Below are positions 1 through 35,937 of a stretch of 35,937 nt of DNA, in pieces. A program made the translations under genes and the position numbers. The stretch is from positions 1-35,937 of the forward strand of contig JAGLZW010000034.1 of assembly GCA_023131225.1 (NCBI GenBank), read 5' to 3'. Position 1 is the stretch's first letter. Every line of letters begins with the position of its first letter. The notes beneath the pieces are model-generated. The model searched no databases. It had not been told where the DNA came from and saw only the letters and a list, made by a program, of their open reading frames with translations. Source of the stretch: Candidatus Bathyarchaeota archaeon (GTDB lineage Archaea > Thermoproteota > Bathyarchaeia > Bathyarchaeales > SOJC01).

Positions 1-842
1 AAAATCATTCCAGTATAGTATTCTAAGCCTCGTGCAAATCCTGTTTCAATTGACATGTTGAATTTAACTCCGCTTTCTTTGCATAACTCAATGATTTGCT
101 GCAGGTTATCTACTGCTGTAACCGGACTCTCATATTCCTCTAGTTTTTTCTTTACTTCAGTTAAGACTTTGGAAGCGTCTTTTCCCTTAGCTTCAAAAAC
201 CTCTTTCAGAGCTGATAAACCCTTTCTTGAAACGCCAAATTCTTCAGCGGTTCTAAGCGCTTCGTTCCACCGTTTGGCGTCTAATAGCTGCATCAAGCTA
301 TTTTGATGTTCATCTCTTACGCCTTCTTCAGACAGCAATCCACGTAGGATTCCTACGTGACCGATTTTGAACCAAAAATTAGAAAGTCCAAGTTTTTGCA
401 GGAGATGGTTGGTGAGGGATAGAACTTCTACGTCTGCTTCAGGTCGGCTGCTACCGATAATTTCGAAGTTTGATTGCCAAAACTCTCGGTAACGGCCAAA
501 CTGTGGCTCGTCATACCTGTATAAAGTGCCTGTTGAGAAAAGTCTCAAGGGCTTGGGTTCGTTCCGCAATGTGCTAGCCATCAATCTTGCAATGGAAGCG
601 GTGAATTCCGGTCTCAAGGCTAATTTTCGTCCACCCAGATCTTCGAAAGAATACATACGGGCTTTAATTTCTTCTCCGGACTTCGCGGTCAATAAATCAT
701 AATGCTCCACAAGCGGTGTAATTATTTCCTCAAAGCCGTGCAGGCCTGCAACTTTTTTTGCGACAGCCTCTACATACCTCAGTTTTTCTGCGTCTGATGG
801 CAGAAAATCCCGCATTCCTCGAACAGTCTGAATTTTGGTCAT
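1..842 (-). CDS. hisS: Histidyl-tRNA synthetase (3' part beyond window edge)
   Basis: Class II aminoacyl-tRNA synthetase that charges tRNA-His with histidine in the cytoplasm. The visible part is the N-terminal 280 residues; the C-terminal anticodon-binding region lies outside the window. Seen in the sequence: the N-terminal segment TVRGMRDFLPSDAEKLRYVE, the class II motif 2 region (RLFSTGTLYRYDEPQFGRYR), and near the edge the histidine-binding signature GFARGLEYYTG. The ATG at 842 follows a clear ribosome binding site (AGAGGAACTTTT), and only 10 bases separate it from the stop of the EndA-family gene. It is therefore the last visible gene of a mtnA-endA-hisS unit. The identification is secure. 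Confidence 0.95.
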   Translation of the reverse strand, partial: MTKIQTVRGMRDFLPSDAEKLRYVEAVAKKVAGLHGFEEIITPLVEHYDLLTAKSGEEIKARMYSFEDLGGRKLALRPEFTASIARLMASTLRNEPKPLRLFSTGTLYRYDEPQFGRYREFWQSNFEIIGSSRPEADVEVLSLTNHLLQKLGLSNFWFKIGHVGILRGLLSEEGVRDEHQNSLMQLLDAKRWNEALRTAEEFGVSRKGLSALKEVFEAKGKDASKVLTEVKKKLEEYESPVTAVDNLQQIIELCKESGVKFNMSIETGFARGLEYYTGMI

Positions 843-852
843 AAAAGTTCCT

Positions 853-1491
853 CTATGATTTTTTCATGGTTAACTTTGAAAGAGTATAATAAACGATTTC
901 TCCGCGGCGGTTCACAACCACCAAAACCAGCTTCTTTTTCAAGCTTTGAGCATGCTTCAACACACGAGCCATATGTTTTACCGAAATAGGCTTGCCTTCC
1001 TGAATCCCGAGAACGAGATAAGTGGCAGTGGCTTTTCCATACTCTCCCCTTTCGTAAACTCGAAAATCTATTCCTAACCCGAATCCCTCCCTCACCACGT
1101 AACCACGGCTTCTCAAATCTCGATAAATCAAATATTTCACCCAAACATTTTCATCCGCAAGCCCGAAACGATGCAGAAGCTCTTGGAAATCTAAAGCCTT
1201 ACGCGATTTTCCTCTAAAAACTTCAAGTATTCCCTTGCTTTGGAGAAACAGGGCTTCGTAGAAACTCAAAGTCAATTTTCTATTTTCTAGTATTCCGTAG
1301 CCGCGAGAAGCGAAGTTTTCAAAACCGTCACTAGCTGACACTGTAACACCTTTTTTTGAAAGTGAGCCCTTAATCTTCTTGATTTCAGAATTCCGAGACT
1401 CTTCGACTTGCCGTTTCTTATCCTTCAAAGCCTTGTCCTGCCAACACAAACTAATAGCATACAAATTATGAGATATATAACTAGTCTTCAA
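853..1491 (-). CDS. endA: tRNA-intron endonuclease family protein (EndA-like, catalytic His replaced)
   Basis: 212 residues. The C-terminal half matches the archaeal tRNA splicing endonuclease fold (YLIYRDLRSRGYVVREGFGL, then IDFRVYERG, then KKKLVLVVVNRRGEIVYY). The family cuts introns at bulge-helix-bulge motifs with a Tyr/His/Lys triad. The Tyr (Y146) and the Lys region (K185-K187) are present, but where homologues have His three residues before the Tyr of the YLV strand this protein has Thr (T155, codon ACT). It could be a non-catalytic structural subunit of an (alpha-beta)2 enzyme, as known in some TACK archaea, or an altered active subunit. The start is TTG at 1491, overlapping the mtnA stop (TTGA), which suggests translational coupling. 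The N-terminal 45 residues are not well conserved in my reading, so the start is not certain. Confidence 0.85.
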   Translation of the reverse strand: MKTSYISHNLYAISLCWQDKALKDKKRQVEESRNSEIKKIKGSLSKKGVTVSASDGFENFASRGYGILENRKLTLSFYEALFLQSKGILEVFRGKSRKALDFQELLHRFGLADENVWVKYLIYRDLRSRGYVVREGFGLGIDFRVYERGEYGKATATYLVLGIQEGKPISVKHMARVLKHAQSLKKKLVLVVVNRRGEIVYYTLSKLTMKKS

Positions 1492-2504
1492 GCAGTTGAA
1501 AGCTTTTGGAAATCAGCTGGTGAAAGGACCCCTTCTTCACAGATTATTGCGGTAACATATTTCATAGGCGTAACGTCAAAAGCCGGGTTAAAGGCAGGTA
1601 CCCCTTTCGGAGCAACCTGCACACCACAGAATCTAACCACTTCCTCCGTACTCCTTTCTTCAACAACTACATCTCCTGCCAATCGATTCATGTCGAATGT
1701 TGACTTTGGAGCAGCAACATAAAAAGGAACCCCATGCTCGTGAGCTATCACTGCTATCGTATAAGTGCCAATTTTGTTAACCACCGCATCCTTCACTATC
1801 CTATCCGCTCCCACAACCACCTTATTGACCAATCCTTTACCCATAACATAGCCCACCATACTATCAGTAATCAAAGTTACAGGAATGCTGTCGCGAAGCA
1901 ACTCGTAAACAGTTAGCCGTGCACCTTGAAGCAGAGGCCGAGTTTCCGTCGCAATGACCTTGATGCCCTTGCCATTTTTCCAAGCTGATCTTATAACTCC
2001 CAGTGCCGTCCCGTAGTCCACCGTTGCTAAACTGCCTGCATTACAGTGCGTTAGGATGGTGTCACCATCATCTAGGAGCTCAGAACCGTGTTCTCCAATT
2101 CTCCGATTCACATCAACGTCTTCCGCGGCTATTCTTTGCGCTTCTTCAACTATAACTCTTACAACGACCACAGCATTCCCTTCTGTTTTTTTCGCTTTCT
2201 CCATTACTCTGTCTATCGCCCAAAACAAATTCATAGCAGTAGGCCGAGTTGTTTTTAAAAATTGTGCAGAAGCACTAAGCTCTTCAATAAGCCTTCCTCT
2301 GTCTCCGGCCTTTGAATAATATGCTGTTAACGCAAGACCATAAGCTGCTGCTGCTCCCAAAAGTGGCGCTCCGCGAATCTGCATGGTTTTGATGGCTTTT
2401 ACAACTTCATCGCAACTTGTCATTTTCAAAAGTGCTGTTTGATTAGGCAGCTTGGTCTGATCAACAGTCGTCACAACACCATCTTTCCATTCAATCGTTC
2501 TCAT
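1488..2504 (-). CDS. mtnA: S-methyl-5-thioribose-1-phosphate isomerase (MtnA/eIF2B-like family)
   Basis: 338 residues. Converts 5-methylthioribose 1-phosphate to the ribulose form in methylthioadenosine salvage. Visible signatures are IRGAPLLGAAAAYG near the N-terminus, THCNAGSLATVDYGTALG with the catalytic Cys, ETRPLLQGARLTVYEL, and GADRIVKDAVVNKIGTY with the catalytic Asp. The ATG at 2504 gives MRTIEWKDG, the usual family start; a TTG two codons upstream is less likely. The related archaeal ribose-1,5-bisphosphate isomerase shares the fold, but the ETRP and GADRI context fits MtnA better. First gene of the mtnA-endA-hisS unit, whose last two overlaps or gaps are very short. Confidence 0.9.
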   Translation of the reverse strand: MRTIEWKDGVVTTVDQTKLPNQTALLKMTSCDEVVKAIKTMQIRGAPLLGAAAAYGLALTAYYSKAGDRGRLIEELSASAQFLKTTRPTAMNLFWAIDRVMEKAKKTEGNAVVVVRVIVEEAQRIAAEDVDVNRRIGEHGSELLDDGDTILTHCNAGSLATVDYGTALGVIRSAWKNGKGIKVIATETRPLLQGARLTVYELLRDSIPVTLITDSMVGYVMGKGLVNKVVVGADRIVKDAVVNKIGTYTIAVIAHEHGVPFYVAAPKSTFDMNRLAGDVVVEERSTEEVVRFCGVQVAPKGVPAFNPAFDVTPMKYVTAIICEEGVLSPADFQKLSTA

Positions 2505-2605
2505 GCACAATCATCCCTACAGAACTCTATTATCGTTCTATTTGCCGAATACGTTTTTCGGGTTAAAGCAACTAAAAATTTCAACAACGTGCTGCAGTAG
2601 CGTTT

Positions 2606-3343
2606 TTAACTGCGTTTCGGAGGATTTACTTTAGTAACAACCTCTACAGGGCAACCTTTAGGCAGGTTAAGCCCTTTTTTCCAGTTTTCTCCAATGGCTA
2701 TCAACGTGAAAATTCCAGAAAGCTCCGCTTTAGCTTTGCGAACGAGATTGATAAGTGCGTTTTGGGTTTCACCTGTTTTTATCATGTCATCTACTATAAG
2801 CACGCTGTCTCTTCGTTTGATTGCACTCTTAGGGATATACAGCGTCATAGTCACACCTGAATCTCTCAACACATATGTCTCTTCAAGAAAAGCTGGTACA
2901 CCAACTTCTTTGTTCCACTTAGCAATAACGAGGTCAATGCCTAATTGGTTGGACACCATAGTTGCAAGAGGAATACCATCCACCGCTGCTGTTAAGACTT
3001 TAGTTACACGTCTTCCAGCGAAATTAGCTAGTGCGTAGTGGGCTGCTTGCCGTAAGATGTTATAATCGCTTATGATTTCTGTGTTGTCGAAGTATCCGTC
3101 GGTGTTGAAATGTATTTTTCTATGAAGTTCAACTTCTAACCCCACTATTTTCCTTAAGGTTTTCCAGAGTTTGTGGGTTCTTGCCAAGTTTGGCAGAACA
3201 TGGCCTTTTGCGTATCGACTGAGAACGGTGACTGGTAAACCGGTTTTAGCTGATAACTCGCGGTAAGTGTGCTGACGCTTTGCAGTTCGAAGCAACTCAA
3301 TTGTCATTAGGCGCAATTTCAAATCTTCTGCATGAGTGCTCAT
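2606..3343 (-). CDS. gfcR: PRTase-fold transcriptional regulator, GfcR/PyrE-like
   Basis: 245 residues: an N-terminal helix-turn-helix (about residues 15-50, YRELSAKTGLPVTVLSRYAK) fused to a type I phosphoribosyltransferase domain with the PRPP-binding motif SVLIVDDMIKTGET. This combination matches the archaeal GfcR family, known in haloarchaea as a regulator of sugar catabolism and often misannotated as orotate phosphoribosyltransferase. Ligand and targets here are unknown. The ATG at 3343 is preferred over the ATG at 3364 because a good TATA element (3372-3382) would start transcription near 3352, downstream of the upstream ATG. Downstream lies mtnA, 101 bases away, so co-transcription is possible. 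An enzymatic orotate phosphoribosyltransferase is less likely given the HTH. Confidence 0.85.
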   Translation of the reverse strand: MSTHAEDLKLRLMTIELLRTAKRQHTYRELSAKTGLPVTVLSRYAKGHVLPNLARTHKLWKTLRKIVGLEVELHRKIHFNTDGYFDNTEIISDYNILRQAAHYALANFAGRRVTKVLTAAVDGIPLATMVSNQLGIDLVIAKWNKEVGVPAFLEETYVLRDSGVTMTLYIPKSAIKRRDSVLIVDDMIKTGETQNALINLVRKAKAELSGIFTLIAIGENWKKGLNLPKGCPVEVVTKVNPPKRS

Positions 3344-3371
3344 CTTTAGCCCTTCTATAAACATTAACAAG

Positions 3372-3382
3372 TTAAATATTAA
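3372..3382 (-). promoter_or_regulatory. TATA element of gfcR
   Basis: AT-rich element TTAATATTTAA on the minus strand, about 25-30 bases before the expected transcript start and about 30 bases before the ATG at 3343. It implies a very short leader and supports the chosen start. Confidence 0.5.
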
Positions 3383-3440
3383 GGTTACAGTGACTTATTT
3401 TTGAGTCGATAAGATTCAAAATTTCCATCTACCTTAAAAC

Positions 3441-3454
3441 TTGGCAACTGCCAA
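3441..3454. repeat. Short palindrome TTGGCAACTGCCAA between gfcR promoter and tRNA-Arg
   Basis: 6-base arms TTGGCA/TGCCAA around a 2-base centre. It lies about 60 bases upstream of the gfcR TATA element and 17 bases after the 3' end of the tRNA gene. It could be an operator for the adjacent HTH regulator; no function is shown. Confidence 0.4.
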
Positions 3455-3471
3455 CGATTACGCTTATACTG

Positions 3472-3563
3472 TGGCGGGCCCGCTGGGATTCGAACCCAGG
3501 GTCTCCGGCTTAGAGGGCCGACGCGCTTTCTGTTGAGTAATATCCAGGCTACGCCACGGGCCC
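3472..3563 (-). tRNA. tRNA-Arg(UCU) with encoded CCA, expanded D-loop and C33
   Basis: Full cloverleaf on the minus strand: acceptor GGGCCCG/CGGGCCC, discriminator G and encoded CCA; D-stem GCGT/GCGC; anticodon stem TCGGC/GCCGG (one G-U pair) with loop CCTCTAA; 5-base variable loop; T-arm CTGGG-TTCGAAT-CCCAG. Anticodon UCU reads AGA (Arg). Two oddities: the D-loop is 24 bases (AGCCTGGAT then about 14 extra bases before A-GCGC), and position 33 is C instead of the nearly universal U. The extra bases could be a tiny intron at a non-canonical site, but I could not draw a bulge-helix-bulge around them. A decaying gene is also possible, although all stems pair. Confidence 0.85.
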
Positions 3564-3589
3564 CGCTGGTACACTAGAAGGAGTATACA

Positions 3590-3599
3590 AAATATAATT
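3590..3599 (-). promoter_or_regulatory. TATA element of tRNA-Arg
   Basis: AATTATATTT on the minus strand, centred about 31 bases before the tRNA 5' end, the spacing expected for an archaeal promoter with a transcript start near the mature end. Confidence 0.5.
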
Positions 3600-3949
3600 C
3601 TTTTACTGTAGTGTGAAAAGTTTATGCATCTGCCTTCCAAGAAGGTGCTAGGTTTCGCATGATGTCTTTCTAAGAAAGTCTGAAAGAGGATATGAGTTTT
3701 AAGCCATGGCCTATCATCATAGATTTGGAATAATGTCTCCTAGTTCATAGAAGAATCTTACTATATTCTTTTTTAACTTGTTTTCTGTATAAGTTATTTT
3801 GGGGTGTAAGTTCAAGTCTTTACGTTTCTCTTTTCTCCCTTCTCTTCGGCAGATTAGAATGAACAACATGAACTTACACTCTACCTAAGTATTTATGTAG
3901 ACTCAAGACTTAAATCCCGCAAGTCAAAACTTGTATATAGGGGAAGGTT
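3600..3949. other. 350-base gene-poor region with an 11-base inverted repeat
   Basis: No convincing ORF on either strand. It contains a short palindrome near 3667-3679 (CTTTCTAAGAAAG) and a perfect inverted repeat GTGTAAGTTCA (3804-3814) / TGAACTTACAC (3869-3879) with a 54-base spacer. An AT-rich TATA-like stretch (AAGTATTTATG, about 3887-3897) and a purine-rich site GGGGAAGG precede the gene at 3950. Confidence 0.5.
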
Positions 3950-4318
3950 ATGTCAGAAATTCATCAAATTCCCATCCCCCTGAGTAATTACATCCGTCTT
4001 ATAGAAAGAAAAAAGAGTCCATATTATGATTTGGCACTCTATATTCTAGCAGACATGGAAAAAACCTTTAAAAAAAGCCCCCACGCCAACATCATCTACG
4101 CGATTAATCCGAGACGGTTGAAAGAAGAAATGGAGGCGGAAATCCCAAGCGAAAAGCTGACTCCCATAAATATAGGTCGCACTATTTTAGCGCTTTTGTA
4201 TAGAAGCAACCTGCGAAAGGGCGAAGATTATTATGTCACAACTAGTTCAGGTGGACGTAGGAACTATCACATCAAAGTAAACCGCAGCGTTTTGTCGACG
4301 CTTCAAATGCATCTCTAG
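3950..4318 (+). CDS. Hypothetical protein, 122 aa
   Basis: Not recognised. ATG at 3950 follows a purine-rich binding site (GGGGAAGGTT). The protein is highly charged and soluble, with no membrane segment. The middle (residues 20-60) looks helical, and the C-terminal part (EDYYVTTSSGGRRNYHIKVN) looks like a beta-wing, so a winged-helix-like fold is conceivable but not shown. It stands alone on the plus strand and converges on leuS with a 6-base gap between the stops. Confidence 0.7.
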   Translation: MSEIHQIPIPLSNYIRLIERKKSPYYDLALYILADMEKTFKKSPHANIIYAINPRRLKEEMEAEIPSEKLTPINIGRTILALLYRSNLRKGEDYYVTTSSGGRRNYHIKVNRSVLSTLQMHL

Positions 4319-4324
4319 CGTTTT

Positions 4325-7219
4325 CTATTCTATGTATATTCCTGGCCTGAACGGCTTTGCTAGCTGGGCGCGTTTTTTAGGGTCATACCGCCGCATGTCA
4401 TCTTCTACATAAACTTGAATTTCAGCGTTCAATTCTCGCTTGAGGAAATTTTCTGCTTCTCTTAATACTGCAGCCTCGTTTAGCATACCGATAGACAGCA
4501 GCGTTTTTTTTCTATTCAATTCTCTATTCAATTCTATTCGGTTATTTTCGTCAATGATTTGGGCGACAAACTTGGAGATTTTTTTAGCAATCTTCTTCAT
4601 TTCTTCCTCTTTCATCAATTCTTTCATCAAATCACTTTGAGTAATATGTTCTTTTTCTAGAGATGTTGCTAACGCCTTTTGGTACACTTTCCATTTCCAC
4701 TGCGCTGCAGTGTAATAACATATTTTCTTTGGAGTTATTTTTGTTGCTCGAATTATGCTTATTGTGTCATTCAGTGCTGATTTGATCAAAGTTTCACTTT
4801 CTTCTGCAGCGGCACTGACTTTGCTTTTATCGTATTTAGGCCATCTAGTCGAAGAGACAAAGTTCTCTTCTTTCATCTTATTCCAAATTTCCTCGCAAAT
4901 ATGTGGCATGAAAGGTGCTAAGAGCCGCACCCAGATGTTCAAGGCCTCTAGTAAGACTTTGGCTTTCATGTTGCCTTTTCTTCTGGAATACCAGCGGAAG
5001 TCGTTCCAAACTTCAAAGAAGGCATTCTCCACAGCAGTACGAGATTTCAGCACTTCCATACTTTCAGTGACTGCGTTTATTCTGTGCTGTAGCACGCTGA
5101 GTAGCCATCCTTCCAACTGCCCTGTTTTTTCATCTCTTGCTTCCGCGATTATAGTTGTAGCTAGTCTGTAGAAGGATTCAAGCTTGTTTCTAGCATCTCG
5201 AATGTTTTCACTTCTCCAGTCTGGATCGTCCATGCCTTCTGCTCCCAACAGCAACGCGCACCGTGTAGAGTCAGCACCATACTGGTCAATGGTGCTTCGG
5301 AAGGTGACAAAGTTGCCTTTTGACTTGGACATAGGTTTTCCTTCAATCATTAGCATGCCATTAGCTCCTATCATCTTTGGCCAGTGTTCGGGTGGGAAGA
5401 GGGCTACATGTTGAAATAGGAAAAAGGTCAAGTGGTTTGGAATCAATTCTTTTGCGGAGTTTCGCATGTCCACTGGATACCAATAGAGAAACTCGTTTCG
5501 CATCGACTGCAAAACTTGATTATTTAGTTTGAACTTGAGGGCTACAGAATCTGAACTGCCTTTTCCATAGAAGATGTAGTCAAAAACTTCTGGTGCTAGT
5601 TGTTCCGGGGTTATGTTGTGTTGTTTGATGTGTTTGTTGATAGTGTAAAATGCCATGTAGATAGTGGAGTCGCTTAGAGTTTCTATTATCCATTCCTTTT
5701 TCCAAGGTAGCGGTGTCCCTAAACCGCTTTTACGGGCGCATGGCCAGTCTTTCAGCCAGTCAATGGTACTGAAGAACCATGGGGAGGCAGTCTCAGGGCA
5801 GATTGTGGTGCGGTTCAGTGCTTCTTTGGTTCTATTCTTCCATTCTGAGTCGCTGTACTTTAGGAACCATTGCCCCTCTAGCACTTTGACGATGCATGGC
5901 TTTAGACATCTACAAATGACAGGTTGAGGCAGATCATACATACTGTCAGCGACATTCTTCTTCCTTAAGTCGTTGATGAGTGTCTCTTTTATTTCTCGAA
6001 CAGTTTTTCCAGCGTACTCACCACAGACTTCTTTTAAGAATCCGCTATGAAATTCTTTTTTGTATAACAGTTTTGTGGCTTCTTCTGCTTTGGGGTCACA
6101 TTGGTCTTTTATGCCTAGTTGATTTACAATTTCTATCGCGGGGTGTTCGCCGAATCCTTCGACGCGAATCATAGAGATTGGCTGAATCGCTTCTACTTTG
6201 GATGGCTCGATGCCAAACTCCATTAGGGAAGCAAGGTTTTGCTGCAAATCTTTTAATGCTAGCCAGTCAGCTGGCGCATGAGCTGGAACACTGTACACCA
6301 CTCCAGTTGCATGTTCTGGGTTAACGAACCACGCAGGCAAAATAGGTAGTTGCTTTTCAGCTATGGGGTTTGTAACGCTTTTCCCTATGAGTTCCTTTCC
6401 TTTAAAGCGACGGATAATAGTGATTTTTCGTTTTTGTTCTTTTAATTTATCTGCGGCTGTTTCGCTGATTATCCATTTCTCTCCGTTTACTTTTGCCTTT
6501 ACGTAGTTTGCGTCTGGATGGAGCCAAATGTTTGTTACACCGTAGATTGTTTCTGGTCTAAAAGTGGCGGCTGGCAAGTAGGCGTCTTCACATTTGAATT
6601 TAATCAACGTGTATTCTTCTGGTGAGACTCCTTCGCCTTCATGGCGGTCATGGTCGCCAGTGGGACTTTTGCAATGGGGGCACCAGACTACTGGGTGGGT
6701 TCCTTTGACAACATAGCCTTTTTCGCGGAGTCTTTTGTATTGCCACTCGACGAATCTGCTAAATTGGGGTGAGGTTGTTTGGAATTCTCTTCGCCAGTCA
6801 ATAGAAAATCCGGCACGACGAACCGTGTTTCTGTTTTCATTAGTATAATACGAAGCCATATAAACGGGGTCAACGAATCTTTTCAGATTTTCTTCTGAGA
6901 CGCCGTCGATTTCTCGTAACGCCCTAATAAAATCTTTGTCTCCCAGCTTTATACGTTCGCTTGCACCTGCTATAGTTGTTCCAGTCCAGTGCCACGCCCA
7001 CGGAAACAAAACGTTGTAACCTTGCATCCGCTTAAACCGCGCATAAGCGTCGACTCGTGTTGCTGTAAAAGCGTGTCCAACATGAACTGGCCCGTTCGCG
7101 TATGAGTAAGGAAAGGTGACAAAGCATTTTTTCCGCTCGGGGTCTGGATCTGACTCAAAAATTTTTGCTTTTTCCCAAGCTCTTTGCCATTTGGCTTCGA
7201 TTTTGTGTAAAAGTTCCAT
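4325..7219 (-). CDS. leuS: Leucyl-tRNA synthetase, archaeal type
   Basis: 964 residues, the usual archaeal/eukaryotic length. Class I synthetase that charges tRNA-Leu. The HIGH motif is HVGHAFT (residues 46-52) after FVTFPYSYANGPV; the KMSKS motif is KPMSKSKGN near residue 630. The CP1 editing domain shows the threonine-rich TFRPETIYGVTN and VYSVPAHAPADW, which hydrolyse mischarged tRNA. A zinc-binding WCPHCKSPTGDHD lies near residue 180. The archaeal C-terminal extension is present. The ATG at 7219 is the family start. It is downstream of alaS with a 111-base gap that holds an 18-base near-palindrome and a probable own promoter. Confidence 0.97.
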   Translation of the reverse strand: MELLHKIEAKWQRAWEKAKIFESDPDPERKKCFVTFPYSYANGPVHVGHAFTATRVDAYARFKRMQGYNVLFPWAWHWTGTTIAGASERIKLGDKDFIRALREIDGVSEENLKRFVDPVYMASYYTNENRNTVRRAGFSIDWRREFQTTSPQFSRFVEWQYKRLREKGYVVKGTHPVVWCPHCKSPTGDHDRHEGEGVSPEEYTLIKFKCEDAYLPAATFRPETIYGVTNIWLHPDANYVKAKVNGEKWIISETAADKLKEQKRKITIIRRFKGKELIGKSVTNPIAEKQLPILPAWFVNPEHATGVVYSVPAHAPADWLALKDLQQNLASLMEFGIEPSKVEAIQPISMIRVEGFGEHPAIEIVNQLGIKDQCDPKAEEATKLLYKKEFHSGFLKEVCGEYAGKTVREIKETLINDLRKKNVADSMYDLPQPVICRCLKPCIVKVLEGQWFLKYSDSEWKNRTKEALNRTTICPETASPWFFSTIDWLKDWPCARKSGLGTPLPWKKEWIIETLSDSTIYMAFYTINKHIKQHNITPEQLAPEVFDYIFYGKGSSDSVALKFKLNNQVLQSMRNEFLYWYPVDMRNSAKELIPNHLTFFLFQHVALFPPEHWPKMIGANGMLMIEGKPMSKSKGNFVTFRSTIDQYGADSTRCALLLGAEGMDDPDWRSENIRDARNKLESFYRLATTIIAEARDEKTGQLEGWLLSVLQHRINAVTESMEVLKSRTAVENAFFEVWNDFRWYSRRKGNMKAKVLLEALNIWVRLLAPFMPHICEEIWNKMKEENFVSSTRWPKYDKSKVSAAAEESETLIKSALNDTISIIRATKITPKKICYYTAAQWKWKVYQKALATSLEKEHITQSDLMKELMKEEEMKKIAKKISKFVAQIIDENNRIELNRELNRKKTLLSIGMLNEAAVLREAENFLKRELNAEIQVYVEDDMRRYDPKKRAQLAKPFRPGIYIE

Positions 7220-7270
7220 GAAAGTTTCTGGATTAGGCAGCGTAGTATTAAAGGTTTTGTCAGTTTCTAT

Positions 7271-7288
7271 TGAGGAATCGATCCCTCA
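7271..7288. repeat. 18-base near-palindrome upstream of leuS
   Basis: TGAGGAATCGATCCCTCA reads the same on both strands except for one symmetric mismatch pair (16 of 18 positions). It is about 52-69 bases before the leuS ATG, just upstream of a TATA-like CTTTAATACTA. The position suits a regulator site; it could also be a hairpin in an alaS read-through transcript. Confidence 0.45.
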
Positions 7289-7330
7289 TTTCTCAAGCAC
7301 CACTACACAAGTAAGCACAATAGCTTTTAT

Positions 7331-10117
7331 CTATTGTGGCTTTTTCTTCAATTGCTGTCTCAAAACTTCTTCAGCTTTCTGAATTGCATCGCCGAGTTTG
7401 TTGAGTTTTGTTCCACCGCCTTGAGCAAACTCTGGTCTGCCGCTGCCTCCGCCGCCTATTATTTTTGCTGCTTCCCCAGCAATCTCACTTGCATCTACAC
7501 CTTTCTCAACCGTTTTTTTTCCGGCCATTACAACAAAGCGTACAATTTTTTCGTTTTTACCGTAAAACAGTATGATCGCAGAAGGTTCTTTTTCTGTCAG
7601 TTTATTTGCGGTTTTTATCATGCGGTCAACATTAAGTAGTTCAAATTCCTGTATTACAAGCTTTACAGCATCAATTTCTTTGGTAACAGCTTTTTGTTCT
7701 AAACCTTTGCCACTTTCAAGAACTGCAATTTCTTCAATAAGGCATTTATTTTCACCGCGGATGTCCTTGCATTCTCTGAGGAGTCGTCTAGTGGTTGGCA
7801 GAAGTTTTTCTAATGGAGCATCCAACGTTTCAGAAAGTTTCTGAAGTAACTCTTCTTTCTTCTGGCTGGCTTCAACCGCATAACGTCCAGTGGTGTAAAC
7901 TATACGTTCTACGCCGTCTTGAATTCGCTCAGTGTGAAGAATTTTGATGAACCCAATTTCACCTGTGTTCTTTACGTGGGTTCCTGCGCACGCTTCAACT
8001 TCCCAATCACCCACTTTGACCACACGAATTTCGTTCCCGGGCACGGCGCCGCCTTGGTAAAGTCTAAAACCATGCTGTGCTTCGGCTTCGTCTCGTGGTA
8101 ACCATGTAGTTTCAACTGGGATGGTGTCGATTACTGCTTGGTTTGCTAGCATTTCAATTTTGTTTATTTCTTCTGGGGTTAGTCGTTGATAGTGAGATAT
8201 GTCTAGTCTTGCCTGTCTAACGTTTTTCTGAGTACCTGTTTGCCAGACATGTTGACCGAGAACTCTTCGCGCCGCTCCCATGATAAGATGGGTGGCTGTG
8301 TGTGCCATCATGAGATAACTCCGCCTTTTCCAGTTTATCTGTCCCTTGACTTTTTCACCTTCTTTTGGTACAGTGCCTTTCACGACGTGAAGGATGACTT
8401 TGCCAACTTTCTGAACATTCACAACCTCTGCTTTCTTTCCATCAAACTCTAAAACGCCTTTGTCTGCTGGTTGCCCTCCACCTTCTGGATAGAAAATCGT
8501 CTGCTCTAGAATCACTTGATTGTTGTTTAAGACGCGCAGAACCTGGGATTTGAATTCGGTCTGATATGGATTTTCATAGTAAAGTCTGCGGGTTTCATGT
8601 AGGTCAGTAACCAAGCTAAGTCTTTCATCAGTAACTATTTCCTTTGGAGGTGCTTGGAGGTGTCGTTCAGCTACCATTTTGTAAAAGTTATCAGGAGTCT
8701 TCACCTCTATTCCCTCTCTGGCAGCAGTATCGCGTACTGTTTCGGGTGGAAGCCCGTGAGAATCGTAAAGCTCAATCAAGGTTTCGGTGGGAATTCGCCA
8801 TTTTCCTTTCGACTTCAAGTCTCGTGCGATGCGCTTTACTAGGGTATTACCTTTTTTCAATGTTTGTTCGAATTTTCGTCTTTCCACCGAGAGCATTTCC
8901 AAAATCTCGTCGTGCATTCCTTTGAGGTGAGGAAAGTCCAAGGACCATTCGTTGATCTGCAAGTCTATTATGTCGTCTAGGCAGTTTTCAATGCCGAGGG
9001 CTTTTAGCAATCGGTATGTGCGGCGAATCATAAGTCTGGTCAAGTACCCTTCTTGAACGTTGGAAGGTACAACTCCTTCTGCAAGCATGAAGACTAAGCT
9101 TTTCGTGTGGTCTGCTACTGCAAAAGCATTCTCTATTGGTTGAAGGATTTCAGCTAGTTTGGACGCGGTCATTCTAACATATTTTGCTGCTTGATTCCAA
9201 GAGTTCCCTCTTTGGGTAGATTCTTCGAGACTGAAGGCACCTGAAAACTTTGCCACGTCAGCTAACAGTTTAGAGTCAATTTGGCCTATGCCTGACATCT
9301 TGAAAATAGCGTCTAGAATCTCTCCGTAGATTGCGTGAAACCCGCTTATAGTGCCCTGTGATATCCATGTGTAACGCTCAATACCATAGCCTGTGTCAAC
9401 CGTTCGAATGGGCAGCTCCAGAAATTTGCCATCAACTACTTTGAATTTCATGAATACCAGGGTTGCTAATTCGAGCCCGCACACAACGGTTTCCAAGTCG
9501 GGTCCTGCGTTACCCCCGCCGATCCACACGTCTTCCTTGTAAATTACCTCTTCTGAAGGTATCCCCAGTTCCTTCGTCACAAATTCGTGGTGATACCGGA
9601 CGGTTTCATCCTTCCAATAAATCTCTTTATTTGGATAGTTGAAAGCGTGGTGCCCGCCCATTTCAAAGATGGTGAGGTGTCGACCGAAAGTAGGACCTGT
9701 GTTGTCAATGTCGACTAGGCGGATGCAAGGCTGACTAATAACAAGGGGGTTTGCTGGTGGCGGAACTATGCCGTTCGTTACGTAGGGTTGAAAATCAACT
9801 ATGCTGGCGCTTGTGAGGTATAGGTCGTCTCGCCACCGCGCCACCACGGGATAAGGCTTCATTCTCTTGTGCCCGCGTTTCTCAAAAAAGGATAGAAAGG
9901 TCTCCCGCATTTCCCGCAGAGTGTAAGCCCTTCGGGCTGGCGGGTTATTTATGAATGTATATGAGGCACATCCTTTAGAGGTGGCTTCTCCACAGGTTTC
10001 CATGTCAGGGATTTGTGTCCAGAAGTATTCGCCACATTTCGGGCACAATTTCCTCTCGTAACCTTGTTCGTCAAAAAATGGAACATGATACTCCTTTTCG
10101 GGAAAGCGTTTTTTCAA
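7331..10117 (-). CDS. alaS: Alanyl-tRNA synthetase, archaeal type
   Basis: 928 residues. Charges tRNA-Ala and edits Ser/Gly mischarging. It opens with the archaeal zinc-knuckle region (KLCPKCGEYFW), followed by the class II catalytic core (YPVVARWRDDLYLTSASIVD, then FEMGGHHAFN). The editing domain carries HTATHLIMGA and EACAGTHVKNTGE, the zinc/His-Cys sites. The C-Ala domain carries the glycine-rich IIGGGGSGRPEFAQGGG. The start is TTG at 10117, after AGG in GGGATTAAGG; there is no in-frame ATG before the conserved Cys region, so TTG is probably correct. The P1-alaS order is common in archaea; the gap to P1 is 149 bases. Confidence 0.97.
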   Translation of the reverse strand: MKKRFPEKEYHVPFFDEQGYERKLCPKCGEYFWTQIPDMETCGEATSKGCASYTFINNPPARRAYTLREMRETFLSFFEKRGHKRMKPYPVVARWRDDLYLTSASIVDFQPYVTNGIVPPPANPLVISQPCIRLVDIDNTGPTFGRHLTIFEMGGHHAFNYPNKEIYWKDETVRYHHEFVTKELGIPSEEVIYKEDVWIGGGNAGPDLETVVCGLELATLVFMKFKVVDGKFLELPIRTVDTGYGIERYTWISQGTISGFHAIYGEILDAIFKMSGIGQIDSKLLADVAKFSGAFSLEESTQRGNSWNQAAKYVRMTASKLAEILQPIENAFAVADHTKSLVFMLAEGVVPSNVQEGYLTRLMIRRTYRLLKALGIENCLDDIIDLQINEWSLDFPHLKGMHDEILEMLSVERRKFEQTLKKGNTLVKRIARDLKSKGKWRIPTETLIELYDSHGLPPETVRDTAAREGIEVKTPDNFYKMVAERHLQAPPKEIVTDERLSLVTDLHETRRLYYENPYQTEFKSQVLRVLNNNQVILEQTIFYPEGGGQPADKGVLEFDGKKAEVVNVQKVGKVILHVVKGTVPKEGEKVKGQINWKRRSYLMMAHTATHLIMGAARRVLGQHVWQTGTQKNVRQARLDISHYQRLTPEEINKIEMLANQAVIDTIPVETTWLPRDEAEAQHGFRLYQGGAVPGNEIRVVKVGDWEVEACAGTHVKNTGEIGFIKILHTERIQDGVERIVYTTGRYAVEASQKKEELLQKLSETLDAPLEKLLPTTRRLLRECKDIRGENKCLIEEIAVLESGKGLEQKAVTKEIDAVKLVIQEFELLNVDRMIKTANKLTEKEPSAIILFYGKNEKIVRFVVMAGKKTVEKGVDASEIAGEAAKIIGGGGSGRPEFAQGGGTKLNKLGDAIQKAEEVLRQQLKKKPQ

Positions 10118-10266
10118 CCTTAATCCCTCAGACCGAAAGTAAACTCAAAGACTCTTCACATTAAGGTTTTAGGAATCATTTAAACTATGTGTGTGAAAGG
10201 AAATTTTCCAGCGAATATACTAAAGTTGTAGAATGGAAAGGTAAACATGAAGGGCGAAGTGACTGT

Positions 10267-10581
10267 TTATCCGAATAATGCTCCAAGTCCTTCAAGTGCT
10301 GCTTCTTCTTTCTCCTTCTCTTCCTCTTCTGCCTTTTTCTCTTCTTTCTTAGCTTCAGGTTTCTCCTCTGTTGCAGGTGGCGCGGCAGGTGTGGCAGCCA
10401 TCATTGTTGGTACAGTTTTTGTGGCTTCTTCTATGTCTACTTCTTCCAACGAAGCAACCAATGCTTTCACTCGGGCAGGATCTGTATTGATTCCCGCTGC
10501 CTTCAACAGTTTTGTCACATTTTCTTCGTCTACTGGTTTTCCAGCGTTGTGCAAGAGCAGCGCGGCATAAACGTATTCCAT
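10267..10581 (-). CDS. rpl12: Ribosomal protein P1 (L12, archaeal stalk)
   Basis: 104 residues. Dimers of P1 form the flexible ribosomal stalk that recruits translation GTPases. The N-terminal helical dimerisation domain ([20 protein letters not shown]) is followed by an Ala/Glu/Lys-rich hinge and the universal C-terminal [10 protein letters not shown]. The ATG at 10581 follows a strong site (GAGGTGA), so the longer frame starting upstream is rejected. It lies 38 bases downstream of P0. Confidence 0.96.
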
Positions 10582-10619
10582 CTTCTTTTCACCTCTTACT
10601 TTTTCTACACTCTTCCTTT

Positions 10620-11498
10620 TCAACCTTTATGGGCTTTTTCCTTAACCATGTCCAAACGAGCTTTTAAGCTTAACATCTGACTGTAAGCTTTCCTAAGTAT
10701 ATCAGCCATCGTTTCCTTTGTAGGTATGTCCTCGTTTATACTTAGTCTGTAAGCATCTTGATGAGCTTTCTGAAGTAGAAACTCAATGTTGTCTGAAGTG
10801 GTGTAAGCGCTATTTATCGACAAATAGAAAGCATATCTGTGGGCTTCCTCAAGAGTCTTTCTGAATTCGTCAATGTCTAAACGCAATTGCTCCTTAGTTA
10901 TTATTGCGCCATCGTCGTAGACTGCATTCAAAATAAGCCCAGCTTCAACCGGTTTTATACCTAGCTTTGATAACACGGCAGCTAAACGTTCTGAGATAGT
11001 TTCGCCTTCTTTCACCACTAACGTATCCTTATTTATCCAGACACTTCCTGACTCTATACGAGTCTTCAAGCCCACCGCGCCTAACTGGCTAATTATGGGT
11101 CCCGGTGGCTGTCCAGTGTTTCCTGCTGGAACGATAACATCAAAAGCAGCTACATCGCCAGTTTTTGCTGTAGTTTTCACTTTGCTCTTTTCTAAAAGCA
11201 AGACAAGTTTGAAGGGATTAAGATTTGTGAACAAGTAAATTGTCGAGCCAGTTAATTGGCCTTCTAGCTCATCCAAGTTTGGCTTATCTTTAGACTGAGC
11301 AATTGCACGCTTCATAAGAGTGTTCTTGATTACTCGAAGGTAGGCATCACGTTGCAGTTTTTTCCGAAGTTCTTGCAGTTGGGCAGCACGCACTTTCTGC
11401 AGATTAGCCAACGCAATAACTTTGTATTGTTGTATAATGTCCTCTATCTCTTTGATTTCTTTGGCTTTTTGTTGTAGTATTTGGCGTTGCTGTGTCAT
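10620..11498 (-). CDS. rplP0: Ribosomal protein P0 (uL10), without the usual acidic stalk tail
   Basis: 292 residues. Binds 23S rRNA and anchors the P1 dimers. The L10 rRNA-binding domain (about 1-105), the archaeal insertion domain with [20 protein letters not shown], and the helical spine that docks P1 dimers are visible. Unlike most archaeal and eukaryotic P0 proteins, it ends in a basic helix (MVKEKAHKG) and lacks the acidic linker plus GLFG-type tail that P1 carries. Two sub-repeats in the spine ([11 protein letters not shown] and [11 protein letters not shown]) look like duplicated P1-docking helices. ATG at 11498, 12 bases after the L1 stop. Confidence 0.95.
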
Positions 11499-11510
11499 TG
11501 TAAGTTCCTT

Positions 11511-12161
11511 CTATAGTTTGATTTTTACAATTGGACCCATAGTGGTTTTCAGGCAAATTGTCGTAATGTTTTTGAGGCCTCTTTTAAGTTTTCCCTCAAG
11601 TCTCCTCACTACAGTCATTATGTTTTCAGCGATTTCCTCGTCTTTCATGTCTTCTGTGCCTATTGCGCATTGAAGAATTGGTTGACCTCGAAGTTGTATG
11701 CTCACAGTTTTCTTCCATTTTTCAATTTGTGTTTTGATGTTCACCGTAGGAGGAACAGGTTTTGGCATCTTACCTCTAGGCCCAAGAGTTGAACCTAAGG
11801 TTTTTCCTACTAGAGGCATCAGTGGAGCTTCCGCTATGAAAACATCATAGTTATTCGCTAGCTGTTTTTGTCGTTTTTTATCAGTGGCCAAGCTTTCAAG
11901 TTCTGCATTACCTATAACAAGTTCGGCGCCAGCTTTCTTGGCCTTGAGTGCAAGTTCTCTAGTTGCGATTACACATACTTCTACTTTCTTGTTTGGTGCG
12001 TGAGGGAGCTCTATTGTTTCCCGAATCTTTGCCTCAGGCTTTTTCATGTCGATATCGCGAAGATTGATGATTAATTCAATGGATTGGTTGAATTTCTTCT
12101 TTTCAGACCGTTCCCTAACTTTTTTGATCGCCTCTAGAATCGTCTTTGTGTCCAACGACAT
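11511..12161 (-). CDS. rpl1: Ribosomal protein L1 (uL1)
   Basis: 216 residues, normal for archaea. Forms the L1 stalk at the E site and in archaea also represses its own mRNA. The central motif LGPRGKMPKPVPPTVNI and the C-terminal TTMGPIVKIKL are characteristic. The ATG at 12161 follows L11 by 51 bases; that gap contains AT-rich stretches (TTTTTATAAC) and could hold an L1 control site, but I did not identify one. Confidence 0.96.
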   Translation of the reverse strand: MSLDTKTILEAIKKVRERSEKKKFNQSIELIINLRDIDMKKPEAKIRETIELPHAPNKKVEVCVIATRELALKAKKAGAELVIGNAELESLATDKKRQKQLANNYDVFIAEAPLMPLVGKTLGSTLGPRGKMPKPVPPTVNIKTQIEKWKKTVSIQLRGQPILQCAIGTEDMKDEEIAENIMTVVRRLEGKLKRGLKNITTICLKTTMGPIVKIKL

Positions 12162-12212
12162 TGCCTAGGCCTCGTGCCAAATCTCGTATAGAAACCCGTT
12201 ATAAAAAGATTG

Positions 12213-12704
12213 TTACTGTTCTTTCTCGAAAAGAGAATCATATTTGCCTTCATCTATTTCTCGCTGCACTTCCCGCGGATCTCTGCCTTCCACTGTTACG
12301 CCCATACTGACACAGCTACCTAAAACTTCTTTAGCTGCTAGCTTAAGCGACTTAGCCAATAACTCCGGTCTTTTCTTCTCAGCGAGACTAGCCACTTGCG
12401 GCATGGTAAGATTGCCCACTTTCTCCTCTTTTGGGCTACCTGAACCCTTCGAAATCTTCAATGCACTCACGATTAGCGCAGAAGTGGTAGGAGTGCCTAC
12501 AGTGACCTCAAACTCTTTAGTCTCGGGGTCGACAGAAATCTTGACAGGAACTTTCATTCCAGCGTAGTCCTTCGTCAGCTCGTTGATTCTGTTTACTATG
12601 GTCAGAACGTTAACACCTAATGGACCTAAGGCAGGACCCAATGGTGGTCCAGCAGTTGCTTGTCCACCATTTACTAATGCGTTAATAATTTTCTTTTCAA
12701 CCAT
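12213..12704 (-). CDS. rpl11: Ribosomal protein L11 (uL11)
   Basis: 163 residues. Binds the GTPase-associated region of 23S rRNA. The N-terminal VNGGQATAGPPLGPALGPLG is diagnostic, and the C-terminal domain (EVLGSCVSMGVTVEGRDPRE) is complete. Its ATG directly abuts the spt5 stop (TAGATG), so the two are translationally coupled. Confidence 0.97.
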   Translation of the reverse strand: MVEKKIINALVNGGQATAGPPLGPALGPLGVNVLTIVNRINELTKDYAGMKVPVKISVDPETKEFEVTVGTPTTSALIVSALKISKGSGSPKEEKVGNLTMPQVASLAEKKRPELLAKSLKLAAKEVLGSCVSMGVTVEGRDPREVQREIDEGKYDSLFEKEQ

Positions 12705-13199
12705 CTATTTCGCCTTCTTAGTTTTTTCCACAACTTTGACATAATCTGCATGAACCGTTATGGGAAGAGTGAAAGTTGCTTCTAGAAGTTCGAGGATTAC
12801 TTCACTCCTTGTTTTTTCGATACGAGTAATTTTCGCTTTCATACCTTTGAAAGGGCCACTGATAATTTCCACAACGTCGCCAGCATCCAATTCTTCAATA
12901 ACGGGTTTAACTACAATATATCTTTCAACCTCGGAAAAAGTAACGATTCCTGGAACCCTAGATCTGACATGTTTAATTCCGGCAATTGCTTCTTCAACAA
13001 AATGCGGGCCTTCAGCCTCTACAAACACGTAACCTTTCAACATCTCCGGTACCAGAACCGCTTTAACCGGCAACTTGGCACTTTCAATTCTTATAGCAAT
13101 TAAATTCGCCACATTCTTCTCTTGCCCGGCGGTGGTGCGGATAGCGAAAACAGAAGTTGAAAATGTTTTTTCTTCAGCCATTCTCAGTTCTCCATTCAT
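12705..13199 (-). CDS. spt5: Transcription elongation factor Spt5 (NusG homologue)
   Basis: 164 residues: an NGN domain (VFAIRTTAGQEKNVANLI through YVFVEAEG) that clamps RNA polymerase, and a C-terminal KOW domain (DVVEIISGPFKGMKAKITRI) that can contact ribosomal or other factors. The ATG at 13199 overlaps the secE stop as TAATG, which favours it; a second ATG at 13181 with an upstream GGAG is an alternative that would remove six residues. A longer frame reading upstream to 13295 is only the secE region in another frame. Confidence 0.94.
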   Translation of the reverse strand: MNGELRMAEEKTFSTSVFAIRTTAGQEKNVANLIAIRIESAKLPVKAVLVPEMLKGYVFVEAEGPHFVEEAIAGIKHVRSRVPGIVTFSEVERYIVVKPVIEELDAGDVVEIISGPFKGMKAKITRIEKTRSEVILELLEATFTLPITVHADYVKVVEKTKKAK

Positions 13200-13369
13200 T
13201 ATAACCCTTGCAGTACAAAAGAAATTAGTTTGATGACAAACCCTACTGCACCTACTGCTCCAATGCCTAATAAACAGATTTTCGTCGATTGCCAAAGCTC
13301 TGATCTACCTGGCTTTGTGGCTAACTTTAGCAATCTACTAATAGATTGAAGGAAAGATTTTATACCCAA
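13199..13369 (-). CDS. secE: Preprotein translocase subunit SecE (Sec61-gamma), 56 aa
   Basis: Small single-pass membrane subunit of the Sec translocon. The product has an amphipathic N-terminal helix (FLQSISRLLKLATKPGRSEL) and one hydrophobic segment (CLLGIGAVGAVGFVIKLI), the classic SecE layout. The secE-spt5-L11-L1-P0-P1 order is the conserved archaeal arrangement. The only start after the upstream in-frame stop is TTG at 13369, and a TATA element at 13401-13410 places the transcript start about ten bases before it. The stop TAA shares a base with the spt5 ATG. Because it is so short and starts with TTG it is easily overlooked. Confidence 0.88.
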   Translation of the reverse strand: MGIKSFLQSISRLLKLATKPGRSELWQSTKICLLGIGAVGAVGFVIKLISFVLQGL

Positions 13370-13400
13370 GGTTTATCGCATTGTCAAACATGAGTTCTCA

Positions 13401-13410
13401 TATAAAAGGA
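13401..13410 (-). promoter_or_regulatory. TATA element of the secE-spt5-ribosomal operon
   Basis: TCCTTTTATA on the minus strand with a purine-containing upstream element; expected transcript start near 13380, just before the secE TTG. A second TATA-like string (GGTATAAAATC, about 13357-13367) overlaps the first secE codons and is less likely to be used. Confidence 0.55.
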
Positions 13411-13559
13411 AATCGCACAATGGATGATAGGTGGTTACATCATTCATGGAAATAGCCTATGCTTAGGGTTTCTGAAGTAAAGGGAGAAAAGTTATTACAA
13501 TAAAACACCATTGTAAAAGCTACGGATTGTAAACTCGCTTTTAGAGGAAACGCATAGAA

Positions 13560-13907
13560 TTGAGTGCCACAAACAAGAGGATTGCACTACAGCGAATTCA
13601 CAGACTTTTCAGGCTTGCTAAAAATGTTATTCATGAAGACGAGAAATTGGCACAACGCTACATTTCTATTGCCCGAAGAGTCTCTATGGCGTCGAGAGCT
13701 CGTATTCCACGAGAATATCGGTGGCAGATTTGCAAAGGCTGTAAAAAGTTTATTTTGCCCGGTGTTAACTGTCGTGTGCGTATTCTGCAACGCAGGGAGT
13801 CCCACGTGGTCATTACTTGTGGCTACTGTGGTAAACATACGCGGTTTCCAATGAAAGTTGGGGAGAAACAGAAAAATGATAACACCAAAAATGAGACGCA
13901 GAATTAA
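13560..13907 (+). CDS. rnp4: RNase P protein component 4 (Rpp21/Rpr2)
   Basis: 115 residues. Subunit of archaeal RNase P that helps trim the 5' ends of pre-tRNAs. Two N-terminal helices (RIALQRIHRLFRLAKNVIHE) pack with RNP1 in known structures, and a C-terminal zinc ribbon has C58-x2-C61 and C87-x2-C90 (ICKGC and TCGYC). The start is TTG at 13560 after GAGGAAACGCATAGAA; no ATG is available upstream. It overlaps the CRM-domain gene by 32 bases, a pairing common in archaea. It is divergent from the secE operon across about 190 bases. Confidence 0.93.
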   Translation: MSATNKRIALQRIHRLFRLAKNVIHEDEKLAQRYISIARRVSMASRARIPREYRWQICKGCKKFILPGVNCRVRILQRRESHVVITCGYCGKHTRFPMKVGEKQKNDNTKNETQN

Positions 13908-14151
13908 GCGTGAGTTGAGTGCTGAGGGACCGACAGTTTGGATTGGAAAGAATGGAATCTCGCAAGAAGTTTTGGTTGAGGTAGATGGGCAGTTGGAGAG
14001 AACGGAGATGGTGAAAGTGAGGATTCTGAAAGCTGCGTTGGAAGAGAATAATGCTAAGGCGATTGCAGACGAGATTGCTCAGCAAACCGAGTCGGTGCTT
14101 GTAGAGGTTAGAGGTCACACTTTCATGCTTTATAGAAAGAAGAAAACATGA
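13876..14151 (+). CDS. CRM-domain RNA-binding protein (YhbY family)
   Basis: 91 residues. YhbY/CRS1-type RNA-binding fold that associates with ribosomal RNA or pre-ribosomes in bacteria and serves splicing in plant organelles. Signatures are GPTVWIGKNGIS (the GxxG-like loop region), VKVRILKAAL and the C-terminal VEVRGHTFMLYRKK. The ATG at 13876 follows GGGGAGA and is preferred over an upstream TTG. It overlaps the RNP4 gene end, so the two are coupled. A role in ribosome or tRNA maturation is inferred from the neighbour. Confidence 0.9.
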   Translation: MITPKMRRRIKRELSAEGPTVWIGKNGISQEVLVEVDGQLERTEMVKVRILKAALEENNAKAIADEIAQQTESVLVEVRGHTFMLYRKKKT

Positions 14152-14188
14152 TAACAAGCACAGCATATTTGGATTGGATTTATAACGC

Positions 14189-15229
14189 TTAACTGTTACT
14201 TCTGAGTTGTTGCTCTATTTCCTTAATCGCTTGCGTTGATGGTTGCATTGGAAAATTGTATAGAGGACCGCTTGGTTTTTCGTTGTAGTATGGACGGTTG
14301 CAGTGGGGACAGCCTGAGGTCAAGAATGGTGTTCCGCTTCGAATGGCATCTTCTAACTGTGTTTGTGAAACTCCGAAGTTAGTGATGTTGCCTTTTTCGT
14401 TGAAGCCCATTTTTTCAAATATTGTCTTTCCTTGTACTATTAGATAGCGGGCGAGTTGAATTCTCCTGTAGTGGTTTATTGTCGGTGGAGAGTTATGCTC
14501 TAGCGCTGTTCCATGTATAGGTGTGAAGGCGAAGAGTGCTGGGTAGACGCTATTGTCTATGCACCATTGAATAGTCTTTATCATTTCCTTTTCTGTTTCA
14601 CCCAAAGCTACGATGAGATGGGTGCTTGCTTTACCTTTGCCAAATACTTCTACTGCTTCCAGTAATGCATCATGCTGTCTATCCCAATCATATGGGCCAT
14701 CTGCGGAGATGCCTTTGACTTGGTTGAAAATGTCTTTTGTTGCTGCGTCAAGTGAGATCCCGATTCTTTCAACACCAGCCTCCCTCAGTTTTTTCATTTC
14801 CTCTTTGTTCAAAGGCTGACAGGAGACGGATATAGGAGCCTTTGTTCCACGAAGCTTAATTTCCTTGACTAAGGCTAAGACGTCCTCTAGAACAGTGGGA
14901 TAGTTTAAGGCTTGAATGCAGACTCGCCTTATCTCTCCTCTGTGCGCAGAAGTTGCCAATTCGGACAATACTTTTTTCGTCGTGAGAGCTGGCCAAGTAA
15001 CTCTAGAAAGCATGTCGGCACGGGTTTTACTGCTTCTTGCTTGCGCGCAGAAGCCGCAGTTTGCTGTGCATTTGCCCTTAATGTGGGTGAGGAGGTATGC
15101 GGTCGTTGGCTTGGTGTTTAGAAAGCCTTCCATCAAACGTAATGTTATGGCCGAGCCAGATGAGACTCGAACTAGGTTGGGTAGAATTGATTTTCCTGTT
15201 CTGGTTTGGTCGAGTTTCTCTGGTGACAT
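14189..15229 (-). CDS. Radical SAM protein, biotin-synthase-like; probable LipS-type lipoyl synthase component
   Basis: 346 residues. The radical SAM cluster motif CTANCGFC (C54, C58, C61) is followed by the AQA of biotin-synthase relatives. A C-terminal CPHC (C307, C310) in SGCPHCNRPYYNE probably binds an auxiliary Fe-S cluster. The family is widespread in archaea as a biotin synthase-related protein. A pair of such proteins, LipS1 and LipS2, was shown in Thermococcus to make the lipoyl cofactor, and this gene lies close to the second radical SAM gene at 15895. Which of the two it is cannot be told from sequence alone. ATG at 15229, 7 bases after the Lrp stop, so it is co-transcribed with that regulator. 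True biotin synthase is unlikely without other bio genes. Confidence 0.8.
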   Translation of the reverse strand: MSPEKLDQTRTGKSILPNLVRVSSGSAITLRLMEGFLNTKPTTAYLLTHIKGKCTANCGFCAQARSSKTRADMLSRVTWPALTTKKVLSELATSAHRGEIRRVCIQALNYPTVLEDVLALVKEIKLRGTKAPISVSCQPLNKEEMKKLREAGVERIGISLDAATKDIFNQVKGISADGPYDWDRQHDALLEAVEVFGKGKASTHLIVALGETEKEMIKTIQWCIDNSVYPALFAFTPIHGTALEHNSPPTINHYRRIQLARYLIVQGKTIFEKMGFNEKGNITNFGVSQTQLEDAIRSGTPFLTSGCPHCNRPYYNEKPSGPLYNFPMQPSTQAIKEIEQQLRSNS

Positions 15230-15236
15230 CGCTTCT

Positions 15237-15734
15237 CTACAAATCGTCTGCCAAGTATTTTAGGTCAAAAGGTTTCATCTTGTATCCAGATTTTATGCTT
15301 ACGAGGAATGATTCGAAATCGCTTACAATATTTCCCCAATTCAAGGCGAAGGTTCGCATAAAGTCGCTGTATCGTGAGTAGTTTTTGTGAAATGATACCA
15401 TAATGATGTCCTTTCCACATCCTTCACCGTCCGCGGCGAAAATTATGTTTTGATGTTCATTTGTCCATTCAGCTGCGTGTTGCACTATTTTCTCAGCTTC
15501 ATCAGCCGATGGGTAAGATTTTATTTTGATAAAGGTGAAAGCCAAAATTTGGTAGCCGAGCTTCTCAAAGTCAGGAATAACTGTGTAGGTTTTTATGTAT
15601 CCTTTTTCTAGTTGGGCTCTCGTTCTGGTAATGGTTGGCTGTGAGACTCCTAAGATGCGAGCTATTTCTCTGTCGCTTCTCTTGGAATTTCTCGGCATTT
15701 CCTTTAATAGTCTGAGGAGTTTTTGCTCTTTCAT
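15237..15734 (-). CDS. Lrp/AsnC family transcriptional regulator
   Basis: 165 residues: an N-terminal HTH (DREIARILGVSQPTITRTRA, about residues 20-40) and a C-terminal ligand-sensing domain. The ATG at 15734 gives MKEQKLLRLL; the longer frame reaching back to 15860 is non-conserved and runs antisense to a Cys-rich ORF, so it is rejected. It heads a two-gene unit with the radical SAM gene at 14189 and is divergent from the other radical SAM gene at 15895, which suggests control of both arms. Its effector is not known; a link to lipoylation, sulfur or amino-acid status is inference. Confidence 0.9.
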   Translation of the reverse strand: MKEQKLLRLLKEMPRNSKRSDREIARILGVSQPTITRTRAQLEKGYIKTYTVIPDFEKLGYQILAFTFIKIKSYPSADEAEKIVQHAAEWTNEHQNIIFAADGEGCGKDIIMVSFHKNYSRYSDFMRTFALNWGNIVSDFESFLVSIKSGYKMKPFDLKYLADDL

Positions 15735-15757
15735 GGAGGACTCTATTCGTGGCAATC

Positions 15758-15768
15758 CTTTAAAAAGC
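15758..15768. promoter_or_regulatory. TATA-like element between the lrp and radical SAM divergent units
   Basis: CTTTAAAAAGC, nearly symmetric, so it could be read both ways. For the minus strand it sits about 24-34 bases before the lrp ATG, ideal for a leaderless or short-leader transcript. For the plus strand it would start transcripts near 15788, inside the Cys-rich ORF and about 107 bases before the gene at 15895. Confidence 0.45.
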
Positions 15769-15771
15769 TTG

Positions 15772-15870
15772 ATGAACAGCAAGCAGCAAGGAGAAGTTTG
15801 TGGATGTGAGCAGAATTGCTTAGGTGACTGTGAGAAGTGCAATTTTATAAATTGGAACATCAGAGCTTAA
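15772..15870 (+). CDS. Candidate Cys-rich miniprotein, 32 aa, between the radical SAM genes
   Basis: The frame from ATG 15772 encodes a peptide with five cysteines (C10, C12, C16, C20, C23; EVCGCEQNCLGDCEKCNFIN), ending 24 bases before the radical SAM start at 15895. An in-frame ATG at 15733 would make it 45 residues and overlap the lrp start. The Cys spacing suggests metal or Fe-S binding. It could be a small partner of the adjacent enzyme, a Cys-sensing leader peptide, or chance. Against it: no strong ribosome binding site, and a plus-strand TATA position that would cut off the start. I know of no matching family. Confidence 0.4.
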   Translation: MNSKQQGEVCGCEQNCLGDCEKCNFINWNIRA

Positions 15871-15894
15871 TATTGCAGTTGGGGCCTAAGGTCT

Positions 15895-16893
15895 GTGAAC
15901 TTCGAAGAACTGTTAGCAGCAGATGAAAAAAAGCTTAAAGAAGCTCTGGAAAAGGCGCGGATAATAAGCCAGACATACTTTGGAAAGAAGCTCCTCTTTT
16001 ATGTGCCCAGTTTTGTCTATTACAAAACAGATTATTTTTGCTCTTTACCAACCGTTTTTCCATCAATCTCCATAACGGGCTCCTCATGTTCTCTACGATG
16101 TAAACACTGCAGCGGCATTGTCTTAAACACTATGTACCCCGCAGAGTCACCGGAGAAGCTTGTGGAACTTTGTAGAGATTTGAAAAGCAAAGGCGCGGTG
16201 GGATGCTTGATTAGTGGCGGATGTTTGCCAGATGGCTCTGTGCCGCTTGATAAGTTTGTGGATGCAATGGCGGAGATTAAGCGAGAGTTGGGGTTAACTC
16301 TAGTGGTACATACGGGTGTAGTTAGCAGAAGTATGGCGAAGCAGCTGAAGGAAGCAGGAATAGACGCTGCTTTAATCGACATAATTGGTTCAGATGAAAC
16401 AATAAAAGAAATCTACAACTTAGATGTTAGTGTGTCTGATTATAAAAACTCGCTTCAAGCATTACACAACGCTAAAATCCCAACTGTGCCCCATGTATTG
16501 GTGGGCCTTCACTACGGCGAGCTGAAAGGCGAACTGCATGCGCTAAAAATGCTTGCAAACTATGAACCTTCAGCAGTCATCGTAATCGCCTTCATGCCAA
16601 TCCGCGGCACCGCAATGGAAAAAGTTGAGCCACCTACACCTTCAGCAATAGGCAAAGTGCTTGTAGCTGCTAGGCTTATGATGCCGTCTACACCATTGGC
16701 GCTGGGATGTATGAGACCGAAAGGGATGCACAGAGCCATAACTGATGTTTTAGCTGTTAAGGCTGGTGTGAACGGTATCGCTTTTCCAGCAGAAGAAGCG
16801 ATAAAGCTGGCTAAGTCGCTGGGTTATGAAGTTTCTTTTTCCTCTTTATGTTGTTCTCAGATTTTCGAAGACCTAGAAGACCGGGAAAATTGA
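15895..16893 (+). CDS. Radical SAM protein; probable second component of a LipS-type lipoyl synthase
   Basis: 332 residues. The radical SAM motif is CSLRCKHC (C65, C69, C72), followed by SGIVLNTMYP. Further conserved Cys are C49 and a C-terminal pair C319-C320 (SSLCCSQIF), likely ligands of an auxiliary cluster. The family was long annotated as an uncharacterised biotin-synthase homologue. The archaeal lipoyl synthase uses two such proteins, each inserting one sulfur, and the partner-type gene is at 14189. GTG start at 15895 after AAGGT. If correct, the pair makes lipoyl groups for 2-oxoacid dehydrogenases or the glycine cleavage H protein. No lipoate ligase or H protein is in the window. Confidence 0.8.
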   Translation: MNFEELLAADEKKLKEALEKARIISQTYFGKKLLFYVPSFVYYKTDYFCSLPTVFPSISITGSSCSLRCKHCSGIVLNTMYPAESPEKLVELCRDLKSKGAVGCLISGGCLPDGSVPLDKFVDAMAEIKRELGLTLVVHTGVVSRSMAKQLKEAGIDAALIDIIGSDETIKEIYNLDVSVSDYKNSLQALHNAKIPTVPHVLVGLHYGELKGELHALKMLANYEPSAVIVIAFMPIRGTAMEKVEPPTPSAIGKVLVAARLMMPSTPLALGCMRPKGMHRAITDVLAVKAGVNGIAFPAEEAIKLAKSLGYEVSFSSLCCSQIFEDLEDREN

Positions 16894-16939
16894 GACATGA
16901 AAAAAATTGATGTGAAAGAATAAAGAGCCGAATAGAGTT

Positions 16940-17170
16940 TTATCTGAAAGTGAACTGCCACATTGAGCTCATTATCTGGTCTTTGGCGATTTTGATCTGT
17001 TTGCTCAGTTTTTTGGCGTCTTTTTTCGATATTCCTTGGCAGATAAGCTCTTTCTCGAATGCTTTTCTTGCTTTTCTCACTTTCCAGCCCAATGTTATCC
17101 AAATCAAGAGGAGTTGGGAGAGTAACTGAATGATTCGGGGAATTATGCCGAGAATTGTTCGTATTCGCAA
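16940..17170 (-). CDS. Small conserved-looking membrane-anchored basic protein, 76 aa
   Basis: A hydrophobic N-terminal helix (residues 5-30, IIPRIIQLLSQLLLIWITL) is followed by a strongly basic helical tail (KVRKARKAFEKELICQGISK and onwards). The tail resembles short archaeal proteins I have seen without an assigned function. TTG start at 17170 after GGAG; its upstream neighbour at 17204 ends 33 bases away on the same strand, so the two are probably one unit. It converges on the radical SAM gene. Confidence 0.6.
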   Translation of the reverse strand: MRIRTILGIIPRIIQLLSQLLLIWITLGWKVRKARKAFEKELICQGISKKDAKKLSKQIKIAKDQIMSSMWQFTFR

Positions 17171-17203
17171 GTCTGTAGCTCCGCCGATAATTGGAAGAGA
17201 AGT

Positions 17204-17599
17204 TTAATCTTCTTCCTCTTCTGAGCTTAAGCCCTTTTCCTTCATTTTCTCAGAGATTCTATCTTTAATTCTCTTCTGTATTTCTTCATGCATTTTTGGA
17301 GAGAAAGAGCCTTTACTCCCAATTTGCTTAAAAAGGTCGCCTAATCCTGTAAACGTTTTCATGTAGTCCTCTGTCATTTGCAGAGCTAGGTTGTCTGGCA
17401 TTCCGCTGTCTTTTAGTTCTTTGTAGAAAGCTCCAGCTGCCTTGCCCATGTTGCGTCCTGCTTCTTCGCTGAAAACGCTGGCGATGATGTTTTTAATGAG
17501 TGCTGGAATTTCGGTGGAGACGACGCTTAGGATTTCTTTAATCTCTTCGGCTTCTTCCTTTGGGCTTTTTTCTCGACCTCTATCTTTCTTTTCTAGCAT
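17204..17599 (-). CDS. Hypothetical helical protein, 131 aa
   Basis: Not recognised. Acidic and basic clusters at both ends surround a helical core (IPALIKNIIASVFSEEAGRN through DLFKQIGSK) with an amphipathic pattern, and the C-terminus is acidic (SSEEEED). It has no clear membrane span, though residues 30-45 are hydrophobic and could sit on a membrane. The ATG at 17599 follows GGAGAA. It is followed on the same strand by the 76-residue membrane-anchored protein, which suggests a joint role near the membrane. Confidence 0.7.
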   Translation of the reverse strand: MLEKKDRGREKSPKEEAEEIKEILSVVSTEIPALIKNIIASVFSEEAGRNMGKAAGAFYKELKDSGMPDNLALQMTEDYMKTFTGLGDLFKQIGSKGSFSPKMHEEIQKRIKDRISEKMKEKGLSSEEEED

Positions 17600-17620
17600 T
17601 TTATTTTTCTCCTTTTGTTG

Positions 17621-17812
17621 TTAACGGAAGATATATCGTCTTGATATTGTGATAGCTTGAGCTTTTTTGTGTTCCGCTTCAAACTTTGCTTTTTCTATTG
17701 AGCAGTTGTTGTGTTGTGTAACTGCGATATTAATGCCTGAAGACGGGGCAATTGTTTGTGGTAGTATCTTCCTTATTCCAGACAGCTTGTTTCTACTTAA
17801 ACTTGTTTTCAT
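17621..17812 (-). CDS. Hypothetical small protein, 63 aa
   Basis: Not recognised. ATG at 17812 lies 9 bases after a textbook archaeal binding site (GAGGTG), and the stop is 21 bases before the next start at 17599, so it would be the first gene of a three-gene unit. The product is basic with one Cys. A short inverted repeat (ACACCT/AGGTGT, about 17820-17843) covers the binding site. Coding status rests on the binding site and spacing only. Confidence 0.45.
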   Translation of the reverse strand: MKTSLSRNKLSGIRKILPQTIAPSSGINIAVTQHNNCSIEKAKFEAEHKKAQAITISRRYIFR

Positions 17813-17889
17813 GTTTCATACACCTCACTATAATAGAAGGTGTGGACACTCTAGTTTAGTATCGTGAGAAAAAGTGGTCAATCACTTGG

Positions 17890-18342
17890 TCACTGTTCGA
17901 TTAATTCATATTTTTTGCCGAAGCCTACAACTTGGCGGACTATTCCTTCCTTTTCTAGTTGTTTTATGCGTTGTCTAATTATGCGTCTTGAGGCTGTGCC
18001 TCGCATGGCTTGAACTTGGCGTGTTATGGCGGAAATATTTAGTGGACCTTTCACGGCAAGGGCCTGTATTACGCATCGCCTCATTTCGTCTCTGGCAACT
18101 TCTGGCTTTTTGATGACTTGTTCTGCCATTTTTAATCGCGCTGCAATCTTCAAAGGTTCCTCGTATAAGCCTAAACCCACCTTTGTAAGCCGCAATGACG
18201 CTACTAATCCTTCATATTCAGGTTTTTCAAGAATCAAAGTTTCAAGAGCGTCTAAACGCTTTATTATCAGGTCTAACTTTTCGCTCAACTCTTCAGCGCT
18301 AATGGTTGATTTAGGCTGTGGTTTCTTCTTGTTTTCACTCAT
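17890..18342 (-). CDS. Winged-helix protein, putative regulator
   Basis: 150 residues. A polar N-terminus with a short coiled coil ([20 protein letters not shown]) is followed by a C-terminal winged helix ([20 protein letters not shown], then [19 protein letters not shown]). The layout suits a DNA-binding protein that dimerises through its N-terminal helix. ATG at 18342. Its target is unknown; the small proteins just downstream on the same strand are candidates. Confidence 0.7.
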
Positions 18343-18523
18343 CTCTGAGCAAACTCGCTTCGGATGGAAAAGGTATAAGGTTCTTTGTTTAAATGGTTAT
18401 ACTCATTTGACAGTTCTCATCCTCATAAATAGACGTTCAGGGAATGGAATAAACAGAAGCATAAGACTCTAGCTTAGAGCGTCAAACAGCAAGTTGCCCG
18501 TATTTCAAAGCTTGCCAATGCTT

Positions 18524-19451
18524 CTACTCTTTTTCTCTTTGCTGCACCGCCTTAGTTGCCCTGCTTGCCCCCGCAAACGCTGACAACCCTAGAATCTCTC
18601 CTTTTGCTATATCCATTGGAATCGCAAACACAATTGTATTGCTCTGATCATAACTAATGTCTTCCAAACTCGACAAAGTGCGCAGATATAAGGTTCAATT
18701 ACTCATCTGTTTTACAGCTTTCTCCAAATTTAGGGCAGCCATTAGCTCACCTTCACTCTTAATAATTACTGCCCGCTTTTCCCGCTCAGCCTCAGCTTGC
18801 CATGCAATCACTCGCTTCATATTTTCTGGTAACTCTACAGTTTGCAAACTCACTGAAATGATATCCACGCCCCAATCCTGCGTCTCCTGCTCCACAATCC
18901 TGCCAATCCTATCCGCAATCTCATCCCGCCGCGCCAGCAACTCGCCCAACTTCACATTTCCAACAACATCGCGCATCGTCGTCTGTGCGTGCTTCATCAC
19001 GCTGTTTCACACGTTCTGAATGTTCACCAAACTGTCCCTTGTGTTCACTACTTTCATAAACACCACAGCATCAACGGTCACACTGATGTTGTCCTTGGTC
19101 ATAACCTCCTGTCCCGAAACATCCAAAGTAATAATCCGCTTATCCTGCTTCAAGAAACTCTCCGCCAATGGCCACTTAAAGAAAAAGCCAGGACCCACTA
19201 ACCATTGAAACTTCCCAAGTCGCAACGCAATGGTCTCCTCCCATTCCTTGTTAATCGCCATACAACCAGGTAAGAATCCTAGGAAATCAAAGCGACAATC
19301 GCAAACAGAGCAGATCGAATGTTAGGAAAGGCAAGGATATCAGCACCAGAAACAACACAAACAATCCCAAGAAGAACACGAACGGAGTAGAAGAACTCGA
19401 ATACTCTTCACCTCTGCTCGACGCAACAACCGTACTCTTTATCTCATTCAT
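18524..19451 (-). pseudogene. Disrupted SPFH (stomatin/prohibitin/band 7) protein gene
   Basis: Three collinear pieces on the minus strand. The 5' piece (19451-19287) encodes a short polar N-terminus plus a membrane helix (FVFFLGLFVLFLVLISLPFL). It is shifted by one base against the second piece (from 19261), which holds the band 7 start (LRLGKFQWLVGPGFFFKWPL, MTKDNISVTVDAVVFMKVVN). That frame then meets TGA at 19007 and continues without a shift (KHAQTTMRDVVG, ELPENMKRVIAWQAEAERE). It meets a second TGA at 18695 and continues again (YLRTLSSLEDISYDQSNTIV) to a TAG at 18524. SPFH proteins scaffold membrane complexes and proteases. TGA is an ordinary stop elsewhere here, so decay is the simplest reading. 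Confidence 0.85.
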
Positions 19452-19598
19452 CCTTTCAAACCCACCTCCCTCTCTCCCAACACTTTATTGTATCAAACCC
19501 TATTTCTGTTTTGTCAACACTACAAATACATTCATGTTTGACGTTTATTAGAAGCTAATTTGGAGTGAATAGTAGATGGTCTAATTATGAGTGAACGC

Positions 19599-19626
19599 AC
19601 ACGATTCTAAACAGCAGAAATCGTGT
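19599..19626. repeat. Inverted repeat upstream of the subtilase gene
   Basis: 8-base arms ACACGATT / AATCGTGT with a 12-base spacer, about 100 bases before the likely TATA element of the protease gene. Possible regulator site or hairpin. Confidence 0.4.
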
Positions 19627-19723
19627 AGATAGATTTACATAGTAAACCAGTTGAGAAGCCATCTGAACATTCCATTTTTTATCCAAAATTGTGGGCATGC
19701 AAGCGAATAGAAGATTCTTTCAG

Positions 19724-19735
19724 AAATATTAATAG
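19724..19735 (+). promoter_or_regulatory. TATA-like element of the subtilase gene
   Basis: AAATATTAATAG. Transcripts would begin near 19755, just before the binding site GGGGGAAAGA and the GTG at 19767, which supports that start over the upstream in-frame TTG at 19689. Confidence 0.45.
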
Positions 19736-19766
19736 TTGCCGAGACATAGGGAGTTTGGGGGAAAGA

Positions 19767-22700
19767 GTGAGAAAATTAGCTTCAGCGGTTATTCTGGCAT
19801 TGCTTTTGGTTAGCACACTAGCACTAGCATTTAACATTCAACCAGCTGAGGCAGAATCTAAAGCTCAAACTGTGGATAACACTGTATCAGCAGGCTTTTC
19901 AGAAATACAAGAAATTGTGACCGAAATGAATCCAACGAAAACCTGCCGTAATTCAATAACCCAGTTGTCTAAATCAGCAACCAAATCTTTTTTCAAAAAC
20001 GAATTGCATGCACAATCGACGGGTATATTTCCACTGCCTTTTGAGGAGTGCGATAAGTGGTATTTTGGCAAAGAAGTAAAGTGGGGTGATTTTGCTTATG
20101 TTGATGATGATTCTGCAGAGCTCGTAATAGGACTTAACGACCTACGGCCAAGGAGTTACTCCGAGATCGATGATTTAATTGTAAGCAGTGGTGGAGAACT
20201 TGTCAACACAATTTCAATAGATGGCAAAGTAACTGCCATTGTAGCTGATATGCCTTATGAAGTTATGCCTATTTTTGTATCAGAAGTTCGGATGGCAAAG
20301 TTGTCGAGGTATATCGAGCCTAACGTGAGGTTCGAGGTTGATCTTGTTCCAAATGATCTTGGTTGGTTGAAGCAATGGGGGCCAGTCAAGATAGAGGCAG
20401 ATAAAGCTTGGGACACGCAAACTGGCAATCCTTCGGTTCTTGTGGCAGTAATTGATACAGGTATTGACTGGAATCACCCTGATTTGGCTGCTAATTACGT
20501 TGCCTTAGGATACGATTGGGTGAACAATGACCCAGATCCCATGGACGACGTAGGACATGGTACTCATTGCGCTGGAATAATTGCTGCTGTACTCAACAAC
20601 AAAATAGGTATAGCAGGATTAGCTCAAATTCAAATTATGGCTGAGAAAGGTCTGGGACCTAGAGGAGGACGATCAGACGAGCTCGCCAAAGCCATTATTC
20701 ATGCAGTAGATCAAGGAGCAAAAATTCTCAGTTGTAGTTGGGGTAGTGGTGTGAAAAGCAATGTTGTGCGCGAGGCTCTGGAATACGCTTATGACCACAG
20801 TGTATTGGTGATTGGATCAGCTGGAAACAACGCTGCAAGCATGGAGCGCTATCCCGCTGCTTACGACGAAGTTGTAGCAGTTACTGCAACCGACGAATTT
20901 GACGATCCAGCTGAGTTTACCAACTTTGGGGACTGGGTTGAAGTTGCAGCGCCTGGCGTTTACATATACTCGACGATTTGGGACGATTCATATGCACATA
21001 TGAGCGGTACATCGATGTCAGCCCCACATGTTTCTGGTGTTGCTGCTTTGATTTGGAGCCAGTTTCCAAGCATGTCACGAGATCAAGTGTACGCTCAACT
21101 GCGTTTCACCGTGGACGACTTGGGCTCGTCTGGGTTTGACGAGTATTATGGGTATGGGAGAGTCAACGCACGGAAGGCTGTAGAGCAAACTCCATCTGAT
21201 CATGATGTCTTTGTTTTGAGATTGAAGACGCCTTCCTATATGAGACTTGACCGTCCAGCAGCTATCGATGCTGCTATACTTAACATGGGAACAAAAGACG
21301 AAGGCGACATAATAGTACAACTGTTGGTTAATGGCAGCTTAGTTGACTCAAAAACCATTGGCTTCTTGGTAAGTGGTGCATCTACTTCTGTGAACTACTC
21401 GTGGACACCAACGATTGAAGGGGCATATAATATCACAGTTCACGTGGTGCCTGTAATTGGCGAAACTATCATTAATAATAACGCCTTATCCACACAAAAA
21501 AGCGTCAAAATATCTCAACTCATCAGGGTTCCAGAGGATTATGGTACAATACAAGGTGCAATAGATGTTGCAAAGGCAGGAGACACCATTTCCGTGGCTT
21601 CTGGAACATATTATGAAAACATATGGATAAATGAGGAAGACTTAATGCTTGTTGGAGAAAATATGAATAGTACCATTATTCAGGGAGAAGTTGTTGTGGC
21701 TGCAGACAATGTTAACGTCAATGGCTTCACAATTCAGAATGCTTACTTTGGCATAGCAGTTTATGGTTCTAGAGATAGCATAATCAACAATACAAGAACC
21801 TTAAACAACGAAATTGGAATATACATTCTTTATTCCGCCAATATTACCCTTGTGAACAATTACATGGCTGGCAACAGCAACAACTTGGACGTCGATGGCT
21901 ATTCACTTAGCGATTTTATTCATAACGTTGATGCTTCTAATTTCGTTAATGGAAAGCCAGTATATTATTGGATTGATGAACATGACAAGCAGGTTCCTCC
22001 TGACGCGGGTTACGTAGCCGCAGTGAACTGTACAAAAATCGTGATTAAGGATTTAAATCTGACAGATAACGGTGAAGGCGTGTTACTCGTTTGCACGAAT
22101 GAGTCTGTTATAGAGAATATAAATGCATCAGACAATTATGATGGCGTGTATCTAGCATATTCTGTCAACAATACTGTGGGTCGCTGCTTAGTAACAAGCA
22201 ACTATAATGGTATTTACTTGTATGAATCTATAGGTAACAATGTCAGCCATAATCTAGTGATCGATAATGAGAAAGGCATATACTCATATTATTCAAGTTA
22301 CAACAGAATTAACTTCAATGAGTTGCTGAACAAAGATGTCGGTCTCCTTTTGGACAAATCGAGCAATACCACGGTTAACAACAACAGAATATTAAACAGC
22401 ACAGACGGCATTTACTTAAAAAAATCTAGCTGTAACATCCTTAGAAACAATAACATGACAAATAACGAATACAACTTTAGGGTTACGGGTAGTTGTCTCC
22501 TGCATTTTTCTCAAGACATCGACAATTCCAACACAGTTGATGGCAAGCCAATTTATTACTGGTTGAATCAAAAAAATAAACAAATTCCAGTTGATGCAGG
22601 ATATGTAGCAGTCGTAAACTCCACAAACATTGCTGTAAGAGACCTGAACCTAACAAACAATGCACACGGTGTACTCTTTGCATTTACTGCCGAATCCCTC

Positions 22701-24302
22701 ATAGAAAATGTGAATACTTCAAAAAATACGTATGGAATCTACCTGTACAATTCCTTCAACAACGCTGTAGTGGGCAACACAGTAACCTCAAAGAGTAAAC
22801 GTGGCATTCAACTGATTGGTTCCAACAGTAACACCATTAGCAACAACCTAATTACACGCAATTACATTGGCATTGGTCTATGGTTATCCGCTGAAAATAA
22901 TACGATTAATAATAATGCAATATCTAACGGTACTTTGGGGGGTGTTGGAATTTACCTGAGCCATTCTATCAGCAATGCTATCGTCAACAACACCGTAACA
23001 AACAATGAACATGGCATTACGCTGTACCAATCAAATAGTAGTACTCTTCTGAAAAACATAATTTCAGACAACGAACAGGGTGGTGTCTTCTTATTTTATT
23101 CCAGTGGTAATGTTCTCAGAGAGAATAACATGAGTGGCAACGAGTACAATTTCGGAGTTGATGGATATTTCCTCTCGCACTTTGTTCAAGACATTGACAC
23201 TTCAAATACTGTAGATGGAAAGTCTATTCACTACTTGGTGAACCAACATGATCAAACGATTCCAACCACTGCTGGATATGTAGCTGCCATAAATTCCACA
23301 AGCATAACTATAAGAAACTTAGACACAGAAAACAACCTGCAGGGAGTATTACTCGCTTACACAACAAACTCCACAATAATGGATGTGACAACCTCCTGTA
23401 ACCTCAACGGTATTTACCTATGGTATTCTGAGAATAACACGATAAATGGAAACAACGTTACAAACAACGAAGAGGACGGTATTGGTCTACACTATTCCAA
23501 TGGCAATACTCTCAGTGGTAATACACTAGAAGACAACTTGATTGGCATAGATATCTACACTGCATCGCACAAGAATACAATTTGCAATAACACAGTATTG
23601 AAAAACGTCGGCGGCATCATGTTATATCATTCTGACGATAATATCATTAGCGAAAACAACGTTACAGGTGGTATCGAAGCACCAAATGGTTTAATAGGCA
23701 TATCATTAACCGCATCTGAAAGCAACATATTAAGCCAAAATACTGTATCTGTCAATCAATTTGTTATTGGTGCAGGAATCCTTTTAGAGTTGTCTTCTAC
23801 AAATAATACCATTGTTCGGAATACACTATCGGAAAACATGGTTGGCATCTGGATGCGCTATTCTGACGATAGCACAGTGTACCACAACAATTTCATCGAC
23901 AATTCAAGGCAAGTAATGAGTTTCAACTCAATTAACATTTGGGATAATGGTTATCCTTCAGGTGGAAGCCACTGGAGCGACTACAATGGAACAGACTTGT
24001 ACAGTGGGCCCTATCAGAATGAGACGGGAAGTGATGGAATAGCAGACGCACCATTCGTTATCGATGGGAACAACACAGATAACTATCCGCTCACAAAGCC
24101 TTGGATGCCTGTTACAGGCACGGGCGATTTAAACCACGATGGAAAAGTAAATATTTTCGACATAGTATTGGCAGCGTCAATCTACGGATGCAGAGAAGGA
24201 GAACCAAACTGGAACCCAGAGGCAGACCTAGCTCCGAAATACGGAGTAATAGACCTATTCGACTTAGTGACAATAGTATACCATTATGGACAAAGCTGGT
24301 AG
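19767..24302 (+). CDS. Secreted subtilisin-like protease with CARDB-like, beta-helix (NosD/PbH1) and dockerin domains
   Basis: 1511 residues from GTG 19767 (site GGGGGAAAGA). Order: signal peptide (about 1-30, MRKLASAVILALLLVSTLAL, then cleavage near AEA); propeptide region; peptidase S8 domain with Asp230 (VIDTGID), His264 (GHGTHC), oxyanion Asn354 (SAGNN) and Ser416 (GTSMSAPHVSG); a CARDB/APHP-like beta domain (about 475-585); a long right-handed beta-helix rich in Asn turns, starting PEDYGTIQGAIDVAKAGDTI and holding three 94-residue repeats; the NosD-type end (HWSDYNGTDLYSG, DNYPL); and a type I dockerin (about 1452-1511) with two calcium loops (GDLNHDGKVNIFDIV and a second ending DLVTIVYHYG). 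All catalytic residues are present. It probably acts outside the cell on proteins or polysaccharide-bound material, docking to a cohesin encoded elsewhere. Confidence 0.93.
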   Translation: MRKLASAVILALLLVSTLALAFNIQPAEAESKAQTVDNTVSAGFSEIQEIVTEMNPTKTCRNSITQLSKSATKSFFKNELHAQSTGIFPLPFEECDKWYFGKEVKWGDFAYVDDDSAELVIGLNDLRPRSYSEIDDLIVSSGGELVNTISIDGKVTAIVADMPYEVMPIFVSEVRMAKLSRYIEPNVRFEVDLVPNDLGWLKQWGPVKIEADKAWDTQTGNPSVLVAVIDTGIDWNHPDLAANYVALGYDWVNNDPDPMDDVGHGTHCAGIIAAVLNNKIGIAGLAQIQIMAEKGLGPRGGRSDELAKAIIHAVDQGAKILSCSWGSGVKSNVVREALEYAYDHSVLVIGSAGNNAASMERYPAAYDEVVAVTATDEFDDPAEFTNFGDWVEVAAPGVYIYSTIWDDSYAHMSGTSMSAPHVSGVAALIWSQFPSMSRDQVYAQLRFTVDDLGSSGFDEYYGYGRVNARKAVEQTPSDHDVFVLRLKTPSYMRLDRPAAIDAAILNMGTKDEGDIIVQLLVNGSLVDSKTIGFLVSGASTSVNYSWTPTIEGAYNITVHVVPVIGETIINNNALSTQKSVKISQLIRVPEDYGTIQGAIDVAKAGDTISVASGTYYENIWINEEDLMLVGENMNSTIIQGEVVVAADNVNVNGFTIQNAYFGIAVYGSRDSIINNTRTLNNEIGIYILYSANITLVNNYMAGNSNNLDVDGYSLSDFIHNVDASNFVNGKPVYYWIDEHDKQVPPDAGYVAAVNCTKIVIKDLNLTDNGEGVLLVCTNESVIENINASDNYDGVYLAYSVNNTVGRCLVTSNYNGIYLYESIGNNVSHNLVIDNEKGIYSYYSSYNRINFNELLNKDVGLLLDKSSNTTVNNNRILNSTDGIYLKKSSCNILRNNNMTNNEYNFRVTGSCLLHFSQDIDNSNTVDGKPIYYWLNQKNKQIPVDAGYVAVVNSTNIAVRDLNLTNNAHGVLFAFTAESLIENVNTSKNTYGIYLYNSFNNAVVGNTVTSKSKRGIQLIGSNSNTISNNLITRNYIGIGLWLSAENNTINNNAISNGTLGGVGIYLSHSISNAIVNNTVTNNEHGITLYQSNSSTLLKNIISDNEQGGVFLFYSSGNVLRENNMSGNEYNFGVDGYFLSHFVQDIDTSNTVDGKSIHYLVNQHDQTIPTTAGYVAAINSTSITIRNLDTENNLQGVLLAYTTNSTIMDVTTSCNLNGIYLWYSENNTINGNNVTNNEEDGIGLHYSNGNTLSGNTLEDNLIGIDIYTASHKNTICNNTVLKNVGGIMLYHSDDNIISENNVTGGIEAPNGLIGISLTASESNILSQNTVSVNQFVIGAGILLELSSTNNTIVRNTLSENMVGIWMRYSDDSTVYHNNFIDNSRQVMSFNSINIWDNGYPSGGSHWSDYNGTDLYSGPYQNETGSDGIADAPFVIDGNNTDNYPLTKPWMPVTGTGDLNHDGKVNIFDIVLAASIYGCREGEPNWNPEADLAPKYGVIDLFDLVTIVYHYGQSW
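21873..22154 (+). repeat. 94-residue internal repeat, copy 1
   Basis: 282 bases. Key residues: VDGYSLSDF, NGKPVYYW, DAGYVAAVN, DLNLTDN. Part of the beta-helix region; each copy interrupts runs of short beta-helix coils. Confidence 0.8.
22464..22745 (+). repeat. 94-residue internal repeat, copy 2
   Basis: 282 bases, the same length as the other copies with no gap. Key residues: VDGKPIYYW, DAGYVAVVN, DLNLTNN. It starts 591 bases after copy 1. Confidence 0.8.
23139..23420 (+). repeat. 94-residue internal repeat, copy 3
   Basis: 282 bases. The most diverged in the middle (VDGKSIHYLVNQHDQ, TAGYVAAIN, NLDTENN). It starts 675 bases after copy 2. Confidence 0.8.
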
Positions 24303-24368
24303 CAACAATGTAGAAGTGCACACTCGTTTCTCCATGATAGCGTGTGCCGTGAAACCCCCAAAAAATTA

Positions 24369-24394
24369 GGGAGGGGGGAGGGGAGGGGGGGGGG
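24369..24394 (+). other. Potential G-quadruplex tract
   Basis: Four G runs of 3, 6, 4 and 10 separated by single A bases. This is the textbook pattern for a very stable intramolecular G-quadruplex on the plus strand, 67 bases after the protease stop. Run lengths may be affected by sequencing error. Confidence 0.7.
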
Positions 24395-24574
24395 TCGGTA
24401 GCAACGCCTCCTCCAAATAAGACTGTTCAAAGGATTCGACGACTTCGAACAGAAACTCAAACGTGTCGATTCCGGCTATTGAAGCGTTGACATTAAGCTA
24501 AATTGCGTGCGCCTGTAGGTATGGTGTACATGGCAAAAAACACATGTAGACGCAGTGAGTTCGTATATAGATAC

Positions 24575-24580
24575 ATTTAA
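24575..24580 (+). promoter_or_regulatory. TATA element of the lsm-eL37 unit
   Basis: ACATTTAAATGA region; expected transcript start near 24605, giving a leader of roughly 25-30 bases that carries the GAGGG binding site. Confidence 0.5.
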
Positions 24581-24632
24581 ATGATTAATGCTTTCACCTA
24601 TTAAAAGATACAAATTAACGAGAGGGTTAAAA

Positions 24633-24860
24633 ATGAGCGAAATGACAACCCAAATCCTCCAAGAAAGCCTAGGGAAAACGGTACTCGTACGCTTAAAAGG
24701 CGGAAAAAGTCTACGAGGAAAACTGAAAGGATTCGACCAACACCTGAACCTAGTACTTGACGAAACTGAAGACACGACAGACCCGGAAAACCCTAAAAAA
24801 CTAGACATTCTAATTGTCCGAGGCGACAACGTAATAATAATCTCGCCACCTCCAAGGTAA
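24633..24860 (+). CDS. Sm-like archaeal protein (Lsm)
   Basis: 75 residues. Forms a heptameric ring that binds U-rich RNA. Sm1 motif: VLVRLKGGKSLRGKLKGFDQ with HLNLVLDE; Sm2 motif: LIVRGDNVIIISP. The ATG at 24633 follows GAGAGGG; the longer frame starting at 24588 would begin before the predicted transcript. Followed 5 bases later by eL37, a pairing conserved across archaea. Confidence 0.94.
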   Translation: MSEMTTQILQESLGKTVLVRLKGGKSLRGKLKGFDQHLNLVLDETEDTTDPENPKKLDILIVRGDNVIIISPPPR

Positions 24861-24865
24861 GAAAC

Positions 24866-25054
24866 ATGGGAAAAGGCACTGCTTCTTTCGGAAAGCATGG
24901 AAGAAAACTTATACACATCAAATGTAGAAGATGCGGTAGAAGAGCCTATAACATAAAGAAGAAAAGATGCGCTGCATGCGGCTACGGAGCTTCACCCACT
25001 CTGAAAACTTACTCGTGGCGAACCAAAACTCTTCAAGGAGAAAGAACAAGATAG
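24866..25054 (+). CDS. rpl37e: Ribosomal protein L37e (eL37)
   Basis: 62 residues. Small zinc-finger protein of the large subunit that binds 23S rRNA. C20-x2-C23 and C35-x2-C38 (CRRCGRRAYNIKKKRCAACG) form the zinc site; MGKGTASFGKHGRK is the usual N-terminus. It is co-transcribed with the Lsm gene. Confidence 0.95.
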   Translation: MGKGTASFGKHGRKLIHIKCRRCGRRAYNIKKKRCAACGYGASPTLKTYSWRTKTLQGERTR

Positions 25055-25123
25055 ATTTTTAATTCTCACCAAATCGCAAGAAGAGCATCTTAAGAAAAAT
25101 CTTATCTAAAACCTTGAGATACT

Positions 25124-25738
25124 CTAGTGAAGTGCGAAATATTTCTTATCAATCTTCACAAAGATGAGAGGCCCCTTGCTGTGGGAAAGTTGTCTGGCTT
25201 TGCGCAAAGTTGTATTTAGAATATTGAGCAGTTTTTCTTGCTCGCTTCTCCAGCCTTGTTTCTTTTCACATGCTCCAAGCTCAAGTTTCAGCAAGTTTTC
25301 CGCCATTATAGATGTTCCGCAAATTTCTCCGTTTCTAACCAATGATTCCACCAGAACATCTTTGACCTCTCTGCGGCTTTTTAGCTGCCGCCACAAAGAG
25401 TCCGCGTTCTTCAACTGTTTATTCACCTTGGACCATTGAGGAGAAGCATCATTTCCTATAAGAAGCTTGACTCTTTCATTCCACTTCTTAATCCAAAGAC
25501 CAGCCCATATGCCCACGAACTCCGAAAACTCTTCAGAGTTTTCTTCGAAATACTTGTGAACCTTGTCAATCAAGTCGCAATCACAATTTTCTTTACCGAT
25601 CAGCCTCCAATGCACCTTTAGGAAGTTCATCAAATCTTCGCAGGCTATCTGTAGAACTCGTCGATCTGAGCCTTGGAGATCTAAAAGTGGATTACGGTCT
25701 TTCAAGTATTGTGATAGCATTAGCTCAAGAAAGTTCAT
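25124..25738 (-). CDS. Hypothetical protein, 204 aa
   Basis: Not recognised. It is all-helical in appearance with several Trp-containing segments (FVGIWAGLWIKKWNERVKLL, ADSLWRQLKSRREVKDVLVE) and no membrane span. The ATG at 25738 follows GGAAGGAA; a GTG at 25753 is an alternative. It converges on eL37 across 69 bases. I considered a GINS subunit because of size and helicity but see no family signature. Confidence 0.7.
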   Translation of the reverse strand: MNFLELMLSQYLKDRNPLLDLQGSDRRVLQIACEDLMNFLKVHWRLIGKENCDCDLIDKVHKYFEENSEEFSEFVGIWAGLWIKKWNERVKLLIGNDASPQWSKVNKQLKNADSLWRQLKSRREVKDVLVESLVRNGEICGTSIMAENLLKLELGACEKKQGWRSEQEKLLNILNTTLRKARQLSHSKGPLIFVKIDKKYFALH

Positions 25739-25947
25739 TGATGTTCCTTCCACGCTTTCTCCAATTAATACTCGGGTAAGCGTCTTAATTAAGCGTTATT
25801 TATGGTATCTTCTATAACATTTTTTGAGAACTATTCTAAATCTCGACATGTAGGCAATCCGCAAAATAGATAGTTACCAAACCGAGACCTTTATGATACC
25901 TCTAATATTGATTTCAACTTCATAACTTTCTTATCTTCAGTTTTCAT

Positions 25948-26358
25948 ATGGGCATAATAAGTGAAACAACCATGAGTCCACAAGAGTTAGAAGAACTGCA
26001 AAAGAAAAAAACCTCGCTAGAAAATGAGCTGCAATCGTTGGACGAAAGAGAAAAGACTTTAGACAAGAAACTTAAAACGTTCGAAGAAAAACTGATGATC
26101 CAAGAGTTGGAAGAGAAAGTCAAAGCGAAGCGTGAATCAGTGAACCAGCTTGAATCCAGAATGAAAGAACTTGAAGAGAAATGGAAGGGACCACGAGAGA
26201 AATCAGAAGGCTCCGCCAAAGTGCAAGAACACCCAACGCCACAAGTTGCAGAAGAAGCACCACAACAAGAAGAAATGGTAGTAATGGAACCAGATGTGGC
26301 GCCGGAAAGCCATAAGCCTGAACAACAAGAGCCCAAAAAGAAACGAAGGTTTTTCTAA
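25948..26358 (+). CDS. Coiled-coil protein, 136 aa
   Basis: Residues 10-85 form a nearly continuous charged coiled coil (heptads in LEELQKKKTSLENELQSLDE and beyond), followed by a Pro/Gln/Glu-rich linker and a basic-aromatic end (KKKRRFF). It may start at ATG 25948 or at ATG 25972 (MSPQELEEL); neither has a good binding site, so it could be leaderless. Function unknown; the basic tail could bind nucleic acid or a partner. It is a single gene between unrelated neighbours. Confidence 0.65.
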   Translation: MGIISETTMSPQELEELQKKKTSLENELQSLDEREKTLDKKLKTFEEKLMIQELEEKVKAKRESVNQLESRMKELEEKWKGPREKSEGSAKVQEHPTPQVAEEAPQQEEMVVMEPDVAPESHKPEQQEPKKKRRFF

Positions 26359-26470
26359 GCGATACTCCACGCCATTTGGAACAAAAAAGTTCAAGATTCC
26401 AGGGAAAACTAGAGCCTAGTTAGAGCATTTCATAACGTTTTCTGCCAAGCAATGATTCAAGCAACTGCAT

Positions 26471-27151
26471 CTACACTGCTAAAAGCAGCTCAGGAAGTTG
26501 ATTAATATCTTCTATAATGAGGTCAGGCATCTCCTTTCTTAACTCTTCTTTTTTGAACAACCCTGAGAGTACAGCAACTGTTTTTGCGCCAGCAAGTCTA
26601 CCGGCTTGAATGTCAACTCCAGAGTCACTAATCACCACACAATCACAGATTGACACTTTGAGTTTATTTGCTGCCTTTAGAATGGCGTCTGGAAAAGGGG
26701 TGGGTCTCCGAACCTCTAAAGATGTTATAATTGCCGAAAAATATTGGTCGAGACGCAAGCGTTGCAGTTCTTTTTCCACCAATCTTTTAGAAACACGTCG
26801 ACGAGTTACCAGAGCAAGCAGGAATTTTCTCGAAAGCCTATGTAAGGTTTTATCGACATTTGGAAACAATCTAGTTTTGCTTGAGGCGATTTTGTAGAAA
26901 GACTGCAAAAATAATGTTAGGAATTTCTCTCTCAAAGCATTATCTACATTTGTGTCATTAAAGAAATCGTCGAGAGGAAGGTTAAGTTGTAAATGTCGAG
27001 CTATTTCCAAACCCACATTATTGGAACTTTGTTTGCTCCCAATAGCGGAGAGTGCAGTTTCTGCTGCCTCAGCGAAGGCTTCTAAGGAATCAACTATTGT
27101 TCCATCTAGATCAATGAGCAGTGCTTTAGCTTTCAGTTTTTGCTGGGTCAT
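26471..27151 (-). CDS. HAD-family phosphatase, phosphoglycolate phosphatase-like
   Basis: 226 residues. HAD motif I DLDGT with the nucleophile Asp14 and Asp16, a helical cap (about 20-95), motif II in LALVTRRR (Thr), the motif III Lys/Pro region (RRPTPFPDAILKAANKL), and motif IV VVISDSGVDIQAGRLAG. Such enzymes remove phosphate from small metabolites; phosphoglycolate is a guess from similarity to the Gph/PGPase branch. ATG at 27151. It stands alone. Confidence 0.9.
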   Translation of the reverse strand: MTQQKLKAKALLIDLDGTIVDSLEAFAEAAETALSAIGSKQSSNNVGLEIARHLQLNLPLDDFFNDTNVDNALREKFLTLFLQSFYKIASSKTRLFPNVDKTLHRLSRKFLLALVTRRRVSKRLVEKELQRLRLDQYFSAIITSLEVRRPTPFPDAILKAANKLKVSICDCVVISDSGVDIQAGRLAGAKTVAVLSGLFKKEELRKEMPDLIIEDINQLPELLLAV

Positions 27152-27369
27152 TTTTCCATTCTTCTACATCCTTTGTTGCTGTTATAAATAAACTCTTACG
27201 GTTTTAAGACAAGAGCAAGGGTCTTACACGCACATTCATCTTACCTTGTTATTTCCGCCTATAGGAAGTGTGAGCCAATGCACGAATAAACCATATTGGA
27301 AATCATTACCCTCTTTTCATAACAGTTAATGCATCACGTCACTAACCGCATACACAGGAAGTTAGTGGA

Positions 27370-27510
27370 TTGTCTGAACGTACGAAATGTACGAAGTGTG
27401 AAAATAGAGATGCCACAGGCGAAGATGGATTGTGTGACAGTTGCCGTTTCGTTCTAATACTCGATAACATGATGGAAGAAAGACCAATTACGGAAAAACA
27501 TCTAAGATAA
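27370..27510 (+). CDS. Candidate zinc-ribbon miniprotein, 46 aa
   Basis: A short frame on the plus strand encodes C7-x2-C10 and C22-x2-C25 (KCTKCENRDATGEDGLCDSC), followed by a helical tail (FVLILDNMMEERPITEKHLR). The Cys pattern and balanced composition look like a real treble-clef or zinc-ribbon mini-domain. The start is TTG at 27370 about nine bases after AGGAAG; an in-frame stop lies just upstream. Such proteins often bind nucleic acids or serve as adaptor fingers; nothing more can be said. The longer frame on the opposite strand across this region looks non-coding. Confidence 0.55.
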   Translation: MSERTKCTKCENRDATGEDGLCDSCRFVLILDNMMEERPITEKHLR

Positions 27511-27612
27511 CAAGTCAAAAACCAAGTCAGTTGAAAAGAACGGTCTTTAAGTGCAGGAAAACGCTTAAGGACGAAGTGAGGACAGTCGGTAGGCGATTTC
27601 GTTTTATATTTC

Positions 27613-27924
27613 TCAACAGAGCACACTCTTCCATTCCGCAGGTACACGTCGACTGTATAATATTTGCTCTGCGCCGAGGAATCTGCCGAGTTCTTCGATT
27701 GTGTTGACCATCGCCCGAGCTGTATCTTCTGATTTTGGGGCGTCTGGCTCGACATAAACAGCGTTAATCTTCAGCCGCCACTGCTTACGGTCCATTATAG
27801 GATCTACGCGACCGATAAAACGATCACCGTGCAAGATTGGCATCACATAACAGCCATACTTGCGTTTAGCCTTCGGCAGATAAACTTCAAAGCGGAAATG
27901 AAAATTAAAAAGTTGCCCTATCAT
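27613..27924 (-). pseudogene. Remnant of a winged-helix YcaQ/AlkZ-like (HTH_42) protein gene
   Basis: Encodes only the last ~100 residues of this family: FRFEVYLPKAKRKYG, YVMPILHGDRFIGRVDPIMD, KINAVYVEPDAPKS and a C-terminal helix. Intact proteins are about 350-400 residues; members are DNA glycosylases for crosslinks or bulky lesions. Upstream of 27924 the frame carries no family signal before the divergent uS10 promoter, so the N-terminal two thirds are gone. The remaining frame is open and still looks conserved, so loss may be recent, or the fragment may be expressed. Confidence 0.75.
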
Positions 27925-28007
27925 TTCACCCGTCGACTTATAGCTTTGAAAGCTTTAGATGTACACGCACCCAAAAAGACAGGAATCAAACTGGGATATG
28001 AGGAAAA

Positions 28008-28019
28008 AGTATTTAAAAC
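28008..28019 (+). promoter_or_regulatory. TATA element of the uS10 gene
   Basis: AGTATTTAAAAC; expected transcript start near 28040, which excludes the GTG at 28035 as a start and supports ATG 28062. Confidence 0.5.
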
Positions 28020-28061
28020 ATGTAGAGTGGATAAGTGAAGCTACCCGGAGAAACTACTGCG

Positions 28062-28370
28062 ATGACGAGAAAAGCGCGAATAAGGCTTACAAGCACCGAT
28101 TACAAGCGGTTAGAAAGTATATGTAACGAACTGAAAGCCATCGCTGACAAGACAGGCGTCAAAATGACTGGGCCAATTCCTCTACCGACAAAACGACTTA
28201 AAGTTCCAGTTCTGAAGTCTCCTTCTGGGGGAGGCACTGCAACTTGGGACAAATGGGAAATGCGCATACACAAAAGGCTTATTGATATTGACGCCGAAGA
28301 ACGCGTCATGAGGCGAATTATGAGAATACGAGTACCAGAGGACGTATACATAAGCATCGAACTACTCTAG
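28062..28370 (+). CDS. rps10: Ribosomal protein S10 (uS10)
   Basis: 102 residues. Head protein of the small subunit. [40 protein letters not shown] and the C-terminal [15 protein letters not shown] are characteristic. In many archaea this gene follows the EF-1alpha gene; here no tuf gene is next to it and the upstream neighbour is a divergent gene remnant, so the usual cluster is broken or was never formed. It ends 2 bases before the convergent protease gene stop. Confidence 0.96.
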
Positions 28371-28372
28371 AC

Positions 28373-29188
28373 TCAGAAAGGCAAACATAAAAGACTGAAA
28401 ATTGCGAGTAAAATCGAAACAGAAAAACTTAGCGCCCATATGATTTTATTCCATGTGAAAATCTTATAGCCATCCATTATGCCAAAAGGGATCAAGTTAA
28501 AAACAGCTATGAAAGAATTTATCCATGCACCAAAATACACAATAAAAATTATAGAATAGTTGAAGTCGACAAAACTGAATATCGAGCCTGTCATAAGAAA
28601 CACCATAGCGAGCGCAATGTTTGTTAAGGGTCCTGCAAAAGCTGTTTTCCCTATTGTTTCTCTATCACATAAACCTGCAATCATAACAGCTCCCGGAGAA
28701 ATAATCTTGAATAAAGGTGCGAAAATGGAAATCAAAGTAATTAAGGCTCCAATAGTTGTCAGTCGAAATTCTGCCCATAGCCCCTGGCGCTGCGCGGCCA
28801 TCTTGTGAGCCATCTCGTGTATGAGAAAAGAAAAAGTAAGGACTGCCGCCAAAGACGCAACAGCTGTCAGAGGAAAGTTCAGAAACAGAGAGGCACCTAC
28901 GCCCATCACAAGCAAGGTTCCGACGGCTAAGTGTTTAAGTTCTGTTGTACTAAACCATATGATTCTATCTCGTCCTCGCGGCGGCACCATAGTGACAGTA
29001 TGCTGATAAGAACGTTCAGTCTTTGATGTTTTCAGCGTTTTTGCTAGCTGTTCCCTGGGAGCTCGAGCACGCCAAGATTCTGGGCAATTGTGATTTTCAG
29101 GTAGACGGTGTTCAACGCAGAAATATTCGCCACAGTATGGGCATTTAAAGGGCATGTAGGTTTCTGCGCTGCACTGCTTACATTCCAA
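28373..29188 (-). CDS. AN1-type zinc-finger site-2 protease (M50-like membrane metalloprotease)
   Basis: 271 residues. An N-terminal AN1 finger (C3, C6, C16, C19, C24, H27, H33, C35) is joined by a polar linker to a multi-spanning membrane domain with the zinc motif HEMAH (H124, E125, H128) and the second metal motif [14 protein letters not shown]. Site-2 proteases cut substrates inside the membrane to release signals. The AN1 finger, a ubiquitin-related module in eukaryotes, fused to a site-2 protease is an archaeal arrangement. TTG start at 29188 about ten bases after AGGTG. CofE lies upstream on the same strand with a 68-base gap. Confidence 0.9.
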
Positions 29189-29256
29189 TTAGTTTGGCAC
29201 CTTTAGCGTTTTCATTAGTTTTGTAATTTATATGTTTGCTGCCTACGGAAAAAAAG

Positions 29257-30030
29257 CTACCAAACATTCTTGAACAAATCTTCCTTTTCGCTGATAACCA
29301 AATCTCTAGAAGAAGATTCTTCACCGAAGTTTATTCGATTTAATCCTTTAACAATTGCAACTGGTATTGCTTCTTTTCCTTGTCCCATCACAAGCTCTGC
29401 AGCACTAGCCAATTCGTCAACAACGGCGCTGAACTTGACTCGCATAACGTAACCAAACAGGTCTTCTAAGCCGCGATAATCAAAGAAAGGATCGATTCCC
29501 CCTAGGCCAATTGCAAAATTCACTTGTCCTCGTCTAAACGACCGACTATACGTGTCAGATATAATGACTCCCACATTTTTTCCAGTTAGCCTCATGATGC
29601 TGGAACGTAGACGCCTCGCAGACTCATCGGGATCTACTGGTAAGAGTGCATAACGGTTTGCGCCTTTAATATTGGATTTGTCTATTCCCGCATTTATGTT
29701 AACCATGTCTCGTTTGTCTTCGACAATGAGTATTTCCTGTGAGGCTTTTAGAAAACGCTTTGATTCGCTCAAAACCAACTCTACAAGCTTCGGGTTTTTC
29801 CCTGTTGCTTCTGCAATTTCTAACGCTTTTCTAGAAGGTTTTACTGTGTCCAGCTGAACTACGCGGTCTTCAGCCTTGGAAATCACCTTCTGCGCAACAA
29901 TAAGGATGTCCTTGTCTTCAATCTCGACATTGTTGTTCTCTGCTGCTGAAACAATCAAATCAGCCAAATCATCGCCTGCTTTTATAAGAGGAATACCTTC
30001 AAGCCCAAAAATACCAAGTTTCTTCACCAT
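29257..30030 (-). CDS. cofE: Coenzyme F420:L-glutamate ligase (CofE)
   Basis: 257 residues. Adds glutamates to F420-0 with GTP, completing coenzyme F420. Signatures: GIPLIKAGDDLADLIV, DILIVAQKVISKAEDRVV, the metal/GTP region IISDTYSRSFRRGQVNFAIG, and GIDPFFDYRG. The length fits the stand-alone archaeal enzyme. ATG at 30030. Its presence indicates an F420-using organism, as known for Bathyarchaeia and methanogens; other cof genes are not in the window. Confidence 0.95.
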   Translation of the reverse strand: MVKKLGIFGLEGIPLIKAGDDLADLIVSAAENNNVEIEDKDILIVAQKVISKAEDRVVQLDTVKPSRKALEIAEATGKNPKLVELVLSESKRFLKASQEILIVEDKRDMVNINAGIDKSNIKGANRYALLPVDPDESARRLRSSIMRLTGKNVGVIISDTYSRSFRRGQVNFAIGLGGIDPFFDYRGLEDLFGYVMRVKFSAVVDELASAAELVMGQGKEAIPVAIVKGLNRINFGEESSSRDLVISEKEDLFKNVW

Positions 30031-30138
30031 TTCAACTGCCTTCTAACTTAAGACTTAAAGTCTAGCCACATCAACAAGAAACCGAAACAACGCTGACAAC
30101 ATTTATTAGTTTATCTCCTTCAACAAACTCGAAAACAT

Positions 30139-31017
30139 ATGGAGCTGAAACTGGATCAGTATTTGACCCCTTTCAATTTGGAGTACACTCTACAATGTGG
30201 ACAACTATTTAGATGGGAGAAGCATGGTGGCTTATGGTATGGCATAGCTGAACAGCGAGTTTTCAAAGTTCGACAGACAAATGATGCTCTTGAGTTTGAA
30301 GGCGCAAATGTTGACTTCGTAAAGAATTATTTTCGTTTAGACGACGACCTACCGCATATAATTTCTGAAATCAGCCAAGACGCTCTGACGAAACATGCCA
30401 TTCAAATATTTCTTGGATTGCGCATAGCAAGACAAAATCCTTGGGAGTGCCTAATTTCATACATCTGCGCCACTCACAAAAGCATACCCGCCATCAAAAA
30501 CATGATTTTCGATTTGTCAAAACAATTTGGTGATAAAATCGCTTTTGAAGACTATAATTTTTATACGTTTCCAGACGCAGCTGCATTGGCAAAGGCCACT
30601 CTGGATGAACTCAGAAGATGCAAATTGGGATTTCGGGCAAAACGAGTTCGAGAAACAGCGAGAATGATCAACTGTAACAAAATCGATTTCGAAATGTTGA
30701 AAACGATTGATTATGAGATGGCTAAAGGCAAGCTAATGCAGCTTCCGGGGGTTGGGAATAAGGTGGCTGATTGTGTTTTACTCTTTTCTTTGGAGAAGCT
30801 GGAAGCGTTTCCAGTGGATGTTTGGATGAAGCGCATAGTTCAGAATCACTACGCGAACCATTTTGATGCCCTGTTCATTGAGAAGCTCTCAGCGAAAAAG
30901 TCGCTATATTCAAAGGATTACAACAGAATAGGTTCGTTTGCTAGAGACTATTTCGGAAAGTATGCTGGATACGCTCAGGAGTATTTGTTTCATTTTGTTA
31001 GAAGCAAAGTAGCTTAA
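30139..31017 (+). CDS. ogg: 8-oxoguanine DNA glycosylase (OGG1 type)
   Basis: 292 residues. Excises 8-oxoguanine and nicks abasic sites. The N-terminal OGG domain has FNLEYTLQCGQLFRW; the HhH-GPD core has LPGVGNKVADC with the catalytic Lys208, and VDVWMKR with the catalytic Asp227. The GFRAKRV loop precedes the hairpin. ATG at 30139, with TATA-like CATTTATTAG about 35 bases upstream. Divergent from cofE; its stop overlaps the convergent GNAT stop by two bases. Confidence 0.94.
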   Translation: MELKLDQYLTPFNLEYTLQCGQLFRWEKHGGLWYGIAEQRVFKVRQTNDALEFEGANVDFVKNYFRLDDDLPHIISEISQDALTKHAIQIFLGLRIARQNPWECLISYICATHKSIPAIKNMIFDLSKQFGDKIAFEDYNFYTFPDAAALAKATLDELRRCKLGFRAKRVRETARMINCNKIDFEMLKTIDYEMAKGKLMQLPGVGNKVADCVLLFSLEKLEAFPVDVWMKRIVQNHYANHFDALFIEKLSAKKSLYSKDYNRIGSFARDYFGKYAGYAQEYLFHFVRSKVA

Positions 31018-31568
31018 AGGTCCAGTCTGACAAGGGCAAAATCCAAGTCTATCTCCTCTTTGACTTCGAATCCTTTTCTCAGATAAAGTCCGATGGGTCC
31101 AGAAGGATTGTTCGTTGAGCTCCTTCTGGCAAAGGTTTCAACAGCCTTGAAACCACGTTTTCTTAAATCAATGATTACTTCGTTGAGAAGTTTTTTACCT
31201 AGACCTTTTCCTCGGAATTTTTCTTTACTAATGTAAAGGCAAGAGATGAAAGCAACGTTCTCTTCAGATGTTCTTAGCTTTTTAGCCCCGTATTCTTTGA
31301 TGTTTGGGAATCCGTTTGAGGTGGAGTACTGAACGTAGCCTATCGGCTTGTTTTCAGTGTATAATATTTTGCCGCAGTTTCCAAACTCTTCTAATGTTTT
31401 AAGAAACCAAGCGGCTTTCATAGATGCATATTTTAGTTTTTCTTTTTGCTGCAGTTTCTGTCTGCTCTGTTCGAGAACGCTTGGGAGTTCCCAGTACAGG
31501 CAACTTCTGCATGGTTCAGGGATTTCATTGACATTATCTCGTGTAATGTTTTTGATTGAAACTTTCAT
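31014..31568 (-). CDS. GNAT-family N-acetyltransferase with N-terminal CxxCxYWE motif
   Basis: 184 residues. The acetyl-CoA pyrophosphate loop is FRGKGLGKKLL, followed by RKRGFKAVETFARR and a C-terminal GLYLRKGFEVKEE. The N-terminal region has CRSCLYWELP, a motif shared by a subgroup of archaeal/bacterial GNATs. Its substrate is unknown. The ATG at 31568 starts MKVSIKNIT; the longer frame to 31664 overlaps the RDD gene and is rejected. Confidence 0.85.
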   Translation of the reverse strand: MKVSIKNITRDNVNEIPEPCRSCLYWELPSVLEQSRQKLQQKEKLKYASMKAAWFLKTLEEFGNCGKILYTENKPIGYVQYSTSNGFPNIKEYGAKKLRTSEENVAFISCLYISKEKFRGKGLGKKLLNEVIIDLRKRGFKAVETFARRSSTNNPSGPIGLYLRKGFEVKEEIDLDFALVRLDL

Positions 31569-31590
31569 ATTGTCTATCTCTTCAAAATTC

Positions 31591-32049
31591 TTATGGAGTT
31601 GGCGGTGGAGGCGGTAACGGAGGAGCAGTTCTTGAAACAACGGTAGTTCCGGCCATGCGGTCACTTATTTTTTGATGGGGATCGCCCAGCGTTGCTAAGC
31701 CGATAATTACATCTATGAGAACTAAAATCCAGTAAATCTTGCTAATGTTTCTGATGAAAGCCAAATCTAAAGCGGGTCTGTGTCCACCGAGCTCAATAGT
31801 TTTTAGGTTCATTATTTTCTTGCCAACAGTCCACCCATAGTAGAACTCGAGCAAAGCGAAGTACAAGATACTTAAGACTCCCGCAAAGAAGGGAAATGTG
31901 AAAAAGTGAAAAGGAATGGTAATAATTGCTACGATTATTGAAGTACCTATGCCCACTATTATGCTGTCGATAATAAAAGCCACAAGTCTCCTTATCCAGT
32001 GATCTTGAAGTCGTGCATCTCTTCCGATTCTTTCAAAGCCTGTTGACAT
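31591..32049 (-). CDS. RDD-family membrane protein
   Basis: 152 residues. N-terminal RRLVAFIIDSIIV carries the R-D pattern of the family; three or four hydrophobic segments follow (about 20-50, 50-70, 105-125), then WTVGKKIMNLKTI, DPHQKISDRMAGT and a Pro-rich tail (PPLPPPPPTP). The role of RDD proteins is mostly unclear; some are ion or peptide transport-related. ATG at 32049. It lies 22 bases upstream of the GNAT start on the same strand. Confidence 0.85.
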   Translation of the reverse strand: MSTGFERIGRDARLQDHWIRRLVAFIIDSIIVGIGTSIIVAIITIPFHFFTFPFFAGVLSILYFALLEFYYGWTVGKKIMNLKTIELGGHRPALDLAFIRNISKIYWILVLIDVIIGLATLGDPHQKISDRMAGTTVVSRTAPPLPPPPPTP

Positions 32050-32135
32050 AGTTTTCCACAAGCAGATTCCCGTTAGTCTTTACGATATATATCATTTCTG
32101 CCCTTTGCGAAAAAGAAAGAAAAAATGGGAAGTTT

Positions 32136-33623
32136 TTAACCTTTCACAACTGCCAATGGGAACAGTTGAGCGACACGTGTGGCAATTCCTACTTTGTCGC
32201 TTACCTCCACCACTTTATCTACATTCTTATAAGCCGGATCAGCTTCCTCTGCAAGGACAACCGCACTTGCCGCTCGAACCACCATTCCACGTTTCTCCAA
32301 AGCCCTTTTAACATCACCACCCCAGAACCTTCGTCTTGCCGCAGTTCGACTCATCATTCTACCAGCCCCGTGAGCCGCAGACCCAAAAGATACTTCCATA
32401 GCTTTCGCCGCGCCAACCAGAAGCCACGAGCTTGAACCCATGCTCCCTGGAATAATAACAGGTTGCCCAAATTCGCGGTAGTCAACGGGCACATCAGGAT
32501 TACCTGGTGGAAAAGCTCTCGTAGCCCCTTTCCGGTGAATCCAAACTTTCTTGCGTTGACCGTTAACTTGATGTTCTTCAATTTTAGCGATATTATGTGC
32601 CACATCATAGACAAGTTGAAGACCGAATGTTTCCGCTGGCTGCTTGAACACACGTTCAAAACTTTGTCTCACCAAATGTGTTATGGCTTGGCGGTTAGAG
32701 AAGGCATAATTAACTGCACATGACATCGCTTGGAAATAGTCTTCTGCTTCTTTAGTATTCCCAGGGGCGCACGCAAGCTCTCGATCAGGTAAGTTAATTT
32801 TGTATTTATGCACCGCTCGCTCCATTACTCGGAGATAGTCGGAACAAATCTGATGTCCATAACCACGAGAACCGCAATGAATCATGACAGTGACTTGTCC
32901 TTCCTCATTTATGCCGAAGGCTTTAGCCACATCAGGATTGTAGATTTTGCCAACTTTCTGAATTTCAAGGAAATGGTTGCCTGAGCCTAAGGTGCCAATT
33001 TGAGTTGTTCCCCGGTTTTTGGCCGTGGTTGAAACTTTATCGGAGTTTGCTGATTTCATATTGCCTCTCTCCTCACAATGTTCAACATCTTCTTTCCATC
33101 CCATTCCCTTCTCTACAATCCACGGAACCCCTTCTACTGCTAGTCTGTCGAGTTCGTTTGTTGTGATTCGAAAATCTTTTCTGCGGCTACCGAGGCCGCA
33201 TGGAACGTTATTGAACATCGTGTTTGTCAAATCTGTTAGCTTGGGCTGTACGTCTTCTTCGCTGAGGTTGGTCGTCAGTAGTCTTACGCCACAGTTTATG
33301 TCGTACCCTACCCCTCCAGGACTGATAACCCCTTCTTCATAATCTGTCGCGGCAACTCCTCCAATAGGGAAGCCGTATCCTTCATGTCCATCAGGCAATG
33401 TTATTGCGTACTTGTAAATACCCGGCAAATGAGCGACATTGGTGCATTGTTCCAACGTTCTGTCTGTCTTCATTTTTTCCAATAGTTCTTCATCTGCAAG
33501 TACTAAACCTGGAACGCGCATCCCGGGTTTGTATTTTTGTGGGATGCGCCACGAGTAGTTATCAAGTCTTTCAAGAGGGACGTTATAGATCGCGCGTCTC
33601 TTCTGTCTCGTTTTATTCAACAC
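32136..33623 (-). CDS. rtcB: RNA-splicing ligase RtcB
   Basis: 495 residues, no intein. GTP- and Mn-dependent ligase that joins tRNA halves made by the splicing endonuclease, using 2',3'-cyclic phosphate ends. Signatures: LPGIYKYAITLPDGHEGYGF, GYDINCGVRLL (metal Cys), GTLGSGNHFLEIQKVG, HCGSRGYGHQ, YDVAHNIAKIEEH, HRKGATRAFPPG and the guanylylated His in AAHGAGRMMSR (about residue 418). GTG start at 33623, with TTG one codon downstream as an alternative; no ATG is nearby. A 7-base inverted repeat (33620-33642) covers the start. No archease gene is adjacent. Confidence 0.96.
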   Translation of the reverse strand: MLNKTRQKRRAIYNVPLERLDNYSWRIPQKYKPGMRVPGLVLADEELLEKMKTDRTLEQCTNVAHLPGIYKYAITLPDGHEGYGFPIGGVAATDYEEGVISPGGVGYDINCGVRLLTTNLSEEDVQPKLTDLTNTMFNNVPCGLGSRRKDFRITTNELDRLAVEGVPWIVEKGMGWKEDVEHCEERGNMKSANSDKVSTTAKNRGTTQIGTLGSGNHFLEIQKVGKIYNPDVAKAFGINEEGQVTVMIHCGSRGYGHQICSDYLRVMERAVHKYKINLPDRELACAPGNTKEAEDYFQAMSCAVNYAFSNRQAITHLVRQSFERVFKQPAETFGLQLVYDVAHNIAKIEEHQVNGQRKKVWIHRKGATRAFPPGNPDVPVDYREFGQPVIIPGSMGSSSWLLVGAAKAMEVSFGSAAHGAGRMMSRTAARRRFWGGDVKRALEKRGMVVRAASAVVLAEEADPAYKNVDKVVEVSDKVGIATRVAQLFPLAVVKG

Positions 33624-33642
33624 TTTTCACTCTATAAAGTGT
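33620..33642. repeat. Inverted repeat overlapping the rtcB start
   Basis: Arms ACACTTT / AAAGTGT with a 9-base spacer. In an rtcB transcript starting upstream, the start codon GTG would be part of the stem. It contains a TATA-like TTTATAG that is too close to the start to serve it. Confidence 0.4.
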
Positions 33643-33735
33643 GAATGTAAGGCTAGATATAAGTAATTTTGGTGTAGAAACCAAAGATTTCAAGCTGTTA
33701 ACAGTTGGCGTGCAGAGTCGATTGAGAGTCTATTA

Positions 33736-34740
33736 CTAATGCACCTCTGCCTTGTATTTGAAATAGTCTCTGAAACCTTGGATGTTTTGCAAAATGATGC
33801 CTCTGCTCATAATGGGGTGAATCTTAATGTACTCATCTACTTCACGTACGGCGGAATCTCTTCTCGAGATTTCCTCTCCCATCTCTTCTATAGTCGCATT
33901 GTTCTTCATTTTTTCAGATACAACATCCGCCCAGAGTCTCAACTGGTCAGCATGCGTCTGCAGGTTCTCTAAAGCGTCTGTTGTTCGACCAAAATGCGAA
34001 TAATATAACAGCTTAGGTTTCAATTGCCTCAGTTTTTCGATTGAAGCCAATGTTGTCTCAAAATGAAAAGGCGGCGGGGTTGTCGGTATGGCGACATCGT
34101 ATTCAGGTATGTAGATTCCAGCTGAATCTCCAGGAAAAACGCCTTGGCTTCTTTTTTCGTAGAAACTTTGGTGGTGAGATGCGTGACCAGGAGTTTCTAT
34201 AACTGCTAGTTCAACGCCTTCTCCCAAATCGAATATCATTCCATCTTCTGCAGTTATTATTCGCTCGTTGGCAACTGGCACAGGTTCCTCGTAGAGCTTA
34301 GCAACCTTGCCTAACACCTGTTGCGCCTGCGTCCACAACTTCTCTGGGTTTACAATGTGTGGAACGCCTCTCTTATGAACAATTATTTTTGCCTTTGGTA
34401 AGTAGCTAAGAAGTGCACCTGCACCTCCGCAATGATCCAAGTGAATGTGGGAAACCGCCACATAATCAACATCTTTGACATCCACTTTTATCTCCTTCAG
34501 TCCAGCCAACAGGTTTGGAACAGTCGCTGTGGGTCCAGTTTCAATGATTGCCACTTTATCTGCTTCTAGTACATAGGATGCAATAAAACTGCTAAAACCA
34601 GCTGGTTTGAGATCTATCAAGGAAATGTGCCGGTCGAGTCTGGTGCTGAACACTTCTTTACACGACCACAATACCACCGCACTAGCGCTTTTAACCCTTT
34701 CAGAAAAGCGAATTTTATGGAGCTCTCTAAAGTATTTCAT
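33736..34740 (-). CDS. MBL-fold metallo-hydrolase
   Basis: 334 residues. Metallo-beta-lactamase fold with the metal motif SHIHLDHCGG, later ligands in IETPGHASHHQSFY and VFPGDSAGIYI, and YSHFG near residue 240. The substrate cannot be told; related proteins hydrolyse thioesters, lactones or act on nucleic acids, but beta-CASP features are absent, so an RNase is unlikely. The ATG at 34740 gives about 30 residues before the usual fold start; an in-frame GTG (at FSTRLDRHISLID) is a possible alternative. Confidence 0.88.
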   Translation of the reverse strand: MKYFRELHKIRFSERVKSASAVVLWSCKEVFSTRLDRHISLIDLKPAGFSSFIASYVLEADKVAIIETGPTATVPNLLAGLKEIKVDVKDVDYVAVSHIHLDHCGGAGALLSYLPKAKIIVHKRGVPHIVNPEKLWTQAQQVLGKVAKLYEEPVPVANERIITAEDGMIFDLGEGVELAVIETPGHASHHQSFYEKRSQGVFPGDSAGIYIPEYDVAIPTTPPPFHFETTLASIEKLRQLKPKLLYYSHFGRTTDALENLQTHADQLRLWADVVSEKMKNNATIEEMGEEISRRDSAVREVDEYIKIHPIMSRGIILQNIQGFRDYFKYKAEVH

Positions 34741-34825
34741 AAATTATGACTGCCCTTAGTGTTGCTGTCATAGATAAGTGCAGAATAAAGAATGACGAAA
34801 ATCTGATGTTACAATGTTTCTATTA

Positions 34826-34978
34826 TTAGAAATTTGACGAAGCCTGAAATGCCTCAACGCTAAATTCAGTAATAGTCAACCAGTTGCCCATCATTTGTCC
34901 AACCGACATTTTAGGAAAACGTTGTTTGAAGCCGTTATAGCATACTTCTCTCAGTTCTACTGCATAAGCGTCGCACAC
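34826..34978 (-). CDS. Candidate small protein, 50 aa, divergent from the rRNA operon
   Basis: Frame from GTG 34978 to a double stop (TAATAA at 34828-34823) with strongly protein-like composition (VELREVCYNGFKQRFPKMSV and NWLTITEFSVEAFQ). A TATA-like AATAAAATTA (about 34992-35003) would start transcripts within a few bases of the GTG, so it could be leaderless. It could also be the last part of a lost gene. No family recognised. Confidence 0.4.
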   Translation of the reverse strand: MCDAYAVELREVCYNGFKQRFPKMSVGQMMGNWLTITEFSVEAFQASSNF

Positions 34979-35018
34979 ACATTTTCAAAGAGCTAATTTT
35001 ATTAGTCACAGTCACGCA

Positions 35019-35029
35019 ATATTTATATT
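35019..35029 (+). promoter_or_regulatory. TATA element of the rRNA operon
   Basis: ATATTTATATT, the best TATA match in the 560-base region before 16S. Transcripts would start near 35048-35053, giving a leader of about 250 bases. Confidence 0.6.
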
Positions 35030-35049
35030 GGGAAATCCCTTCTATGGGT

Positions 35050-35301
35050 TCCCTTAGCGACTAGTCATCGCTATCAACGTTAAAAACGTCCCGTAACTCT
35101 TCCGGCGGCGGCGTCAACCCAGACGTTAAAGGCGCTTAGAAACGCCCTAAGGATGACTAAAACATGGTTGACCTCCAGTTACGGGGACAAAAAATGGAGA
35201 CCTGATGATCAAAGTTAGGTCTAACATGGGCTTAGCGCACACGCAACAACCCCCAAATCCAACCCACAGCAAAAGCGGCAAAAACTCCCAACACGATACA
35301 A
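35050..35301 (+). other. 16S rRNA leader with competing inverted repeats
   Basis: No gene. Pairing segments: TAGTCATC (35062-35069) with GATGACTA (35152-35159); CCCGTAACT (35090-35098) with AGTTACGGG (35177-35185); GTCAACC (35113-35119) with GGTTGAC (35166-35172); a small GGCG/CGCC hairpin (35131-35146); AGACCT/AGGTCT (35198-35222). The first pair crosses the second and third, so they cannot all form as simple nested helices. Part of this region should also pair with the downstream spacer to make the 16S processing stem. Confidence 0.6.
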
Positions 35302-35937
35302 ATCCGGTTGATCCTGCCGGACCTTACTGCTATCGGGATAGGACTAAGACATGTTAGTCGTGCGTCTCCCAGCCATGAAAGAGACGCGGCACACGGCTCA
35401 GTAACATGTGGCTAACCTGCCCTTAGGACAGAGACAACCCCGGGAAACTGGGGCTAATCTCTGATAGGTGTGGAGTTCTGGAATGAATCTACACCTAAAA
35501 GATGCCTGAATCATGCTTTAGACATCGCCTAAGGATGGGGCCGCAGCCGATCAGGTTGTTGGTGAGGTAATGGCTCACCAAGCCTATAACCGGTACGGGC
35601 CGCGGGAGCGGTAGCCCGGAGATGGACACTGAGATAAGGGTCCAGGCCCTACGGGGCGCAGCAGTCGCGAAAACTCCACAATGCGCGAAAGCGCGATGGG
35701 GCTATCCCGAGTGCCGTCCGCTGAGGATGGCTTTTCTCCAGTGTAAGGAGCTGGAGGAATAAGGAGAGGGCAAGCCTGGTGTCAGCCGCCGCGGTAATAC
35801 CAGCTCTCCGAGTGGTAGGGATGTTTATTGGGCTTAAAGCGTCCGTAGCCGGCTCATCAAGTCCTTCGTTAAATCCAGCGATTCAATCGTTGGGCTGCGG
35901 GGGATACTGCTGGGCTAGGGGGCGGGAGAGGCCGACG
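35302..35937 (+). rRNA. rrs: 16S ribosomal RNA, 5' part (continues beyond window)
   Basis: Begins with the archaeal TCCGGTTGATCCTGCCGGAC and shows the expected landmarks: CACGGCTCAGTAACATGTGG, GTCCAGGCCCTACGGGGCGC (archaeal 340 region), and the 530 loop GTGTCAGCCGCCGCGGTAAT. About 636 bases, roughly 43% of the gene, are in the window with no intron so far. The mature 5' end is set by similarity and may be off by a few bases. General features fit Bathyarchaeia/MCG or a nearby TACK group. Confidence 0.97.

Follow-up and report, generated by a model that had tools for sequence, protein, structure and literature searches.

A very probable 14-nt D-loop intron and a conserved C33 in the tRNA-Arg(UCU) gene of a Bathyarchaeota archaeon

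The analysed stretch of DNA, hereafter referred to as the window, comprises 35,937 nucleotides of contig JAGLZW010000034.1 from the genome of a Candidatus Bathyarchaeota archaeon (G000), whose family is designated f1. The window contains the start of an archaeal 16S rRNA, and no plasmid match was found for it. The record CP070765.1 (Candidatus Bathyarchaeota archaeon bin257) has 50 of 51 sampled 60-mers surrounding the tRNA described below in common with G012, another genome of f1, which places the window within or beside Bathyarchaeia. By visual inspection, the 1537-aa open reading frame at 19689-24302 on the plus strand appears to specify a protein with a subtilisin-like protease part, numerous NosD-like beta-helix repeats after it and a tail resembling a dockerin. 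The tRNA-Arg(UCU) gene is located on the minus strand at 3475..3563, with G1 at 3563 and N73 at 3475, and is followed by an encoded 3' CCA at 3472..3474. Read from 3563 to 3472, the gene has the composition GGGCCCGTGGCGTAGCCTGGAT-ATTACTCAACAGAA-AGCGCGTCGGCCCTCTAAGCCGGAGACCCTGGGTTCGAATCCCAGCGGGCCCG-CCA. The predicted 5' exon (3542..3563) ends with ...CTGGAT, the 14-nt insert ATTACTCAACAGAA occupies positions 3528..3541 within the D-loop, and the 3' exon AGCGCG...CCCG (3475..3527) includes the anticodon UCU at 3512-3514 and, at 3515, a C33 where U is nearly universal. All four stems are paired, and the D-loop is 24 nt long, which is the length of the spliced form plus 14. Approximately 30-40 nt upstream of the gene, the sequence AAAGAATTATAT (3592..3603, minus strand) represents a candidate archaeal BRE/TATA-like element that has similar counterparts in most members of family f1; both observations were made by visual comparison.

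The genomic form of the gene was missed by two tools. ARAGORN called no tRNA at 3475-3563 when introns were also allowed and none in the window in its default run, and the Rfam tRNA model assigned 24.3 bits to the gene, which is under the cut-off of 29. When the exons were joined after excision of the insert, ARAGORN called a tRNA-Arg(tct), whereas the genomic form remained uncalled; the closed D-loop of the spliced tRNA would read ...CUGGAUAGCGC.... The minimum-energy fold of the precursor consists of a cloverleaf with an additional small CUG-CAG hairpin within the D-loop, and its energy was no better than that of shuffled sequences (z -0.80). Since both ARAGORN and Rfam miss the gene, genome annotation could wrongly report tRNA-Arg(UCU) as absent.

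Within family f1, an insert of 14-17 bases was present at the same site in all 11 orthologues that could be aligned over their full length, that of the window included, and each of them also carried C33. The combination of insert and C33 is not a chance event, because it is shared by 11 of 11 alignable orthologues with near-identical exons. The initial annotation had described a tRNA-Arg(UCU) with paired stems, an encoded CCA, about 14 extra bases in a D-loop of 24 nt and a C at position 33; each of these elements was confirmed, and the strand, which had not been stated, can now be added. Inserts of 13-20 bases were also detected in the D-loops of G018, G019, G013 and G027, which belong to three other families. 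Of the order's 27 C33 genes, 11 contain a D-loop insert and 16 do not: the insert occurs in 11 of the 12 C33 genes of family f1, that of G007 being uninterrupted, and the D-loop is uninterrupted in the 15 C33 genes from other families.

The 15 alignable D-loop inserts from the four families were used to analyze a potential splice helix between exon and intron. The exon strand of this helix is represented by the four bases directly upstream of the AT with which the 5' exon ends (CTGG, TTGG or ATGG; CTGG at 3544-3547 in the window), and the intron strand by a tetramer separated by two bases from the 3' terminus of the insert (CCAG, CCAA, CCAT and variants thereof; ACAG at 3530-3533 in the window). 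These 4-mers formed 55 of 60 possible pairs, compared with 34 of 60 in the best of ten shifted registers, and none of 20,000 shuffles within the introns reached 55 pairs (mean 26). The outer pair of the helix was C-G in eight, U-A in five, A-U in one and A-G in one of the inserts; it was accordingly formed in 14 of 15 copies, and 10 of 20,000 permutations were as good. These covariation statistics ignore phylogeny, and close relatives such as G000 and G001 are non-independent. The 3' bulge reads AA|A or AG|A in all 15 inserts, with AA|A at the 3' end of the window copy. Four pairs, with one G-U counted, were found in 10 of the 15 copies, and a mismatch in five, including that of the window, in which CTGG and ACAG form three Watson-Crick pairs and one G-A mismatch. 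Between the two helix strands, length and sequence of the inserts drift freely, whereas the exons barely change.

According to these data, the 14 bases very probably constitute a small non-canonical intron with the predicted cuts GGAT|ATTACTCAACAGAA|AGCGC. A small atypical intron was one of the explanations initially proposed, and it is strongly supported by the covariation, by the presence and absence of the insert among relatives and by the splicing machinery described below. The earlier failure to draw a strict bulge-helix-bulge is explained as well, because the window copy has a relaxed one. Relaxed motifs designated hBH, HBh' and BHL are described for archaeal tRNAs in sections of PMC6379350, which also record D-loop positions. 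The candidate intron resembles archaeal introns with relaxed bulge-helix-bulge motifs in its small size, in its location outside position 37/38, in the exon-intron helix with a 3-nt bulge at the 3' splice site and in the clean tRNA that is restored by its removal. It differs from them in being very short (14 nt, and 13-20 nt in relatives) and in the mismatched helix pair of the window copy. A D-loop intron of this kind was not found described for the lineage of the window in the literature searched.

Alternatively, the 14 bases might be retained as a tolerated enlarged D-loop, corresponding to the structural expansion that had also been considered. The folding of the genomic sequence into a cloverleaf with an extra D-loop hairpin would be compatible with such retention, as would the relaxed motif of the window copy. 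We regard this explanation as very unlikely, however, since the helix covaries in 15 genes at exactly the spacing of EndA introns and is accompanied by the invariable bulge types, since the sequence between the helix strands drifts while the exons are nearly constant, and since relatives possess an uninterrupted loop. Many further tRNA inserts in the same genome likewise speak against retention: at least 13 of the 43 tRNA genes contain inserts or introns, a tally composed of eight genes with introns called by ARAGORN and five genes missed by ARAGORN and read by eye, tRNA-Arg(UCU) included.

Several other interrupted tRNA genes were observed in this genome. The tRNA-Glu(UUC) gene at locus L043 (G000:C28:37699-37877, minus strand), which was missed by ARAGORN, has an apparent intron of about 20 nt near base 9, before the D-stem. 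In the tRNA-Pro(GGG) gene at locus L047 (G000:C8:75836-76041, minus strand), the D-arm is interrupted by an insert of about 50 nt, and D-loop inserts are also present in the Leu(CAA) (L038) and Leu(UAA) (L046) genes.

Two genes of the window encode proteins related to tRNA splicing. The EndA-family protein encoded at 853..1488 on the minus strand probably represents the structural (beta) subunit of the tRNA-splicing endonuclease. Its alignment to 1a79, which we take to be the EndA of Methanocaldococcus, indicated that the catalytic Tyr and Lys are retained and that the His of the triad is replaced by Thr, so that the altered active site noted in the initial annotation is correct in sequence. 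The second gene (32136..33623, minus strand) encodes the tRNA-splicing ligase RtcB (Pfam PF01139, E 2.7e-175). A catalytic EndA is encoded on contig C20 of the same genome. Two EndA-family genes were detected in 11 of the 13 genomes searched, and a single one in each of G005 and G014. The residues Tyr, His and Lys are intact in all 12 aligned sequences of the catalytic type, and the partner of the window type has Thr (11 of 12) or Pro (1 of 12) at the His position; an EndA with an intact triad and the additional loop of the Aeropyrum type, together with a His-less partner, recurs across family f1.

The best matches of the catalytic EndA were the chains of 3p1z and 3ajv, presumably the EndA of Aeropyrum pernix; 3ajv has Ala at the position of the catalytic His when compared with 3p1z. 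The similarity included a GYYG.PL...KP insertion, which we take to be the Crenarchaea-specific loop. This assignment is in line with text of PMC6379350. As in the (alpha-beta)2 enzyme of A. pernix, the catalytic and structural subunits are encoded by separate genes and the catalytic subunit carries the GYYG.PL...KP insertion; unlike in A. pernix, the structural subunit keeps its N-terminal domain as well as Tyr and Lys, only the His being lost. The EndA homolog of the window therefore looks like the non-catalytic structural subunit of a two-subunit enzyme and not like an oddity. According to a passage of PMC6379350, relaxed motifs are removed efficiently only by EndA of the two-subunit and epsilon-2 types.

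With respect to these components, we infer from the sequence features that the precursor of tRNA-Arg(UCU) would actually be spliced. In the transcript, the exon bases CUGG would pair with (A)CAG of the intron and form a short relaxed bulge-helix-loop. The inactive-looking EndA subunit of the window, together with the catalytic subunit encoded elsewhere, would cleave the transcript on the 3' side of GGAU and on the 5' side of AGCGC, and the exons would be ligated by RtcB to give a normal cloverleaf.

The initial annotation had raised the possibility of a decaying gene, and both C33 and the insert depart from a textbook tRNA. The results contradict this view and make a pseudogene extremely improbable. 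The search for a second tRNA-Arg(UCU) that had been proposed detected none in the genome of the window (1.92 Mb in 50 contigs, 100% complete by estimate). AGA is the commonest arginine codon in 27 selected open reading frames of the window, accounting for 169 of 466 arginine codons, with 46 being AGG. Moreover, exons with the same departures are conserved in all alignable orthologues of family f1, and the stems, the CCA and the upstream TATA-like box are intact. We consider it highly likely that the locus represents a functional, apparently single-copy tRNA-Arg(UCU) gene with a 14-nt D-loop intron, which would be spliced by a two-subunit EndA and RtcB, and with an inherited C33.

U33 is regarded as essentially invariant in elongator tRNAs, in which it makes the U-turn. 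When genes missed or misframed by ARAGORN were read by eye, C33 was present in two of the 43 tRNAs encoded by the genome of the window, namely tRNA-Arg(UCU) and tRNA-Arg(CCU). Of the 162 genomes of the order, 27 matched an exact pattern representing C33-UCU, in every case in a tRNA context, with a distribution of 12 of 13 genomes in f1, 13 of 21 in f9, the single genome of f3 and one of three in f5. The corresponding U33-UCU pattern matched in 52 of the 162 genomes, and 83 genomes matched neither pattern. No UCU gene was detected among the 33 tRNA matches of G010, a member of f1 in which one stretch consists of N. In the C33 tRNA-Arg(UCU) genes at loci L251-L264 (family f9 and G016 of f5), a second insert near the junction of acceptor stem and D-arm was observed besides the intron at position 37/38.

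A first pattern for tRNA-Arg(CCU) matched in 30 genomes and revealed C33 in eight members of f1 and in G051, and U33 in the remaining 21; all eight members of f1 with a match therefore have C33. A second pattern yielded U33 in 20 of 20 matches, all of them outside f1, in f9, f3 and f5. Since tRNA-Arg(CCU) has U33 in these three families and tRNA-Arg(UCU) often has C33, the data argue against a strict coupling of the two arginine tRNA genes. Extra copies of the 3' end of tRNA-Arg(CCU), 42-44 nt in length, were observed beside unrelated sequence at loci L104 and L107 (G051) and L105 (G013), as left by elements integrating at a tRNA-Arg(CCU) gene.

Among 398 genomes of the phylum, a set that overlaps with the order, C33-UCU was also detected in G443, G466 and G488 of the same class and in G397, G401, G405 and G432 of family f27; a hit in G250 is doubtful. 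Family f27 appears to correspond to Acidilobaceae, as an Acidilobaceae record (UBA158) among the matches listed contains the same C33 gene in intronless form. In G405, C33 was found in tRNA-Arg(UCU) and, at loci L326 and L333, in tRNA-Gly(UCC) and tRNA-Gly(CCC), among 43 tRNA matches; other C33 flags in this genome resulted from misframed intron genes. A contig-wide scan with the C33 pattern returned at least 119 loci, mostly chance matches in bacteria, and 13 of the matches listed were tRNA-like. As judged from these genome comparisons, C33 is a conserved family trait and neither an error nor a sign of decay.

No report of C33 in an archaeal tRNA-Arg was found in the open-licence literature. 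The closest known case is provided by the tRNA-Cys(GCA) of Sulfolobales, for which excerpts of PMC7668247 describe a clade-conserved C33 instead of U33 in combination with C35, and the statement that the authors could not isolate this tRNA. Both cases concern archaeal elongator tRNAs in which C33 is conserved in a clade; they differ in that the tRNAs affected here are Arg(UCU) and Arg(CCU) in genomes of the Bathyarchaeia type and Arg(UCU) in Acidilobaceae. The eukaryotic initiator tRNA-Met, presented in part of PMC9023262 as a natural functional tRNA with C33, is likewise a natural tRNA with this base, but it is an initiator and not an elongator. Of the two features of the gene, the conserved C33 in an AGR-reading tRNA-Arg is the more surprising one; as far as the DNA is concerned it is real, and it represents a variant of a rarely noted exception.

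A clue to the origin of C33 was provided by the UCU genes with an intron at position 37/38, in which bases 32-35 pair with the intron. The intronic base opposite C33 is G in 14, U in five and A in none of 19 genes, and the base opposite U33 is A in 13, G in 12 and U in four of 29 genes; the difference between A and G is significant when phylogeny is ignored (Fisher p = 0.0009). Base 33 therefore follows its intron partner. All 27 C33 genes of the order carry an intron, 16 of them at position 37/38 and 11 in the D-loop. C33 probably originated via this pairing: in precursors with a 37/38 intron, a U33-G pair would have changed to the stronger C33-G pair, the 37/38 intron would then have been lost in most of f1, and C33 would have stayed. 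Five of the 19 genes in which C33 faces a 37/38 intron do not fit, as the opposite U forms no pair. Moreover, the CCU gene of f1 and the genes of f27/Acidilobaceae have C33 without a 37/38 intron, and intron pairing is thus not the whole story. The more comprehensive reading, namely that selection on the precursor overwrote U33 with a C matching an intronic G, that this base persists after loss of the intron, and that decoding and possibly t6A37 have adapted to it, is a tentative possibility.

As to the mature RNA, we moderately favor the view that C33 stays unedited, and C33 would then most likely be used as C in decoding. Deamination of C33 to U after transcription, base editing of C33 being a further option named in the initial annotation, would give a normal U-turn in the mature tRNA and has a precedent in the C-to-U editing at base 8 described for Methanopyrus kandleri in part of PMC3695527. 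In both cases a genomic C stands where nearly all tRNAs have U; the position is another one, and the text on Methanopyrus refers to 30 tRNA species, compared with two of 43 tRNAs here. The restriction of C33 to two tRNAs and its stable inheritance are as expected for an editing site, and the helix in which C33 mostly lies in precursors with a 37/38 intron could define a target. Editing is nevertheless unlikely, as a single C-to-T mutation would end the need for it, yet C33 persists. In addition, a search confined to the PF00383 family detected no deaminase in the genome of the window, a further point of difference from the Methanopyrus case, and among 61 relatives PF00383 was present in five of 22 C33-UCU genomes and in 13 of 17 U33-UCU genomes. 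PF00383 was set aside as a candidate editing enzyme, being rarer and not commoner in C33 genomes.

C33 might also have been favored by selection because of its own effect in mature AGR-reading tRNAs, either by weakening the U-turn and thereby balancing strong anticodons that contain C35, or by blocking t6A at A37, a modification that would be needless since C33 cannot pair with A37. C35 and A37 are common to the C33 tRNAs detected in this analysis (f1: Arg UCU and CCU; G405: Arg UCU, Gly UCC and Gly CCC), and the CCU gene of f1 has C33 without any intron. Other C35 tRNAs keep U33, among them the two Gly tRNAs of the genome of the window that combine C35 with C36, which weighs against such a role. 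To our knowledge, Gly tRNAs are not t6A substrates, and an explanation by t6A misses the two Gly tRNAs with C33 in G405; it was set aside as a sole explanation. The Sulfolobales tRNA-Cys(GCA) with C33 likewise has C35 (PMC7668247, in part). A section of PMC9654439 names C33 among the anti-determinants for the t6A enzymes of bacteria and yeast and states that pairing of U33 with A37 is prevented by t6A. Selection for an own effect appears rather doubtful on balance. C33 could block t6A and at the same time lessen the need for it; anti-determination as given in that section would also represent a cost for an AGA-reading tRNA, which counts against the explanation preferred here, an inherited C33 in a functional tRNA.

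The association between base 33 and its intron partner suggests how constraints on splicing can shape the mature tRNA. An apparently sole AGA-reading tRNA with C33, which occurs in another archaeal family as well, makes the acceptance of C33 by the ribosome directly testable, and the clade with C33 likewise offers a direct test for the existence of an unknown editing system or for the dispensability of t6A.

Follow-up and report, generated by a model that had tools for sequence, protein, structure and literature searches.

The exported subtilase encoded in the window (the whole 35,937-nucleotide stretch analysed here, positions 1 to 35,937 of the forward strand of contig JAGLZW010000034.1, assembly GCA_023131225.1, Candidatus Bathyarchaeota archaeon) probably plugs through its C-terminal dockerin into cohesins on the cell surface, where it would belong to a tethered, cellulosome-like assembly serving mainly protein digestion and peptide uptake. 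The probability of this reading, judged from the sequences, is roughly 0.62. A cell-surface or secreted assembly, as suggested in the earlier note, appears to be the best-supported interpretation, the genome encoding a scaffoldin and four cohesin proteins with predicted membrane anchors.

Bathyarchaeia are abundant archaea of sediments, and we know of no account of how they stop released peptides from diffusing off. Isotope labelling has demonstrated that at least one of their subgroups catabolizes protein (PMC9123169). A cohesin-dockerin scaffold holding proteases and peptide binders on the membrane would, if real, explain how peptides are retained, and would mean that the cellulosome principle is used beyond polysaccharide digestion and beyond Bacteria. 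Given the dockerin classes, the anchored cohesins, and the orthologues of the scaffoldin described below, the role of archaeal dockerins becomes a matter of a finite, measurable binding matrix.

Domain Organization and Genomic Setting of the Protease

The protease gene (19767-24302, forward strand) starts with a GTG codon and encodes 1511 amino acids. Reading of the translation placed a putative signal peptide at residues 1-30 (VRKLASAVILALLLVSTLALAFNIQPAEA; 19767..19856); the sole hydrophobic segment of the protein is this N-terminal one, and the hydropathy of the translation revealed no C-terminal hydrophobic segment. The following region (residues 31-200; 19857..20366) precedes the catalytic domain and may serve as a propeptide; a Pfam scan of the N-terminal region gave no family at significance. 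The Peptidase S8 subtilase domain extends over residues 201-476 (20367..21194) and was delimited by Pfam (Peptidase_S8, 189.8 bits against a cut-off of 21.8, residues 223-464), by its nearest solved relatives (AK.1 protease and thermitase, E 4e-64), and by motif location. The catalytic triad D230, H264, and S416, reported as intact in the earlier note, is all there, together with the oxyanion residue N354. Assignment to the mycosins was rejected (TIGR03921, 216 bits, below the cut-off of 278.8).

The CARDB-like domain also seen earlier corresponds to an Ig-like domain at residues 497-575 (21255..21491), scoring 38.7 bits in Pfam with a cut-off of 22.7. Behind it lies a right-handed parallel beta-helix of about residues 583-1446 (21513..24104), matching NosD (268 bits), TIGR03804 (219 bits), and Beta_helix (202 bits) and containing internal repeats of GKPVYYW, GKPIYYW, and GKSIHYL units. 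A long beta-helix is thus present, as the earlier note had it; its attribution to NosD did not hold in the strict sense, as the score for the copper maturation protein (TIGR04247, 200.7 bits) is below the cut-off of 300, indicating a generic beta-helix.

The contig bears an archaeal 16S gene, as well as archaeal ribosomal protein and tRNA synthetase genes recognized by reading; the protease gene is therefore archaeal, and bacterial contamination is an unlikely source. It stands alone amid informational genes and is not part of a cohesin cluster.

The C-Terminal Dockerin

From sequence comparison and structural modelling, the C-terminal module (residues 1453-1510; 24123..24296, forward strand) is a dockerin, closest to type II. 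A same-genome search with the 61-residue tail returned 38 matches, chiefly at the C-termini of exported proteins; about 33 are strong, and several of these homologues exceed the Pfam Dockerin_1 cut-off. The tail of the window protease scores 16.4 bits against a cut-off of 22.9, with loop 1 only covered, because its second calcium loop is degenerate. Of the two calcium loops that the earlier note had singled out for modelling, loop 1 (DLNHDGKVNIFD; 24126..24161) proved canonical, with ligands at positions 1, 3, 5, 9, and 12 in the translation and alignment. Loop 2 (DLAPKYGVIDLFD; 24225..24263) has 13 residues, which is one over length, and lacks two ligands in the alignment, with A and K at ligand positions 3 and 5. 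The same loop-2 type recurs in the scaffoldin dockerin and in the dockerins with HCDIAEPYG.

The AlphaFold2 model of the tail (pLDDT 88; helices at 24-32 and 58-66 of the construct) showed a dockerin fold of two EF-like loop-helix units, and its best PDB matches were all dockerins. The top Foldseek matches (5k39, 4u3s, 2y3n, and 2b59) are type II dockerins at 1.2-1.6 Å with a probability of 1.00, among them 5k39, 2y3n, and 2b59 at 1.2-1.3 Å; the type I match 2ccl reached a probability of 0.14. The dockerin sequence profile behaved similarly, giving values from 4.5e-14 (2y3n_B) to 1e-9 with type II chains (2e-10 for 2b59) and from 5e-4 to 1e-2 with type I chains. The earlier description of a type I dockerin consequently survives as regards the dockerin, which the model and the genome homologues bear out, and gives way to type II as regards the type.

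Dockerin Repertoire and Cargo

The earlier note had proposed looking for other dockerin proteins, and about 35 dockerins were found in the source genome. Three classes were distinguished by reading their alignment. The class with two good loops occurs mostly on proteins ending in CARDB-dockerin; the class of the window protease, with loop 2 of the form A(P/E)xYG, is shared by the scaffoldin, both S8 proteins, and the majority of the beta-helix proteins; the class without loop 1 is found on oligopeptide-binding proteins. This distribution may partly reflect paralogy among the cargo proteins.

Cargo typing covered the fetched stretches of the source genome. The dockerin-bearing proteins include a second subtilase with the S8-CARDB-beta-helix organization (contig C10), a C25 peptidase with a propeptide and its own cohesin (C44), a weak reprolysin-like match (C19), and five SBP_bac_5 oligopeptide-binding proteins, in addition to beta-helix proteins, an arylsulfotransferase-like protein, and PKD arrays. 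Glycosidases are nearly absent, the scanned cargo including a single GH-like protein (DUF4015/GHL10). As predicted from these sequences, the cargo mix favours protein digestion and peptide capture; given the PKD arrays, the arylsulfotransferase, and the GH-like protein, its purpose may not be purely proteolytic.

Several loci deserve separate mention. On the scaffoldin contig, oppB, oppC, oppD, and oppF come after the gene for an oligopeptide-binding protein with a dockerin (C46:1464-9135); no Opp permease or ATPase homologue was detected in the fetched stretches surrounding the other four dockerin-bearing SBP_bac_5 paralogues. The C25 (gingipain-family) peptidase (C44:9564-12731) combines propeptide, cohesin, and dockerin in a single chain, so that copies of it could link up with one another or connect two partners. 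In-frame stops (TGA/TAG) or frame changes were observed in cohesin/dockerin genes at C10:75657-76076, C4:3974-4635, and C37:6439-6588, and several dockerin-only frames of 50-110 amino acids occur in the same genome. The interrupted genes and short frames are decayed copies or assembly errors and suggest fast turnover.

Cohesins, Scaffoldin, and Membrane Anchors

With a profile built from local cohesins, 19 cohesin domains were detected in the source genome (8 places in the Pfam Cohesin search), so that the docking idea of the earlier note was not weakened. The local cohesins in the profile, soluble and anchored together, are nearest to the solved type II cohesins.

The scaffoldin ORF (C46:17228-19156) encodes a signal peptide, three cohesins, a CARDB domain, and a dockerin. 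Its Pfam matches above the cut-off were Cohesin (81.7 bits over three stretches) and CARDB only, and no carbohydrate-binding module (CBM) was found in the Pfam scan of the protein. The scaffoldin dockerin is the best match in the source genome to the window dockerin, with 67% identity. The top structure match of the scaffoldin model was 3l8q, a type II cohesin dyad; the AlphaFold2 single-chain prediction (pTM 0.38, dockerin poorly modelled) gave no confident cohesin-dockerin contact in cis. Scaffoldin orthologues covering most of the profile are distributed over several families of the order. A contig scan with the scaffoldin sequence alone yielded zero matches, and one with a scaffoldin alignment (A2) yielded 12 loci, 11 labelled Bathyarchaeota and one labelled uncultured archaeon.

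Four other cohesin proteins of the source genome, one at C1:87333-88760 and three on C15, have a C-terminal hydrophobic segment and a basic tail. The same ending is present in cohesins of about 225 amino acids whose genes lie directly 3' of the scaffoldin gene in four relatives; in the source genome, no cohesin frame was found in the 614 bases between the scaffoldin and the end of contig C46. The best PEF-CTERM match of the small anchored cohesins was 22.3 bits, the cut-off being 23. In the fetched loci, C-terminal membrane anchors, assigned by hydropathy, were carried by 18 of 46 cohesin-only proteins versus 1 of 69 proteins with a C-terminal dockerin.

Two unusual arrangements were also observed in the source genome. 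One cohesin protein (C15:23582-26548) combines two cohesins with PKD and a repeat resembling collagen (46.9 bits with Pfam Collagen), ends in a membrane segment, and is possibly a stalked anchor in an archaeon. Another, of 228 amino acids (C9:53818-54501), inverts the customary order, with its dockerin at the N-terminus and a membrane segment at the C-terminus, and could act as an anchor for a soluble cohesin protein.

Co-occurrence and Conservation among Relatives

Across 251 genomes of the class, both modules were found in 90, neither in 131, dockerins only in 19, and cohesins only in 11, in counts uncorrected for phylogeny. All 54 genomes with at least five dockerins also have a cohesin, again uncorrected for phylogeny, and the 19 dockerin-only genomes have one to four dockerins each, with no cohesin detected. 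The numbers of dockerins and cohesins were correlated over 61 genomes with a rho of 0.89, likewise uncorrected. One genus with many beta-helix matches to the window protein has neither dockerin nor cohesin.

A full-length orthologue of the protease was found in one of 60 relatives, a single-contig Bathyarchaeota genome (G004, C1:1665493-1669974). Its identity to the window protein is 49.5% over the N-terminal 200 residues, 70% in the S8 domain, and 40% in the dockerin, so that conservation across the whole protein is lowest there. Within one genome, protease and scaffoldin dockerins share 67% (source genome) or 54% (G004) identity. The docking modules thus go with their genome and not with the protein that carries them, a pattern to be expected if they track the local cohesins; gene conversion could also cause dockerins to cluster by genome.

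S8-CARDB homologues with a terminal dockerin occur in the source genome (two) and in four relatives (G001, G004, G013, and G021), and the S8 protein of a fifth (G017) also ends in a dockerin. In two relatives (G007 and G055), S8-CARDB homologues end in a membrane anchor, and in G019, whose genome has no dockerin or cohesin, the S8 protein is membrane-anchored. Dockerin and anchor therefore look like alternative ways for S8 proteases to stay on the cell.

Proposed Model and Alternative Explanations

In the proposed docking model, the signal peptide would export the protease, whose propeptide would then be removed, and the S8 domain, with the triad observed above, would cut extracellular protein. 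The CARDB domain and long beta-helix may form a spacer or a substrate-holding stalk. The type II-like dockerin would bind a cohesin, either of the soluble three-cohesin scaffoldin or of a membrane-anchored cohesin protein. The C25 peptidase, the reprolysin-like protein, the oligopeptide-binding proteins, and the beta-helix proteins would be held alongside through their own dockerins, and peptides freed near the membrane would be captured and handed to the OppBCDF transporter, which is encoded beside the scaffoldin. In a wider and more tentative form, to which we give clearly less than an even chance, a dedicated surface protein-digestion complex would be inherited in this order of Bathyarchaeia, with anchored cohesins, a three-cohesin scaffoldin, dockerin proteases and oligopeptide binders feeding a shared Opp transporter, and distinct dockerin classes for different cargo.

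Docking may also be real and serve adhesion or the building of a surface matrix, in which the protease would process surface proteins or mature members of the assembly, and beta-helix, PKD, and CARDB domains would bind neighbours or minerals. The abundance of these three domains in cargo and scaffold proteins and the one collagen-like stalk agree with this explanation, and passages of PMC9012536 and PMC5244752 discuss dockerin/cohesin proteins of ANME archaea as possible mediators of cell contact. We regard it as rather unlikely, however, since the five dockerin-bearing oligopeptide-binding proteins, one of them adjoining oppBCDF and the scaffoldin, point to peptide acquisition, as do the two dockerin subtilases, the propeptide-bearing C25 peptidase, and the reprolysin-like protein. 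It is very improbable that the C-terminal module, as a calcium cap or folding aid resembling a dockerin, has no cohesin to bind and that the protease is simply secreted. The degenerate loop 2, the Pfam score below the cut-off, and the 19 of 251 genomes in which one to four dockerins were detected without any cohesin would fit a cap; against it, none of the genomes with at least five dockerins is cohesin-free, membrane anchors sit on cohesins and are missing from dockerin proteins, and the scaffoldin bears the same dockerin type as the window protease.

In a variant of docking, the window dockerin would stay out of the scaffoldin; sharing its dockerin type, it would vie with the scaffoldin for a cohesin anchored in the membrane, and protease and scaffoldin would be held side by side on separate anchors. 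This variant has not quite an even chance; its likelihood overlaps that of the main model, which allows either kind of cohesin. It is favoured by the existence of anchored cohesins in the genome and by the finding that no other dockerin there matches the window dockerin as well as that of the scaffoldin (67% identity). In clostridial cellulosomes, moreover, the anchoring cohesins are bound by the type II dockerin of the scaffoldin (2b59, 3kcp). On the other hand, Bacteroides cellulosolvens integrates its enzymes by type II pairs, according to a passage of PMC4582573, and the archaeal cohesins, soluble and anchored, are jointly nearest to type II, so that specificity is unreadable from type.

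Comparison with Known Systems

In a search of the open-licence literature on dockerins and cohesins in Bathyarchaeota/Bathyarchaeia, no paper on such a system was found. The clostridial cellulosome (2b59, 3kcp, and 5k39) has in common with the present system the dockerin and cohesin folds, a multi-cohesin scaffoldin with its own dockerin, and separately anchored cohesins. It differs in that the archaeal scaffoldin lacks a CBM, glycoside hydrolase cargo is almost missing, anchoring is by transmembrane segments at the C-terminus, the window dockerin has a degenerate loop 2, and the host is an archaeon. Among the features that define a cellulosome, the multi-cohesin scaffoldin with its own dockerin was found, while a CBM on the scaffoldin and a cargo made up chiefly of plant-polysaccharide hydrolases were not. 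The assembly is cellulosome-like in logic and is not a cellulosome, because a CBM is missing from its scaffoldin and glycosidases are next to absent.

Among Archaea, passages on ANME describe numerous dockerin proteins, others in which a single dockerin accompanies several cohesins, and dockerins on OppA-type oligopeptide-binding proteins (PMC9012536, Chadwick et al. 2022; PMC5244752, a 2017 domain survey), and S-layer/dockerin proteins are mentioned for ANME-2c (PMC9012536). Many dockerins, multi-cohesin dockerin proteins, and dockerin-bearing oligopeptide binders are thus common to both. The present system belongs to another class, Bathyarchaeia, and proteases are prominent among its cargo; moreover, the scaffoldin and the Opp transporter (in relatives, also a membrane-anchored cohesin) are encoded together, in a locus absent from the ANME descriptions in the cited passages. 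Binding of dockerin and cohesin is reported as verified for Archaeoglobus fulgidus (Bayer 1999; Haimovitz 2008; as cited in PMC9012536). Both archaea have the two modules; the present system has a three-cohesin scaffoldin and about 35 dockerins.

A 2008 survey of archaeal subtilase fusions listed Subt-(Dockerin_1)2 of Halobacterium (NP_280653.1) and Subt-NosD (NP_616940.1) (PMC2605481). These share with the window protein the fusion of an archaeal subtilase to a dockerin or a NosD beta-helix; each carries one partner, whereas the window protein has both as well as CARDB, and its genome encodes a cohesin scaffold. The parts of the system are already known; what is new is the lineage, the full S8-CARDB-helix-dockerin chain, the anchored-cohesin gene adjoining the scaffoldin, and the cargo of proteases and peptide binders.
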